Source: Argopecten irradians (Eukaryota > Mollusca > Bivalvia > Pectinida > Pectinidae). From it: DNA of 64,000 nt. The translations under genes and the position numbers were made by a program. Under the pieces are notes generated by a model, which worked only from the letters and a program-made list of their open reading frames with translations, ran no database searches and had not been told where the DNA came from. The DNA lies in NCBI RefSeq assembly GCF_041381155.1, contig NC_091134.1, positions 5,136,255-5,200,254 of the forward strand, written 5' to 3'. Positions 1-64,000 of this stretch are shown here, one piece after another (position 1 is the stretch's first letter; every line of letters starts with the position of its first letter).

Positions 1-2484
1 AATGTGAACATATCGGGATATTGATACCGTTATATTTCTTTCATTTGTTTTTAAAATCTTATACACGTTGATTGATCTGCATTCCTTTCAGAACTTTAAT
101 GAATTATTCTGTCTACAGTTGAAGCATTTTCCTTTGATGAAATGTGTATTTAAATGTTTAATGCCAAATTATGATAGTTAATTTAACTTGTTTCATAATT
201 GTACACAATTTTATATGTTCTTGGAAATATTTCTGAATGCTTTAGAAACAAGTGATTATGATATTTGAATTTATTGGGAATATATTTAGCAAAAAGCTTA
301 CTGATGGTTTAACGAATAATTCTATAAAGAATAGTATATAAGTAATGTACATACAATCATGATTTCAAAACACAAATATTTTATCAACCAGATTTCACTC
401 CTGATTTTACCACATCAAAAATGTCACGAATATAGGTTGTGTTGATAATTATTTACTGTTATTTGGTTAATTATTTTGTTTAAGATCTTGGAATTCCATT
501 GTTCAATATTTTTTTTTCTAAACGATATATTTTTCAGTGTCTCAATATAATAATTCTTTGCTTTTGTGCATTGCTTGTGTGTTCATTTTCAGATGTTTTT
601 GATGTCTCTAATTTCTTCTTACACTTTAAAAAAACATCACGGAGGGTTTTGGAATTAAAAAAAGTAGGAATCGCATACTTTTACTACTTATGACATATTT
701 TGTGCTTAGAGTAATTTTCACGCCATTATTGAACTGTTTACCAGGTAGTTAAGATATAACAAATATATCTCCAGCACATTACTAGTATCTATAAATAGTC
801 AAATCTTGATTAAATTTATTATTGTTTTCTTACCAATTTCTAATTCCTTAATATATTGTACATTTGGATAAAATTGAATGAGACAATCTTTTACATAATT
901 TTCTTTTCTTTTTTGTATGCATTTTTCAAAAGTAATGTTGGATGTCTTTTTATGAGTTTTTATCAATGAACAGGGCACATCCTGTTACGTGACTAGAAAT
1001 ATAATTTTTTTTTTAGAATTTTAGCTAAATGCTGTAACAAAGCACACACAAGATCTTACACACTTACATCAATCATCTGTTACAAGGACTGCCATTATAA
1101 CATGTTTGTATTTGGGGACAACATGAAACGCTAAAAAGGTAACTTTTTCTGACAGTAGATTGTACCCAAAATATCTGTTTAGATTTGTTAACCACTGGAC
1201 AAAATTTGATATGAAACATTTTATTTTAAAAAATCCAAGGATGAACAAATTTATTATTTTATTACATAGAGACTAGTATAGTGCTATACTGTTTAAATCA
1301 GTTCCTTTTAGCGCTAAAATTCACAATGGAAAATTGCTGATAAAACGTTCGTTAGGTAAAATAAAAGGAAAACTATCGCACCAAAATTTCACTTTTCATT
1401 GCAAACCTTTTTGAACGTTTAAAATAATTTCAGATGGTATTTTGCTGCGTAACTTTACTAGGTATTTGTGCTAATAAATACATTGATAATGCTAAATGTT
1501 TGGAGAACATAGTATAATATTGAAATTCATCGCACACTACTGTGATATTACATTGTCCTTTCCTCTGATTTATCGAGCAGCATCCCTTTGTTATAATATT
1601 GTGTAATTACCTCCCCTAAATTTTCCTTCATTGTATCTACATTGTTATTTGTGTTGTAATTTAATTATTTCTGTTTTCTATTCTCTTCGTTACAATTTTT
1701 ATACACATACAAATTTTGTTTTTACACCAGAAATATTTGAGATGAATTCTCTGAAGAATTGATTATTTAAGATTAACGTTGTTCTATTTATTGTGTTCAT
1801 ATTAAAATAAATTCTGCCTCTATATAAGTTATCTGCTCATGGCGGTAGGAATCGATCATAGTTTGTATCAAAATGACGCTGTTGTTTTTTTTTCTCTAAA
1901 AATATGGTGTTATATTCACAAAAGCTTGCTGTAATGGTCAGAGTACCCACCTACAAGAGCAGATAATTCAGTAATATTGACGATGACGCTTTCTGTAGAA
2001 AATCATTATTTTTCTTTAGTTTTGTTGGAAAACCCAAAATCATATCTAATGCTAGCCCAAGCGTTTTGTTACACTACTCAGATCAAATAGGTTGTTCATA
2101 ACGTCATTAGAGTTAGCATTGCTTTTGATCCGAGGCTTCTTATTACCCATCAATAACGGTGGGCACGTTTAGTTGTAGCTGTTCAGGCAGACATGTTACA
2201 AACATATAGTTGAGCTAGTCGAAAGAAATAGTTTCTTTAGCACGCAAACTTTTCTTTGTTTTCAAATTCAACTATATATGTGTTGTTCAATTTCTTACAA
2301 ATAAAAAATTATTGATTCAAATTTTGCTTTGTTTTGATTTCAAAATGAAATGAGTATGAGAGCTAAAATTCTCACTGTTTGGTTTTGTTCCTTGGAGATA
2401 CCTTTTTCATTGTTCAAAAGGTAAGAAACTTCTAGTGGTCGAATGTTCGGTAGATAGTTAATATATCGTTATGTATCCTTGAAC
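1..2484. other. AT-rich intergenic DNA, no gene seen
   Basis: Long runs of A/T, frequent stops in all frames and no ORF with a recognisable domain. The open frames present are short and low-complexity. Nothing here is supported as a gene. Confidence 0.6.
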
Positions 2485-2836
2485 ATGTTGATCTAGGTAC
2501 TCCAAGAGACTCTGATGTACTAGGTTCTAGTTAAGTCTGTATCCATATGTACTCCAAGGGACTCTGCTGTACTAGGTTCTAGTTAAAACTGTATCCATAC
2601 GTACTCCAAGGGACTCGGCTGAACTAGTTTCTAGTTAAGTGCGAATTCATGTCGACTCCGCTGTACTAGGTTCTAGTTAAGTCTGGATTCATGTTGACTC
2701 CGCTGTACTAGGTTCTTGTTGAGTTCGTATTCATGTTGATCTACGTACTCCAAGGGACTTCGCTACACTAGGTTCTAGTTAAGTCCGGATTCATGTTAAT
2801 TCACGTACTCTAAGGGACTCCGCTGTACTAGGTTCC
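2485..2836. repeat. Degenerate tandem repeat, about 45-63-bp units, about 6-7 copies
   Basis: The phrase GTACTAGGTTCTAGTTAAG recurs with CTCCAAGGGACTC and ATTCATGTTGA blocks in the same order. Copies differ by substitutions, and some lack the CTCCAAGGG block, giving short and long units. The divergence between copies suggests an old, decaying array. Confidence 0.8.
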
Positions 2837-5800
2837 GAAGATAAATACGTGATCTATAAGTGCCGATATTCAAACTTCAGATGGCCAGTTGCAATAGGTG
2901 AAGGATACTTATTTGTGAACTAAAGATGTGCTATGGTAGTTTTTGTTGTGATCTTGTTTTCCTGGTATCCTGTACATACGACACCACGTCATTATCCATT
3001 TTGTTATTGTACCTAATAGAATATGCTCACCTTTAAAAAAATCTTTATATTCATGGGTCTGGTCGGATACACGTAAAGGGATGGTCATATCCAGCACTAT
3101 AGCGTTTTCTGTGTCTTTGGAGTAGCTTACAGTTGCAGCAGGATAGTTAGTTTATTGAGTCATTATACTGCTCTGGTAAGACAACTGAATTGCTTTACCG
3201 GATAAGTCTGATGTTTGGCTTATAATAAAACGGCAGAATATTTCGGGAGTATCCCCCAGTGGATAACATCGGCTTACTTGGGCAACTCTTTCTACTTTAT
3301 GTCGGTAGTGGTAACTTAAGTTTGTTTTAGGCAGTATCCGTCTGTGGCGTAGCTCTAGACATGTACAGTGGACATCATTTTGGGGAAACGTACAATTACA
3401 TTTATTTTGTAGATACAATACACAGGGTGTGTAAGATATTTTGCGTAAAGTTAGAGGAAACGCAGCAGTTGAACTTATCATTGTATTTCAAATTCGAGAT
3501 TGGTTTGAGGTTTGAAATAAAAAGAGTTCGCTCGCTCGCTCCCCTTTTTTTCCCCTCAGTTCCCGAAGAATAATTGATTTATTTGGTGTGGCCTAAGTAT
3601 TCCGTGTGCAGACGAAGGGGTAGTTATATGGCCATAGGTACATAATGTAACGGTGTTATATATTTACTACCACTAGTGAGAACCCTTTGATTGGGACATT
3701 TGACAGGGAATGAGAGATAGGGTTCGTGTAGTGCATACGTTCCCTTGTTTACCCGCGCTGGTTTGTAATTTACTTAATAGATAGTATTACACAGGAATGT
3801 ACCCGGAAGTAACCATAAGGTAAGTTATTACAAGCTTTTTTATCCTATTGGTTATTATACAATTCTTATCTTTATCGAATTTGATATCTTGATCAGAAGT
3901 GTGGACGTCTAGGCGGCATTTAGAATTGTCAAAACCATGTGAGAGAGTATCTGTCAGTAATAAAGAAAACTTGACACAATTTTAGGTTTAGGACCTCACA
4001 ATTTTTCAAGGAAAAATTTGATAATTCATAACTTAATTGTGATCAAGATATATATACATATTTTACCACCGAAAGTTGCCGGTAAGCTTTCAAAATGGAA
4101 GTTGATATTGTTCAAAGTAATTGTTCGTTCATATAGGAGATTTCAATAACGATACGTAGATCGAAGCCTAATGGCAACCGTGTTTTTTCTCGTGGCGGTA
4201 GAAAATGGAGTATAAACAGAGTAAAATATATGAATATCAGATGTGTATATCTATATGTTATTGTTAAATATTTTTATTTACACTTTTTAACATGAAAATA
4301 ACGCAATAGTTCTCGGATTGCCATACTGTTTATTACCAAAAAATGTAAACAAACATCCCAAGCGGCTGTGTTCACGGTCTCACCATGTTTATGAGTATAG
4401 ATTTACGGAATGGTACCTTTGAGCGCCCGGATGTACCTTTGTGTGACGTCTTCGCCATCTTTTCTGAAATCTCCCATATTTATCTTATAAAGTATTTTAC
4501 CACCGTGAGGTATAAAATACCCAGTTAGCGTCAAACCTGGCCGACAGTTTTGATCACGAGACAAACAATATTATATCATACTTATGCAAATGAGATCAAT
4601 ATCGATAAGCATATATTAATACTTTAAATATAAATTAGTACATGTATTATTTTGGTTTTAAATTTTAAAATCTTGCCTTGTAAATGTTTTGTAATTATTT
4701 TATTTTTGATAATTTGTCTTCTCCCTCCAAAGATGTCGTCAGTAACTGCTACAGCAATGACCTTACTGGTAACTTTCTTGTGTCTATGACTTCAATAATA
4801 CCGAAAGAATGATTCATAATGATAAAACACCACTGCCTCATAGATATAAACGTTATATAACCATTTCCGTATGAAAAGACACGCTATAAAATCAGTATAG
4901 ATCTTTTGAAAACATTCACTTACATGGCAATAAAACTATAAATATGTCAACCTTTGCCTTTTGACCAGTATAGTGTGTATAAAGCGGTGTAAGGCATTAT
5001 CAGTTGTTGGGCGATGTTATATCGTAGTCATCGTAGCTGCAATATTGTACCTCAAAAGACTTTTAGACAGATAATGGTGTCGTCTTTAGAGCTACAATTG
5101 GTGCCTATTACTGCTAATGGAGCAAAGTAACGATTATGCAAACAATTATAAAACGTTTATTTGTATTTTATCGTACATGTTTGATAACGCTTACCTACTA
5201 GGCAATAAAACTGAACCACATAAGATATAAAATTCCCGCCGAGACATTATTTTTTTACATAATACATATGAAAATCTTTCTGAAGGGAATTTAAACGACA
5301 AATCCGAAATTGTAGATTTGACGTCTTTTGAGCGGTACCTTAGATATTATGAATTTAGCATCTAAAACGTGCACGAGTTGCCTTTGATCGGATACGCGAT
5401 ACCTTTTTTACGTATAGAAACGTCTTCATGCTCTCCTCATTTGAGTCTAGATATACAAACATTATAAAACCAAATTTTATCGGATCTGTCTTTATTGGAA
5501 ATGTATATTCTTCCAAAGAAGAGATGATCGCAAAACTAAAAATACACATTATTTATACATAACATTCAGGTAGCACGTTCGTTGGTTTCCAATTTTCCTC
5601 TTCTATCAGTGACATATTAAATACCATGTAAGGTCTTCTTCACGAATATTTATGCTTTCTGAACTGTACAATTTTATAACTGACTAACTAATATAAATGA
5701 TAAGATCTTTTGTGTGCAGGAGATATAGATAAAACACTCTAGGCGTACCCTCAGTGACCTCTATCGGTCTTTATGATGTCACATGTATTGTGTCTGATGT

Positions 5801-6856
5801 CATTTGAGGTCAAAGTTATTGACACACATTGCTGCAAATTAACCGTGAGACTTTCGTGTATCTTTCTATATTGTTGAATAGAAATAAACATTATGTCATC
5901 GGAAATTAAAGCTAATGCTAAACGAAACAGACTTCGCATTGATTAAAATCACAGAATATACATTTTTTCTAAATTTTTAAAATACACGTTAGACTTACAT
6001 GATGAAAACGATGTTTTTATCTACTTATTATACGTTGTTTAGATGCCAATTCCATCGACATTGTCATATCTATATGTTTTAAAGTGATAATTATTTTACA
6101 GACACAACACAATATCTATATATAGTTACAGTCAGCATATACATTATAACCTCTGTAAAATATATTATTTATCATATCTAAACCGTATTTTTAATAAATA
6201 CTATAAAATCAGTATAATATCCCTCATTGATACGTATTAACAACAATACAATATTACAGTGTTCACGTTGATGTGAAGACTAAAATGTTAAAATACGATT
6301 GTACATATTTAGTTATGTTATCACCACAAGGCTTTGTACACGTAGCATACTGCATTAAGGGTATTCTCACCACGCTTTCAAAAATAGAAAGGAAAGATAT
6401 TTTGGGACATATATATATTATATTATATTTTCTAGTTATGTTTCCTTGTTTGTCAGCGTAATTAGTGATGTATCCGAGATACAGTACAACACGAGTCAAA
6501 CAACTTTACAAAGTGTCATATTGTACCGAAATGTTAATAAATAACTTGTTAAAATATTATAATGTTACACTGAAAATACACGTGTTCACATAGTACAAAA
6601 AACTAAACATTTTGATACACCACACTAACATTAATCTCAATGTGTTCACTATTGTACATTAGTGCCAGTATGGCTGTAATTATTTAAATACACAAGTTCA
6701 GCACAACCGTTGAAGATTGCTTTAAAAGTTACTGATGACACATGATGAATGATATTGGCAGAGTCACTGGATAACAGGTGACATGTTTTCTCTTCCATGG
6801 AAGATTTTTCCAGTTGTTCCACCAACTTTATTTATCCGACAACTGAGTAAGTGAAA
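2837..6856. other. Intergenic DNA, no supported gene
   Basis: Only short unrelated open frames are seen on both strands, with no signal peptide, domain or convincing splice pair. A GTAAGT preceded by CATAAG near 3815-3825 could be the donor of an untranslated exon, but nothing links to it. No structured RNA was recognised. Confidence 0.5.
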
Positions 6857-7230
6857 GAATGAAAGAATCTGACATGGATCTGTCAGAGGATATCTCAACC
6901 CGAGTGAAAGACTTTGGCTTGTCAACCCGAGGCTTGCCGAGGTTTGACAGCCAAAATCTTTCACGAGAGTTGAGACATCCCTGTCTATCTGACAGACCCA
7001 TGTAAGATTCTTTTTCTCCTATACTTTAACGAAACATTATGAAAATGTAGTCATAAAGAAATATTTCCAAAGCGCCGTCATCATGGGAACATTGCAGTGC
7101 GTCAAAATTAATGACGTCGTCTACAAATGTAATGATGACGTCACGTCATTGTCTAGCGTGTGTGAGCTGTCTTTTCCCTACCATGGCAAAAAAGACAGAA
7201 TGATCTTTTCCCTAGCAACCACGGGATATC
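6857..7230 (+). repeat. Dispersed repeat with imperfect terminal hairpin (MITE-like)
   Basis: Positions about 6857-6920 and 6945-7010 form an imperfect inverted repeat: GAATCTGACATGGATCTGTC on the left answers GACAGACCCATGTAAGATTC on the right. The following segment (about 7070-7230) is similar to the reverse complement of about 34145-34310, including a GACGTCGTC block, an ACGTCATTGTC block and TTTCCCTA followed by TAGCAACC. Two diverged copies in opposite orientation indicate a dispersed non-autonomous element. No transposase is visible. Confidence 0.55.
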
Positions 7231-8068
7231 CCTGAGAAGTATGGGAGAAAATTGAAAGTCCTGTCGTTAATACATTTAGGGTGACAATGAAGGTGACGAA
7301 ATCGGCTTGTCTTTATGTTGACTTTCCCATCGTAACCACAGATTGTTAGTTCGTTATTCACTGAAAATAGAAAATAAACAATAAAATCACGTAGATTGAC
7401 TTCTAGATAATTACAACAATAAGTCAATCGCTTTGTAATAATGGGTTTACTAATATTTCATCTAGCGAAGTATTTCGTTTACTGAATAAAACTATCCAAT
7501 CACTTCATCAATAATACAAGTAATGTCCCTGTATACCTTTCTGAAGGTGATTTCTCACGATTTGAATAAGAATAAGTCGAAGTCATGATTGACAGTGACA
7601 ATTCGAGAACTTTATAGAGGAATGATTATGTACCACTCTATGTAAGATGTAAGATGTATTTGACTTCATTGGTCTTTATTTGTGTGGAGGCCTGTTTCTT
7701 CTATACAAAATAATTTCAGAATCTGGCCAAACTATTCAATAGTATTGTGTTTACAGATATTTTTTCTGTTATGTTTCTCAACAGTTATTAAAGTAATCAA
7801 ACCTTGTAAAAGATAAGTTTCTTTTTCAGGATCATTTTTTTACATTTTGTGCGTTAAAAAAATAGAAACTGTATATCATAATTTTCATGAAACGTGAAAA
7901 TAACATTTCTCACTTTTTTTGAATTTGCACAATTTACCTATTGTAATAATATATATAATTCATCAATCTGGCAAATTCCAAATATTTGTGGAGAATTGTT
8001 TTTCGCGACCTAAGCAACATCCCGCGAAGCCATGAAAATAAGCCGTTGAAAATTACATAGTTACTTAC
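7231..8068. other. Region downstream of the last cyclase exon found; 3' end of gene not located
   Basis: The minus strand should hold the remaining 3' exon(s) of the cyclase gene, because the exon ending at 8069 stops at a donor in phase 2. A minus-strand open stretch at about 7212-7370 follows a TTTTCAG acceptor, but its phase does not match, so I do not join it. Confidence 0.4.
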
Positions 8069-8280
8069 GGAATATATGCTGCTTTCTTGTCGACGGCTGG
8101 CTGTTTAATATTTGGTAGAGGGAGTTTATAATTTTCGTACTCGGCCAGCTCTCCCGGATAGTCCACGTGTTTTATCTGTTTCGACACACGCTCCTCAGGG
8201 TTAGCGTCGTCAGTACATCGGAACGAGCACGTATCCTGCTTCCCGAAGAGCCAGTAGGTTTTCACTTTTCCTTTGCCCTG
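8069..8280 (-). CDS. Cyclase-like gene, late exon (end of cyclase domain and tail)
   Basis: Acceptor CCTACAG, donor GTAAGT. It begins QGKGKVKTYWLFGKQD, matching the KGKG-x(2)-TYWL end of class III cyclase domains, then a polar tail. It enters in phase 0 while exon 6 leaves in phase 1, so about 27-30 residues (the usual IHVS ... RG segment) lie in an exon I could not find. It leaves in phase 2, so at least one more exon follows. Confidence 0.75.
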
Positions 8281-8470
8281 CTGTAGGTTTATAACACATA
8301 CAAGGTTAGTTAAACACCTCGATACTATGAGAAAATTGGAAATGTTTACAAGGATAAACGAATCTTCAACAGTATGCTACAATGATTTAGCACTATAAAA
8401 AGGGCAAGAGTTCCATTACTACATATGGACTCAATACTAACATACTACAGCCTTCCAAAATACGCATGTA

Positions 8471-8548
<78 letters not shown>

Positions 8549-10239
8549 GGCATTACATACACAGACAGGAGGCAGCCCTTCAATGACTATGACTTTAACC
8601 TAATCAACCAACAAACCAATGTTTAGTCCTTCAGTTGAACTAATAATCGGAACTATAAAACACCTTGAGGCGCAACTAACCTTAATTTAGAATAAAATAA
8701 ACAAAATTCTAAAATCATTATGTAAAAATGAAAAAGGACCTAAATCAACCAGAAATATTACTTATTTGTCTGTTGATATTGCATTAAAACATCACTGAAA
8801 GTAGCACCAAGGGTCAATTGTCTGATACATCAGTAGTCATTTCAATTCAAATCTATTTAGACTTTAAATATTGCGCTACGTAACGCCATATGATGTTAAC
8901 ACAGTATCAGTAGGATAGAGGAGTTGAGCATCTAATTTTCAAGTGAGATAAAGCCTGATGTCTTATTCGTGGTAAGTCTATTGACTGGTATTGGAATGGG
9001 TTGAAGTTGGAGATATGTAGCTATAGTGAGAGCCCACACTGAATCAAGCTGGCTAAGGTCTCTATTAAAGGTCGCATGGATAGAATGGTACAATTCGCAG
9101 ATGTTAGTTTTCAATTTCAAAGTTGATTAGCTGCTATATGGACACCATTAAGAAGCGGTCACTAGGATTCGTGATTACGTATGAAGTTGGATATTGAATA
9201 TTGTTTGATAAAACTGTTTTGCTAATGAATACGTTTTGACCTTGCTAAATGAATACTATCTTGAAGTTTTAGGAGTGATACCCTATACAGATCTAGATCG
9301 TTTTAGTACCACAGTAATACCTTTCCAGTGTTAAACTCGTCGTATTTAGTACGTCTTTGCATCAAGTATATCCTTTCTTTTTGCAACACGCTGAAGGAGG
9401 AAAACGTCAAATGAATATGATTGGCTGAAACACAGATTGATACAATTGGCTAAAATACGAAGGAGGAATATGTTAAATGAATATGGTTGACTAAAATACG
9501 AAGGAGGATTACGTCCAATGAATATGATTGGCCAATATACGAAGGAGGAATGTGTCAAATGAATGTGATTGGCTAAAATACGAAGGAGGAATACGTCAAA
9601 TGAATATGATTGGCCAATATACGAAGGAGGAATGGGTAAAATGAATAATGATTGGCTTAAACACGAAGGAGGAATACGTCAAATGAATATGAATTGTTCA
9701 AATACGAAGAAAGAATGTGTCTAATGAATATGATTGGTTCAAATACGAAGGAGGAATGTGTCTAATGAATATGATTGGTTCAAATAAGAAGGAGGAATGT
9801 GTCTAATGAATATGATTGGTTCAAATACGAAGGAGGAATGTGTCTAATGAATATGATTGGTTCAAATACGAAGGAGGAATGTGTCTAATGAATATGATTG
9901 GTTCAAATACGAAGGAGGAATGTGTCTAATGAATATGATTGGTTCAAATACGAAGGAGGAATGTGTCTAATGAATATGATTGGTTCAAATACGAAGGAGG
10001 AATGTGTCTAATGAATATGATTGGTTCAAATACGAAGGAGGAATGTGTCTAATGAATATGATTGGTTCAAATACGAAGGAGGAATGTGTCTAATGAATAT
10101 GATTGGTTCAAATACGAAGGAGGAATACACGAAATGAATATAATTGGTTGAAAAAAACGAAAAATACTTATACTGAACAGATATTATCAAAATTATTATT
10201 GAACTGAATGAATAAGTAAATAAAATAATAAACCGATAA

Positions 10240-10274
<35 letters not shown>

Positions 10275-13200
10275 TACGTCGACTGGAGTTCTTCATCCAG
10301 AATGCCTTTTTAACCATTTCTCCGAAAATCAAATACCTGGGTATTTTCTTCCCGATAATGCCAGACATTACTGAACCTAGATAAATATATAAATCAATAT
10401 ACAATTTAAAAGCACAGATTTGAAAAATCAAAATATTTGATATAACTTACGCTATAACATCACATAAATCTGTTATAATTAATTGTCTCTTTGTTTCTGG
10501 CTTTCTGATTGGCCTATTCATTTTTTTTTATTCCACGATGAAAAAAAATCCGAGAAAGGCGCGGAAACCCGATGTTATCGTGTATGCTACGCGGATTCAC
10601 ACAGTTTGCAAACAAAATTTCTTTCATACCCCGATGAAATAAAAAAAAAAATAGTGACTTCAATGCTTAAATGAAATCGGTTTTAACAAAATGAAATAAT
10701 TATCTTACCCGTGTTGATTCCAATTTTCAGTTGCACTGGTCCAAAGTCCGCCAGAATGAATTGTTTCTCGTGAACCAGTTGGAGTAATTCTAAGGAAATA
10801 TCTGCGATGGTCGACATGTGTCTATCATCTTCTCGCCCTGTCATACCTGTTACAGATTACGGAGTACTGAGTAGGAGTACATTAAGGGAGATAACTCAAT
10901 CAAGTGTTATTTATTATAAGACAATAGGAAAATAAAACCCTCATTTAAAGATGACAATCATGATTTATCATTTACTTCTTGATTTTGTGGGAAAGTGAAC
11001 ATATCACAAAGACAAATAAACAAAAATAAATAAATTAATGAACTAATCAATTAAAAAATGAAAATAAAGGTGTTTTCTGTTTAGAATCATTTCATAGAAT
11101 TCACAGAAAAGAGTTCTAAAATATTTCGCTTGCCCCCATCACCTGTAACCAAAATTTACTGGTTTTGACATATCCTATTTACACACACATTTATGTACCA
11201 TAAAGATTCACACATAATTGATTTCCAATGCTAATTATGCATCTTGTGATTGGCCATTTGTCACTGACCGCTGTGGGACACCGTGCTAGATCTGCATCGT
11301 TTGATTGGTCAAAACCTTGACTAAGCCCGTGAAAAAACCGGGAAACCCCCACTATAGGAACCCCACTTCCGAACTTTAGAAGTCATCTAAGAAAACATTC
11401 AAGAATTAACTACACTTGTATTCATTTATAGTTTAAATCTTCCCTTCAGTCAACTCTATTCTACAACATTTTATGTTTGAAATTTTGGGTGATTTGATTT
11501 AATATCACTTTGCGTCCTGCATATTGTTTTCCTCGTGTTTTGATTGTTGTCCAGAGTGAGGTTATGTATAATATGTTATTTTCACTTCTATGGTGTTGTT
11601 TTCATTAACCTTTGTTAAAATGATCCAAGAAATTTCAAATAATACTCCTTTATTTGAGCCACCCTATTGTTAAGTGTTTATTTCATGAAAATTTGAGCAA
11701 ATGAGCAAACAAGAAGCCTAGAAGCCTTTCTGTATTGGATATTGATAATCAAATTATTTTGTTCTTTAGCAAGACAAAATATGGCTGTTTCGTCCACCAG
11801 GACACGGAAATAATGGCCCGGGACAAACTAATTGAAAGGCGGACACACTATTTTGAAAGACGTCGAATAATAACTTAATAGGAGGCGCCTAAGACTAAAC
11901 CCTCAAATGTAAGGACGAGGTAAGGAGGAAAATATCATTCATTCGATTCTTTTAATTATTATGATGTATGTTATAAATTATATCACATATTTACGGGATG
12001 AAATGACATTTTTGAAGAATGTACTATAAATAGCGCAATTACCTGCCACTATCCTGTTGCTATCCCTAAATATCTGACGTCCTGACTTACCTACCACTAT
12101 CATACTGTTATCCCTAAATGTCTGACGTCATGACTTACCTGCCACTATCATGCTGCTATCCCTAAATGTCTGACGTCCTGACTTACCTGCCACTATCAAC
12201 TGTATCCCTAAATGTCTGCGTCCTGACTTACCTGCCACTATCATGCTGCTTTCCCTAATGTCTACTGACTTACCTGCCATATCATGCTGCTTCCCTAAAT
12301 GTCTGACGTCCTGACTTACCTGCCACTATCATGCTGTTATCCCTAAATGTCTGACGTCCTGACTTACCTGCCACTATCATGCTGCTATCCCTAAATGTCT
12401 GACGTCCTGACTTACCTGCCACTATCATGCTGTTATCCCTAAATGTCTGACGTCATGACTTACCTGCCACTATCATACTGTTATCCCTAAATGTCTGACG
12501 TCCTGACTTACCTGCCACTATCATGCTGTTATCCCTAAATGTCTGACGTCCTGACTTACCTGCCACTATCATGCTGTTATCCCTAAATGTCTGACGTCAT
12601 GACTTACCTGCCACTATCATACTGTTATCCCTAAATGTCTGACGTCATGACTTACCTGCCACTATCATGCTGCTATCCCTAAATGTCTGACGTCTTGACT
12701 TACCTGCCACTATCATGCTGCTATCCCTAAATGTCTGACGTCATGACTTACCTGCCACTATCCACTATCCTAAATGCTGTTATGACACCCTATCCCTAAA
12801 TGTCTGACGTCATGACTTACCTGCCACTACCATGCTGCTATCCCTAAATGTCTGACGTCATGACTTACCTGCCACTATCATGCTGCTATCCCTAAATGTC
12901 TGACGTCCTGACTTACCTGCCACTATCATGCTGCTATCCCTAAATGTCTGACGTCCTGACTTACCTGCCACTATCATGCTGCTATCCCTAAATGTCTGAG
13001 CGTGGAATGCGTCGTTATTTTCCACCAGTTTCTCTATCGCGTTATTGAGATTTGTCAGCAGTTCTACCACTACAGCCGTCGAACAAGACGAGGTGATGGA
13101 ATGGAAGTTATACACATCAAAGAACATCACAGTCATTGATTTGATGTTCTCCGCGTGTCCAATCATGTCCTTTTGAAATTTCTTTGCCACAACCTCCGGG

Positions 13201-16200
13201 ATCATCTGATAGATAAGACCGTTCATCTTCCGGTTCTCCTCGCCAAGTTGTTTTGTTGTAGACACGAGCCTCAATGAGTACCTCTGTATGCTACTGGTAA
13301 GATTGTCAGCAACAAAGATGACAAGCGGACACATGATCAGTACAATGACAAGACAGGATACACTGATCGACAAGTCACGTGTTGAGTCGTCAATGACAAC
13401 GTCAAGCCGACCAATTATTTCAAATCCCAAGTTTTGTTGGATTTTCAACAAAGTGTCAAGGTATAGGGTCATGTTGTCAAACCAATATCGAGCCTTCTGT
13501 ATGTCAGGATGGAATACTTCGCTGTCATAGTGCTGGATTTCAAAACGAAAACCATCGATTATTGCAAGTAGGTCACTGCCAGCTTCACTGACTCCGGATG
13601 TATACAAACGATCAACTCTGTTTGAGTAAAGTTCGGCAGTTTCATAAAATGCACGGAATCTATAAATAACCGTGTTGTACATTTCGAAATAGTTTTGTTT
13701 TGAAACCCTTGTTTCAAATCCTCCCTGCACAAAGAAAAGAGTTCCAAGAGCTCGTTCGATCCCGACGTCCTGTTTTCCGCTTGTTAATTTGAGATAGGCT
13801 ACAAGGGTTTTCCAGACCTTAGCATCTTTCCCGCGCGTTATAGAATCATACAACCAAGCAATCACTACACGGATTATGTTTGTATAGAAGTCAATTTCGA
13901 CCTGGAGATTGTATTTAACTTTAGTCAGGAGCTGCCGATGCCTCACGAGATATTCCCGGAGCCTGTCACGTGATTCGAATTCCTCACGGTTGTCTGTGTC
14001 AAGGTTTCTCGGCCACTCCGACAGGGCGTATATAGCGTTATTGGTACCAATATATTCCTGTAACAAGAATGTTTTGGTTTCCGGTCCCAAAGCGCTCAGA
14101 TAAAGAACACTAGTATCTCTTTCTTGTTGCAGCCGATGGATAAGGTTCCCAAGCTCCACGCTAAGTTGAAGTTCCTTCCGGGTCTGACAATAAATGTTAA
14201 TGTTAATATGGATAAAGCTCGGACCAAAGTTATCTCTTTGAATGTGAATAATGCAGTTCAAATTAGCACAATGTCTTAATAACGACAGTAACAGGAATGA
14301 TATAAGCTAGTTATTTAACAGTATTGGAAGGTACGAAATTCACAATTAAATCAAATGGTAAATAAAAAAAGATGTCATTGGATTTTGATTGAGACGTAGA
14401 ATGCTGTGGTAAAAAGACAAGATTGAGAGTGAAGTAGTTTACCTTTTCGTTTTCCATTTTCTTGTTTATTGTGTCGGTTAGCGAGAAGAGTGTGAAGCCC
14501 ATCAGACTTAGGATAGGTAGTAACGTCAGACATAACATTTTCGTCAGTTGGGACCTCTTACTGGTGTTAAACCCTGAAAATGTACAAAGTTAGAATCACA
14601 GAATTCAAGACTAGTCTTATAATTGCCAGCAACTTGCATGATTTAATAACCATTTATATATAAAAAAAAAGTTTTATGTCATTAAAGGAATTTATTATCG
14701 GGAAGATATTATCAAGCTTTTTGCAATGTTTCAAACTCGTGTGTTACTTTACAGAACGTGGTAATGCTACACAATGTATACCCCAAAATGTTCTTCGATG
14801 AGGTGCTTGGGAATCAGAATAGCAATGTTCCCTGCCTTTGTCAGTATAGGCGAGGTACACTAGATCAGGAACTAAGAACCTCGTTAGGAACCTTGATTTC
14901 ATTGGCGGAATTTGCCGACAGCTTTAGCGAGGTGAACTGTGACCATGGTCTACTTTATAAACATATGACGGAAATCTCGAGCGGTGCATTATCTTCAGGA
15001 AATACACGAAATGGGTAAATAAAAGTCCTCAAGACGCCTCATACATACGAGTTAATACCTCTTAATTCGAAATGCGGCGTACAACACAAGTATATCATTT
15101 ATACGAATATACTAATTGTAACCTATATTCAGTTCCTATTGTGTGTTGTTAAAACTACCTACCTGGATGAACAAATTAGCAAATTTTAAATTTAGTCGGA
15201 AACATTTGTTGCAGATGATAACTGACCATTTTTCTTTTGTAGACTTTCCTCCTCAGGTATTTCTTGGTTAGAAAGGACAGGTGATGAAATGCCGACTGCT
15301 TGTTTGGACGGCGACACAGGATCCGCCAAATAGTCATTGTCAGTGGAAGATACAGGACTAAAAATTAATATTGAGTATTGATTCAAGCACTAGAAGATAA
15401 TAGACTAGAAAGAATGAATATTGCATTAATTCCAGCACTGGAAAATATAGGAATAGGACACAGTCACGGAAAGTTTTAAGACTAGAAAGATAAATATTGA
15501 GCAATAATTAAGTCACTCGAAATGGAAATAGAAACAAGGGTTCACCAGCGGTTTGGTCGTGATAAATGAAGGTTGACCAGAGGTTTGGTCGGGATAAATT
15601 AGGGCTGACCGGAGGTTAGGTCGGGAGAAATAAGCCTAAGGTTGACCAGAGGTTTGATCCTGAATTGAGGGTTAATTAGATGTTTGGTCGGTATAAAATT
15701 TAATGAGAGTTGACCAGAGATTTGGTCGGGATAAATGAGGGTTGACCAGAGGTTTGGTTGGGACAAATGAGGGTTGACCAGAGGTTTGGTTGGGACAAAT
15801 GAGGGTTGACCAGAGGTTTGGTTGGGACAAATGAGGGTTGACCAGAGGTTTGGTTGGGACAAATGAGGGTTGACCAGAGGTTTGGTTGGGATAAATGAGG
15901 GTTGACTAGAGGTTTGGTCGTGATAATTGAGAGTTGACCAAAGGTTTGGTTGGGATAAATGAGGGTTGACTAGAGGTTTAGTCGGGACAAAGGAGGTTTG
16001 ACCAGAGGTTTAGTCGGGATAAAGGAGGTTTGACCAGAGGTTTAGTCGGGATAAAGGAGGTTTGACCAGAGGTTTAGTCGGGATAAAGGAGGTTTGACCA
16101 GAGGTTTAGTCGGGATAAAGGAGGTTTGACCAGAGGTTTAGTCGGGATAAAGGAGGTTTGACCAGAGGTTTAGTCGGGATGAATTAGGGTTGACCAGACG

Positions 16201-16784
16201 TTTGGTCAGTGAAGCAGAGTATGACTTGGTGGCCTATTCTGATACAATTTTCATGCTTATACACTTATAAAAACCATTTAGAGTTATAATAAAAACTAGA
16301 TATCTTTATTTAAATTTTTCTTCACAATGTCACAATGTCCCCTTGCATAAAGAAAACACAAAAGCATATTAAGATTAGGAAGAATAACAATAGCTGAAAC
16401 ATGCTAATTTTCCTTTTTTGACAAAATCTGTAACGGAAATTAGACATGGCCGCTTATATAACCATTTTCATTTCATTTTTCATTTATTTCTATTTATTTA
16501 TTTATTTACTTTTTGTTTTTCGAATTTACCATAATGTACCTTACTGGTAAAATATCTCACTAAAGTTGTTTGAAATGATCATATGATAAGGATGATTATG
16601 TGTAAGTAGACCAGTATGGATGACATTGTTCTATCTTGACAAACAAAGTGTTGCCAATGGCCGGTGATTAGAAGTATTACTTCATTAACAGTCTATATAT
16701 AATTCAATTTTTAGCTTTGTCATGTATACAATACAAAACAAAAACATATATTACGTACCCTTTCTTCTTCGTTTTCCTGGCCAT
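8069..16784 (-). CDS. Receptor-type guanylate cyclase-like protein with NIT-type sensor; probable pseudocyclase (gene span)
   Basis: Exons on the minus strand run 16784-16759, 15357-15227, 14573-14443, 14183-12965, 10846-10709, 10376-10278, an unlocated piece, then 8280-8069. All listed junctions are GT-AG and phases agree through exon 6. The predicted protein has a short Ser/Pro-rich cytoplasmic tail. TM1 is at about residues 65-84. An extracellular alpha-helical domain spans about 97-360 and resembles nitrate/nitrite-sensing NIT domains (LIHRLQQERDTSVLYLSALG near its start). TM2 is at about 368-390. A linker with LIYQMIPEVVAKKF leads to a class III cyclase homology domain from about residue 446. 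The two metal-binding Asp positions survive (D452 in MFFD, D496 in TFRDSSMIVAG). The guanine-selecting Glu is Gln (QTFRD for the usual ETIGD), and the Asn and Arg of the NTASR motif are Lys and Trp (KKAFW). I infer that cGMP synthesis is lost or needs a partner subunit. The gene is divergent from the carotenoid oxygenase. Confidence 0.8.
8385..8640 (+). mobile_element. SINE-like repeat copy, 3' part, interrupted by a CA microsatellite
   Basis: It shares CACTATAAAAAGGGCAAGAG, the CTACAG ... CTTCC block, the poly-CA region and the end CCTTCAATGACTATGACTTT / AATCAACCAACAAAC with copies at 32029-32205 and 43640-43830. The internal CA run (8474-8545) has expanded in this copy only. Confidence 0.65.
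8474..8545. repeat. (CA)n microsatellite
   Basis: About 36 uninterrupted CA dinucleotides inside a SINE-like repeat. The related copies have only short CACACAC stretches at this position, so this is a local expansion. Confidence 0.97.
9388..10150. repeat. Minisatellite, 41-bp unit, about 18 copies, in a cyclase-gene intron
   Basis: The unit contains ACGAAGGAGGAATGTGTCTA and ATGAATATGATTGGTTC. Copies from about 9710 to 10120 are nearly identical, while those nearer 9400-9700 are diverged, so expansion was one-sided. The outermost unit abuts a CTCCTTCAG stretch on the minus strand, but I found no exon there with a matching phase. Confidence 0.92.
10223..10272 (-). repeat. Poly(T) tract directly after the exon 6 donor
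   Basis: On the minus strand the exon 6 donor GTAAGTT runs into an almost pure T tract of about 45 nt. U-rich sequence just downstream of a 5' splice site is known to promote U1 recruitment through TIA-1-type proteins. The tract may equally be the A-tail of an old retroposed copy read from the other strand. Confidence 0.8.
10278..10376 (-). CDS. Cyclase-like gene, exon 6 (degenerate catalytic segment)
   Basis: Acceptor ATCTAG, donor GTAAGT, 99 bp, phase 1 to phase 1. It encodes SVMSGIIGKKIPRYLIFGEM then VKKAFWMKNSSR. The family norm here is GVVG-x(3)-PRYCLFGDTVNTASRMES. The Asn and Arg that stabilise the cyclisation transition state are Lys and Trp. The donor is followed directly by poly(T). 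Confidence 0.85.
10709..10846 (-). CDS. Cyclase-like gene, exon 5
   Basis: Acceptor AACAG, donor GTAAGA, 138 bp, phase 1 to phase 1. It encodes GMTGREDDRHMSTIADISLE and on to LKIGINTG, matching the class III cyclase stretch normally read as HAxxIAxMALxLL ... LRIGIHTG. Conservation of this block shows that the downstream half of the domain is retained. Confidence 0.85.
12041..13000 (-). repeat. Exon-boundary minisatellite, 48-bp unit with splice donor, about 20 copies
   Basis: Each minus-strand unit consists of 34 exon bases (CAGACATTTAGGG ... ATAGTGGCAG) followed by GTAAGTCAGGACGT, so each carries a consensus 5' splice site. I count about 20 copies of the donor core. Most units are near-identical; scrambled or shortened copies lie near 12195-12300 and 12750-12810. 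In frame, the unit encodes TFRDSSMIVAGKSGRQ, repeating the strand that holds the second metal-binding Asp. The junction shows short homology (TCAGACATTT) shared by exon and intron. Confidence 0.93.
12965..14183 (-). CDS. Cyclase-like gene, exon 4 (NIT-type domain, TM2, first half of cyclase domain)
   Basis: A 1219-bp exon with acceptor ATTGTCAG and donor GTAAGT at 12964-12963. It encodes about 406 residues: the NIT-type helical sensor, TM2 (SISVSCLVIVLIMCPLVIFV) and the cyclase start up to TFRDSSMIVAG, the point at which class III cyclases read GD-x-YMVVSG. The last 34 bases and the donor are the founder of a 48-bp minisatellite. The frame stays open through about three further units, so the true 3' end may be any of the first few donors, each adding 16 residues. 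Confidence 0.85.
14443..14573 (-). CDS. Cyclase-like gene, exon 3 (first transmembrane segment)
   Basis: Acceptor TTTTCAG, donor GTAAAC, 131 bp. It encodes FNTSKRSQLTK then a hydrophobic run beginning MLCLTLLPILSLMGFTLFSL, flanked by basic residues on the amino side, as expected for a signal anchor with the following domain outside. Leaves in phase 0. Confidence 0.7.
15227..15357 (-). CDS. Cyclase-like gene, exon 2
   Basis: Bounded by acceptor TTTTTAG and donor GTCAGT. The 131 bp encode a polar Ser/Pro/Glu-rich segment (SSTDNDYLADPVSPSKQAVG and on) with no fold signature, predicted to lie in the cytoplasm before TM1. Enters in phase 2 and leaves in phase 1, matching both neighbours. Confidence 0.65.
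15539..16205. repeat. Minisatellite, 32-bp unit, about 20 copies, in intron 1 of the cyclase-like gene
   Basis: The unit contains GACCAGAGGTTTGGTTGGGA followed by CAAATGAGGGTT. A second sub-type with TTTAGTCGGGATAAAGGAGG dominates 15980-16175. Two blocks of near-identical neighbours indicate recent local expansion of different variants. It touches no exon. Open frames across it are a by-product of the repeat. Confidence 0.92.
16206..16758. other. Remainder of intron 1 of the cyclase-like gene
   Basis: AT-rich sequence between the 32-bp minisatellite and exon 1. Nothing recognisable beyond a short TTTA run near 16490-16510. Confidence 0.5.
16759..16784 (-). CDS. Cyclase-like gene, exon 1 (start codon)
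   Basis: ATG at 16784-16782 encodes MARKTKKK and the first two bases of a Gly codon, then donor GTACGT. The basic start suits a cytoplasmic tail of a signal-anchored membrane protein. The start was chosen because the phase joins exon 2 exactly; an untranslated exon upstream is possible. Confidence 0.6.
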
Positions 16785-19700
16785 AATTCCAGATTTTGGC
16801 AGGGAAAATAACAAAAATGTCGAGATCAAATTGTTTTAGAAATGGCAGCTTCCCTGCGTTGTCTTTGACATGAGCCGTTTCCATGGATATAAACATTTAA
16901 CAGGTTCGGTCTCGTGTTGCTATAGCACTTAAGCAATACCGTTTCCATATTAACGGTACAAGCTGTTAACTGTCTTATGAAATTCTTCATATTTGTCGGT
17001 ATATAACTGTATATCACAGCTAGTGTTACGTTTTTCTGACTTTTCTTTACCTTGATCATAAAGGTTGGGTTATAGACGCTAGGTGTCAGTATCCACTCAC
17101 GGACTTTTATGTCACTCAGGTCTATTATTAACCATTGTGTTATTACTTGTTTTTATGAAATAAAGTGGTGTTGTTACCTATAAACAAACAAAACATACTT
17201 ATCATCTCAAGTGAAATATCAGGGTTTTTTTTGTATTTTGTTTTTTTTGCAAAAATAAATAAAATAAAATTATAACAATGTTATTTATTAGATTTCAGAT
17301 ACACATACAATTAAAATAGTTTGAAAAAAACCCACTTTCTGACTCATTCGAACAATACTTCTTGGTCTTTTTACATGTGTACATTGGAATTAAGAAACAC
17401 TTTAGCTGTAAACGATATCATCACAGTTCATAGTATATCTCTTCACGGTTTCATTACGTAAAGAGAAAGTGTTTTCACTGTATTAGACAATGAAACGTAT
17501 ACTACTTAAGCGCCAGAAGCCATTTTAACCGTATTATCATCGTTTCATACCCTGCTGTTACAAGTATTATCGTATTACATGTACTTTTTTCCTGTTTCTG
17601 ATTTATTACCCTTTTATTTGCTGTGTCTTTCGGCTTCGGTTATCCAGATTAAATTCTTACTTCTTAAGCCAGTGAAAGTAAGAAAGGAGAGCTATAGAAC
17701 TCACTGGTATACATGTAGGTGTCGACACCAGTTGGTATGGTTTTACCAGTGAGTTCTGTAACGTCGCTTTAACAACCTACATATATCTACGATGATTGAT
17801 GATATAATAATGAATGATTTACTGAAGAATGATACAAACAATACTTCTTCAAAAGAAAATTTGATAACTGACGTGATCAATTGGTGATTGGCAGAACGAC
17901 TAGTAAAGGTGTTTGTAGGAGATGTGGGGAGTCAAATTGTGCTAATTTCACTCTCACTCATTCTCTTCAGAAACTTGTATCGATTATATATATATATATA
18001 TAATTAATCGTCTAGTAGACAAGTGTGACAGACAATGCCCCCGGGCGTTCAGACCATAGCTGTTTAGGGATAATAATACAATACTTTCTCTCAGAATTTC
18101 AACCTTTTTGGCATAATCGGGTAAATTTTGAGCTATTTTTAAAATGGTCTATACCGTGAAAAGATTTTTTTACAGTGAAGAATTTGTTTCTTTTCAAACC
18201 TATAATTTTTCGTCAACAAGTCATAGCAACTTGAATATGATAAAAACGTCCCGTCACATACATTTTGCGCACGTTTTAGCAGATATTCAGCATGACAGTA
18301 AGATTGGAATTGGATGTGTGAAGTAATTTGGTAAGAAGTTAATATTAAAGTAATATTTATAAATTTAAAAAAAAAAACCGAGTGCTCGAAACTATGTTAA
18401 TAGCATGCTTGGTCTGTACCCCACAAAATATGGGTCGCTCGAGAAATCTATGAAATTTCACCTGGAATAATATTAGCTATTGTTCAGAAGTTCGTGGAAT
18501 GCCAGTTAAATATACAAATGTACTCACATTCGACCATTACCGAAACAAACGTTATTTTGCCGGCTTAATGATTTAGGAGACCTCTGCCCATTATTAGCCT
18601 ACCGTATTTTGATGACCCTGTCTTTTCGCTGAATTACTTATATTCTTTCGATAGTATATACACATAGGAATAATACATATTGTACTTCGTCTTGTTATTG
18701 TGGCATATTTTCACTTTCAAGTGATATAATTATATAATCGCGTTTATAAAAAATGTAAAAAGAACATGTCGATAACTTTCGAACATTAGCTCAAGGCAAA
18801 CTGGAACAAAACTACTGTCATATAAATACATAGATATATATTTTTGTTTATGAACGTCCGTTAGCCGTAAGCTGAATTAGAAAGCAAGCATTGACCGTGG
18901 CGAAAGAATATGTTCACGTGATATGTCTGACTGTCATAACTGACCACTCAGTAATGCAGTGATTTATATGCCATCCCGGCAGACGAATCGGCAGCGTGTG
19001 TATGGTTAGCTTCATCTAAGCCCAAATCAGTTTTAATCTTATTTTTATTTCAAAATACATATGGCGTTATCACATTAATTATTCTGTTAATAACGAAATT
19101 ATCCCAGACAGGATAAAATATAACAATTAAAAATGTGATGTATATACATAATAACCGTAATTAATTGAAAACAAAATCTGAGCGTCAAGCTGCTAGTGGT
19201 GAGAGAATGGATAAACAGGTGAATGGTTATTGGTGCGTTTGATATAGTGCAAGGTATAGTGCGGAGGTCTAAGGGTCGGTCAACATATTCCTGTCTCGTA
19301 AGTTATCATTGTTACTTAAATCTCATTTAAAATGCATTCATTCATCAGAAATTGAGCAAATATGTAGATGGAGTAACCAATCAGCTACTTCACACCTGCA
19401 TCGGTCATTACATATTTCTCCATATTTCTTTTGGAAGAGTAGCAACTTTGTCTTTCAATCTTTCCACAACACATTAATTTTTCAACTATTTTTTTCTGCA
19501 TTCTTTTCATTGAGACGCGTTAAGTGCGAATTCTATATATAAATATATTAATCATAATTCGAAAAGAAAATTAATCTAAGTGGATTACAAACAACAAAAA
19601 ACTTTTCACCTGCTGGTCCCAATCCTCTGCGTGATATTATGCATGGAATGTATTATTTCTGTAGTGCTATGTGAGTTCTTTGGTATTGTTGTTCATTTCA

Positions 19701-20371
19701 TACCAATAGATTACTTTGAAAATGTTGATTTCCAGAAGTAAACATGTCTGCAAAAGAACATGGTTCTCGAGAGGCTGAACTGTTCAACTTTTTCAGTCTT
19801 CCACTTATAGGACTGCTTGCATTTCAACTTTAATCTTAGAATTTGCTTAAGAAAATGTGATCTAATGAGACATTTCTGTATTCTTTAGTTTTTTAGGGAT
19901 AGCATGTACTGTAGATAACAATAAACAACGAGAAGGCCTGTAGCTGGGGGGTACGTACCTGACTGATAGCAGTCTTTAGGCTGACTGTATATGCAAGCCT
20001 TTATTCTAATGACCTGTCTGCTATGAGTTTTTCCAGCACTACAGTATAGACATTTAGTTCTCCATTATATCATGCCCTCGAAACCTTTAGGAAAAATCTA
20101 TTTTGTCTTTAATATTCTTGCAAAATACTTGTTACATTGAAAATGATCTGCGCCATTTACATACTATAAGTATTTTTAGATATCAACAAGAAAGGATCGT
20201 AGGTCGATAGTGTTTTCTTCAGGTACTACGGCTTTCCTCCACATCCTTAACCTGGTATGTCTGTAAATAGCTCTGTGTATTAGTATTTCAATGACAGAAA
20301 AACAAAACAAAAAACAAACAATTATCCAGATATTATGATTTTTTTTCAGAATTTGAGGTTGCAGGTGGAAA
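16785..20371. promoter_or_regulatory. Shared intergenic region between two divergent genes
   Basis: About 3.6 kb separate the divergent start codons. I see no gene. A hairpin lies at about 17697-17757 (AGAACTCACTGGTA answered by TACCAGTGAGTTCT) enclosing the palindrome GGTGTCGACACC. A (TA)n run is at 17982-18002. A polypyrimidine tract and CAG at 20341-20349 precede the carotenoid oxygenase start, suggesting that a 5' untranslated exon lies upstream. Specific promoter elements cannot be assigned by eye. Confidence 0.4.
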
Positions 20372-20432
20372 ATGTATCGCCTTTTTGAAAATGCCGCTGA
20401 AATAGAAGAACCTATGCCGGGACAGGTTAAAG
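20372..20432 (+). CDS. BCO-like gene, exon 1
   Basis: ATG at 20372, encoding MYRLFENAAEIEEPMPGQVK, donor GTATGT. It is preceded by a strong acceptor-like TTTTTTCAG 22 bp upstream of the ATG, so this exon may begin there with a short 5' UTR. The start is supported by an exact phase join to exon 2. Confidence 0.8.
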
Positions 20433-23400
20433 GTATGTGTGTTTGATTGTTTTATGAATAAGAACACGGTATGATATGATGGTCCACGTAACCTTTATGA
20501 CACCATTGTTTTTCCCAATATCATTTGTTCAAACGATTTGAACTTCAAACTTCGGAGGCGTAAGTATAAGTGAGATATTTTGTTGAAAATGATGTAACTC
20601 ATTATTTCATATGATTTCTTTGGCCACCTGGAACTATATGTAATGGATGCATTAATAAGATCTTATAAAAGAAATCTCACTGGAGATTATCTTAAAGAGG
20701 TTATATGGTAATATAATTTGTTTTATATTTTTCAACATTTCTCCATGGATACCTGTATATATGACAATTGGTTTACTATATAAGGGTTGATCCATACAAT
20801 TGAGTTATAAGATTTATAAAAACTAACGACTACATCAATACTGCTTGTGTTCAACCAAAGGCTGCCTCCCGGAGTGGCTCAGTGGTTCGCTGTACCGGAA
20901 TGGACCAGGAATGTACGAGGTCGGCGAATCAAAGATGCTCCATTGGTTTGACGGAATGGCATGTCTTCAGCGCTTCGAAATCCGCGACGGCAACGCCACC
21001 TATATGCGGAAATACATCCAGAGCGAAACCTATCATCAGAACCTCAGCATGAATAGAATTGTGAATACGGAATTCGGTACATATGCAGAGTACCCGGACC
21101 CATGTAAAAAGATATACGAGAAGTAAGTCTAGATTTGTAACGAAGTAGAATACAAACAAATGTATACATAGTTTTCTCATACACAACAAAAGTCCTCTTC
21201 AAAGTGAGAAAACTGATTCAGAGACAAAATGATCAATCACATCCATTTATTATAAAAATAATCATTGTTGAAACAATATTGTCTTATGCATTTTATATTT
21301 TATATTTAAGCTATCCTACATCTTTATCACATGGCAAAGCGTTACACAACGTCTGACAAAGATAACATATTCACATATATAAAAATTGTTTTGTTTGCTT
21401 TCTTCAACGCCAACAGCCACCTGTTCAGCACGAATATATACTATATATATTATATTTGTTTTACTGTTATAATATTGTTATGTGTAATTTATCATTTTTT
21501 CTCAAATTGCTATTTTCTGTTGCCATGGTTTGCAGTGGATTATTCATCTCTGATATTTGTATGAATGTTCGATTCAATTTATTTTAACTAATTTAATTTT
21601 GGGATAAGTTTTATAGATATTAATTTCTGAATTCTATCCTCTATAACAGGATCAACACGTACTACATCCCTAAGACAGACAACACATCAGTAACAGTCTG
21701 GCCGCTTGGTAACCGGATGTTCGTCAGCTCCGAAACAAGCGTCAGCAATGAGGTTGACCCGGATACACTAGAGACTACAGGAAAAGTAGGTTAAAGGTCA
21801 TTTGTTATATTGACGAATCATTTATGGTGCAGTAAAATACAGTAACGGGCGGAGAGACATGAAATATATAAAAAAAAATTCAAATAAACCTCATCTTATT
21901 TTTTATAGCTAGACATCAGTAAAACTCTAAAATTAGATGCCGCCGCTGCGCATGCTCACTGGGAAACGGATGGTACGGTTCATTTTATTGGCTACACATA
22001 CACATCGCATCCCTGCTATTGTCTGTACAAGATCCCAGGTCGTCCAGGTTAGTTCTTACAAGTTCTTATTAATTTTTTTTCATGATACAGGCACACACAC
22101 AATGGTCTAATAGTTTGGACACATGAAATATACATTAATGTCGTGGACAACATTTTATTAATTTGTGTTTGTGGACTGACTGCTGCGTCGAATAAATATC
22201 AGAAAAAAAAAGAAAAAATAATAATTCGTTGATTACAATTATTTGGAAATTGCACACGGGAACCTGAAAAATTATGAATTTTGGGGTCACAACCACACAA
22301 TAAATAACGGTAAAAAGCATGAACACAGTTATTTTATTTATGTATAGGTGGCGCTATGGACATCGGTGACGCCCGGGTGACGTCATCCATTAAGTGTAAA
22401 TGGCCACTGTTTCCTTCCTACTACCACAGCTTTGCGATGACGGAAGACTACTACGTCTTCATAGAACAACCATACGTACTGAATCTCACTAAAGTCGTCA
22501 ACATGGTTAAGACCAAGAATGCCATCATCGACTGTATGGACTTCCGACCGATGAACAAGGTCAGTCAATCATCGCTCTGAGTTATCTCATCTCCAAACAA
22601 TTATTTTTTGAAACTAAAGCAAACTCTTTTTTACAAAGATAGTACATGAAAATTTCAGAGAATAACGATGCTAGATTTATTCATATAATCGAATTTCATT
22701 TTATCAAATGCCTATAGATCATGATATTTTCTTAATTTATTTCATGTAACAGATTGTTTAGTCCTCGGTCTTTATTCTAATGCTAAATTTAAAATTTCAA
22801 TACTCTATAACAACTAAACAAACTTCAAAAATGATATAGTTAACTTCAAATAATTAAAAGTAATGAGATAAGTGTCTTTTTATTTTATACCTTGTCCTAA
22901 TGATTTGGGTCATTTCTTTTGACCTAATGGCAAATGTATCGATGTCTTTGGTTTCAGACGGTGTTCCACATTGTAGACAGACACACGGGCCGGGAAGTAA
23001 ATACAGACTTTGCCTACCACACCGATCCTATGTTTTTCTTCCATCACGCTAACATGTACCAGGAAGGCGGTAGGTACAACTGTACTATAACAATGTACCA
23101 GGAAGGCGGTAGGTACAACTGTACTATAACAATGTACCAGGAAGGCGGTAGGTACAACTGTACTATAACATGTACCAGGAAGGCGGTAGGTACAACTGTA
23201 CTATAACATGTACCAGGAAGGCGGTAGGTACAACTACTATAACAATGTACCAGGAAGGCGGTAGGTACAACTGTACTATAACAATGTACCAGGAAGGCGG
23301 TAGGTACAACTGTACTATAACAATGTACCAGGAAGGCGGTAGGTACAACTGTACTATAACAATGCACCAGGAAGGCGGTAGGTACAACTGTACTATAACA

Positions 23401-26400
23401 ATGTACCAGGAAGGCGGTAGGTACAACTGTACTATAACAATGCACCAGGAAGGCGGTAGGTACAACTGTACTATAACAATGTACCAGGAAGGCGGTAGGT
23501 ACAACTGTACTATAACAATGTACCAGGAAGGCGGTAGGTACAACTGTACTATAACAATGTACCAGGAAGGCGGTAGGTACAACTGTACTATAACAATGTA
23601 CCAGGAAGGCGGTAGGTACAACTGTACTATAACAATGTACCAGGAAGGCGGTAGGTACAACTGTACTATAACATGTACCAGGAAGGCGGTAGGTACAACT
23701 GTACTATAACAATGTACCAGGAAGGCGGTAGGTACAACTGTACTATAACATGTACCAGGAAGGCGGTAGGTACAACTGTACTATAACATGTACCAGGAAG
23801 GCGGTAGGTACAACTGTACTATAACATGTACCAGGAAGGCGGTAGGTACAACTGTACTATAACATGTACCAGGAAGGCGGTAGGTACAACTGTACTATAA
23901 CAATGTACCAGGAAGGCGGTAGGTACAACTGTACTATAACATGTACCAGGAAGGCGGTAGGTACAACTGTACTATAACAATGTACCAGGAAGGCGGTAGG
24001 TACAACTGTACTATAACATGTACCAGGAAGGCGGTAGGTACAACTGTACTATAACATGTACCAGGAAGGCGGTAGGTACAACTGTACTATACATGTACAG
24101 AAGGCGTAGGTACAACTGTACTATAACATGTACCAGGAAGGCGGTAGGTACAACTGTACTATAACAATGTACCAGGAAGGCGGTAGGTACAACTGTACTA
24201 TAACATGTACCAGGAAGGCGGTAGGTACAACTGTACTATAACATGTACCAGGAAGGCGGTAGGTACAACTGTACTATAACATGTACCAGGAAGGCGGTAG
24301 GTACAACTGTACTATAACATGTACCAGGAAGGCGGTAGGTACAACTGTACTAACATGTACCAGGAAGGCGGTAGGTACAACTGTACTATAACATGTACCA
24401 GGAAGGCGGTAGGTACAACTGTACTATAACATGTACCAGAAGGCGGTAGTACAACTGTACTATAACATGTACCAGGAAGGCGGTAGGTACAACTGTACTA
24501 TAACATGTACCAGGAAGCGGTGTAGGTACAACTGTACTATAACAATGTACCAGGAAGGCGGTAGGTACAACTGTACTATAACAATGTACCACTGTACCAG
24601 GAAGGCGGTAGGTACAACTGTACTATAACATGTACCAGGAAGGCGGTAGGTACAACTGTACTATAACATGTACCAGGAAGGCGGTAGGTACAACTGTACT
24701 ATAACATGTACCAGGAAGGCGGTAGGTACAACTGTACTATAACAATGTACCAGGAAGGCGGTAGGTACAACTGTACTATAACAATGTACCAGGAAGGCGG
24801 TAGGTACAACTGTACTATAACAATGTACCAGGAAGGCGGTAGGTACAACTGTACTATAACAATGTACCAGGAAGGCGGTAGGTACAACTGTACTATAACA
24901 ATGTACCAGGAAGGCGGTAGGTACAACTGTACTATAACAATGTACCAGGAAGGCGGTAGGTACAACTGTACTATAACATGTACCAGGAAGGCGGTAGGTA
25001 CAACTGTACTATAACATGTACCAGGAAGGCGGTAGGTACAACTGTACTATAACATGTACCAGGAAGGCGGTAGGTACAACTGTACTATAACAATGTACCA
25101 GGAAGGCGGTAGGTACAACTGTACTATAACATGTACCAGGAAGGCGGTAGGTACAACTGTACTATAACATGTACCAGGAAGGCGGTAGGTACAACTGTAC
25201 TATAACATGTACCAGGAAGGCGGTAGGTACAACTGTACTATAACAATGTACCAGGAAGGCGGTAGGTACAACTGTACTATAACATGTACCAGGAAGGCGG
25301 TAGGTACAACTGTACTATAAATGTACCAGGAAGGCGGTAGGTACAACTGTACTATAACAATGTACCAGGAAGGCGGAGGTACAACTGTACTATAACAATG
25401 TACCAGGAAGGCGGTAGGTACAACTGTACTATAACATGTACCAGGAAGGCGGTAGGTACAACTGTACTATAACATGTACCAGGAAGGCGGTAGGTACAAC
25501 TGTACTATAACATGTACCAGGAAGGCGGTAGGTACTAACATGTACGTAGTTGTACTATAACATGTACCAGGAAGGCGGTAGGTACAACTGTACTATAACA
25601 TGTACCAGGAAGGCGGTAGGTACAACTGTACTATAAATGTACAGGAAGGCGGTAGTGTACATGTACTATAACATGTACCAGGAAGGCGGTAGTACAACTG
25701 TACTATAACATGTACCAGGAAGGCGGTAGGTACAACTGTACTATAACAATGTACCAGGAAGGCGGTAGGTACAACTGTACTATAACAATGTACCAGGAAG
25801 GCGGTAGGTACAACTGTACTATAACAATGTACCAGGAAGGCGGTAGGTACAACTGTACTATAACAATGTACCAGGAAGGCGGTAGGTACAACTGTACTAT
25901 AACAATGTACCAGGAAGGCGGTAGGTACAACTGTACTATAACAATGTACCAGGAAGGCGGTAGGTACAACTGTACTATAACAATGTACCAGGAAGGCGGT
26001 AGGTACAACTGTACTATAACAATGTACCAGGAAGGCGGTAGGTACAACTGTACTATAACATGTACCAGGAAGGCGGTAGGTACAACTGTACTATAACAAT
26101 GTACCAGGAAGGCGGTAGGTACAACTGTACTATAACATGTACCAGGAAGGCGGTAGGTACAACTGTACTATAACAATGTACCAGGAAGGCGGTAGGTACA
26201 ACTGTACTATAACAATGTACCAGGAAGGCGGTAGGTACAACTGTACTATAACAATGTACCAGGAAGGCGGTAGGTACAACTGTACTATAACATGTACCAG
26301 GAAGGCGGTAGGTACAACTGTACTATAACAATGTACCAGGAAGGCGGTAGGTACAACTGTACTATAACAATGTACCAGGAAGGCGGTAGGTACAACTGTA

Positions 26401-29400
26401 CTATAACAATGTACCAGGAAGGCGGTAGGTACAACTGTACTATAACAATGTACCAGGAAGGCGGTAGGTACAACTGTACTATAACAATGTACCAGGAAGG
26501 CGGTAGGTACAACTGTACTATAACAATGTACCAGGAAGGCGGTAGGTACAACTGTACTATAACAATGTACCAGGAAGGCGGTAGGTACAACTGTACTATA
26601 ACAATGTACCAGGAAGGCGGTAGGTACAACTGTACTATAACAATGTACCAGGAAGGCGGTAGGTACAACTGTACTATAACAATGTACCAGGAAGGCGGTA
26701 GGTACAACTGTACTATAACAATGTACCAGGAAGGCGGTAGGTACAAACTGTACTATAACAATGTACCAGGAAGGCGGTAGGTACAACTGTACTATAACAA
26801 TGTACCAGGAAGGCGGTAGGTACAACTGTACTATAACAATGTACCAGGAAGGCGGTAGGTACAACTGTACTATAACATGTACCAGGAAGGCGGTAGGTAC
26901 AACTGTACTATAACAATGTACCAGGAAGGCGGTAGGTACAACTGTACTATAACATGTACCAGGAAGGCGGTAGGTACAACTGCACTATAACAATGTACCA
27001 GGAAGGCGGTAGGTACAACTGTACTATAACATGTACCAGGAAGGCGGTAGGTACAACTGTATAACATGTACAAAGCGTCAACTGTACTATAACAATGTAC
27101 CAGGAAGGCGGTAGGTACAACTGTACTATAACATGTACCAGGAAGGCGGTAGGTACAACTGTACTATAACAATGTACCAGGAAGGCGGTAGGTACAACTG
27201 TACTATAACATGTACCAGGAAGGCGGTAGGTACAACTGTACTATAACATGTACCAGGAAGGCGGTAGGTACAACTGTACTATAACATGTACCAGGAAGGC
27301 GGTAGGTACAACTGTACTATAACATGTACCAGGAAGGCTGGTAGGTACAACTGTACTATAACATGTACCAGGAAGGCGGTAGTACAACTGTACTATAACA
27401 CATGTACTATACTGTACCAGGAAGGCGTAGGTACAACTGTACTATAACATGTACCAGGAAGGCGTAGGTACAACTGTACTATAACATGTACCAGGAAGGC
27501 GGTAGGTACAACTGTACTATAACATGTACCAGGAAGGCGGAGGTAGTACAACTGTACTACTATAACATGTACCAGGAAGGCGGTAGGCTGTACAACTGTT
27601 ACTAACATGTACCAGGAGCGTGTAACAGGAAGGCGGTAGGTACAACTGTACTATAACATGTACCATGAAGGCGGTAGGTACAACTGTACTATAACAATGT
27701 ACCAGGAAGGCGGTAGGTACAACTGTACTATATCATGTACCAGGGAGGCGGTAGGTACAACTGTACTATAACAATGTACCAGGAAGGCGGTATGTACAAC
27801 TGTACTATAACAATGTACCAGGAAGGCGGAAGGTACAACTGTACTATAACATGTACCAGGAAGGCGGTAGGTACAACTGTACTATAACAATGTACCAGGA
27901 AGGCGGTATGTACAACTGTACTATAACATGTGCTTGATTGTAACACCACAGATTGGTTAGAGCTGCAGTCACCATCGATAGGAATGAATTATTTGACTAA
28001 GTCCAGTAAAGCATTTACGTAAAGCCCACTTACACGTTACATTGACCTGTCGATTTACGCGAAATACTTCGTCGAGGTGAATATATGGCATTCGCAACAT
28101 GAGATGTTGATTCTATTAACTATTCTGTTCTTGCTGATTTAAAGAACAGCGTTTGGCAGTTTTTGGACGTCGGAATTTTCAGCGTTTTCTGAATTTAATA
28201 TATTATCCACCACCAAACCATGGCAGTTTTGTGGCCGCTGGACACTTGTATTGTTTTCTTGCGTCTTGAAATAAATGCATTATGTAAACATTTAACACGG
28301 TGTAGAACAAACAATCTGTACATGTTCACTCTTTTGTTTTACCTCCAGGTAACCTCGTCGTTGACCTTTGTGCGTTTCGAGATGCCCGGATAATGAAACT
28401 GCTATACATAAAAGACCTTCTAAAAGAGTCTTTCCAGGACACCAAATCATGTGAGGAAGTGAAAACATGCCGTCTCCGGCGATATGTTCTCCCACTTAAT
28501 GTTTCAGAGTCGGTAAGTCTTAATGTCATCTATGTTTGAACAAGGAAAAAATCTGTTGATAACTTTTGTGATATTTATGATGTTTGACATGAGCATTCTG
28601 TTGAAGTCATGTTATGCTGTTTTTGTCTAGAAACGATGTTAAAAGATTTTAAATTTTTTTTATATCAAAGACACATTAGAAAAAATACAGAAATAATCGT
28701 CAGAGAGTTCGTCAAATTATTGGATATTTCTCTGATGTTTTTACAGACCCCACTAAATGAGGATCTGGTGAACATCACTGGATGTAGAGCTACCGCTGTC
28801 CGAAGGAATGAGAAAAACATTTTCCTTACTAGCGAGCAGATGTTCAACGAAGGTAATGATAACATGATGCTGCACTATATATATTGTACATAATGAAATG
28901 CTACAAATATACGGTAAACAGAACTGTCTTTGCCAGTTATAACACCTTTTAGATGATTCCTCGACAGAGCAACACAAACAATCTACACATTAAACTTGAA
29001 TTGACCTCCCTAAGGCTGGATATCATGTATAAACAGCTATTGACATTTAAGGATGACCTCTTTGTATGCGATTGTATTTGGGAAGTACGGTATGTTTGTA
29101 CTGTGTCTACATATACTAATGGAAATCTTGTCACTGATAAAGTGCGTTCTAACTGAAGTGTACTACCAAAGACACCAATCAATAAAACTTACTCAGTCAC
29201 ATTATATATACTAATACCGGTAAACCTGTTGTCCTGCTTCCTTTATGATGAACCCGAATACCAAGTATGAGCAGAAACTCCTACTATTATAAACTATTAC
29301 TTGTATCGACCAGGGGACATAACTCAGATGGCTTTATCACAGGAACGAGTGCTCAAATCGAGGCCAAAATTGAGGCGTCAAGTTAGACACGGTTAGGAAA

Positions 29401-30545
29401 TAGGCAAAAGATAAAATACCAAATTTAGTCGCCTTTTAACGAATCCTAATTTTCTACCAGCAGGATGTTTTAGTAATTATTAGTTCTATTCTACGCTTGA
29501 GATTGTCTTATCTTTCGATAATGAAACTTGTCTTGGGCCAAAGCAGTATATATTATTATATTACACACGGCTCGTATTTTAGCATACAATTATTTTTACA
29601 GGATTTGAATTTCCACAAATCAACTACGGCAAATTAAATGGAAAGAAGTACCGCTATTTATATGGATACAGTGTATTTAAATCTGGCCAACAGGCGGTAA
29701 GTTCAACTAAATAACGATACTCCTAAAGTCCCAGAATTATCCGTCAAAAAGTGTCACAATGGAATATACACTATTAACTCAGTGTGGCTTTGGTGTATGA
29801 TTATCAGTGTCCCAGAAAATGATATAAAAACTACTCCATTAAAGATGCTAATTGTTATTCCATCAGTGCATTAAAACCGCTTTTCATTATTTCAAATGCT
29901 GTTTGTTAATCAAAGTAATAATCAAGAAAATTTTGTTAGTCAGGTTTTTTTTTGTCAATTTTAAAATAGCTGGTGAAAATCGACATGCAGACCAAAGAGA
30001 CTAAGTCTTGGTTTGACGGAACCAGTCATCCTTCAGAACCCATATTTGTCCCGCGCCCCGAGAGTACAGAGGAGGACGATGGTGAGATTTTCTTTATTTC
30101 GATAAAGATGTTTCAATTGTTGACAATTTGCATATTATGCTTTATATCTTTTAAATATATTGCTTTTTTAATTTTCTATCAGAAACTATTTATTTCTAGC
30201 ACATCGATCTTATTCTTGACCTAATATTACATATACAAGCAAAAAGAAAAGAAAAAAATGTTTGATGAAGTTTATTTAAGCGAAAATATATTTTCTATGA
30301 ATTTTATAGAAACATTTTAAATACGTTTATATATAAAGATATTTTAAATTTCAGTAAATTATCAAATAATATTCTTTTGTGACAATTTTTCAGGAGTGAT
30401 ATTGTCCGCTATTAATTCGAATGTGGAGGGAAAGTATGCTTACTTGTTAGTTCTGGACGCTAAGACATTCACAGAGTGTGCGCGAGTGGAGTTTCCGGAC
30501 ATCCGGTTTCTGCGGGATTTGCATGGTCTCTTCAGACCACATTAA
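20372..30545 (+). CDS. Beta-carotene oxygenase-like protein (carotenoid cleavage dioxygenase family), gene span
   Basis: Eleven exons join without phase conflict to 1551 bases, giving 516 residues, the usual length for BCO1/BCO2/NinaB/RPE65. Exons: 20372-20432, 20861-21122, 21650-21785, 21909-22047, 22348-22559, 22958-23069, 28349-28512, 28747-28852, 29602-29696, 29970-30081, 30394-30545. Family marks include LRNGPG-type YRNGPGMYEVGE (about 32-43), HWFDG (48-52), the metazoan PDPCK motif, and His at the four non-haem iron positions: AHAH (168/170), SYYHSF (226), FFHHAN (299/300) and DLHGLF (510). The family oxidatively cleaves carotenoid double bonds in the cytosol or mitochondrion; centric or eccentric cleavage cannot be told from sequence. 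BCO-like genes are linked to tissue carotenoid content in scallops. Intron 6 (about 5.3 kb) is almost entirely a minisatellite built from the exon 6 donor. A polyadenylation signal AATAAA is at 30986-30991. Confidence 0.93.
20861..21122 (+). CDS. BCO-like gene, exon 2 (family N-terminal signature)
   Basis: Encodes CLPEWLSGSLYRNGPGMYEV, HWFDGMA and PDPCKKIYEK, all conserved in animal carotenoid oxygenases. Acceptor ACCAAAG is poor in pyrimidines; donor GTAAGT. Enters in phase 1 and leaves in phase 2. Confidence 0.93.
21650..21785 (+). CDS. BCO-like gene, exon 3
   Basis: Acceptor TATAACAG, donor GTAGGT. Encodes INTYYIPKTDNTSVTVWPLG and FVSSETSVSNEVDPDTLET, the beta-propeller blades around the conserved E-T-(N/S) motif of the family. 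Leaves in phase 0. Confidence 0.92.
21909..22047 (+). CDS. BCO-like gene, exon 4 (first iron-ligand His)
   Basis: Acceptor TTTTATAG, donor GTTAGT. Encodes LDAAAAHAHWETDGTVHFIG, matching the family T(S/A)HPH-x-D/E-x-G block that supplies the first metal-binding His. Leaves in phase 1. Confidence 0.92.
22348..22559 (+). CDS. BCO-like gene, exon 5 (second iron-ligand His)
   Basis: Acceptor GTATAG, donor GTCAGT. Encodes PSYYHSFAMTEDYYVFIEQP, the most conserved block of animal carotenoid oxygenases. His226 is the second iron ligand. Leaves in phase 0. Confidence 0.95.
22958..23069 (+). CDS. BCO-like gene, exon 6 (third iron-ligand His); founder of the repeat array
   Basis: Acceptor GGTTTCAG. Encodes HIVDRHTGREVNTDFAYHTD and FFFHHANMYQEGG with His299/300. 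The family continues directly into G-x-(L/I)VVD, which is exon 7, so the ancestral exon ends at the first donor, GTAGGT at 23070. The frame remains open for about three more repeat units, so the second or third donor could be used in frame, each adding 13 residues. Confidence 0.9.
23051..27931 (+). repeat. Exon-boundary minisatellite, 39/38-bp unit with splice donor, about 125 copies
   Basis: The unit is AATGTACCAGGAAGGCG (end of exon 6), then GTAGGT (donor), then ACAACTGTACTATAAC (intron start). The 39-bp form keeps frame (MYQEGGRYNCTIT); the 38-bp form lacks one A in AACAATG. Blocks of pure 39-mers (about 23.2-23.65, 24.7-24.97, 25.7-26.05 and 26.14-26.86 kb) alternate with 38-mer blocks. 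Near 24.09, 25.54-25.69, 27.06 and 27.39-27.64 kb units are scrambled, which may be real or consensus error. Each unit also has the palindrome GTACAACTGTAC and a branch-point-like TACTATAAC. The array fills most of intron 6. Confidence 0.97.
27932..28348 (+). other. 3' part of BCO-like intron 6
   Basis: Unique sequence between the array and exon 7, ending in the pyrimidine-rich acceptor TTTTGTTTTACCTCCAG. No feature other than the acceptor is seen. Confidence 0.6.
28349..28512 (+). CDS. BCO-like gene, exon 7
   Basis: Encodes NLVVDLCAFRDARIMKLLYI and KDLLKESFQDTK, equivalent to the family block after HHxNxYEExG. Phase 1 entry proves that it joins to an array donor of the form GGC-G|GT. Donor GTAAGT, phase 0. 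Confidence 0.92.
28747..28852 (+). CDS. BCO-like gene, exon 8
   Basis: Acceptor TTTTTACAG, donor GTAATG. Encodes TPLNEDLVNITGCRATAVRR and a polar run to FLTSEQMFNEG. Conserved in position with the variable loop of the family. Leaves in phase 1. Confidence 0.88.
29280..29490 (-). mobile_element. Diverged SINE-like repeat copy in a BCO-like intron
   Basis: The reverse complement contains AAAAGGCGACTAAATTTGGT, ATTTTGGCCTCGATTTGAGC, CCTGTGA and GTCCCCTGG, in the same order as 31730-31885. It is an older copy lacking the 3' part. Confidence 0.6.
29602..29696 (+). CDS. BCO-like gene, exon 9
   Basis: Acceptor TTTTTACAG, donor GTAAGT. Encodes GFEFPQINYGKLNGKKYRYL, the family (L/F)E-x-P-x-INY-x(5)-YRY block. 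Leaves in phase 0. Confidence 0.93.
29970..30081 (+). CDS. BCO-like gene, exon 10
   Basis: Acceptor AAAATAG, donor GTGAGA. Encodes LVKIDMQTKETKSWFDGTSH and PSEPIFVPRPESTEEDDG, the family P-x-EP-x-FVPRP-x(4)-EDDG motif. Leaves in phase 1. Confidence 0.95.
30394..30545 (+). CDS. BCO-like gene, exon 11 (fourth iron-ligand His, stop)
   Basis: Acceptor TTTTTCAG. Encodes GVILSAINSNVEGKYAYLLV and FLRDLHGLFRPH, ending TAA at 30543-30545. His510 in DLHGLF is the fourth iron ligand. The tail after the motif is only a few residues, as in RPE65 and many invertebrate members. Confidence 0.95.
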
Positions 30546-30985
30546 CATGAGTGGCATATGGTTTTAATGTTTGCAAAGGATAAAGGGATTTTTGGTAGTA
30601 AATCTCATTAACTGAAAGCTTTTTTGAAACTGTTGACACTAGGATACACAATAATTCAATATAATTTATTACATGTATGTGTATGTCACCATCTCGTGCC
30701 GGAAGATGTACTTATAGGAAACTGTCTATGGTATAAATATTTTTAATCGAGTTTACTGGTTGTACTTTGTATTCCATTATGTGAATGATTCACTTTTGTG
30801 TCGGATGAGGTTTTATATACCAAAGGATTGTGTTCTGTATATTATAGTTGATTTAGTGTTTATTGTCTGCATCTGCGCAATCCTTTTCCTTTTACATGAT
30901 TATGATTCATTTGTCAAATTAAAACATTACATAAGGTAAATCCTGTATCTGTTATGTGTTCTCATATTGTGTTTGCATGTGCAAC

Positions 30986-30991
30986 AATAAA
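30986..30991 (+). terminator. Polyadenylation signal of the BCO-like gene
   Basis: AATAAA about 440 bp after the stop codon, followed by T-rich sequence. No competing canonical hexamer is obvious between the stop and this site. Confidence 0.6.
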
Positions 30992-31679
30992 ATTTTGTTT
31001 CAAAACCTTTTCTTTGTAAAATGTAGCTGTTGCTTCTTCTGCCTCAAAAACATGGGAAAATCAGGAGCTTCATGAACTCTTTAGAAAATCCTTCACGATC
31101 TTAGTTTTGTCTTTTATTAAATGATAATTTTTCATTTTTGAAAAAAATATGAATGATACGAACTTATGTGTCATGTGTTTAGTTCTTTTAGAAATAAACG
31201 AAATCAGCTAAATAAGGTACTATGTGATATCTCGAACATTCAAAATCGAATTTGCGAAGAAAATTAGTACACATGCATGTTTACTGAATGTACACGGTGG
31301 CAGATCTACGTAATTGTTCATACTTTAATGTAAACTATCCGTATGCTTGTGTGTTAGTAGTCAAAGACTCCATATCTCAATGCCTTAAGAGACGATTTCT
31401 CTATAACTATTGCAAAACGCCCCAAACAAAACTACTTACAATTATACTATAAGCATTGTTTTCATCCAAACAGTTATCGGGTTTTGAAAGGCGACGGGAA
31501 TATGTCAGCTGTTCAAATATCAATGATTAAACAGAATTTAATGGTAGAACAATACAACTGGCGGATACCCAGTTATTGATCGATGATACCTATTGAATCC
31601 TTGGTATCTGTTGATCTCAGCCCACATGACCGTACCACACATGCATTATTGGGCGAAATATGTTGTAATACAAGTCAAA

Positions 31680-32205
31680 AGCCCTGCAGATAGGGCGTTA
31701 GAATTGTACCTGCTGCCCTACTGCATGATCGTAAAAGGCGACTAAATTTAGTATCTTATCTTTTCTCTTCTTCCTAACTGACTTCATGTTTCCTAATGCC
31801 ACCCTTGGCACCGCCTCACTTTTGGCCTTGAGTTTAGCGTTCGCCCCTGTGAGGAAGGCTCTGGGTTCTGTTCCCTGGCTGAGACACACCAAAGTCTATA
31901 AAAGTGGTAGTTTCTGCTCCTGCTTAGCGCTCAGCAAACAGGGAGTGGGACGACTGGTTCGCCCGTTGTTAGTATAATGTGACCGGGTGGGGTGTGTTGC
32001 TTGGTGTCTTCGGCGGCTTGTTTCAGTGATATAGCACTATAAAAAGGGCAACAGTTCCACTATACAAGAAGACACAACATGAATATACCACAGTCTCCCA
32101 AAACACACACCTAGCACATAATACACGCAACACACCGCATACATAGGAGACCGTCCTTACATTACCATAGCTGTTAATAGGACGTTAATAAATCAAACAA
32201 ACGAC
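31680..32205 (+). mobile_element. Non-autonomous SINE-like element, longest copy (about 525 bp)
   Basis: Its parts recur elsewhere in the window: the 5' half at 29280-29490 (minus), and the 3' half at 8385-8640, 43577-43830 and 62640-62750. The 3' end AGCTGTTAATAGGACGTTAA followed by TAAATCAAACAAACGA matches the tail of the tRNA-derived SINE at 37555-37790. Open frames inside it on both strands carry no domain. No terminal inverted repeats are seen, and the tail-sharing favours a SINE mobilised by a LINE not present here. Confidence 0.65.
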
Positions 32206-33660
32206 TCTCCTTTATCACACAATTATAAATTAAAAGAGGAGCATTCAATTTAATGCCTTAATTTTCTTTGCTTCCACACTAAATCTAATCTTCTTTCTAA
32301 TTGGCTGATGTTTTTCATATTAATGGCCACATCAATTTGAAAAATAGTTCTTCGGGAGTTTTTTTGGGAAAAGTGGGTCGAGAGGTATCAAAAATTAGAA
32401 TATGATGTATGCAAACATAAACACAGGGCCAAATCCATTACATTTGTGTTTTACGTACATGCCGGTCGACGCATGGTATGTTTTGAGAGTCATAAGAAAA
32501 GATATAAAGAATATCTTTGGCCTCTATGCTATTGGCTTGTCTGAAGACAAAATTTTGTCTGAACAATGTTGTACAAATTCATGTGCAAAGATTTAAAGAG
32601 ACCGAGATAAAAATTTTTTTATTGATATCAGATTCAAAAATTAGAAATACATGTAACAATAAAACCTGACTACCATGCCTTGGAATCAAAAACATATTTA
32701 TGCTATAAATCAAAAGTGTTGAAACTTTTGAATTCTACTAAAAATCTGTATGAAAAACATAAATATTGTTGATCCGCAATATTGGGGACCTGTAATATTT
32801 TGGCACAATCAATAGACCAAAAGATTTACATTAAAAAAAAGTACGCAAATGTAAAAATCGGAATGTTTTAGAGAATTACACAAAAACAAATGTAAATATA
32901 TTAAGACGAACTCTATGAATCTGATACTCAGATTGTCACAAAAACTTAAACGTTACTCCTCTGTTGGGGGTTTTGAAGCATGTAATTTTACGTCTGCCCC
33001 ATCGATCATTTGCCTTTATAGAATCGAACAAAATTTTAAACGTCTATTCACTCGGACATTTTGTTACAGTACAGGGAACAACATCGCCATCAAAAGTTCT
33101 CACAGTTGTACCATAAACATGCGCATTTTTCATTTATTTTTTCTTAATCTGGTTCCATTTTGACCTTATATTTTCATTTTTCTCCATCCCATTTTTCTAC
33201 CAGTTCATGAGCTCAAGCGATTGGGATTTCTAAAGCACAAACCAGAAATGGGAAGGAAAAATCGAACTTTCGTTATTCAGATTTCCGAGCGGCTGAAATA
33301 GGGGCTTTTGAAAACTTTTGAATTTTAGGGGCGGGAAATCACGAAGATTTAGGTTTCAAATTGGTGTGGCCTAATAAGAGAAAAAACAAATCGTCACAAT
33401 AGAGACAGTGATTGGTTTAGAAAAAAAAATCAATCTCGCGATAATTCAACGCAATCATAAATTCAAATATATTCTATTTTATCAATAAGTCTAAAAAATC
33501 AATCGAGGAAAGTAAATTACAATCTCTTGCGTGACTCCGCAATCTCTTGCGTGACTCCGCAAGGGGTTTTCTATATTCCCTGTACATTGATATTACCAAT
33601 AGTGAACTCTAATACTGATTAATGTAATTTATATCTCAAACTTTGCTGATATTTCCTAGT
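32206..33660. other. Intergenic DNA, no supported gene
   Basis: AT-rich, with short open frames lacking domains. A perfect 20-bp direct duplication, CAATCTCTTGCGTGACTCCG, is at about 33521-33560. Confidence 0.5.
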
Positions 33661-34144
33661 TTTCTCAAGTCGTCTCGGATGGTGAACATTTAGCATCACT
33701 AACAAGTCCTACAAGATGGAACAGCTGTACCATGTCTCTAGCACGGATCATTGACGAGGCCTTGATGGAGACAAATATGCATGATGCATTTCTTGCTATT
33801 TATCCCCTTTCATTTCACTGTAAATTTTGTAAATGTATGTTTTGTTAAATATTTGAGGACAATAACGACATTAGTAGCAACTAAATGTGTGAGATCCATA
33901 GATAGTCCTTTCATTTCAATAAATAACGACTGTTATCAGATGATACTGTTGGTAAAATCTTCTTAAAGTGGTCTTGTAATAGCAGTAATATATCATGATG
34001 ATTTATGACATGTATACAAAAAATAGAATAATTTCATGATTGACTTATCCAGATGAAAGAAGAACCTAATTGTAGTCATACCCTGTTACCAACAGCCCAG
34101 GACAGATGTGATTTAATTTCATTATTTCCTTTATCTTAAAAAAT

Positions 34145-34310
34145 GCAATGTTTCCCTTATGCCGCGGTTGCTACGGAATTGTTAGCTTTTACCGCAGTAG
34201 GGAAAGACAACTCGTCAGCGCTTGACAATGACGTTACGTCATTAATACATTCTGCGCACAAGGTCGACGACGTCTGAATTTGTGACGCATTACGACACTC
34301 TGTGATTATG
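34145..34310 (-). repeat. Second copy of the 7070-7230 dispersed repeat
   Basis: The reverse complement aligns by eye with 7070-7230: GCGCC at the start, GACGTCGTC, ACGTCATTGTC, GTCTTTCCCTA and GTAGCAACCGCGG. The hairpin head of the other copy is not obvious here. Confidence 0.5.
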
Positions 34311-36340
34311 GCGCAATGATATATATATATATATATGCATAATTAATCATGCATAGTATATAGGACAAACAACAATCAAGCATATATATATCTGACATGT
34401 TGAAAGCTTCGTGTTGACAAGCCATTTTTACACTGTCTTTCACTTCATTTTGCACGTATTATCTGTACTTCTGTTTTTAGTTCTGTCCGTTATTACAGCT
34501 TGCAACACTTGATACGTGTTAGAGAGATAGCGGGTGGATAGAGGTTGATACAGCTGCCTCCAGCATTTCCTATGTGAATATTTACCTTCTATCGGAGTAC
34601 TATCATTGATAAGTTAAAGGAACAGGTATCACTAATGTTGTATCTGTGTCTTGAGTTGGAGCAAAAAGTATGAAGACCTTCCATTGGTCTATAGTTGTCT
34701 TCATCACCAACAAAATCTGGTGCATGTGACTAGAATTATTGTCAAATGAAAAACACACAAACATCCTTCGGAATCCCAAATAGCTGAATCTGTCGATGAA
34801 AATGTAATGAAATACATAAGAGGACAAACCACTGATTGTAGATGTTTATTCTGCAATCAGTGATAGATTACGGACATTTTTATTGACGTCCGGCCATGAG
34901 ACGGTCCCTTGTCCGTCTGCCTCATTACAGAGTCGGTGAGGAAATGTCCTGTTCAAGTGTACCCTATCAGAGGTAAAATCAGTGCTGTACATTTCATAAA
35001 TCGAACAGCTCAAAATTAAGCTTGAGGACTGTCTAGGACAGCGAACAATTAATTCCCGCATACAGTCATTAGTACGCTGATTAGGTTTCATATTTTTATA
35101 GTTTACTTTGTACAAATAGTGCAGAGCGTTCGACGTGAAATAACACAAGATAGCGGTGATTTTTATTGTGAAGACATCTATAGCTCATATTGACATTAGA
35201 CATTGCTGTCCATATAATGCGAGCAGAAGACTTAATTTGTCCTGGGAAAATATTACTCACGGGTGTACTGCCCGGATGTGTGGGGTATGTCAACAACGTC
35301 CCAGATAATGTATTGGAACTGTTTTATCCATATGAAAACCAATCAGGGGAGTCTGGTATCAAAGGATATTGTGTAAGTATCATAGTAATAAAAACTAGTA
35401 TTGCTTAAAGTTAAGTGAGCATTATTGTAAATAACGTATTTCACAAACATATTTATTTTGCAAATTAAAATTGAGAATGTTTCCAGACATTTTTGCGAAT
35501 ACATCATTCGGATGATACTGTGCTTGTTCATGGGAAACTCGACGATATAATTTGAAGAACCGGAATTCTGCGGTGAACATATCAGAGTAGAATATTTTCA
35601 TTACTCGTTATGATAAGACTAATATTTCTGGTTCAAATTAATGTCCTGCAAATACGCGTTATTTCATCTCTACGAGAGTCATTAATTTTACAAAATACCA
35701 TACTGTTATTTTAGGAAACTTTTCAGATATCGTTGCAAATACTAGTAAGTTATTTCACGAAAGACACTGTAAAATGACGATGACAAGGGCAGTGCCACAG
35801 AAGTCATCTTTTATTTACAGAAATTTTTGCAGAGGATTTACTCTTCTCGAAATACTCTTCTGTGAAATAAAATACCATGCAAAATTGTCTACATTAACGT
35901 CTGTTAGACGTTGGTTCTATTCAAATATATCTAAGTTTAGTAGACCATATAATTTATGACTTCTTGAAGGGAGTGTTACACTGCAAGTCTATGACAAAGA
36001 AACGATTGATTTCTAACATTACTCTGACTAAATGTTTGCTTTTACAACGCTCGGGTCGTTGAAAATAATCGAATCGCATCATGTAATTTGAGATGTTGCA
36101 TGGACATGCTTCATTGTTATATTTAGATGACTCATTAATTTGTCCTTTTATAATACCAAAACATCGGTAATAATTTTTAGTTTTCTGATCTCACAATCTC
36201 ATGCCAAACATTGCCACCGTAACTGTAACGTACAGAAACTAAATTAATTGATCATTACATATCCCTCTGATGAGTACCAGAACGTTTGACTTCTAACTTA
36301 TAAATGTTATAGTTTGTATGTGATTTTCAATAGTGTGAAT
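34311..36340. other. Intergenic DNA with weak unassigned open frames
   Basis: A plus-strand open stretch at 35190-35371 runs to a good donor (GTAAGT) and encodes IMRAEDLICPGKILLTGVLP and more, but I found no partner exon or family. A (TA)n run lies at 34318-34336. Confidence 0.35.
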
Positions 36341-36344
36341 CGCG

Positions 36345-36510
36345 TTTATTTAAGGATTAACTTGAATAGATTTTTTATGTTATGGAGATATAACACAAAA
36401 ATCTGATTGTACTCTAAATAAACCGCGAAGCGGTTTATGATGAGAGTACACTCAGATTTTTGTGTTATATCTCCATAACATAAAAAATCTATTCAAATTA
36501 ATCCTTATAA
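36345..36510. repeat. Near-perfect palindrome, arms about 64 bp
   Basis: The left arm (about 36351-36415) and right arm (about 36447-36510) are reverse complements with very few differences; both contain TTATGTTATGGAGATATAAC or its complement. The centre holds a second small palindrome, AAACCGCGAAGCGGTTT. It looks like a MITE or foldback element, and the following 36570-36700 may belong to it. Confidence 0.8.
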
Positions 36511-37554
36511 TTCAATTTACTAAAGATAATCTCTTCAACATTTAAAATTCATTTTGGGACTCTTTTGTCTATGAAATCATCACGCCGTCATCTCAGCCAA
36601 TCAGAAGCAACGTTATAATCGGCGACGCCATTTTTTTATTTATGGGCTGATAAAGTAAATTTTTAAGCCAATGAAAATGCTCGTAACAAGCAAAATTGAA
36701 TTATATGACGTCAAAGACTAAAAGGCTCGACATCTTAGGTATTTATCAGTGGCTAAATCTCAGTTTTGTAATGATGATGGATAAAAGAAAATCATACCTT
36801 AATGTAAATGTTCAGTCGACAGTGATGTACTATTATCATATGTACTATTTCTGTCCGAAATACGTTCAGCTTCAGCACCTTGGACATAGAAATATCGTGA
36901 TATCATTATCCTTATATTATATGGATGATATTCACTATCTCACAGGAATCTTGAAAGACTACATTATAGTGAAGGTAGTATATTTAATATTGAATGATAA
37001 TAACTTATATTTCCCAAGCATGCTTTGCTTCCCAAAACTTTTTATGATTGTGCTAAAGAATGTATTAAATGTCGTAAAGAATATGAAATACTAAGTCCTA
37101 TAAAGAAAATAGAACTGGGATGTTGAATTCCTTCGTTCGCTGTAACACCCAATATTTATGCTGTTTGATATTCCATGTAATAATTGTAAGAATTTTATTG
37201 ACTAAAGTGGATGTTATTCGTGAATACGAAGCAGTGTTTTGTAAGTGTTGATGAAGATCGAGTTTTTGAATTACTGAATTATGATGAATGTTGTATATAA
37301 TGCATGACTACAGATAATTTTGTGCTAAAGATGGGTGTATGGAAGTTATCAGTTTATGTCTATGTGTGTTCAGTGTCGGGAGAGGTTGGTAATTCCTGGA
37401 TAGCAACACGTGGTATACATGTTATCAGGGATTTAAAGCTATGTAGTTAGTTTCGAGGAGAAGTTCCCCTTGGCACTTTTTGGATGTGTTTATAATGTAT
37501 TTCATGCCTCAGTACCTACCCTGTATTTCATATGCTACAGTTCCTGTATGGTTG

Positions 37555-37790
37555 GGTTTTATTACTTTAACGTCCTATTAACAGTCAGGGTCATGTAAGG
37601 ACGTGTCAGGCTTGTTGGTAGAGGAAAGCCCGATCACCCGGGGAAAACCACCGACCAGTGATCAGTACCTGGAAACTGTCCACATGGGATTCGAACTAGC
37701 GACCCAGAGGTGGAGGGCTTGTGGTGATATGTCGAGACATCTTAACCGCTCAGCGGCCGCGGCTCCTGTAAAATCCTCAAATAAAATAAT
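37555..37790 (-). mobile_element. tRNA-derived SINE
   Basis: On the minus strand the head reads GGCCGCTGAGCGGTTAAGAT (box A-like) and later TAGTTCGAATCCCATGTGG (box B-like GTTCGAATCC), as in Leu/Ser-type tRNA-derived SINEs. It then runs through a GC-richer body to the tail CCTGACTGTTAATAGGACGT and an A-rich end. The tail is shared with the unrelated-bodied element at 31680-32205. RNA polymerase III would drive it if intact. Confidence 0.75.
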
Positions 37791-38078
37791 TTGTTTAATA
37801 TGTTTCAATTTCCCATGTTTTACTTTGATTTGTATTAAAAACATTTTTGGTTTGTTGCAGAGATAAAATTATGTTTGCGGAATGAAGTTCCTAAAGGAAT
37901 GAGAGCTTTTTACCAGTTTTTGTATCCGTGATTCCAGTGTCGTTCAAGAGCAAATAAAAAAAGCTGACGGAAAAGACACTAAAGCACAGTTTTACTGAAC
38001 TAGCACCATACTGTATGATGTATAATGTTTGATTATATTGTTTAATATGTTGGAATATGAGTTTCCATAGGACGCTAA

Positions 38079-39245
38079 ATGGAGAACGGAAGCAAAATAA
38101 ACGACTCTGACTTGTTGACTCTGTCTGATACCCAACTTGTTGATCTCATATATCCGCCAGTGTTAATAGTAATGGGAGTCACCTTCAACATCCTCATCGT
38201 TGTTGTCATGCGCACACGTTTCTTCAACGAACAGTCCACTTCCGTTTTTATGACTATGGGAGCGGCCAATGACACATTGGGCCTTTTGGTTTCAATGCTT
38301 TCACATTGGTTATACGTCGTATTTCCTCAAGTCTACAACAAAGAAAAGGCAGGATGGATTTGTAAGTTTCTAGATTTCTATGGATGGGGAAATTGTGATT
38401 TAGGAATATTGATTACTACATCTATGATTGTTGATCGAGCTTTCGCGATCAGCTTTCCTCTTCGAATGGCAAGTGGAAATAACATGAAACGTGCCAAAAT
38501 AACCGTGGCTTGTATGACTTTGATCGTCGTCGCAAAAGAATTCCATTTTCTAATTGGTTCTGACATGGTGGAACCGGATCAAACGGAACGTCTGTGTAAT
38601 GTGGTCACGACAACGGCGACCTATAAATATTTCTGGGAGGTTGTGTGGCCCTGGTTACACTTCTCGTTTCTGTTGGTATGTTTCGCGATCATGACCATCA
38701 GTAATACTATACTGATTTATTTTGTTTGGAAATCCTCGAATAATTTAAACTCCAGAGATTCAAAACATAATCAAAGGTTCACATCATCAGCCAACCTGCA
38801 TCAAAAAGTTGATCAAAAATGGCGGACGATCACTCCGATGTTGATTGGAGAGTCATGCGCATTGCTAATTCTTACATTTCCGTTTACCGTTCAGACGTTC
38901 TTTTCTGAGTATGATCCGACTTTTTACAGAAAAATTCCCAAGAGATTGCTATTTTCCATAACCTTTTACATGCTGTATACCAACAAATGTATAACCTTTA
39001 TAATATATCTAGTGACTGGTTCAAGGTTTCGGCAAGCTCTTAAAGAATCGGCTATCATTTGTTTTTGGGGAAAAAGCGTTATTCGGAAGAAGAGGTTTCG
39101 AGAACATTTCGTCAATAATGTTAACATCTTAAAATCAGTATCAAAGGGAAAAGACGGTTCAAGCATTTCACATAAATCACCCGTTCTATCAAAGCAAAAC
39201 GAACACGACAAGAAGGAACATTCTGCCATAGATACACATTTATGA
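38079..39245 (+). CDS. Class A G protein-coupled receptor, orphan
   Basis: A single uninterrupted 388-residue frame with seven hydrophobic segments. The N-terminus carries two potential N-glycosylation sites (N3, N8). Cys95 (WICKF) and Cys173 (RLCNV) fit the TM3-ECL2 disulphide. The DRY site reads DRAFA (119-123), and the usual CWxP of TM6 is replaced by a TFPF segment. NPxxY is replaced by NKCITFIIY, followed by GSRFRQAL, as in many rhodopsin-type peptide or chemosensory receptors of molluscs. The tail is basic and Ser-rich. A single coding exon is typical of lineage-expanded receptors. The ligand cannot be inferred; a FMRFamide-like peptide receptor relation is possible. The start is the first Met before the glycosylated N-tail. 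Confidence 0.85.
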   Translation: MENGSKINDSDLLTLSDTQLVDLIYPPVLIVMGVTFNILIVVVMRTRFFNEQSTSVFMTMGAANDTLGLLVSMLSHWLYVVFPQVYNKEKAGWICKFLDFYGWGNCDLGILITTSMIVDRAFAISFPLRMASGNNMKRAKITVACMTLIVVAKEFHFLIGSDMVEPDQTERLCNVVTTTATYKYFWEVVWPWLHFSFLLVCFAIMTISNTILIYFVWKSSNNLNSRDSKHNQRFTSSANLHQKVDQKWRTITPMLIGESCALLILTFPFTVQTFFSEYDPTFYRKIPKRLLFSITFYMLYTNKCITFIIYLVTGSRFRQALKESAIICFWGKSVIRKKRFREHFVNNVNILKSVSKGKDGSSISHKSPVLSKQNEHDKKEHSAIDTHL

Positions 39246-41159
39246 ATTAATGTTTTACATAATGATTATTGTATACATGCATATTATATAACATCAATAT
39301 ATTATTGTAACAAAGAGTGGTCTATGTTATGGATTCAAAGTACAAAACGCCGCCAGTCGGACGTCAATATAGGAACATTGTGTTTGATTACCGAACTTGC
39401 GAGGTGATTTCAAAGAGAAAACAGCCCAACTATAGGACATGGATCATCTAAGTGAGTGTGTGTGATAGGTCAAATGAGGTTGGTCTCTATATCTTGGAGC
39501 TAAAACAATTAAATTAAAAATGAGAACAAATATCTATTTGATGGCGACAGTATATTTCTGATACATTGTAAATCTTTGAATTACAAAAGGCAGGCACTCG
39601 TTGTGGAATATTAGTAATATTCAGTCTAACATATAAGCCCAATACATGTCGGAATTGATTAATTTAGAAGACGTCCTCCCGATTATGATAGTTGCCAACA
39701 TTTTAAATTTTGAGGATTCGTGAAATATCACTAATACATATATACTAATATCACGATTTATTAAATGCTCAACAAAATAGCGTTAAAAGTCGATGATAAG
39801 ATATATCCAATTATAAACGACTAACTGTACTACAGGTGTAAGACAAACAAATAAGGAAGTTAGAGTAACCCCCCTTTGATTGCTTCAAAACAGCTATGTA
39901 ATGTGTCAAATTTAAAACTGTGGTTTCAACATATACTTCATTAAGAACGTTTCAGTTCATCAGTTTCATTTCCCGCTCATAGTTTTGGTTGCACCCTTTT
40001 ACGTCAACAGTGGAGGGTACAATGAACTCTAAACGACGTCATGTTGCTTTATCGAAATTACAATTAACCGTTGTCAATAGTTACTCATTTGGAGAGATTG
40101 AACGATTTCTGAAATGAATTTGGATTTTGACTGGTTTCGAAATATATAATTTACTTATATTTTTGAAATTTTAACCTTATGATATATGTTATATTTACAT
40201 ATTCCCCTTTATAGTCAATGAGGGGAGTTGCGTTCAAATAAGCGTAAACGTAACGACGTATGAATACAAAACCAGAGTAGGATAGGACTACTTCTATTTT
40301 ACGCTTCGGTAAGATTTTGCGTCATATGATAATCTAAATAAAGTTGAATTAACTTAATTAACGTTAGACCTTTTCACAGATAACAGATTTGCTTTGAATT
40401 AATGATAAACTAAAAAACGATTTCGGTCTTCTTTTTGTCTCAAAACTGATCCTTAGGCGGCACAGACAATATGCTCGTCAGTAGCCGGTTGACAGAAGGA
40501 AGTGTAAACAAAGTTTCTTCGTTGTCGGATTTCAAAATAACAATAAATAGCTGTTATTAAATCCAATTAAATATGTATTTTACATCAAAACAGAATATAT
40601 GGTCAAGAATTGTGACGGTAATAAACAACAAAATGAATCGCTGGTCGGGGCTTCAACCGGGGGCTTTCCTCAGGAATGTTCGGGGAATTCCATAATTACG
40701 CCAGTCATACACCATGCAAACAACTGTCTTTCATCCGTAGAATAAAACAAAAGTCATGACCATGAAGAATTTAGTCTATATCGCATACGTAGACCGATAC
40801 ATACATGACAAACATTCAGCAGCTCAATGGTCATACTATCAACAAGCTATATCACAGTTACTTTTCTCGATTGAAAATCAAATATGGCGGCTCGCTCCAC
40901 TTCGGATCGTATCACTACGTATACCCTGACAACGATACATACCGGTAGTCCTTCCGCCTCAATTATCTCAATTTTTTTATTCGAAATTGACATTATTGAT
41001 ATATTATCAAAGTGAAGAAGAAAAAAAATAAGCATAATTGAAAAGTGTCATTGTTAAATTTCAAATCAAATTGCAGCTATATCGTTCAACAATCGGAACT
41101 ATATCAACGGTCATCCTGACTACCGTAGTTACCCAAGTTAGCAACCAACATCGTTTTAA
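39246..41159. other. Intergenic DNA, no supported gene
   Basis: AT-rich, with short open frames only. No repeats of note were seen by eye. Confidence 0.5.
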
Positions 41160-41535
41160 ATTTGATCACGAACATGTAAAAATAGATTTATTTATGCAAA
41201 TATATAGATTGAACAGTGTTTTGATTGCGTTAAAGGTGGTATGAACGCAATTGGATACAGATATATTCGACATGTAATGCTACATTGAATATGATTGAAT
41301 ATGTCTGTATCCCATTGCGTTCATACCACCTTTAACGCAAACAAAACGCTGTTCAATCTCTATATATTTATCTTATGATTCTTGGTAAATTTTATTATTC
41401 TGTGTATGTACAGGTATCTATCCAATCACAGGCACTTGGCTCTATAGACATTTTCTTTATATATATATGTAATACTGTATCCTTGACACAATATTACATA
41501 AATGTCTATAGAGCCAAGTGCCCGTGATCAAATAA
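41160..41535. repeat. Two adjacent hairpin repeats within matching 11-bp outer inverted ends
   Basis: Hairpin A has arms at 41200-41269 and 41297-41368 (both with GCGTTAAAGGTGGTATGAAC or its complement). Hairpin B has arms at 41427-41453 and 41499-41526 (CACTTGGCTCTATAGACATT and complement). ATTTGATCACG at 41161-41171 is answered by CGTGATCAAAT at 41524-41534. These look like non-autonomous foldback or TIR elements. Confidence 0.7.
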
Positions 41536-43570
41536 AAATGTGATGCTATTGAGATCAACGGATGTTTCATTCTAATCTTAACGAGTGATATTAACAAAGT
41601 TTTGTACTTTATTTTCCCTCAATATTGTGTTATGTAAAACTGCTATCTTTCATGTAATACTGACATAAAATGAGATTTTTTAAAAATTCTTTATCTGTAT
41701 CATTTAATGAAATTCACACATTGACAGTAGGCTCAGATTAATTAATGCTACAATCAATTGTTTTGCTTACTAACAGTTGTATATCAAAACTCCCAGTGAG
41801 AATCCATTTTATCAATTTTGTATAGACCTATTATTTCTCCATGTTAAATATTAACGTTGCATAGACATAATGTTTACCGTTACCATTAAAAACAGTTTCT
41901 ACTCGTGTGTAGTGCTCCGGTAAGAAGAGTGTTGGAATTCGTGCTGATTCTGCTGTTACATCGCCTTCCTTACATAGCCCTTCTTGTCCTATATAAACAG
42001 ACGACACGACAGAATAATTCATTCGAGATTATGATGTAGCTGTTTTAATATTCTTTTCCAACAACATATGTCATCAATGTAAATGAATATCTCATTATTT
42101 TTTTACATTTTATATTAAACAGTTTTCCTCTTATAATATTTTGAAAAGGTCTTAGGAGCTCATGGTACATGAAATACATCGATCTTTTAAAAGTTGTCAC
42201 CATGCTTCTTTTTCTTTGTGTAGATAATAGTTTGTGCTAAATGTCGTTATCTATCAGTTGACCGTTCAACTAGAACAGCCATAAAAACAATTACATTACT
42301 ACGTAATCCAAAGTAAGATATTATTAATAGCTTAGTTTATAACTGAAATATAGTCTGCTCTTTAAGATCTTCTTCATTCACTTCTGAAGCGTTTTTGTTG
42401 TAACATATAGAGGTAAAATATTAGTGTTATGCCTGCTAATTTTTAATTATTGTGACAGATTTATGTATCGACAGTTGGAACCGTACTACTTTTAAGGTTT
42501 TAATGGTTGATAGAACACATATTCGTAAGCACAGAGAAACGTCAGTCAAATTTAAACAGATTTTTATCAGTTGATTCGAACATGACGATGTTTCAAGGAA
42601 TGATAACAAATATTTTAGAGTAATTATCAAAGTTAGTTACTGATGAAAATGTGTCATCACTGATTCTATGATTAAAACATTATCGTGTGATTAAGAGAGT
42701 GACACATCGTGTAGTCATTTTAAGGCGTTTTCAGTGTATTTTCCTCTTGCTTATATCTGCACGTCTTTTTTATGTAGTAACAGTTATTTTAATATGTCGT
42801 ATGTCATATTACTGGAAAAAAAGCCAGAAGAAGACTTATCATGTCACTACATACCTGAACTGACACTAATGGCATATGAATGAAAAGAAAGCAATATGTT
42901 TTAGGACACTTTGTATTTCGTTTCACGAATTTCAGAACGGTTCAGTGTCGAAATTTAACAGATGATGAGAATTGTAGTAGACTTAATAAGATTTTTTTTC
43001 TAAATTCTTCTTTTTATCTTATCAGTCAGAATTATAAATGGAAACAAAGAATGAATATTCCGGTCAATGATTTAAACTAACACATCTATCATTACAACAT
43101 GCTCAACATTGATTCTAAAACATATTTGTTTGTATATTTTGAATTACTAGTTCGCTTTGCAGACTTTTCCTAATATGAATGCCACTTCATTTTAATGTAT
43201 CGGTATTTAGTACCATCATCCGTTCATCAATTGAACAGTTGACGGGATACAGATCATTAAACGCAGGCAGACTCTATCAAAATGTTAATGTGAACATGAC
43301 ACGTGTCACGAAGGATAACGACAAGGCACGTGGTGAAACTGAAATAAAGAGAGCAGCATAACCTGTTGCGGATGATAATGTGTCAATGTTGATATCCTAT
43401 TATGATAATGCATCATTATATTTGATGGTATACCCTGTAGTTATTTTGTGACATTACAGAGTAAGCTGTTAAATAAGGTTCACCTGCAATATGAAGCAAA
43501 GATAATTTAAAAACGTTTTATAAAAACAAAAGTACCGCAATCATGCGTGTCAATCTTCATATGATTTTAC
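41536..43570. other. Intergenic DNA, no supported gene
   Basis: Short open frames without domains on both strands. Nothing else recognised. Confidence 0.5.
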
Positions 43571-43576
43571 CATGGC

Positions 43577-43830
43577 AGGTGTTGGTTGCAGATGATGTGT
43601 CCGGGAGGGATATGTTGCTTGGTGTCTTGGCAGCATGTTTCATTGATATAGCCCCATAAAAAGGGCAATAGTTCAACTATACAAGAAGACACAACACGAA
43701 CATACTGCAATCTCCCTAAATACCCACCTCGAATTTTACACATGCCATACACCGCATACACGGGAGGCCGTCCTTACATGACCCTAGCTGTTAATAGGAC
43801 GTTAATTAATCAAACAAACAAAATGTATGC
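43577..43830 (+). mobile_element. SINE-like element, 3' half
   Basis: Close match by eye to 31960-32205: TTGCTTGGTGTCTTGGCAGC, CATAAAAAGGGCAATAGTTC, ACAAGAAGACACAACACGAA and the tail CTAGCTGTTAATAGGACGTT followed by AATCAAACAAACAAA. The 5' truncation supports target-primed retroposition. Confidence 0.75.
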
Positions 43831-44098
43831 TGCTGGACTATTTTCCAAATAAAATAACATCTGTTCTTCAAATCGATTACAATAAATCTTGGAAAATGAA
43901 TGACTACGTAGCTTTAAATTCTTTACCCATTAGTAATTTACAGATAAAACATGTAAGATATTACTGTTAATACATATGAAACCACAGAGGAAATATATCA
44001 ATCATGGGTCAGTTCCTGAAAACTCCTGAGAATCGACCGCCCGACTTAGATAGACATATATATATATAAAAACACACAACTATAAAACAGTTTTTTCT

Positions 44099-44135
44099 CC
44101 CTAGCGCTTTCTCGGCTCATGCCGGTCTTCAGGGG
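44099..44135 (-). ncRNA. Hammerhead-ribozyme-like motif (left element end)
   Basis: Exact inverted copy of the motif at 45625-45661. Read on the minus strand: CCC, CTGAAGA, CCGGC-ATGA-GCCGA, GAAA, GCGC, TA, GGG. See the right copy for the pairing. Confidence 0.5.
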
Positions 44136-44512
44136 TTTGAATTCTTTTATTTGTAAAACATGACGTCATAGTACAATGACGTCATAGTAAGATTACGTCA
44201 TGACATGGTACATAAAGATATTGTGAATGGTTCTGGAAGAAAATAACAAAAACATGAGGACGAAATAAAAACTAATATGAAGTTCCTTTGTCCCGTTCTG
44301 AATTTAGCACAGGTTTCAGAAGTTGAATGAAATACATTTCTTTATTTTCTCTTTTTAAAAGATCTGAATTGGACATTTGATATATTGGTAAAATAAAAAA
44401 ATTATCATTAGCACACATATGACAATGTTCGTTTACTGTTAAATATCTGAGATGATCTGTTTTGGTTTGTTGTCGGTGTAATGTAACTATACATTATTAA
44501 TTCCATTCCTGT

Positions 44513-44908
44513 CTAACCAATATACAAATCTGAGCATTTTCTACAAATAAGTGCGTATATGACATTTTTGGATGTACAATTCATATTAGTTTTAATTTTG
44601 AAATTAAAACCATTTTTGAATGTATAATTTTTACACTCTATAATAATATCACATGTTTTGCAACGCTTTTGCATACATTTAGTGACAGAAGTATCTTGCA
44701 TTTTCGAATCAAATTTTGACGCACATAAAATACGTTTAAGGTTTTTAGGCTGACGCTTGCAATTTATTATTTTCTTGTTAGATAAAATCAATTTCATTCT
44801 GTCGCTATTTTTCATGTAATCTTCACAACCTTTTACAATTGGAAAAATGTTGTAGTTGTTTGGATTAAAAGTACTGACAAAAGGTATTATATTGCTTTTG
44901 GATTCCAC
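44513..44908 (-). pseudogene. Penelope-like element, C-terminal coding fragment (left copy)
   Basis: Encodes FNPNNYNIFPIVKGCEDYMK, then KRQPKNLKRILCASKF, CMQKRCKTC and NVIYALICRKCSDLYIG. The order (RQPKNL-R block, Cys cluster, GIY-YIG start) is the linker and endonuclease start of Penelope-like elements. The reverse transcriptase itself is not in the window. The open frame ends just after YIG, whereas the sister copy continues. Confidence 0.8.
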
Positions 44909-45026
44909 TTTATTCGATTTCCTTAAATGAATAGGTCCTTCTTTTTTTTTTTTTTTTTTTCTCTTTCAACTCCATAATCTATAACTTCTTGCGGATAATG
45001 CTGTTTGAGCAGATAAAAAACTAAAA

Positions 45027-45488
45027 CGTATTTTATGTGCGTCAAAATTTGATTCGAAAATGCAAGATACTTCTGTCACTAAATGTATGCAAAAGCGTTG
45101 CAAAACATGTGATATTATTATAGAGTGTAAAAATTATACATTCAAAAATGGTTTTAATTTCAAAATTAAAACTAATATGAATTGTACATCCAAAAATGTC
45201 ATATACGCACTTATTTGTAGCAAATGCTCAGATTTTTATATTGGTCAGACAGGAATGGAATTGAGAAAGAGAGTTACATTACACCGACAACAAACCAAAA
45301 CAGACCATCTCAGATATTTAACAGTAAACGAACATTGTCATATGTGTGCTAATGATAATTTTTTTATTTTACCAATATATCAAATGTCCAATACAGATCT
45401 TTTAAAAAGAGAAAATAAAGAAATGTATTTCATTCAACTTATGAAACCTGTGCTAAATTCAGAACGGGACAAAGGAACTTCATATTAG
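45027..45488 (+). pseudogene. Penelope-like element, GIY-YIG endonuclease fragment (right copy)
   Basis: The frame is open from about 45027 (RILCASKFDSK) through the stop at 45486-45488. It contains CMQKRCKTC, NVIYALICSKCSDFYIGQTG (GIY-YIG core), LRKRV with the catalytic Arg, a CHMC pair and RENKEMYFI with the metal-binding Glu, ending VLNSERDKG. The endonuclease half is thus apparently intact, but without the reverse transcriptase the copy cannot move by itself. Confidence 0.82.
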
Positions 45489-45559
45489 TTTTTATTTCGT
45501 CCTCATGTTTTTGTTATTTTCTTCCAGAACCATTCACAATATCTTTATGTACCATGTCA

Positions 45560-45599
45560 TGACGTAATCTTACTATGACGTCATTGTACTATGACGTCA
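45560..45599 (+). promoter_or_regulatory. Cluster of CRE-like octamers in the element 3' UTR
   Basis: TGACGTAA at 45560-45567 and TGACGTCA at 45576-45583 and 45592-45599, spaced exactly 16 bp. The mirrored set lies at 44161-44200 in the left arm. TGACGTCA is the consensus for CREB/ATF bZIP proteins. Function is inferred only. Confidence 0.4.
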
Positions 45600-45624
45600 T
45601 GTTTTACAAATAAAAGAATTCAAA

Positions 45625-45661
45625 CCCCTGAAGACCGGCATGAGCCGAGAAAGCGCTAGGG
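45625..45661 (+). ncRNA. Hammerhead-ribozyme-like motif (right element end)
   Basis: The core CTGAAGA (45628-45634, CUGANGA) and GAAA (45649-45652) flank a stem II of CGGC/GCCG with loop ATGA. CCC (45625-45627) can pair with GGG (45659-45661) as helix I. A very short stem III leaves TA before the predicted cut after A45658. The first stem II pair is a C-A mismatch, which may weaken activity. Penelope-like elements are known to carry type I hammerheads with tiny stem III, so context supports the call. Confidence 0.5.
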
Positions 45662-46069
45662 AGAAAAAACTGTTTTATAGTTGTGTGTTTTTTTATGTAT
45701 ATGGAAACCATCACATGGACATTGTTCTTTTATATATATATATATATACATCTATATTTAGTGCTAGGGTAAGACGGACTAAGACACCAACGCGAGTTAC
45801 TGACGAAAACGGGCCGTCTCAAAAGTATCGAAAACTATTGTCAGCAAATTGATATCAATGCCCTTTAAAAACTTTGCCCATACAAAGCCAATTTCTTTCC
45901 TCTTAAAACATATATCCATTACGACCCCCATTTATAGGTAATTCGGGCCGGTGTCCGTATACCTAGTACGTCTACTAGGTATTCGGAGATGTCTAACAGG
46001 ATATCAAATATCTCCTTTGTTTAACACATGTACATCAATTCGAGGTACCTGCGAGAAAAATTTGTGTTT

Positions 46070-46304
46070 GAGTATTTATCTTAAAGTTTGTAAACAGGTC
46101 TACTAGTAAACGTGTAGAGTATTTATCTTAAAGTTTGTAAACAGGTCTACTAGTAAACGTGTAGAGTATTTATCTTAAAGTTTGTAAACAGGTCTACTAG
46201 TAAACGTGTAGAGTATTTATCTTAAAGTTTGTAAACAGGTCTACTAGTAAACGTGTAGAGAATTTATCTTAAAGTTTGTAAACAGGTCTACTAGTAAACG
46301 TGTA
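46070..46304. repeat. Tandem repeat, 47-bp unit, 5 copies
   Basis: Units start at 46070, 46117, 46164, 46211 and 46258, beginning GAGTATTTATCTTAAAGTTT and ending AAACGTGTA. The copies are almost identical; the last begins GAGAATTT. A recent expansion in intergenic DNA. Confidence 0.97.
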
Positions 46305-49038
46305 ATAGATAGAAAAAAAATATTGCAAGAAAGATATGTTGTTGGTACTGTAATATGTAATTATTTACCATTACATCGATTATAGAAGGCATTTTCATAA
46401 AAAAATAGTTAAGAAACACAGAGTGTTCGTGGTAGCCGTGTTATTTGATATCCTGTGGTTTCATATTTATTAGCAACAATATCTTACATGTTTTATCTGT
46501 AAAGGATGTAGAATTTAAAGCTACTTAGTCGTTCATTTTTCAAGAAATATTTCAATCGATAAAATACATGTTATTTTATTGGGAAAATAAAAATACACAC
46601 AGATATTTTGTAAGCAAAGTTATCAGGAAATTATAACTTTTCAAATAATCCGGAAGGTCAAATATCTTATGCTTTATAGAGGACATCCATCAAGTCAACC
46701 TAAGTCGTATTTTCCTCTGAATATCACTGATACAAATGATATTGAGACCGTAATAATCAGCTACATTCATCTTCTCGAGTGAGATATTTCCTTCGCTATA
46801 TAAACCAAGCGTTAATGATTAACTTTCCCATAGGATTTTCTATATATTACATATCATGTTTTCATATGATCTAATATGGCACTATTGATAGTGACATTCA
46901 AATGCACAACGCGAAACGGGAGGGGCAAAGATGGGCTTTCATCGATACTTTTCCCATGACGGAGAATATATATTTCTTGATAATAACTCATATTTAATAT
47001 TTATTTCAAATAAAATTTTTGTGCGTTCAGTCGTATTTTACTCGTATTTTACAAAGAGCTGAATAAACAGGTAAATGTGATGATCTCACGGTAAAACATT
47101 GCAAAAACAGTTGTAAATCCAATGAAGATATTAAAATCATGAAACATTATATCCCATTCATCTTTTTTAACAAATAGGATTCATACAATTTTGAACATTT
47201 TTCAGTGAATTTACTTAAAATATTCTATTTATTTGTGCTTTAAAAATCTGAATGCAATGTCATTCCCCTTAACATGAAGCATTTTACATGTCATTTTCCC
47301 ACGTTTAATACCCGATAAAAACAAACATTTTTATGAATCAGACAAGCCATAGAACAGATAACTATCTGTCAAAGCTCACGAGAGAGATGTAAAATCCTTG
47401 AGATCAATTACTGTGTGTTATGAGCTGGAGTAAATGGAGAAAGTTAAAGAGATTTAGTTATAGCTGATCAGTTGACCGTGAAACAATTATTACATGCCAG
47501 GGATATATTTACTGCATATTGATCAAAAGAGTATAAGGAATGTTTAGCTTAATGCATAATCTGTTAAAGGGTTTATAGTGGTTTAAGGTGACATTCTGAT
47601 TAGAAAATGAAAGTAATTAAACAAAGCACAATGAGAATTTATTTTTTTCAATTGATGAATGTATAAAGATTTATTTCGATAAAGAATGTAAAAAACATTT
47701 GTGTTTATTTTCGTAAAGCTAACAAAATGACTGATATCAGTTTTGAGATCATGACATATTAATTACCTGAAACAGCTGGACTTGGGCATTTAATTCCAGT
47801 CATTAGTGCTGCTTTGACGGATAATACTTTTTGTTTTATTTATATATATATAAAATGGTCTATCAATATGAAATGATAATATACATCTACTTGAGTCAAA
47901 TAACGTTGTGACCACATCGTGATAGTGGATGGTGATATTGGTTTTGAATCATAATTCAGCACCAAATCTGGATAAACAAAATGTGTTTCCTGTGAAATGT
48001 CTAAAGTTTAAATGTGTTTAATAACAAGAAAGATAAAAAGAAAAAAAAACAATCTTCTGATACATGCTCATAAAATAATCTTTAAGATAAATAAAGCTCT
48101 AGTTCCATCATTTCTGTACAAATCGCCACTGTAAGTAATCCGGATTCTACACTGCCATTGTGTTTTGATCGTAAGGTGGTGCTTGGTCCTCGATCATATA
48201 TCCCATACATTGATGTATACATAGTATATATATACGCAAGTTTTGTCAATAGATGTTCATGATAAAACCTACAGAAGACCGCCCACAGTGATGACTATCG
48301 ACGTCGGTCCAGTTACTGTATATATATATGTACCTAGTGATCACCACCTTTTTATACATTCATTTGGATAAAATTACAATACAATGAGTTTAAACTCTTT
48401 TTTAAAAATACTTAGCATCTCTCAGATATTAGACATATCAAGTATATCACAACACACAATAACTGGATACTATCACCTACACGAATTATCAAAGCAAATA
48501 ACCTTATACGGGTGATAGAAAAAGTATAATTGGGATAATCATTCAACCGGAACGTAACAGCAAATACACCCAATCATTTTCAAAATTGCCTCTTACTAAT
48601 TTTCACCTTTTAAAGGTAACCCGTTTCTCACCTGTTCAGATTGCCTTATCCCGTTTTACCTGTATACAGGTAGTCCATATCCCACCTGTCGTGTTTGCAA
48701 TACGAGTTGGTAAGGACAGGTGATGGAAATGCCTCCGAGAGAATGGACGGCGAGTGACATGTGCGAAGCGGGTAGTTAACATAGGGATGCTTACCATATG
48801 ACGTGCAGAACAGATTTAAGTGAAATCTTTTTTATCAATTATCATCTTATTTACACATTTTACGAGATTCTCGTGAATTATAAATTAGTTGGACAAGGAG
48901 TAAGAGGTTCAGTTGTGATTTGAAGCTTAGTCTTACCACATAGGCCAGTGTTAACTCTCATTTATTATTGATATAAACATTTGGATATCTTGTAGGACTC
49001 TCATCATATTAGGGCATACATTATTTATATTTGTCGAT
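46305..49038. other. Intergenic DNA upstream of the type II membrane protein gene
   Basis: AT-rich, with no supported gene. It should contain the promoter of the gene starting at 49039, but no element can be assigned by eye. A TACCTGTATACAGGTA palindrome lies near 48656-48672. Confidence 0.45.
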
Positions 49039-49083
49039 ATGGATGAGGACCGTGTTCATGAAGAATACAGTATTCCATTGAAG
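49039..49083 (+). CDS. Type II membrane protein gene, exon 1
   Basis: Encodes MDEDRVHEEYSIPLK, then donor GTGAGT in phase 0. An acidic, soluble start with no signal peptide, consistent with a cytoplasmic N-terminus. It is separated from exon 2 by about 2 kb. Confidence 0.65.
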
Positions 49084-52000
49084 GTGAGTTGTTTATATTT
49101 AATCTATTATTTATCAAAGTTTGTTTACAATGATTTAACGGCACATTGGGCTACAGTAATCAGATATGATAATAATGTGCGCAAATCATATTTACTCATT
49201 AAGATAGCTGACAACGTCAAAGTCCCGTTATGTTGCTTTATATAGGAGTCAACACGTTAAATGACATGTTGTTTTGTTAAGTCCTGATACTTTGATGGAC
49301 GATGTGTGTTTACTCGTCAGTCACGTGTATCTATTTTTATTCATAAAATTGAATGACCGTGTTTTACACGTGCTGTTGTTATTCATCTGCTGTCACTCAT
49401 CTTATTTATCATGTGTTGTGATATTTTCATATTTGTATTATGAACATTGATGTTATTGAATCACATAAGTATAATATTCTCCATCTGATACCGATCACGC
49501 GTGTTCGTTAATGTATAATACAGGATTTCGAGTAAACACCTCGAATTCGTTTTGGGGTAATGTTTTATTTTATAAAGAATAAACACAACAATAAGGAAAT
49601 TTTTAATTGATTATTGATCAGCAGTGGTGAGTTGCTCAAAAGATTAAAGCTTTCATTACCGACATATTTTTTTATTCATTACAATATTGTGTGTTCCTTC
49701 TATAGCCATGGATATATCGCTCAAGGATATTTAGATGTTTTCTCTGATTAGTTTAAAAGTAAAACAATTATATCTGTTGTTGTGAATGTAGCCTTATCAT
49801 TTCCGGAACTACTGAGCTAATTGGTATATGACTATTCACCGATGTAGACTAAAAATTCTATAATTACAAAAGAAAAAAACATGAATAAAAGACTTTCCAG
49901 ACGTTCTACAAATTATGAGGGAAAATGTTGTAATTATTTTACACTTATATGTTAGTAGTCCTTGAATATAAACATAATGAAAAGTTACAACAATAGCTTG
50001 TAAAGAGATAATTCATTATTTCAGAACAACAATTCGACCATAAACGTAAATAATTCACGCAGGAATTTCATATATTTCATTCTGACATGTTAAGTGTTTT
50101 AAGATGTTTTTATATTCTATAAACCTACTTGTTGATTTCCAAAACATATATCAATGAATTCATTCGATATTATTTAATGAAAACAGTAAAGACAAGTTAA
50201 TATCGCCAGTCTTCCTATGGTACTTTTGTCCAATTCATGAAGATGTTCTACAAAATATCAATATATCTATTTTGGTGTACCTGATTTCAGTCCTAGAAAA
50301 CTATATATAAACAGTTGTATCCATACAATTGTATCTTTAATAATAATAATAATAGATTTCTGTTTACTGTCATTTCGAAACACGTTTTAGTAAGATAAGC
50401 GCGGATTAATGTACATGTATGAGTGCAGCATAGCTGGATTTCAAAGCGTACATAGCAATGACTTGGTACGGTAAAATGAAGACATTTCCCACAATTTGGC
50501 GATTTTTTTATCGGGTAATCTTCACAACACAGCTAACCTACATCGCTTCTGAAAGAGCTCATTGTATACTTACACTTAACGTCGATGTAAAATTGGATTG
50601 GCTTAAAGCTACCATATCAAAGTCATTCAATCATGTGTAGCACGGCAGCTAAATAAACCACGCATCGCTACACCCCGACAATAAACAGAATCGTCTTCAG
50701 GTATAAGGTACAGGTATATAGGTAAAATGGTATATATAAACACATCAATAGATATAATTAGTTTGAACTCCCCCGCACATGCTCAGTAATTATATAAAAA
50801 GCTTCTAAGGTTCCCACGGCAGATATCTGATACAGCTTATTGAAACAGTCAATCTGTGTATCAGCTAAATATTGTTGTTTATGTCCGTCAAATAAATGGT
50901 CAAGTACGTTTGTACTGATAGCAGGTCTTTAGAATCTTATGCATTCCCTGCTAATTGTTTGCACAAAAGTTATTTTTTTACAATGAAAGGTATCATTAAA
51001 TTGCGAAACTGCTTCATGATATATTGATCGCCAATCTGTAAATAAATAGTTTATAATGATATAGTTATGTTTTTTCCTAGGATTCACCGGGACTCCAAGA
51101 TTGCCCACAGTTTGTTTACTCCGTGGATAACGGCACACTTCCTTCAAACATCCGGTCAGTATTTCTAACCAAAGTTCAGCTGACGAGAGAGTACCAGAGG
51201 TCACGTGTTTGTCTGGGCACGTGCTGTAACCAGTCACAAGAGAAGGATGATCGGAAAAAGAGGACGAAAAAGTTGTGGTTGATAGGCATCTCGGTGGTCA
51301 TGATAACTGCACTTGTTACAGCGGTTGCTATATGGGAACTCTTGAGACAGACATCCGAGAGACCGCAACTACAGCAGGTTAGTATACAATGAAGTATGAC
51401 GTCACACCGTGATTTCACAGACAATGATTTGAGCCTCATTAAATTGTCAACTTAGTGGGAACTCAAAAATGCTAAATGTCGTCTCCAAAGTGTGGTATAT
51501 GACATCATTAACACAAAATCACAACAACAAAAATAGGACGAGTAATACATATGTAATAATACTGAAATTTAATCACAAAACCATAGACTCCTGGGGAGTA
51601 AGCGGTCTCGACACCAAAGGGGATACCAGTCATACATATCAAAGTAATCAAAGCAGATCAGGTTGGTGAACATGGAAAATAAAATAGAGACTGAAAATCA
51701 TGTTACGCAAATGAAAACCCACATGATTTTTTATGATATGATATCTGATAAAAATTTCTGTTTAATATGTTTCCTGTTTTCTCTTAAACATATAATAATG
51801 TTTTTCAGTGGAGCATGGCAGATGAGACAAGAGATGACCGAGAACATGATACAAAACTACGTGATGCAAAAATCCAATGTAAGTAGTAAAATTATCAGGA
51901 TACGGATTACAAAACGTTATTATAACAGCTGCATTGATAATAAAATAAATCGTAGCTACATAAAATAACAGTACATGGACATGATGTGTATTTATCACTT

Positions 52001-53762
52001 ATGTTATGTTTACTTACATGTCTCCAACGTTGATTGCCCCACCAAAAGCACTTCAATATTATTTAGTGATTTTCTTCCTACAACCCAGGCATGTCTCTGT
52101 CATCAAATCTGTGTACGACTGTAAACACCTATAAATTTGTGGTAAGAAACAAATAGCTGAAATCATTATAATTACAAATAAAATTAAATTAAATATTTGA
52201 GTAAAAATAATGAATGGTTGTTTTTATTTTACAGCTGTCAGAGATAAATCTTTACGACGGACACCGTGCCGAAAGGTCTGCTGGGATTTTTCTGCCTTTA
52301 AGTTCAGATCGAAGTGTATGGGTGGATTTTGTACGTGTGATGGTGAGGGATACAACTCCGACACATGTTTACGTAAGTTATCTTAACGTAGGATGTAAAA
52401 CGTGATATCACATATGTCATCAAACATTATCAGAATATACTTTGTCGCTCGTCTATCTATTTTCATATCGGTAACACTCATTCCAAAATAATGACACATG
52501 GTAGACTCCGCTTTGTCAGACCTATCAATTATCAGAAAAATGATATGAAAAATTGGAAGAATTAGAAAGATAATTGGAAGGTTAATTAACTTTAAATGAA
52601 TAAATGTGCAAAAGGATTCATGTTTTGTTTTCTTTAAGATATATAGACACGCCATATTTCCATACATTTCTATATGTAATCTTTATCATAGCTCGCTTTT
52701 GTGTTCCTGGGGACTCTACTATATCATTACTGAATGTCACATAATATGGATTTTTAATTTATCATTTCATCAGCTGATGTCGAAGGATGTCACATACAAG
52801 CTGACGACGTCACATATTCACGTGCGGCAATAAACAGTAGAAGAATATCAACTTACAACTGTAAACAAACGAGTTCAGAAGAGAGTGCAGTTCATGTTTT
52901 CAGTGTGTTCGGTATGGGCGATTCTGAGGAGACTGTGGTTGAATTACACGGACACAAAAGTAACAGTGGTATTACAGTTGTCTTATCCAGCTATCTGAAA
53001 GTAAACTGGAGAGTTCGCGTTCAAAAGGAAGTGCGCATACGTAGTATTGTATTGGTGAGTTTGTTGATAATATATCTTTTTCGACAAAGCGTTAGTTTCT
53101 CTTTGTCACAAGAGCAAGTCACAATATAATATGTAAACAGCAAATGCTTTATGTATCATTTTCACGAAGGCGATCAATGATCAAAGACTTACTTCTTATC
53201 AAAAGGAAATATAAAGTAAAGAAAACGTGCCTAGATTGTTTCATCATTCTATCACTCGTGATTCTAAAATAATCAATTAAATGTATCAATGGTTATATTG
53301 TAGCTAACCAAAGTCGAGTTTCTTCATTCTAAAAGTCATGAACAAAAACATATGTTTTAGTGCTTTAGATGAAGTATATTGAAGTACAATTCTCGATATG
53401 AAATAATTCCATCCTAATACTATAGATGGTTGTATCGGTGTCGGATGCAATACATTTTTTAGGATTAGTGTATAATTCAATAATCGATTCATCATTTAAC
53501 ATCTTTTAAGTATTCCATTCTTTGTTTCCAGATGCAGACATCGAATTCCGGTAACTCGGACATAGTGATTGACGAGAGACTTTTTACAACTGACAGACCC
53601 GAGATCGTATCGTATCGACAACAATCGGGCTATGGAGACGATCGAGAGGGTGGTCACACAGTGCAATTATTACAGGCAGTTTCTCAGGATGTTGGACATA
53701 TCACAACCTTTACCGGAAGTAAATACGCGGACTACTTTAGCTTGAATTTGGACTTACTCTGA
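49039..53762 (+). CDS. Type II membrane protein with six-Cys module and beta-rich ectodomain (gene span), family unknown
   Basis: Six exons join in phase to 1062 bases, 353 residues: 49039-49083, 51081-51377, 51809-51878, 52235-52372, 52774-53054, 53532-53762. A cytoplasmic tail of about 78 residues ends in the basic run DDRKKRTKKLW. A single TM segment is at about 80-102 (LIGISVVMITALVTAVAIWE). A short polar, possibly coiled stalk follows (about 115-138). The six-Cys module is at 149-182 with spacing C-x3-C-x11-C-x4-C-x-C-x9-C, whose second half is EGF/EB-like (CMGGFCTCDGEGYNSDTC). About 170 residues rich in beta-type alternation follow (VVELHGHKSNSGITVVLSSY, LKVNWRVRVQKEV). I do not recognise the last domain. 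A cell-surface receptor, adhesion or lectin-like role is only an inference from topology. Confidence 0.75.
51081..51377 (+). CDS. Type II membrane protein gene, exon 2 (TM segment)
   Basis: Acceptor TTTTTTCCTAG, donor GTTAGT, 99 codons, phase 0 on both sides. Contains SRVCLGTCCNQSQEK, a Cys-rich juxtamembrane stretch that could be palmitoylated, then the basic stop-transfer run and the TM helix. Confidence 0.8.
51809..51878 (+). CDS. Type II membrane protein gene, exon 3 (stalk)
   Basis: Acceptor GTTTTTCAG, donor GTAAGT, 70 bp. Encodes WSMADETRDDREHDTKLRDA KIQ, highly charged and probably helical. It leaves in phase 1, which fits the next exon at 52235 directly. Confidence 0.6.
52235..52372 (+). 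CDS. Type II membrane protein gene, exon 4 (six-Cys module)
   Basis: Acceptor TTTTACAG, donor GTAAGT, 138 bp, phase 1 to phase 1. One small disulphide module per symmetric exon is typical of shuffled extracellular domains. The frame was chosen because it alone joins both neighbours and yields all six cysteines. Confidence 0.75.
52774..53054 (+). CDS. Type II membrane protein gene, exon 5
   Basis: Acceptor TTTCATCAG, donor GTGAGT, 281 bp, phase 1 to phase 0. Encodes DVEGCHIQADDVTYSRAAIN, a further Cys pair, then AVHVFSVFGMGDSEETVVEL and the SSYLKVNWRVRV strand pattern of a beta-sandwich-like domain. Confidence 0.75.
53532..53762 (+). CDS. Type II membrane protein gene, exon 6 (stop)
   Basis: Acceptor GTTTCCAG, 231 bp to the TGA at 53760-53762. 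Encodes MQTSNSGNSDIVIDERLFTT and ends TTFTGSKYADYFSLNLDLL. It carries no transmembrane helix, GPI signal or cysteines and completes the ectodomain. Confidence 0.75.
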   Translation: MQTSNSGNSDIVIDERLFTTDRPEIVSYRQQSGYGDDREGGHTVQLLQAVSQDVGHITTFTGSKYADYFSLNLDLL

Positions 53763-55485
53763 AAGGATGTGTATATTTAAATAATATCTCTTTTTATAAA
53801 TATGTGCAATATATGTATTAAGTTTGATGGAATATTATTTATATGATTAAATATAAATACAATCTGATACATAGCACTTTTTCTTTATTGATACAAGTAT
53901 GTGTTATTAATTATTAACTTTGCTGTCGTTGATAAGATAGCAACAGACAGGTCGTATGCTTCTGAAGCAATTCATAAATCCCTAATGTTTTCGTAGCACA
54001 GTGACGAATTTTACTTGTAATATAAACATCAGATTTAGTTTGAGTTGATCTATATATGCTGTACTGACAGTTTAGCGAGAATCGATATTACGGCCTTTAA
54101 AATCCACTTCACCAAGCACAGATACGATCGTTAATCCTCAGTGTAACAAGATGAAGTTGATCAAGGTCAAACTCGAAGTGAGAGGATGATGTTAAGTATA
54201 CGGTGACTAGTATTGGCTATGTTTTCTTACTCGAAAGTTTTGATTTTGTTACTAAATGGGTACTCTTTGAAAATAAGTATTTAACTGCACATGGAAAAGA
54301 GTAATCTGTGACATCGACATGTTAACCGAATGTAATGTATGAAATGCTGGAAAATCATCGATTTATCTATTATTGCAAAATAAATATTTTACAAAATACC
54401 TCCGTTGATGTGCAATAAACCTTTAATTTGCAGTCAGTATCTCGTCAGTTTTGTGGTATTCATTTAAGCATTGAACGTCTTTCAGTTGGCAAGCTGGACA
54501 CAGGCGATTTAGACAATTTTTTAATTGATAATTTGATACTAATATTGGAATAAGTGTTATTTAAAAAAAATTGTCATTGATTTTGAGTACCTGAAATACA
54601 TGTAGCTTGAAATATCCTATTTGAGGCTGAAAACATTTTGCCATAACTCAAAGCTATCTGCATGTTATGACGAATTTACTTGCTGCAGCTCGCTATCAAC
54701 GGTTAGAAAATTCATCATTACTGATATGGTTGCAATGGTCAGTAGTTGTTCCTTCTTCCGGGATTGAATCATTTGTGATCCAGAAATATAATTATATAAA
54801 TGAATCTTGTAAGATATTTGATTCGGACTGCCAATACAAATCTGTGATAACGCTTTTATGTATTTCAGAATTTTCCAAACGCAAATACAAAATTTTACTT
54901 TTGGAGTGATATGTAGTCCATTATATGATTAACTCGACTTGTGAAAAAGTTTCAAAAGGCGTGTATCGACAGCGATGTTGGGAGGATTTCAATTCAATGA
55001 TAAAAGCTATGTCTTCATTGATCGAAGTGGTGTCATGTTTGGAGATATATTTGATAGGTTTATGGAAGTCTTGGCAGACCTCGTTGACTTATGATGAATA
55101 GTGCTTTGATATCTTGAGATTGAAATAGATATGATATACTGACAGTATTTATCCACCCTTTTACCTATCATGTAAATGTTAACGCAATCTCGAAGTCCAC
55201 TACATATGAACGTAAACGTTTGTTACTCAAGATCTAGCCGAAGCTTATAAGGCGATCCTTCCACGAGAACAACCAAAATGCAAATACAGATAAATAACGT
55301 GTGGAATATAATTTCATACGTTGTTAATACATTGATACTAATGTAAACAAGTATACATTTTTTAAGTTATTCCCCTTTCATCAGATCCGCTCAATGAGTA
55401 GAGTATAGACTACATAAATGATCATTTCATTATAACTATGCTTTGATAAGACACGAGTTTGAAATTTATATTGATGGAACTTCAA
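53763..55485. other. Intergenic DNA downstream of the type II membrane protein gene
   Basis: AT-rich with no supported gene. The start holds the 3' UTR of the upstream gene; no clear AATAAA was pinned down near the stop. Confidence 0.45.
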
Positions 55486-55715
55486 TAACAGTAAGTATTT
55501 TTTGTAACAAGCATCTTCATTGGCTAAATATTGGTTTATTGTATGAAACCTAATGTAAAAAAGTCGGCGTCTATGTTCACGACATCGCCTTAGATACAGA
55601 TAACAGTAAGTATTTTTTGTAACAAGCATCTTCATTGGCTAAATATTGGTTTATTGTATGAAACCTAATGTAAAAAAGTCGGCGTCTATGTTCACGACAT
55701 CGCCTTAGATACAGA
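55486..55715. repeat. Perfect 115-bp tandem duplication
   Basis: 55486-55600 and 55601-55715 are identical by eye, both beginning TAACAGTAAGTATTTTTTGT. Identity suggests a very recent event or an assembly artefact. Confidence 0.95.
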
Positions 55716-57574
55716 GATACAGCGTACTAAACATGTCTGACAGGAAACGTGTTCATCGCTAAAATTCGCAATATAGCGATTCAATACATCAATCTTTTCA
55801 TAAAACATTGTGTACGTAGGTGAGAAGAAGAGTCACACTCTGTCATACATCTACTGTCTTTAAAGTCCTGGGTCTGATTATTGTATGTGTATAGGAAACG
55901 ATTGAACCATGAATAAAAACAAAAACGATATGTGTTGTAAACATTATTATGTTTCATTGTTTATTGGTACAACCAGGAAATAATACTCAAAACAGATTTC
56001 AAAACCATGTAGGAAAGTTCGACGCTATTTTTGATTATAACGTTCAGAAATAAAATAAATGATCAGATAGAACACTGTATACAGATAATATTGTGTAATA
56101 TTTTAAAGTCAGATTTGCTTCAATGTGATTGCGCCAAAGTAAGTAAGTTTATAGAGAGACTAAATTGGCCTCTATTTCAATAGACTAGTACACAGTTTGA
56201 TATTAACAGAATGTGTTGTAGACGAATTTATATTTGGTGATCATATCTCAACGCCAAATCGTTTCAAACAAATATGCCTAAACGTAATGATAAATTAGCG
56301 CATTCACAATAATTTCTTTGTCAACCACATACCGAATGTGTAATCTGTGTTATTATATCAATCATTACATGTATATTCATTTGGCTCCAAAATTTCCAAT
56401 TCTAAAATTGACCATTGAAATTAATACGTTCACACAGTAAACCGTGGGTGTTAATTTCGCTTTTAAGAAGTGAAAACATTCAAAACTGTCAGATAATGAA
56501 ACATTTGTACAAAGCAAGATAAAACATTGGCAATGTACACATCAAGGTCACGTGTTTAAGAGATTAAGTACACCCGAATATACTATAAACCTTTGTCTGT
56601 AAACAGTTTTTACTAGCCTTTTAGTCTATTTCACGGCTTGACTATATCTATGACATAACAGTTAAACAGGCCAGTACGATATATAGAAGTTCAAACATTT
56701 GTTTACGAACTGTCAAAAAATCATGAATGGACAACATTATATCAATGTCAATAAGATTGTACAGTAAATAGATCAACACATTATATTTACATTATGTTCT
56801 GATCCAAATCTACACCCATTGATTTAATTTAAAGAAGGCACACGTATTAATGCATACTTTACTGCTTCATTCCAATTAATTTATATTTCCAGTTCAATAG
56901 TGAGAGGGATATTTCGCAAAAATGGTAAGATTTGAAATACGTTCTTTCAAAGACATGTACGGGACAGTTTACACGTTTCTTGAAAAATGCAGAAAAACAT
57001 AGTCCATGATGTACGAAAATGTCAAATAGCAAGAATAAATTCAACCATCATGATCCAATCAGATTAATCAAGACTTTTTGATCAAATCAGAATCTGCGAT
57101 AAATATCAAAATTGACATTTAGCTTTACAATTTACCACTTTCTAGTTCTAATCATAAATAAGGAGTGGTGTTTTTATTACATTTAATTCACTTTTATTGT
57201 AGTTCCTTAATTAAGTCACTGATTTTCTTATCAATGTAATAAACCTTGCTCTGCAAAATTATGTCTGCAATTAATGCGGAATATCCCTTAGCTGATTCTC
57301 GTCGATTCCTGTCGTCCTCAGTAATTTTTTTTTTCATTTTACAATTTCGTTGAAATGAAACTTACTAACTTACTATGACACTACGACACAACAGTTTGTA
57401 ATAAGTAATGTAGAAATAAAACATACACAATGTGGAAATGACACATACAATCTGATTTACATCATCTGGTCGTGGCCTGTTACGAAGTAAACGAAGTCAT
57501 GAACAGATGATTTTGATCAGATTTTGAGACATCCATTTTTATATACATTGTATTTATACAAAAGAAACATAACA
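55716..57574. other. Intergenic DNA, no supported gene
   Basis: AT-rich, short open frames only. Confidence 0.5.
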
Positions 57575-57769
57575 ATGAAGTTCGTTATACAATGTTTTCT
57601 GGTCGTTTTCTGGTCCACAATATCAATGTTATCATATGCAAATCGACCAACGCTTCCCTCTATTCCGAGGTCATTTCAATTAAAGGTTATTCTATCTTCA
57701 ATTAAAGGTTATTCTATCTTCTCTGTGTTGTCTGATTTGTACAATAACATTACATTAACGTCGATGTAG
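57575..57769 (+). CDS. Possible secreted-protein exon or gene fragment with signal peptide
   Basis: From the Met at 57575 the frame encodes MKFVIQCFLVVFWSTISMLS then YANRPTLPSIPRSFQLK, a good signal peptide with a likely cut after YA. A 22-bp perfect tandem duplication (57675-57696, 57697-57718) lies just after, and since 22 is not a multiple of three it shifts the downstream frame. The stop follows soon after. It may be exon 1 of a secreted protein using a GT inside the duplicated AAAGGTTATT, or a relic. The family is not recognised. Confidence 0.35.
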   Translation: MKFVIQCFLVVFWSTISMLSYANRPTLPSIPRSFQLKVILSSIKGYSIFSVLSDLYNNITLTSM

Positions 57770-57904
57770 AAAAAAATAACGATTCTTTCATTAGACTATT
57801 ACAAAAGGCTTTTTATCTCAAACTGAATATTTATTAAGATGTCTATACTGCGTCCAAAATATGATAACGTTTTCATTTCAATGTCAAATCTCAGACATGA
57901 ACAC

Positions 57905-58765
57905 TTACCGTAATTTCCTGCGTACTACCCGCACCGAAGTATACCTTGCGGGAAGCAAAATCATGCTATTCTATGATTTTGTGAAATAAACTCCAGATAA
58001 CCCACATCGGCAGATTGCCCGCGGGTTATACGTCGATATAAACCTTTGAAGTACACTATATATGTGTGGTGTGTACTAATTATAGTATGTCAGTTTATCA
58101 GTTATAGTGATTTCATTAAGAAAGGCTTTACGTTTATTTAAAGGGCCATTACCTTTCCGAAACAGCTTTAAATTTTTCAAATTAAAATGTAAAACGAGAT
58201 TGGTGATTTTGTAGAATCTCAAATGTTAATCCTACACTTATGATCACCCTCTGAACAATGTAATTTTATTTGATAAATTGTTAATTTTTATAACGCGGGT
58301 CGTCTTATGTTTCCTACCGCGCGTATTAAGTTGCCTATCACTATGCCAGACGGCAAGAACAGCGAAATGAATCGCAACTGTAACAAAAAAGATTACGCAA
58401 GAAATCTTGCATTTGTTTCGTGTTAGAACCTCATCTTAGGTCATCAATACATATTTCTCATGTTATTATTGCTTTTAAGGTTACTATTAAATTTTGTTTC
58501 GGAAAGGAAGTGAGCCTTTAAAGAGACGCAAAGTTATCAATATCATATATTTAGTTTGGAAATAGGTTTTAAATGTATAAAAACACCATATAACCCGTAT
58601 GAAAATACTTTGGTATAGTAAGATGGTTACAACGTATAACCCGCATATTTTTCAATTTTGGTAATAGTTTCCACAGATAGCCCGCATCGGCAGATATCCC
58701 GCATTAGGCATCTTTTGATGTAAAAAATGTAAAGTCGGCGGGTAATACGCAGGATATTACGGTAA
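57905..58765. mobile_element. Non-autonomous TIR DNA transposon, ends TTACCGTAA, about 28-bp TIRs
   Basis: The left end begins TTACCGTAATTTCCTGCGTA and the right end reads as its complement, with about two differences over 28 bp. Subterminal copies of a CATCGGCAGAT-x2-CCCGC block lie at both sides (about 58005 and 58686). No transposase is inside. A separate element is nested at 58138-58522. No clear target duplication was found outside the termini. Confidence 0.85.
58138..58522. mobile_element. Nested TIR MITE, about 385 bp
   Basis: The left end TTAAAGGGCCATTACCTTTC and right end (complement TTAAAGGCTCACTTCCTTTC) form TIRs of about 27 bp including CCTTTCCGAAACA. It sits wholly inside the TTACCGTAA element, so it inserted later. 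Confidence 0.75.
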
Positions 58766-60247
58766 TGGAATATGTTGTTGTCTAAAGAATTAAGTGTAAT
58801 ATCATATACAAAGCATCGGAGATATTGGTCGTACATAGATACTAAAAACGCTCGTGAGCCTTAGCGGTCCTCTGACAAATCTATACAATGAACGACTTAC
58901 AGTAAAACTTTCCAAATTAATACTTTGATATTCAAACTTCTGGTACACGATTATACGATTATATGAACCACGATTGTGTAACAAACTTTCAGAAAATTTA
59001 ACCCATCTTGGGTTCTGAAGTCACTATGTCTCTGTTTGGTCTCAGACTGATTTATATGAAATGATTGTCTTCTCCAATAATATTGCATACCAAATTTTGT
59101 TTAAATCTGTGTAAGAACTAAGGATGAGTAGGATTTTTAAGCAAAGTTTCCACTTGCAGTCCCGTCCCTCTATGGTATGAAAGGCCTCATTTATATGCAA
59201 GAGTCCCATGGGCCTTAATGCTTATCGCTTTTGACCCATTTGAGGAGTGAGATATAGAATAATAAGAGATCAATTAGCAAAGAGCTATCTTTAAAGCCCC
59301 ACCTACCTTTCTGACCACTGATCCTGATCCCAAGCATTGAACGTTTCACATTAGGCTATTGAACGACATACTTTCTCTCCTTTCCCAGAAAACATGAATG
59401 TCAACATATGCAGTTAAATGCAAAATATCAGTAATATTCCTTTAGTACCTTATGAGAAAAAGGTTACAAATTTAAATTATAAGGGTTTCAAATTTCAAAT
59501 TCCAGTATGACTGTCTGTCGTCCATCATGCTGACCGATGGGTCACAATATGTAATATGCACAGCTAAGGTCTAATGTGTAGCCTGTATATGAAATATACG
59601 ACGGACCGTTTCAGAACATCCTGAGAAAAAGGGTAACAAATTTGTTTACGGACAGATGGAAGGGTAAACTACGGATGATAGGCGATTTGAATAGCCTTCC
59701 ATCTGATGATGGAGTAGAATTTTAACACAAACATTCAGTTCTCTTTTGGCACCCCGGTCCTTTGTACATGGGGAACCAGCCTTATTTATATATAATATTA
59801 TTATCCTTCCTCAATGATGCTTCACATCAAATAGAAGACATCCGTATTGGGGCTAAGAAGTACGATTATTAAAAGTCATCCTGACCCTTGGAGTCGGAAG
59901 ACCTAAAAGTGAGATTTGTTTTAAGATTAGAAACCATTTCCTATAACAATTTAATGTTGTCCTTTTATGCTTCCAGTACAATTGTCTTCATCACTTTATG
60001 ATCAAGTAAGTTATTTGGGCGACACTTTGGGCTGGGAGGGTTCAGTGGCGTGTCCGCTAAACACGTATAACATGACATGATACGCTGATCGGTGCTGTAA
60101 AAAAAATTATTATTTTAGTGGTTTATACAAAGCAAAATCTGCTTGTCATAACATGAATATTTGTTTCTCAATTTCATATATAATTTGATCTTTTCTATTA
60201 TCTTGTTTTTGTCAAACTAAAGATTGTGCATCCATACAGCATTGAGA
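58766..60247. other. Repeat-derived intergenic DNA
   Basis: A GAGAAAAAGGTTACAAATTT-like phrase occurs twice (about 59454 and 59622), suggesting eroded dispersed repeats. No coding potential was found. Confidence 0.4.
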
Positions 60248-60351
60248 TAGGTTGCAGTACTTTCAAAATATAATACGAAACTGACGCTGAAACAACAGGT
60301 AGGTTGCAGTACTTTCAACATATAATACGAAACTGACGCTGAAACAATAGA
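60248..60351. repeat. 52-bp tandem duplication
   Basis: TAGGTTGCAGTACTTTCAAA starts at 60248 and again (CAAC for CAAA) at 60300. The two copies differ at a few bases. Confidence 0.9.
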
Positions 60352-60432
60352 TGGTAAACATAGCCTCAATGAAACAGCGTAAGGCATCATATGGAGTTCT
60401 TCCGTCTGGAGAATGGACGAATTATGATGAGG

Positions 60433-60582
60433 TCACGCCGTCTTCTTTTCTGATGATTTCATCCCTACTCTCATATAATACGTCATCACACGGAACAGTT
60501 TCAACCAAGCGTCGCTCATCTCTTTAGACCAGGCGTCTTTCAGGTGAGGCTCGATAGCATAGACAAACTGCTGGCCGACCAT
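60433..60582 (-). CDS. Globin, last exon (C-terminal G/H helices)
   Basis: On the minus strand, acceptor TGTTTCAG precedes a phase-0 frame encoding MVGQQFVYAIEPHLKDAWSK and EMSDAWLKLFRVMTYYMRVG to the stop TGA at 60435-60433. The pattern fits globin helices G and H (L-x(3)-W-x(6)-AW-x-K-x(3)-V). An acceptor at this point in phase 0 fits the conserved G7.0 intron of globin genes. It resembles invertebrate nerve or cytoplasmic globins rather than vertebrate ones. The exons with the haem-binding E7 and F8 histidines were not found up to 64000 and may lie beyond the window. Confidence 0.65.
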   Translation of the reverse strand: MVGQQFVYAIEPHLKDAWSKEMSDAWLKLFRVMTYYMRVGMKSSEKKTA

Positions 60583-63500
60583 CTGAAACATATCAATGAA
60601 GAGCATCCTTCATCATCGCCTAAATTAGTTTTGTCTTAATATCCCATCATTAGATAAAACTCAAAATGTTCCAGAATAATGTCTGCCAACTTGAAAATTA
60701 GTATTTAACTTAATCCTACATTACATGAATACGTAAATAAATTTTCAATTGATTGTCCACGAACAAAACTGCATTTGTTTCCCTGACCACGCTTGATCAA
60801 AGGTCAATAAAGAATTTGGTCAAGCGTGCTGAGAAGACATTTGCGCCCCCTACCAATACTACTTTACCATTGTAGCCGGTCATGTTTGGTATTGTTGATT
60901 ACATTGTAACTAATACATCAGTCATTTTGAGTGGATCATTATATTGCATTCTGTCGATTGTCTGTAAACTATATGTTTGTGTCAGGAGATCTCCCCTAAC
61001 TGACGGTGATTGGTTACCAGTGTTTATATCCCCTCACTGCTCTGGTGTGACCCTTCAGTCGATTAACTGACTATTCGGACACATACATTTCATAACAGTA
61101 TGAAAGCGATTCGAAGACGATGCCACGGTGCCGGGTCATTCCAGGGACGCCTGATGGTGCACACGAACTGTGATACTCCAAATGTAATGCCTCTCCTTAT
61201 TAGATTTATCAAGACATTCACTTTCCCTTATTCAGACACCATATACATCATCTGCCATTTTACATATTTTTGTCAAACAGATACCCAGCTGGCATATTAA
61301 TTCTGTCTTGTTACAGATGTTTCCCACTGAAAAGTCCAATACGGTAATGATTGCTGATGACTTTTTGTCCCAGGTGTTGAATTTAAGAATTCGTAAAAAA
61401 TATACTGATAACAGAACTATTAGAATTTCAGGATTTTTGTACAGCACTATGATTTTGCTATCTGTAGTTTGATCGTGTTGCTTAAAAAGCAATTATTACT
61501 TACAAATGGGCCGTTTAAATCAATTAACAATTTAACCGTGCCAAAATAATTTAGTTCACAATATTTTATCAATTTCTTTATTTAGATTTTTTCTCTTCTT
61601 TATTGGTGTCTGTCCTTAAATGAGTTTAAATGTAAAGTCATATTGTCGTTCTTTTACTTGGACATTTTGTTTGAGTAGTAACATAACGCTCCCAGATCAA
61701 CATATTAACAAATTTGGCATATGTGGCGTATTATAGTAGTCACATCACCTTACCATGATATGTTTGGTAGCTGATAACGGCCAGCGTTATTAACAGAATA
61801 CTTCTGTATAAAAAGTACACGATAAGGACAAACTGCAAGGTGTAATAAACTAATGTAAGAGGTATAAAATGTAAAGGAATCGTCTATTCTGTCAAAGACA
61901 TAATGTATGCGCGTCGTTGTTATCAAATCCATGTGTAAATCAGTAGGTGGTACTGATTTACTTTAAAACAATAAAACTCTTCCGATCAAGTAAACTTGTG
62001 TTATTGGATTTGTACACTGATCTAAGTACGAAATATCCGTGTTAGGACCAAATCGGGATCCAAACATAAAATCAACAAATTAAGGCTGAACAAAAACGTT
62101 GTGTTCGAGTAATAATGAAAAGAGCACAACCAGAAAGTGGAACCAAATGTTTCAGGAGAGATAGCGTTCTATACTTATTGATGACATTAGCCATACAGAT
62201 ATAAGTTACAACAGGCCAGACGACCGCAGACACAGGACAGAGGCACAAGGCGTGTGAGGAAGCAATGAACGTGCTAGACGTCATAGGACAACGAAATGTT
62301 TCCAGGGGAATTGACTCGCCGAATCTAATGCTTTCCTCATGTGCGGCTGTTAAGACAATTATAATAATATACAGTCACTCTACAAGTCAATATTAGTCGT
62401 TGTGTGTCTTTGTTTCTAATTCGCTAAAATACAATATTAATGGGAAGGGGCTACTTTTTCAGACTATATGAGAAACATTAATCACACCATTCGCCTGATT
62501 TTCAATGACTATGACGTCATGTGAGAAAGAATAAAATGATGTCAGGAAAATGGCGTGACGTAGATTACGAGGACGGCGGTACAAAAAGGCAGCCCCCACT
62601 TGATTTTCGCAAAACATTTTGTGAGATTCTTTGAAATGTAGGTTGTTGTAGTTAAAACAAAAACGCTCACCTTACACTTTACACACGCGAGACACCACAC
62701 ACATGGGAGACCATCCTTAAATGACCATGGCTCTTGATAGGACGTTAATGTAATATATCGGATAGTCTATACAGGGCGGTCATTGATGAAACTCTGCGGA
62801 CTACAGAAATTATATTCCGTAAAGTACGTGCAGATAGGACAAATATTGAATTGTGCAAATTAAACTAAGGCTAATCATATTGTAACCAACTTCTGGTTGT
62901 TGTAAAACCGGAAATTAGTCGGCTATTTTATTAGGCATGTCTGGCGTATAAAAACGAGGCTGCAATGGAACAGTAACAAAGTTTCGAGACGGCTAGCGTG
63001 TGCTTCTGATGCCAGGAGCAGAAATACAACACTGGTTTTAACCCATTCATTGAATTTTCTGATTGATTTAATCTTTCTGTAAAGAGATGTATGGCCTTTC
63101 GACAGTAATCAACATTGCGATAGGTCAAACTACATTGCAAAACAATGTATAATCAATAATTTATTGCCAAAATACAGGAGATGGGCATTTGCCGAATAGC
63201 AAACTAACGACGCCAATGCATGAAGGACCTTAACCTAGTGTGCAAAAGATACTTTTAGTGTAATTACACGGTAGACGTCTCAGAATAGCGTCGTTATATT
63301 GCAACCATGCTATCTATCACAGATAGTGATTTTGTCGGTAAATGTCAATTTCATACCAGGAGAAGCAATGTCAATTACATGGGTGATTCCTCAGACGTAT
63401 GATTCGAAGTGCAAAATAGCGCATGTTTCACCAGAAATCATTTATGTCTGTTTTGTGCAGTTAAAATCACCCCGTGACAAAACTGCAACTGTAAAATAAC

Positions 63501-64000
63501 TGATGTAAAGTAAATATCCAAAGACAATAACCCTACAGACTCTATAAAATAAGATTTTAAAGTGCTTTTTTGCGCCCATAATAATTGCAACTGCGTTAAT
63601 TGCATACAAATTGAATGGGTTTTTTCATCGTGGATAGTTTTTTTTCCTTAATACAGTTTATAATGAATACAGTGCTTTGACGGACGCTATCAGTAAGGCA
63701 GTGTTGTGCCATTAACATTTACTTACACTGATGAAAATGCACAAGGAGTTTTACTGTATGACACTTTATGCTTTATCAGGTCTGAAGCGTGATATAAACC
63801 GGACTGTGTATGACAAGTTCATCAATCCATCAACAAATAATATTAAGCGTGAATTTATCTTTGACATCTCGCGATCACATGATATTTCTTATTATGATCC
63901 ATTGAAAAAATTCTTGAAAAGTGGAATGTTAAAGACGGAAGAATAAACAGCCGGTAAAAAAGTAATAAGCCTGTATACTTCAGCGTCATTAAAGCAATTT
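60583..64000. other. Probable globin intron/upstream DNA; no exon confidently found
   Basis: I searched the minus strand for the proximal-histidine exon and found none. Open frames here, including 63731-63946 on the plus strand (71 codons), lack recognisable domains. Confidence 0.4.
62640..62750 (+). mobile_element. SINE-like element, 3' fragment
   Basis: ACACCACACACATGGGAGAC, CATCCTTAAATGACCATGGC and GATAGGACGTTAAT match the tail of the elements at 32100-32205 and 43740-43815. Confidence 0.65.

Follow-up and report, generated by a model that had tools for sequence, protein, structure and literature searches.

Minisatellites spanning splice junctions in a carotenoid oxygenase gene and a neighbouring guanylate cyclase gene of Argopecten irradians

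Results

In three introns of the window (the whole stretch of 64,000 nucleotides from A. irradians that was analysed), a segment of 38–48 bp that crosses a single exon/intron boundary recurs in tandem copies reaching into the intron. These arrays are most probably splice-junction minisatellites, or 'mirages', which would be mostly neutral and in which the outermost site would be used. One lies in a carotenoid oxygenase gene. Two further junction-spanning arrays, absent from an earlier note on this DNA, are found in the adjacent guanylate cyclase gene.

The window, with spliced genes of animal families, reads as animal DNA. On the plus strand, the eight first modelled exons of the oxygenase gene encode a protein of the RPE65/BCO family, and more exons lie further downstream; exon numbers start from the first modelled exon. 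The product matched Pfam PF03055 (RPE65) with an E value of 5.3e-77, and its matches in PDB were RPE65 (E 3.3e-75) and carotenoid isomerooxygenase (E 6.9e-63). A relevance to pigmentation had been proposed for this gene, for which family membership is the basis, and we do not uphold it. Exon 6 (22958–23069, plus strand, 112 nt) was placed by spliced translation and by alignment to RPE65. It ends at the first donor, GAA GGC G|GTAGGT, in phase 1, and the codon is completed by exon 7 (28349–28512, plus strand), which begins CAG|GTAACC in the same phase. Across this junction the spliced product aligned to RPE65 without a gap (FHHANMYQEGGNLVVDLC to FHHINTYEDHEFLIVDLC). Intron 6 (23070–28348, plus strand) measures 5279 bp, compared with 123–527 bp for the other six modelled introns of the gene.

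The donor array of the oxygenase gene occupies positions 23050–27928 of the plus strand and comprises 126 units, mostly of 38 or 39 bp, which carry the end of exon 6, the 5′ splice site and the start of the intron. TRF gave a period of 39 and 126.1 copies, and wraparound alignment gave 126 full units with two partial ends; among these 128 rows, 59 were 39 bp and 47 were 38 bp long. The core of the array was matched 109 times with at most three mismatches, against 0 matches expected from shuffled sequences. Each unit consists of about 20 exon bases (23050–23069), the 5′ splice site and 18–19 intron bases, and the first unit is partly coding. The donor GCG|GTAGGT (GCGGTAGGT; positions −3 to +6) is unaltered in 110 of the 126 units, 115 GTAGGT sites are counted from the authentic donor onward, and, leaving the final A aside, 93 units match the consensus exactly. 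The earlier note had described a repeated splice donor inside a carotenoid oxygenase intron, with a unit holding the exon end and the 5′ splice site and with mostly identical donors, and it had argued that the phase of exon 7 needs a GGC-G|GT donor; all of this agrees with the copy count, the spliced translation and the gapless alignment. Two of its figures have to be revised. The near-identical ladder is real, but the roughly 125 equivalent donors become 110 identical ones among 126 units, and the exonic part of the unit includes the exon end as described, though with about 20 bases and not 17.

Thirty-three of the 126 units deviate from the consensus, by 17 substitutions, 35 deleted bases and 52 inserted bases, with 21 of the 35 deletions located within runs of at least two equal bases. 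Deviating units make up 13 of the last 15 and 20 of the first 111, the first 15 containing three. The array thus has the pattern of concerted evolution with divergent edge copies, the divergence being at one edge only. The 38- and 39-bp variants are clustered beyond chance (52 runs against 63.6 expected, P 0.023). A real array would be expected to show both this clustering and the divergence seen in its last 15 units, and the divergence at the far edge fits ordinary repeat turnover. Long-read consensus error may account for part of the unit deviation, which makes the copy number approximate. Length polymorphism, put forward as probable in the earlier note, is a prediction for this array, whose length comes from a single assembly. 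Because exon 6 itself carries the 38-bp form of the unit start (TAACATGTACC), this form is suggested to be older than the 39-bp form.

As to the consequence of each donor, only the first three of the 115 GTAGGT sites in the oxygenase gene keep an open frame across exons 7 and 8, with 0, 13 and 26 extra residues; the other 112 lead to a stop, and translation running on into intron 6 reaches a stop codon 246 nt after exon 6 begins. The expectation that inner donors add residues or disrupt the frame was therefore correct in general, since later donors lengthen the product or reach a stop, while the more specific figure of 13 residues per unit is right for donors 2 and 3 and wrong for the 112 others. 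In the cyclase gene, likewise, only donors 1–3 of 20 leave the frame open, with 0, 16 and 32 added residues, and 17 of 20 lead to a stop. The probability of an in-frame position for donors 2 and 3 of both arrays, calculated by hand from unit frequencies, is about 0.13, which is not beyond chance.

Pairing with U1 was predicted at −8.7 kcal/mol for the oxygenase donor, the second of 8 in the gene model (top −9.0), and at −11.8 kcal/mol for the cyclase donor, which is the strongest of 7 in its model and equals the perfect consensus. The motif TAG|GTACAA, four bases downstream of the oxygenase donor, was considered as the true donor and rejected; it pairs at −5.5 kcal/mol against −8.7 and leaves the frame open in 1 of 114 copies.

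The guanylate cyclase gene (8069–15357, minus strand) lies upstream of the oxygenase gene and has an N-terminal NIT domain (Pfam NIT, E 1.1e-23; Guanylate_cyc, E 5.7e-32). NIT stands for nitrate and nitrite sensing; a heme-NO-binding-associated match fell below the curated cut-off. The large exon that is third in the model (12965–14183, minus strand) ends in MIVAG at CAG|GTAAGT, and the second donor array (12039–12999, minus strand; 21 units of 48 bp) spans this exon end and its donor. A perfect CAG|GTAAGT is present in 18 of the 21 units. When the first donor is joined to the next exon (10709–10846, minus strand; acceptor CAG|GTATGACAGG) at 10846, the product reads MIVAG-MTGRED, which is gapless there against the cyclase domain of ANP receptor 1.

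The third array (9425–10147, minus strand) repeats an acceptor and exon start. It has about 17 units of 41 bp (TRF, 9445–10126, 16.6 copies), adjoins the cyclase exon at 9321–9424 (minus strand) on its upstream side, and is made mostly of the first approximately 32 bases of that exon together with the acceptor region. The exon start, CCAATCATATTCATTTGACG, matches the array unit, and the junction score was 55, the largest in 200 shuffles being 27. An AG is kept at the acceptor position in five copies including the real one, and only the last, real copy leaves the frame open. In 11 of the 18 units numbered 2–19, TTTTAG is replaced by TTTGAA, and these are therefore not acceptors.

All 26 exon edges flanking 13 introns of the two genes were compared with their own introns by local alignment of 30-base edges, with 200 shuffles. 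Exactly three edges beat all 200 shuffles; no junction copies were found at the other 23 (lowest P 0.075). In the three arrays the tandem units span a true exon–intron boundary, which is the mark of a mirage, and protein alignments support these junctions. Between 8069 and 28860, TRF found four separate arrays longer than 100 bp with units longer than 10 bases, three of which span a junction. The fourth, a 32-bp minisatellite of about 21 units at 15537–16207, lies upstream of the first modelled cyclase exon and spans no identified junction. When units were dropped at random in 8069–28860, not wholly exonic and not inside arrays, with 29 junctions, at least three of four arrays fell on junctions with P 0.0007 to 0.0018, and at least two of three with P 0.008 to 0.019 after exclusion of the initially noted array, in a test that was devised after the arrays were seen and on a small sample. 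The arrays of at least 100 bp at 2497–2835, 46070–46304, 55485–55715 and 60248–60347, where there is no gene model, were left out of this count.

Elsewhere in the window, Rfam and tRNA scans gave 0 and 0 hits, and two of ten further ORFs were matched in Pfam. A single-exon seven-transmembrane receptor is encoded at 38079–39245 on the plus strand (7tm_1, E 1.8e-12). Two opposed ORFs at 44516–44965 (minus strand) and 45009–45485 (plus strand) share a stretch that is near-identical by eye, and the latter has a weak GIY-YIG match (E 8.6e-5); similar 16-bp repeats occur around the pair, at 44160 and 45559. We take the pair to be perhaps the remains of a Penelope-like element. At 55485–55715 a 115-bp unit occurs twice with 100% matches (TRF), and this identity suggests a recent duplication.

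Discussion

The three arrays are best explained as mirage-type passengers of their introns. Slippage or unequal exchange would have made them grow, and turnover would keep the units alike. Since the real exon sits at the edge of the array, use of the outermost site (the first donor or the last acceptor) would still give the normal protein, and the inner copies would leave with the intron. An occasional splice from donor 2 or 3 would lengthen the oxygenase by 13 or 26 residues and the cyclase by 16 or 32; the remaining donors would lead to a stop and presumably to mRNA decay. The arrays would most likely be near-neutral and simply lengthen the intron. Use of the outermost site is deduced from the predicted protein alone, the outermost junctions restoring gapless alignment to RPE65 and to the cyclase domain of ANP receptor 1.

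The conservation of the donor bases bears on neutrality. Changes per column were 2.67 at the nine donor positions against 1.83 elsewhere in the oxygenase unit, and 1.0 against 1.62 in the cyclase unit; among circular shifts the donor block ranked 30 of 39 and 21 of 48, respectively. Donor bases are thus not clearly better conserved among units, as expected without selection on inner donors. Two observations count against the passenger explanation: within the cyclase unit the donor block has changed a little less than the other positions, although its rank is a middle one, and the presence of three of four arrays on junctions exceeds the random prediction, so that something may favour junctions. 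A general point also stands against use of donor 1. In test transcripts with identical competing donors, the donor closest to the 3′ splice site is often preferred, and this would point away from the first donor.

The anatomy is that of the mirages of amphioxus, in which RT-PCR is reported to suggest that regular splicing is undisturbed (PMC3087553). There, as in A. irradians, the tandem units span the boundary with exon and intron bases, 5′ and 3′ boundaries are both affected, several genes are involved, and the copies at the boundary escape homogenisation. The cases differ in copy number, which is 126 in the oxygenase array and 6 and 3 in two haplotypes of amphioxus BflGb6, and in the kind of evidence: length instability and normal splicing are reported for amphioxus, whereas the present arrays are known from sequence alone. 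Outside the four long arrays of both genes, the G+C content of the window is 33.9%, which is lower than that of amphioxus. No report using the name mirage outside amphioxus was found among the matches listed, which covered open-licence papers, and a literature search for papers combining minisatellite, intron, splice sites and oyster returned 0. The available portions of papers on intron minisatellites in abalone and earthworm do not describe boundary-spanning units. The arrays are a large example of a known, little-studied oddity, whose published precedents the earlier note does not mention, and not a new mechanism.

Other systems are less close. The repeat unit of the human IFI6 gene is about 12 bp long. 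Two of its downstream units are stated to act as donors, giving three mRNAs (PMC4526556, citing Turri 1995), and PMC2572611 and PMC2915984 also cite this donor minisatellite. As in A. irradians, the units carry donors, and in IFI6 downstream units can serve as such; for IFI6 the use of several donors is reported, and our units measure 38–48 bp. The match is partial, although in general terms the two are alike in kind. For UBC and VCX3A, tandem dual-specific splice sites (AGGT) are described (PMC10809524). There, too, copies of a splice motif lie in tandem inside a repeat, but each site is both donor and acceptor within coding repeats, whereas the present intron has its own unique acceptor and the units are, by eye, without a pyrimidine tract before the donor.

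The strongest rival is that the donor arrays are active, the copies being used or kept because many U1 sites on one intron would help to define the exon, protect the long intron from early polyadenylation or make longer in-frame isoforms. It agrees with the intact donors in 110 of 126 oxygenase and 18 of 21 cyclase units, with the rank of the array donors (strongest of 7 in the cyclase, second of 8 in the oxygenase), with the open frame at donors 2 and 3 of both arrays and with the reported use of two downstream repeat units as donors in human IFI6 (PMC4526556). We nevertheless judge it improbable: conservation of the donor block does not clearly exceed that of the remainder of the unit, a stop follows 112 of 115 donors in the oxygenase and 17 of 20 in the cyclase, and in-frame donors 2 and 3 are unsurprising at a chance of about 0.13. 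Selection on inner donors is not supported, as the donor block has no clear excess of conservation, and the active competition among donors proposed in the earlier note would find no backing in the sequence for the same reason.

Considerably less likely is that the repeat gave birth to the intron, by tandem duplication of an exon segment bearing AGGT, the unit having once been all coding and the intron lying between two copies. Intron gain by tandem duplication is on record (PMC4974935), and a duplication across an exon–intron boundary is common to both, although here there is no good support for the intron itself being new. In the cyclase gene the bases after the donor match the start of the next exon at 10 of 14 positions (P 0.011 to 0.017, gapless). 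The corresponding matches are 7 of 23 in the oxygenase gene (P 0.68) and 3 of 9 for the acceptor array (P 0.16), and the cyclase likeness reaches P 0.19 when gaps are allowed, fades on extension (P 0.04, 0.08, 0.21) and has P 0.79 for the upstream part alone. Because the oxygenase unit is unlike the next exon and the cyclase likeness is weak, gapless only and fading, birth of the intron from the repeat would not be supported.

An assembly or sequencing artefact, to which the indel-rich clusters of odd units with many deletions in runs of equal bases might point, is scarcely credible given the unique flanks on either side of the oxygenase array, the clustering of 38- and 39-bp variants (P 0.023), the different units of the three arrays and the concentration of deviating units at one edge. 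A special RNA structure was also considered and rejected: of six stretches folded, five gave z scores of −0.34 to +0.38, and the acceptor array gave +2.85, less structured than chance.

Mirage-type passengers thus remain the preferred explanation, and the basic phenomenon is already in print, the present case being an extension of it. With more than 100 identical donors next to a single exon, the ladder offers a natural test of the choice that the spliceosome makes between equivalent sites; alleles differing in length, should they occur in nature, would turn it into a dose series. The presence of three junction arrays in two genes lying side by side raises the question whether junctions are favoured starting points for minisatellites. 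Only tentatively, and against our own leaning, we suggest that junctions of either kind, donor or acceptor, may in this genome be hot spots for tandem amplification, and that this could be a common force across the lineage, lengthening introns and making long ladders of equal sites, some with in-frame length isoforms.
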